Both the position numbers and the translations under genes were made by a program. The notes under the pieces were generated by a model. It had not been told where the DNA came from and searched no databases. It saw only the letters and a list, made by a program, of their open reading frames with translations. From JBFJWU01 sp041623475 [NCBI: bacterium] (GTDB lineage: Bacteria; J088), in contig JBFJWU010000198.1 of NCBI GenBank assembly GCA_041623475.1, positions 1-6,494 of the forward strand: a DNA stretch of 6,494 nucleotides, written 5' to 3'. The stretch's first letter is position 1. Every line of letters begins with the position of its first letter. Shown here one piece after another: positions 1 through 6,494 of this stretch.

Positions 1-2202
1 ATCGTCTGTATAGTCGCTGTAGAGGATGTGCAGATCGCCAACTGGATCCATGATGATCGACGGCCGCCAGCCCACATTACCAAACGTATCAACTTCTTCA
101 GTAACAAACACACCCGTCCGGTTGGTTGAATAAAGCAGGTCACGAACCGGAACCGTGTTGTACCACGCCAGGTGGATAAAGCCGTCGGCATCCAGGATAA
201 AACTGAAATCCTCGACCGTCTTCGATGAAACCTGCTGGCCAGACCAAGTGCCCCCCGCATTGGTCCAGTACCAGGGCGACCAACGGTTGGCAACAATGTG
301 TGGCTTGTGATTGGCATCAACTTCGATGTGGGTGTAGTAGTTGTACCCGCCGGTTGCGACGGTGACAGCTGTCCAGGCGCCGCTTTCATTTGTCGCATAT
401 CGCAGCTCGTTGGTGGCCTGGGCGATGTAACTGATGTGGATCTTGCCGCGCCGGTCGACAGCCAGTGACGACCCCGTGCCTGGCTGGTCATTCATATCGA
501 CCGTGGTCGAGACCCACGAACCGGACAGGTTGGTCACATATTCAAGGTGTTTCAAGGTCCAGTTTACGTGTGAAATATGGGAGTACCCCCCGGAATCCAG
601 CGCGAACGAGGCGGACAAACCGTCGTTATCAGGGGTGGGGATCGATTCAAATTGCCACTGACCTGTGGCATTGTTGCCATAAACCAGATCATCGGCGACC
701 AGGTCCGTATAGACCACATGAGCGTTGCCGTCGGCATCCAGCGCCGTAAAATTATAGGCCGCTGTCTTGCCGGTGGTCAGCGCTGTGGTCTTCCAGTCCT
801 TTTCTGCTGGCGGACGGTAGGTCACGTAAGCCAGTTCACCGGCGCTTTGGTCGTCATGCACAATGTGCACACGCCCGCGAGAATCAATGTCGATGGGATA
901 GGACAGCCCTCCGTCATCGCCGTTCGTGTCCAGCGGCGTCCGGACCCACGAGCCGCTTTTGTTGGTCAGGTAGATCAAATCGTCGGCGTCATTGTCGACA
1001 GTGGCAACGTGGGCCTTTCCGGAATCGTCCAGCACCAGGCTGGTAAACTGGCCTGACCCTCCGGGGGGATTGTCGATCGTTTCAATGGTCCAGGATCCGG
1101 TCGTCCCGGTCACGTATTTTGCGTCCGCCCACGTGCCATCGTAATACGCCATGTGCACAACGCCGTCTGAATCGATTTGCAGTGAAGGGTTATACCCGGT
1201 AATCCCCGCTGAATCGACCGTCTCGAATACCCACGCGCCGCTCTTGTTGGTCCCGTACCGAAGGTCGTTGACCAGATTCTGCCGGTACGCGATATGGGGC
1301 GTGTCCCAGCGATCGACGGCGATACTCGTTTCCAGCCCGACATCGCCGACCGTTTCCAGGGTGCGGGTGTTCCAGGTGCCGGTGGCATTTGTTGCGTATT
1401 TCAGATCCCAGTTTGTAAAGTCCAGGTAGCCAATGTGCGCTGCGCCGCTGCGGTCCAGCGCGATATCGTTGTAAATGCCGACATCGATGCCGGATGGACT
1501 GTCGATAATCTCGACCAGCCAGATGCCTGCCGGGGCCTTGAGGGCAAATGAATCGACAAAGTAGTCGTCACAGCAGGAAAGATCCCCGGTGTTCCTCAGG
1601 CGCAGTCGCTCTGCCGTCGCCGGCAGGGTCCCGGTTACAAGATCGAATGTCGTATCAGACCCGGCAGCTGCCGAGTGGCGTTCCAGCTCAATCCAGCCGG
1701 TGCCGGAATCATATTCCAGGACCAGGTCTTCGCCGGCTTCGGGGGCGTCACCGCCATTGTGTGCACCGCCCGGTTGCCAGTAGTACGCGTATTCCAGCGC
1801 GCCATAAGCCGCGGTGCTGATCGATGTCACCTGGCCGCCACCGTGCAATTGCAGGACGTACCTGCCGGATGGCTGGTTGATCGCCGCGGCAGAGGTCACA
1901 ACGTCCGCCCATGCGGACCAGTTGGCGGTGCTGATCGCGGTCCGGAATTCGTCGTAAATCAGGCTGGTGGTTGCATAACGCAGGTCGTCGCCGACACTGT
2001 CGTAATAACTGATGTGCGGATTGCCGCCCCCGTCGATCGCCAAATGTGGCTGCCCCAGGCCCCACGTGCTCGCGTCAACGGTCTGGAACGTCCACTGGCC
2101 GTCTTCCAGCAGCCCATAGGTAATCGGGTTGCCACTGGTATTCCGCTCGCCAACCACATGTACGCGGTCAAAGCGGTCGACCTTGATATCTCCGAAACCG
2201 GA
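1..2202 (-). repeat. At least thirteen beta-propeller-type blade repeats, last one cut by the window edge
   Basis: The repeated pattern is hydrophobic-x-hydrophobic-D-x-x-G-x-x-H-(I/V)-x-Y, about 12 residues of Asp/Asn-rich loop, L-x-Y-x-T-N, then S-G-x-W and a T-hydrophobic-D strand. The conserved His falls at residues 1299, 1347, 1540, 1587, 1634, 1682, 1730, 1779, 1826, 1873, 1919, 1961 and 2009. Steps are 42-49 residues apart from one of 193. Examples are LAIDGGGNPHISYYD, IAVDRWDTPHIAYRQ, LAVDRRGKIHISYI and ILDADGFIHLAWYN. Four-strand units of this length with a D-x-x-G turn are characteristic of beta-propellers (BNR/Asp-box-like or lectin-type). Thirteen or more units exceed a single common propeller, so two propellers or more is likely. 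The period and turn are clear; the fold and its ligand are inferred. Confidence 0.8.
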
Positions 2203-5200
2203 CGTCGAATCAATCTCAAAAAGGCCCTCACTGATGTTGTGGCGCAGCGGTATCAGGGCCTCGAACACGACCGAACTGTCCACATTGTTTGTACGGTGCT
2301 CCAGCGCCTCGTTAAAGATGTCTGAGCCGGGGACCGGTCGCAGCCAGCTGGTGTCGTTCTCGTGCAGGTCCTGGACAAACACGGCTTCGGTCGTGTTGTA
2401 GTACAGGTAGTCCGGGTTGAGATCCTGAGTCGCCGTATTGGGATTGAAGTAGTACCGATACTGATCCCGCGACGCGATCCAGTACATCCGGGTCAGTGGT
2501 TCGTACGGGAATGCGGCCACAACCAGCGACCATCCGGACTGGTTGTCCAGATCGTCCCGGGCCCGGATCCTGTACTGGTAGGTTGACCCCGGCCTGGTCA
2601 CGGTGTCGACATAGCTCAACTGACCAGCCGGCAGTCCCGGCTCGATGGTCCGGAAGTCGCTGTCCACGGCAACAATCAGGCGCTGCAGCTCGAATCGGTC
2701 GGTGCCACCAGGCGCGCTCCACTGCAGCTCGATTGATGTGTTCGATACGGCAAAGCTGTCACCGGTACTGTCCAGCAGCTGCAGGGCAGGCGGATCGGGT
2801 GCCGTCTGGTCCAGCTCGATAGTCTGCTGGCTGGAGGCGGTATTGCCAGCCCGGTCGCGCAGTTTTACATAGACCGTCTTGTTGCCATCGCCTGCCGGCA
2901 GGAACCACGGACTGGTGGCTGTATAAGGTATCCAGCTGGCATCACCGAAATTGCTCAGGTTGGACAGTTGCATCTCTTCCACGTCCGCGTCTGCACCCGC
3001 GACCGTGACCGTAATCCCCAGGTTGGCGGTTCGCACGGACCCGCCTTCCAGCGCCGTCAGGTTGACGGTCCAGCCCCCGCCGATGGTCGTGTCCAGCGTG
3101 ACAACGGTTGAATAGCAGGCAGACTCTGACCCAGCGAATGTCCGGAAACGAACGGCAACGCTTCGCGCCCCGCTGCCCCCCAGCGTAAACGCGGCGGCTG
3201 GTGCATAAGGCCCCCAGGCACCTCCACAGCCGCCACTGTCCTGGATTTGCATCTGGTCAGCACCTGCTGCGTCCAGCGATAACGTGATTGCGGGATCGTT
3301 GACATAGGCCCCCTGGTCAACAGTAAATCCGCCACCGGATTGAACCGGGACCGCAGTGTCCAGAATCAATGACTGACGACTTACCGGCCCGGAATTACCC
3401 AGCTGGTCGACAAAGCGCAGATACAGATCCTTGTTGCCATCGGACTGGTCCTGAAGTGTATACACAGACGGAAACGAGCCGCAGTCTGCCGTTGCCGTCA
3501 CCGGGTTGAGGAAAGCAAGGTCCTCTGCAAATTCGGCGTAACTGCAGCCAGCCGGATCGGGACCGGCATCCGCCTGGATGGTCAACCCGGGCTGGTTCGA
3601 GTATCCGGGTTGGGCAGAGGGATTGCCGACCACCGAAAAGGAAACCGGTACAGGCCCCTGCGTGTCCAGGGTAATCGAGGCCGCGGCCTGGCACGAGGAT
3701 TGATTGCCGGCATCGTCCTGGAACCGGACGCTGACAAATTGCTGGCCGTCCACAAGCGACAGGTTCCACAGCGTCGCCGTCGTCACCGCAATCCAGCTGC
3801 CCCCGGCACACGATGACCCGGGGCTGAGCCGCATCAGGACCACATCGTCGACATGACTGAGGTTCAGGCCGACCAGGGTATCGTTGGTTATCTGGTAATC
3901 AAACCAGAGCGCGCCGGTCGGGGCGGCACGATCGTAGCTGATCTGGGCGCTGACGGGCGCACCGGCATTATTGGCCGCATCCGAATAGATCGCGTAGACA
4001 ACTTTTACTTCGGCAACACCGTTGCCAAGCGGGTCCGCAAGAAAAAATGGCTTGGTCTGCTCGTAGAACTCCAGCGGTGCCGTCAACGCCGCCGCCATTG
4101 AGGTGCCCAGTTGGACGCCGGCGATTCCGCTGCCACCGGTCGTATCGGCAGCGAACAGGCTGAGGCTGACCGCACCGTTGATGTCCGCCGTCTTTGCCGC
4201 ACCGTTGTCGATCTGAAGACTTGCCAGGTGAGGCGGCGTCGTGTCCAGTTTGATCTCGTCTTCGACCAGCACGCTTTCGTTACCGGCGTCATCGAAAAAC
4301 CGGGCATAGACCCTGTGGGTACCATCCTGGGCCGGCAGGTCCAGCATCAGTGAGGCCGCCCCGCCGGAAATGGTGCCCGGGACACCGTTCAGCATCCCCG
4401 CCGAAGTGGACACAATATAGCTGTATGTTTCAACGGCATCCGCCGCCAGGTTGACGGTCACCGTCCGCGTGTTGACGATCGTACCGACGATGTCGACGCC
4501 GACACCGTCCGGTGCCTGTGTATCGACCGTGATCTGGTCGCTGCTGGCCGGGGTCACATTACCCGCCACATCGCGAAACCTTACAAAGACGTTTTTTAGC
4601 CCGTCGCCGGCGGACAGGTTCCAGATTGTGCTGGTTGTGACCGGTTCCCAGGTTGCGCCAGCGAAACCGCCGTTGTTGCTCAACTGCATCTGGGCGGCAT
4701 CCCCATAATCGATCGAAAGGGCAACAGCCTGGGTCCGCGTAAAATCAGCGCCGGAAGCGATTGTCAATGGTATCGCCGGCAGGCCGGGCGGGGTCGTATC
4801 AACGGTGATCGAAACGGCCGCAGGCAGACTGAGATTCCCGGCCCGGTCTTCCACCTGGGCCATTACGGTATATGTGCCTTCTGCAAAGAAATCATAGGCC
4901 AGCACCGTGGCGTAGAAGTGGGTCTGGACATCATCGGGATCCGCAGCATCCCAGAAGTGGATCAGCGAGGTGCCGCTGCCCGATTCCTGGACCGAAGTCT
5001 CTGCAACAACCGATCCGCCTGCGATTACTTCGGCGCCACCGGCCAGTTCAAAGGAAACAATTTTCGGCGGCGTGGTATCGATCTGGACCTCGGTGGAAAA
5101 CTCAACCTGATCGCCGGCGGCGTTTCGCGCTGTGACGCAGATTGTGTAATTACCGTCGCCACCCTGAACCGTGTGGCCCAGTTCGGCTTCGAAGCTCTGG

Positions 5201-6054
5201 AAATCGCCGTAACCGCCGCAGCGGCTACCGGACTCAACGTCGGTTACGGCAATCTGACCGGCATTGAATGCCGAGACCTGCAGGTTGATGGAGGCACTTT
5301 TCTGTATACTTCCCCCGACAATATTGACAAAACCTGTCAGCGGATAGAGCGTTACTTCGCCCAGGTCAACTGGCTCATCTTCTGTCGCATCAGAAACAGC
5401 CCGGGGATCGATTTCGATCCGCTCCCGTGTATAGTTCCCCCGCTGGACGGTTGCGCTGGGCCGGCGCGATCGCCTGGGTACGGTGGCCCGGTACTCGCCG
5501 CGCGAATCCGCCAGCAGCGTCGAACTGAAAACATTCGCCGGTATGTCCTGGGTGTTGCAGGAAAGGCCCGCTGGAATGTCGGCATCGGTTTCGCCCGTGA
5601 CAGAGACAATCGTTCCCGCAGGATCCGCGCCGTCCGAGAGGCTGACCTTGCCGGTGACGGCAACCCTGTCGAGTGCCAGCAGGATAGTTCCGATATCGAA
5701 AACATCATCGCCGGAATGGACAAATTCAACCGTTTCAACGGCAAACCCGGAAACGTCTGCCGACACGCTGTAGGCACCATTGCCCAGTCCGGCAACCAGA
5801 AACTCGCCCTCGACGGTCGACACAACCGTTGTCACGCCGTGGGGACCCGCGACAGCAACGACGACGCCTTCGCAGGCTCCGATCGCCTCCAGTTCGATGG
5901 TACCCGCCAGCGAACCGGCGCCCATCCAGGCACCAGGTGCGCTGCTATCCGACTCGACAAGCGGGGATTGAACTTTGCCGCATCCAGAGATCGCAATTGC
6001 GGTCGCGACGACAATCGCGATCGGGGGGCTCTTCGTCGCAGGAAAAAACTTCAT
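1..6054 (-). CDS. Giant multidomain surface lipoprotein with Ig-like stalk and beta-propeller repeats (3' end outside window)
   Basis: The frame runs from ATG 6054 to base 1 with no stop: 2,018 codons, C-terminus missing. The start is well fixed. The in-frame codons upstream are CCG, ATC, GGA and then a TGA stop at 6064-6066, so no earlier start exists, and a GAGGA ribosome binding site lies 6 nt before the ATG. Domains in order (residues): lipoprotein signal 1-24 with lipobox ISGC and Cys25; two carboxypeptidase-regulatory-like beta domains about 47-127 and 132-237; nine Ig-like units 238-1081; FnIII-like 1082-1186; linker to about 1284; at least thirteen propeller-type units from about 1285, interrupted by a jelly-roll-like domain at about 1365-1509. 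No enzyme motif, sortase signal or internal membrane segment is seen. Inferred location is the outer membrane or cell surface (Gly26 after Cys25 is compatible with Lol export), with a role in binding or adhesion. The function is not established by the sequence. It has no visible operon partner. Confidence 0.93.
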   Translation of the reverse strand, partial: MKFFPATKSPPIAIVVATAIAISGCGKVQSPLVESDSSAPGAWMGAGSLAGTIELEAIGACEGVVVAVAGPHGVTTVVSTVEGEFLVAGLGNGAYSVSADVSGFAVETVEFVHSGDDVFDIGTILLALDRVAVTGKVSLSDGADPAGTIVSVTGETDADIPAGLSCNTQDIPANVFSSTLLADSRGEYRATVPRRSRRPSATVQRGNYTRERIEIDPRAVSDATEDEPVDLGEVTLYPLTGFVNIVGGSIQKSASINLQVSAFNAGQIAVTDVESGSRCGGYGDFQSFEAELGHTVQGGDGNYTICVTARNAAGDQVEFSTEVQIDTTPPKIVSFELAGGAEVIAGGSVVAETSVQESGSGTSLIHFWDAADPDDVQTHFYATVLAYDFFAEGTYTVMAQVEDRAGNLSLPAAVSITVDTTPPGLPAIPLTIASGADFTRTQAVALSIDYGDAAQMQLSNNGGFAGATWEPVTTSTIWNLSAGDGLKNVFVRFRDVAGNVTPASSDQITVDTQAPDGVGVDIVGTIVNTRTVTVNLAADAVETYSYIVSTSAGMLNGVPGTISGGAASLMLDLPAQDGTHRVYARFFDDAGNESVLVEDEIKLDTTPPHLASLQIDNGAAKTADINGAVSLSLFAADTTGGSGIAGVQLGTSMAAALTAPLEFYEQTKPFFLADPLGNGVAEVKVVYAIYSDAANNAGAPVSAQISYDRAAPTGALWFDYQITNDTLVGLNLSHVDDVVLMRLSPGSSCAGGSWIAVTTATLWNLSLVDGQQFVSVRFQDDAGNQSSCQAAASITLDTQGPVPVSFSVVGNPSAQPGYSNQPGLTIQADAGPDPAGCSYAEFAEDLAFLNPVTATADCGSFPSVYTLQDQSDGNKDLYLRFVDQLGNSGPVSRQSLILDTAVPVQSGGGFTVDQGAYVNDPAITLSLDAAGADQMQIQDSGGCGGAWGPYAPAAAFTLGGSGARSVAVRFRTFAGSESACYSTVVTLDTTIGGGWTVNLTALEGGSVRTANLGITVTVAGADADVEEMQLSNLSNFGDASWIPYTATSPWFLPAGDGNKTVYVKLRDRAGNTASSQQTIELDQTAPDPPALQLLDSTGDSFAVSNTSIELQWSAPGGTDRFELQRLIVAVDSDFRTIEPGLPAGQLSYVDTVTRPGSTYQYRIRARDDLDNQSGWSLVVAAFPYEPLTRMYWIASRDQYRYYFNPNTATQDLNPDYLYYNTTEAVFVQDLHENDTSWLRPVPGSDIFNEALEHRTNNVDSSVVFEALIPLRHNISEGLFEIDSTSGFGDIKVDRFDRVHVVGERNTSGNPITYGLLEDGQWTFQTVDASTWGLGQPHLAIDGGGNPHISYYDSVGDDLRYATTSLIYDEFRTAISTANWSAWADVVTSAAAINQPSGRYVLQLHGGGQVTSISTAAYGALEYAYYWQPGGAHNGGDAPEAGEDLVLEYDSGTGWIELERHSAAAGSDTTFDLVTGTLPATAERLRLRNTGDLSCCDDYFVDSFALKAPAGIWLVEIIDSPSGIDVGIYNDIALDRSGAAHIGYLDFTNWDLKYATNATGTWNTRTLETVGDVGLETSIAVDRWDTPHIAYRQNLVNDLRYGTNKSGAWVFETVDSAGITGYNPSLQIDSDGVVHMAYYDGTWADAKYVTGTTGSWTIETIDNPPGGSGQFTSLVLDDSGKAHVATVDNDADDLIYLTNKSGSWVRTPLDTNGDDGGLSYPIDIDSRGRVHIVHDDQSAGELAYVTYRPPAEKDWKTTALTTGKTAAYNFTALDADGNAHVVYTDLVADDLVYGNNATGQWQFESIPTPDNDGLSASFALDSGGYSHISHVNWTLKHLEYVTNLSGSWVSTTVDMNDQPGTGSSLAVDRRGKIHISYIAQATNELRYATNESGAWTAVTVATGGYNYYTHIEVDANHKPHIVANRWSPWYWTNAGGTWSGQQVSSKTVEDFSFILDADGFIHLAWYNTVPVRDLLYSTNRTGVFVTEEVDTFGNVGWRPSIIMDPVGDLHILYSDYTDD
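1528..1962 (-). other. Jelly-roll-like (MAM/Reelin-repeat-like) domain inserted in a propeller blade
   Basis: Residues about 1365-1509 break the blade repeat between the LRYAT strand of the unit with His1347 and the GIWLVEIID strand that would normally follow directly. The segment starts with YDEFRTAISTANWS and has an aromatic strand LEYAYYWQPGG. It continues with EDLVLEYDSGTGWIELERH and ends with RLRLRNTG, a vicinal Cys1494-Cys1495 pair and DDYFVDSFAL. The order 'D.lv.eys...gW.el', 'lp....rlRf.ntg...D.wfvDd' is what I know from carbohydrate-binding-type jelly rolls such as MAM and Reelin subrepeats. The insertion adds 145 residues to the usual 48-residue step. Domain assignment is by eye; the insertion itself is certain from the repeat spacing. 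Confidence 0.65.
2497..2811 (-). other. Fibronectin type III-like domain
   Basis: Residues 1082-1186 follow the last DQTAP linker. They contain the Trp-bearing strand SIELQWSAPGGTDRFELQR and later YQYRIRARDDLDNQSGWS, matching the FnIII pattern of an early 'l.W..p.....y.v.r' strand and a late 'Y.YrirA.d..gn.S.wS' strand. The domain joins the Ig-like stalk to the distal propeller region through a linker of about 100 residues (about 1187-1284) that is rich in Tyr, Asn and Asp and has no motif I recognise. FnIII domains are structural or ligand-binding modules. Confidence 0.7.
2812..5343 (-). repeat. Nine tandem Ig-like units with DT-x-x-P linkers (protein-level repeat)
   Basis: Units begin near residues 238, 326, 419, 511, 604, 708, 797, 899 and 988, and the array ends at 1081, so the period is 88-104 residues. 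Junctions are DTTPP (326, 419, 604), DTQAP (511), DRAAP (708), DTQGP (797), DTAVP (899), DTTIG (988) and DQTAP (1082). Inside many units the order is an A-x-x-M-Q-(L/I) strand, a Trp about 14 residues on, W-(N/F)-L, then GDG.K.V.V.FRD.AGN, for example GDGLKNVFVRFRDVAGN and GDGNKTVYVKLRDRAGN. This arrangement is typical of bacterial Ig-like beta-sandwich arrays in surface proteins, where they act as a stiff stalk. Repeats are well diverged in DNA, so they do not look recently amplified. The exact Pfam family is not claimed. Confidence 0.85.
5344..5916 (-). other. Two carboxypeptidase-regulatory-like (Cna-B type) beta domains
   Basis: Residues 47-127 begin with a G-S-L-A-G-T-I strand and contain EGEFLVAGLGNGAYSVSAD followed by a DIGTILL strand. 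This is the usual order of the small beta-sandwich found in carboxypeptidase regulatory-like domains (glycine-rich turn, 'G.Y.v.a...G' strand, final hydrophobic strand). Residues 132-237 repeat the pattern more loosely, with AVTGKVSL at the start, GEYRATVP in the middle and DLGEVTLYPL at the end, plus a longer basic loop around residues 193-205. Such domains are structural and common at the base of surface proteins. Cys61 and Cys165 lie one in each module. The family match is by eye only; the first module is clearer than the second. Confidence 0.6.
5980..6054 (-). other. Lipoprotein signal peptide and lipidation cysteine
   Basis: Residues 1-25 show a short basic N-region (Lys2, Lys8), a hydrophobic stretch rich in Ile, Val and Ala (about 12-22), and the lipobox I-S-G-C ending at Cys25. 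This is the class of signal processed by signal peptidase II after lipid attachment to the cysteine. The following residue is Gly26, not Asp, so in a Gram-negative host the protein would be expected to move on to the outer membrane. Residues 26-46 are a polar, Ser- and Gly-containing tether before the first domain. Confidence 0.88.
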
Positions 6055-6060
6055 CGGGAT

Positions 6061-6066
6061 TCCTCA
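6061..6066 (-). promoter_or_regulatory. Ribosome binding site of the large lipoprotein gene
   Basis: Read on the minus strand this is TGAGGA. Its GAGGA core ends 6 nt before ATG 6054, a good Shine-Dalgarno match at normal spacing. The first three bases are also an in-frame TGA stop, so the same six bases both position the ribosome and rule out any longer N-terminus. Confidence 0.75.
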
Positions 6067-6251
6067 GCTGGGGCAAAACGATTTCAAGGCGGACATACAG
6101 AATCCAGGGTCGGGCGTTTCGAAAATGACCCGTCCCCCGCTGCTGTTGTTTGGGTCTTAATTTAGTCGAAATTCAATGGTTGGACCAGAACTATTTCGTA
6201 ATACCAACCTGCCGGGACTTGTTGGTCGCTGCTGCACGGTAAAATCGTCAA

Positions 6252-6494
6252 ATGGAGCCACTTGGGGACAGTCGTGGCATGTGGTATTTCCATAATTCGC
6301 CAAACCGGAGAATAGTTCGCGTATTCGGTCCTTTGGAGCGCCAGCCAGGTGGCGAATCTGGTTGTACGCAGTTATCCGAAATACTGCGTACAACCATGAA
6401 AGACATCCCCAAAACAAAGCAAAGTTCTCGTGCAAGATATCCTGACGGACCTATTATTCATTCCCCTACCCGGAGCCTGTTGAGTTTTGACAAG
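6252..6494 (+). CDS. Possible partial hypothetical ORF, open at right edge (weak)
   Basis: An ATG at 6252, with further in-frame ATGs at 6279 and 6396, opens a frame that has no stop before the window ends (81 codons). If real, it would be divergent from the lipoprotein gene. The peptide is hydrophilic and basic, with LSEILRTTMKDIPKTKQSS near the middle, and shows no motif I recognise. None of the three starts has a convincing ribosome binding site. The right arm of the inverted repeat ends on the A of ATG 6396. Codon use does not resemble the large gene. It may be chance open frame; it is kept only because it runs off the window. Confidence 0.15.
   Translation, partial: MEPLGDSRGMWYFHNSPNRRIVRVFGPLERQPGGESGCTQLSEILRTTMKDIPKTKQSSRARYPDGPIIHSPTRSLLSFDK
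6359..6396. repeat. Perfect 14-bp inverted repeat with 10-nt spacer
   Basis: The left arm TGGTTGTACGCAGT (6359-6372) is the exact reverse complement of the right arm ACTGCGTACAACCA (6383-6396); the spacer is 6373-6382. The flanking bases (6358 and 6397) do not pair, so the arms are sharply bounded. There is no T-run on either side, which argues against an intrinsic terminator. It lies about 305 bp upstream of the lipoprotein start. Possible roles are an operator for a dimeric regulator, a recombination or transposon-related palindrome, or an extragenic repeat. No second copy is present in the window. Confidence 0.85.

Follow-up and report, generated by a model that had tools for sequence, protein, structure and literature searches.

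Domains inserted in propellers are known already from the integrin alpha-I proteins and from the sialidase of V. cholerae. According to PMC12422189, the integrin I domain follows the second propeller blade and precedes the third, and it expands the ligand repertoire. In the sialidase, an inserted lectin-like domain interrupts the propeller, which the accessible text of PMC2716378 calls a 'type 2' Asp-box propeller. Inserted domains are described in the available part of PMC13114784 as generally compact, typically 50-200 residues long, with termini that lie close together. In the open-licence literature, as far as its text could be searched, we found no previous description of a propeller blade that holds a Reelin/MAM-type domain.

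We examined one large open reading frame (ORF) in the window, by which we mean the whole stretch of 6,494 nucleotides that was analysed. We consider it probable that this ORF encodes a lipoprotein with an Ig-like stalk, two tandem seven-bladed propellers, and a Reelin/MAM-type jelly roll inserted at the c-d turn of the second blade. In the proposed architecture the stalk would carry a head made of the two propellers, and in blade 2 of ring 1 a jelly roll of ~144 residues would take the place of the short connection between outer strands c and d. As in integrin alpha-I, a whole domain follows blade 2 of a seven-bladed propeller. The integrin insert, however, has a vWFA fold and sits at the end of blade 2, whereas the window protein is predicted to have a jelly roll in the c-d turn and has no known partner subunit or signalling. 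The V. cholerae sialidase likewise has one propeller broken by an inserted domain, but its propeller has six blades of Asp-box type, in contrast to the seven D-x-x-G-x-x-H blades and Reelin-like insert of the window. The locus offers a clear case of a domain set into a blade turn, in which host and insert can each be traced to free-standing relatives. As a prokaryotic counterpart of the integrin alpha-I insertion, it also raises the question of whether there is a general reason why propellers tolerate an insert following blade 2.

The ORF begins with a signal sequence and a lipobox-like ISGC motif ending at Cys25. The protein is presumably a lipoprotein on the cell surface. The features that follow are listed in Table 1. 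In the stalk, a match to an OmpL47-type domain fell narrowly below threshold (39.9 bits vs a cut-off of 40), and no family match was listed for window positions 2203-2487 (residues about 1190-1284), which lead from the fn3-like domain to the first blade. Within the propellers, window positions 382-1041 (residues 1672-1891) matched the NCBIfam model PDIAV_lipo weakly, at 25 of 90 bits.

Table 1. Positions of the features of the large ORF in the window, with the residues and the basis of each assignment.
Feature	Window positions	Strand	Residues and basis
Large ORF	1..6054	-	2018 aa up to window base 1, where the frame is still open; C-terminus past the window
Stalk of bacterial Ig-like repeats	2800..5067	-	About residues 330-1085; Pfam Big_13, 6 stretches, E 3.3e-18
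fn3-like domain	2548..2751	-	Residues 1102-1169; 19.6 bits, Pfam cut-off of 25 not reached
First seven-bladed propeller ring (predicted), insert within its span	787..2235	-	Residues 1274-1756; VIA-align ranges and sevens in many relatives
Blade 2, strands before the insert	1963..2094	-	Residues 1321-1364, ending LRYATTS
Inserted Reelin/MAM-type jelly roll (predicted)	1531..1962	-	Residues 1365-1508; takes the place of the short turn between strands c and d of blade 2
D1449-S-G-T-G-W1454, Asp-box core D-x-G-x-x-W	1693..1710	-	Sequence
Cys1494-Cys1495, adjacent pair	1570..1575	-	Same place as TCCDYWFVDDV in archaeal-draw members
Blade 2, outer strand d continuing past the insert (putative), GIWLVEIIDSP	1495..1527	-	Lines up with the G-x-W strand found in the remaining blades
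Blades 3 to 7 of ring 1	796..1494	-	
Ring boundary (putative)	754..807	-	Residues 1750-1767; YRPPAEKDW onward, without G-x-W turn; pLDDT <50
Second ring, blades 8 to 13	1..795	-	Last blade would fall past the window

Propeller-type repeats begin at about residue 1275, and the initial annotation had noted that their conserved histidines recur every 42-49 residues apart from a step of 193 between His1347 and His1540. The thirteen histidines (1299, 1347, 1540, 1587, 1634, 1682, 1730, 1779, 1826, 1873, 1919, 1961 and 2009) are separated by 48, 193, 47, 47, 48, 48, 49, 47, 47, 46, 42 and 48 residues, and eleven of the twelve steps thus fall in the range described. The motif D..[GDHW]..H, which we picked after the repeats had been seen, occurs 13 times in residues 1285-2018 vs a mean of 0.56 in shuffled sequences, and at least 12 occurrences were reached in 0 of 2000 shuffles. 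When three-blade pieces were aligned to each other with MAFFT, the single large gap corresponded to residues 1365-1508. This gives an extra piece of 144 aa, which agrees within one residue with the ~145 residues proposed earlier, and it lies where it had been placed, between ..DLRYATTS and ..GIWLVEIID. The two cysteines attributed to it, Cys1494 and Cys1495, are present and are its only ones. With these results, we conclude that a domain-sized extra piece lies within one propeller repeat.

An architecture found only once could come from an assembly chimera or from a frame artefact fusing two genes. We regard this as extremely improbable, as the frame is unbroken on both sides of the insert, the blade sequence is complete on either side, and the boundaries fall at a turn. 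The insert also has a GC of 0.623 and a GC3 of 0.715, inside the range of the gene's other 144-codon stretches (0.544-0.639 and 0.583-0.813, respectively). Because composition lies in the gene's range and the frame is unbroken, there is no sign of an assembly artefact.

The initial annotation had read the extra piece as a complete jelly roll of MAM/Reelin type. Predicted alone, from an alignment with 25 relatives of the insert, it formed one compact domain with a mean pLDDT of 90.6 and a pTM of 0.86. Comparison of this model with solved structures by VIA-align returned Reelin for all six top matches (2e26, 5b4x, 3a7q, 7lyu, 6a48 and 2ddu; Z 15.6-17.2, 138-145 residues aligned, rmsd 2.4-3.2), and the best of these was 2e26 (Z 17.2, 138 aligned, rmsd 2.4). 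The cleaved adhesin of Kgp (Z 14.5), the meprin MAM domain (Z 13.7) and CBM16 (Z 13.1) came next. Foldseek also ranked Reelin at the top, with CBM16 and CBM22 entries after it. The structural part of the proposal was thus borne out, whereas a Pfam search of the insert alone, also proposed there, gave no match for the window copy at E<=10, including Reelin_subrepeat-B (PF21471). Nor did the window insert alone yield a notable Pfam, NCBIfam or PDB sequence match; a hit to aerolysin among the PDB sequences (E 0.096 over a 32-residue stretch) was taken as chance.

The family of the insert is recognized where the single copy is not. In an alignment of 31 rows, the window row included, 28 matched Reelin_subrepeat-B (E<=1, best 2.2e-8), and the window row matched nothing. 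Six relatives scanned singly against this model scored 18.5-26.2 bits, all below the curated cut-off of 27. MAM (PF00629) was matched by two of the 31 rows at E<=1 (best 2.4e-4), the window row not among them, and an NCBIfam choice-of-anchor J model by seven (best 0.0014). A profile of the insert matched Reelin in the PDB at 1.1e-7 over the whole chain, with a top single stretch of only 16.3 bits. Reelin subrepeats carry the Asp-box X-X-S/T-X-D/N-X-G-X-X-W, according to the available part of PMC4882317, and the insert has D1449-x-G1451-x-x-W1454, with Glu1447 at the S/T position. The insert resembles Reelin subrepeat B in fold, size and Asp-box core, and its relatives match that family. Unlike subrepeat B, the window copy misses the Pfam model and lies inside another domain, without EGF-like spacer or subrepeat A; the arrangement subrepeat A - EGF - subrepeat B is absent around the insert, whose flanks are propeller strands. 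Taken together, the predicted model and the family matches strongly support the insert as a Reelin/MAM-type jelly roll that folds on its own.

We then considered how many blades make up the host ring. The blade repeats of the window read D-x-x-G-x-x-H, and Asp-boxes (S-x-D-x-G-x-x-W) are not found in the blades. A blade profile, which detects 12 of the 13 window blades and misses the first one, was run on 22 loci that share the repeats (L001-L003, which are viral, and L004-L022). Exactly 7 blades in one ORF were found at 9 of the 22 (L002, L009, L013, L015-L018, L021 and L022), whereas L005 and L008 had two sets of seven (7+7) and L007 had three (7+7+7), the step from one ring to the next being 135-139 residues. 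Other counts were 8 (L001 and L003), 6+6 (L004), 14 without a linker (L010), 6 (L006 and L019), 5 (L020), 2+5 (L012) and 4 in the cut-off L011, and L014 had a longer set of blades. Applied to the window, the rule of seven makes blades 1-7 (His1299 to His1730) ring 1 and starts ring 2 at His1779. YRPPAEKDW, which follows blade 7, is the longest turn besides the insert and is without the G-x-W seen in other turns.

Family models say less about the propeller. The window protein was not listed for BNR_4 in a Pfam search at E<=10. Among relatives, L001 and L010 had no BNR_4 listing either, and three others scored 63.6 (L005), 43.1 (L013) and 55.8 bits (L009) against a cut-off of 27.3; these scores are summed over repeats, and no single stretch passes. 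Propeller relatives also match BT3686-type chains by sequence at E about 1e-5. We give such scores little weight, because repetitive queries match unrelated families too, designed TIM barrels first. On the viral contigs, propellers of the same type with 7-8 blades (L001:7887-9050, L002:7992-9053 and L003:6852-10901) lie beside genes that read as phage structural, and judging from sequence these propellers are possibly tail adhesins.

To place the insert within the ring, we modelled residues 1255-2018, spanning both propellers. MAFFT misplaced mixed alignments of rings and Reelin-type domains, although rows of six blades alone aligned properly, and for this reason the model was built with Reelin rows only. 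The alignment rows other than the query covered essentially the insert alone; the propeller was thus predicted without homologues, but also without bias as to which blades close the ring. The best of five models, which is the one analysed, had a mean pLDDT of 71.6 and a pTM of 0.49, and the other four averaged 50.0-62.4. Ten-residue blocks of residues 1365-1504 had a pLDDT of 76-94, and values were <50 over most of 1255-1285, nearly throughout 1510-1526, and at 1750-1767. The first two of these segments are expected to contain the strand that closes the ring and the one that follows the insert.

Seven-bladed propellers were matched by VIA-align over at most model positions 20..502 (residues 1274-1756), and the matched ranges run across the insert. 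The matches included CylK (7roo; Z 30.0, 319 aligned, rmsd 2.9), PLL lectins (Z 27.2-28.2, with PLL2 lectin 6rg2 at Z 28.2 and 302 aligned of 343), GH145 BT3686 (5mul; Z 25.6) and integrin alphaV (7y1t; Z 23.3). The numbers of aligned residues fit a ring with the insert skipped; the ranges are first and last aligned residues, and do not themselves prove the alignment of 1510-1526. Over both rings, about model 24..759, Elp2 entries matched with an rmsd of 11.0-12.5. Foldseek on the same model gave an rmsd of 15.5-31.6 and a TMq of 0.12-0.26 among the 50 matches listed, and the high rmsd may result from fitting both rings and the insert jointly.

In the strand map, one blade consists of strands a (HLAI), b (PHISYYD), c (LRYAT) and d (WTFQTV). 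Strands c and d form one hairpin, because they are joined by only 2 to 6 residues in blades 1 and 3-6. In blade 2 of the model the insert stands in place of this short c-d connection, and the strand that follows is predicted with low confidence: 1515-1517 alone is assigned as strand, with pLDDT mostly <50, and GIWLVEIID aligns with the other d strands. The first and last strands of the insert lie at its two sequence ends in the insert model, so the domain can plausibly ride on the hairpin and leave the blade intact. In the model, the repeat of blade 7 does not itself supply a d strand, which would fit closure of the ring by the N-terminal strand.

A different arrangement of the same parts would make the Reelin-type domain a linker between two separate propellers. 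The poorly modelled strand after the insert is consistent with this, and several relatives carry an extra domain between rings at the same repeat phase (the steps of 135-139, and so about 90 extra residues). In the other blade ORFs, however, steps >130 follow the 6th, 7th or 14th detected blade, and such a step early in a ring is seen in the window alone. The insert has only two blades before it, and five further ones would not fit into the ~115 residues between the fn3-like domain and blade 1. Built without propeller rows, the model shows one ring over 1274-1756, and its confidence drops at 1750-1767, just past blade 7. We therefore judge a linker to be very unlikely. The prediction, in which the closing strand has low confidence, and the sevens in relatives strongly support a host of one seven-bladed ring. 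An insert made of ordinary propeller strands, which the initial annotation had named as refuting its reading, did not appear in this prediction, and the two flanks of the insert belong to one ring.

With the insert in the c-d turn of blade 2, the domain would project from the rim of the ring. Among the top fold neighbours of the insert and of the ring are lectins, adhesins and proteins that bind carbohydrates or act on glycans. The first ring shares its seven-bladed form with PLL-type lectins, CylK and GH145/PL42 (BT3686) at Z 25.6-30.0, and a seven-bladed enzyme that it matches is described in the accessible part of PMC8377490. By analogy, these neighbours favour binding of a glycan or a protein, and the insert could be a second recognition module of either kind beside a lectin-like or enzyme-like propeller. 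The jelly roll might instead be merely structural, packing on the second ring or the stalk and stiffening the head without a ligand of its own. The available text of PMC2716378 reports that the Asp-boxes of Reelin subrepeats support contacts between domains, and in the family alignment the window copy is shorter in two loops by a few residues that its relatives have. Many of the fold neighbours are recognition modules, which speaks against a purely structural role, though they are compatible with one. We think such a role unlikely, and it is compatible with the structural core of our preferred explanation, a jelly roll in a blade turn of one ring.

Among all collected loci, blades were found in 60 ORFs (E<=1e-3) and the Reelin-type domain in 105 (E<=1e-2), the window counted in, and both occurred together in the window ORF only. 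These counts include repeated contigs (e.g. L005/L136, L007/L139, L004/L140), and most genome loci extend ~1.5 kb past the match, so that more distant blades would be missed. The initial annotation had treated the jelly roll as an addition to the blade, and the propeller relatives that we examined were without such an insert. Steps of 79-101 residues occurred in L141 (after blade 6), L019 (after 4), L137 (after 11) and L152 (after 8); from their length, those of 94 and 101 would fit one missed blade.

A clear insert homologue was present in one of the 18 propeller-bearing genomes (G014, the genome of L018; E 6.9e-10). This is a Candidatus Poseidoniaceae archaeon, in which propeller and jelly roll lie on separate contigs. 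Insert homologues were found in 27 of the 194 genomes drawn from the phylum of G014 (E<=0.001), and the insert profile matched (E<=1e-4) in 25/199, 3/148, 3/299, 5/7, 5/121 and 21/100 genomes of six other phylum draws. The archaeal draw also yielded four tandem Reelin-type domains in one protein (L057:3335-7999, + strand).

Searching with ring and insert together (E<=1e-8) gave matches in 51 of 147 genomes of the WOR-3 draw and in 1 of 249 of the G013 draw. Most of the WOR-3 places listed cover blades following the insert, and two, G1136 (query 62-249) and G1104 (68-245), cover blade 2 plus the insert. These were rejected as second cases, since the sequence before the domain (L111 and L112) reads as a Kre9/KNH-like repeat and has no blade match. 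No second case of propeller plus insert turned up in 1880 genome searches, whose draws overlap. Both types also occur at L011, but there as a propeller ORF on one strand and a weak Reelin-type ORF (E 4.5e-4) on the other, not as one protein. L026, the match in 1 of 398 genomes of the G013 phylum draw (E 1e-3), lies opposite an apparent TonB-dependent receptor and was discarded; L024 (E 0.05) and L025 (E 0.08, one internal stop) were left out. Scans of viral and genome contigs with the single protein found no relative, and blade alignments were needed, one of which gave zero matches. The Reelin-type alignment had no match in viral contigs. Against plasmids, tblastn of the propeller returned none at E<=1e-3 and tblastn of the insert returned 12 records (best E 0.4), and PHROGs gave weak matches only (E 0.038 or worse).

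The same type of domain was found in other hosts. L111 (WOR-3 draw) has a Reelin-type domain in the first of five Kre9/KNH-like repeats only. By eye, the extra piece falls close to where the other four repeats have their S-T-N-G-G turn; automatic alignment gave no clean gap. L112, from the same draw, reads like L111 in its N-terminal part; it matches Kre9_KNH (E 3.6e-12) and has a weak match to Reelin_subrepeat-B. In L094:220-2475 (+ strand; draw around a Proteobacteria record), a Reelin-type domain at 428-537 follows the main Peptidase_S8 stretch (166-375, of 2 stretches in total) and precedes a segment with GTSMATPNVAG, and the catalytic domain of this putative subtilase appears to be interrupted by the jelly roll. 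Bacterial and archaeal Reelin/MAM-type jelly rolls that Pfam recognizes only weakly would thus be inserted in three different hosts. We tentatively suggest that they are a recurrent prokaryotic plug-in that replaces turns in unrelated hosts (propeller, Kre9/KNH-like repeat, subtilase), and that the window protein has an integrin-like head, evolved independently of animals, with a second recognition domain after blade 2; we would not yet put this at even odds.

Across the insert family, four cysteine columns behave nearly as all-or-none. In 113 aligned rows, made up of 112 distinct domain stretches and a second window row, all four cysteines were present in 23 and none in 86. The half states are the two window rows, which have the adjacent pair only, L051, which has the other two only, and L058, which has one. 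Elsewhere the adjacent pair occurs in members with four cysteines, and those seen in the alignment of 31 rows come from the archaeal draw. The two half-state sequences, that of the window and L051, suggest that the two adjacent cysteines may form a vicinal disulfide and the other two a bond of their own.
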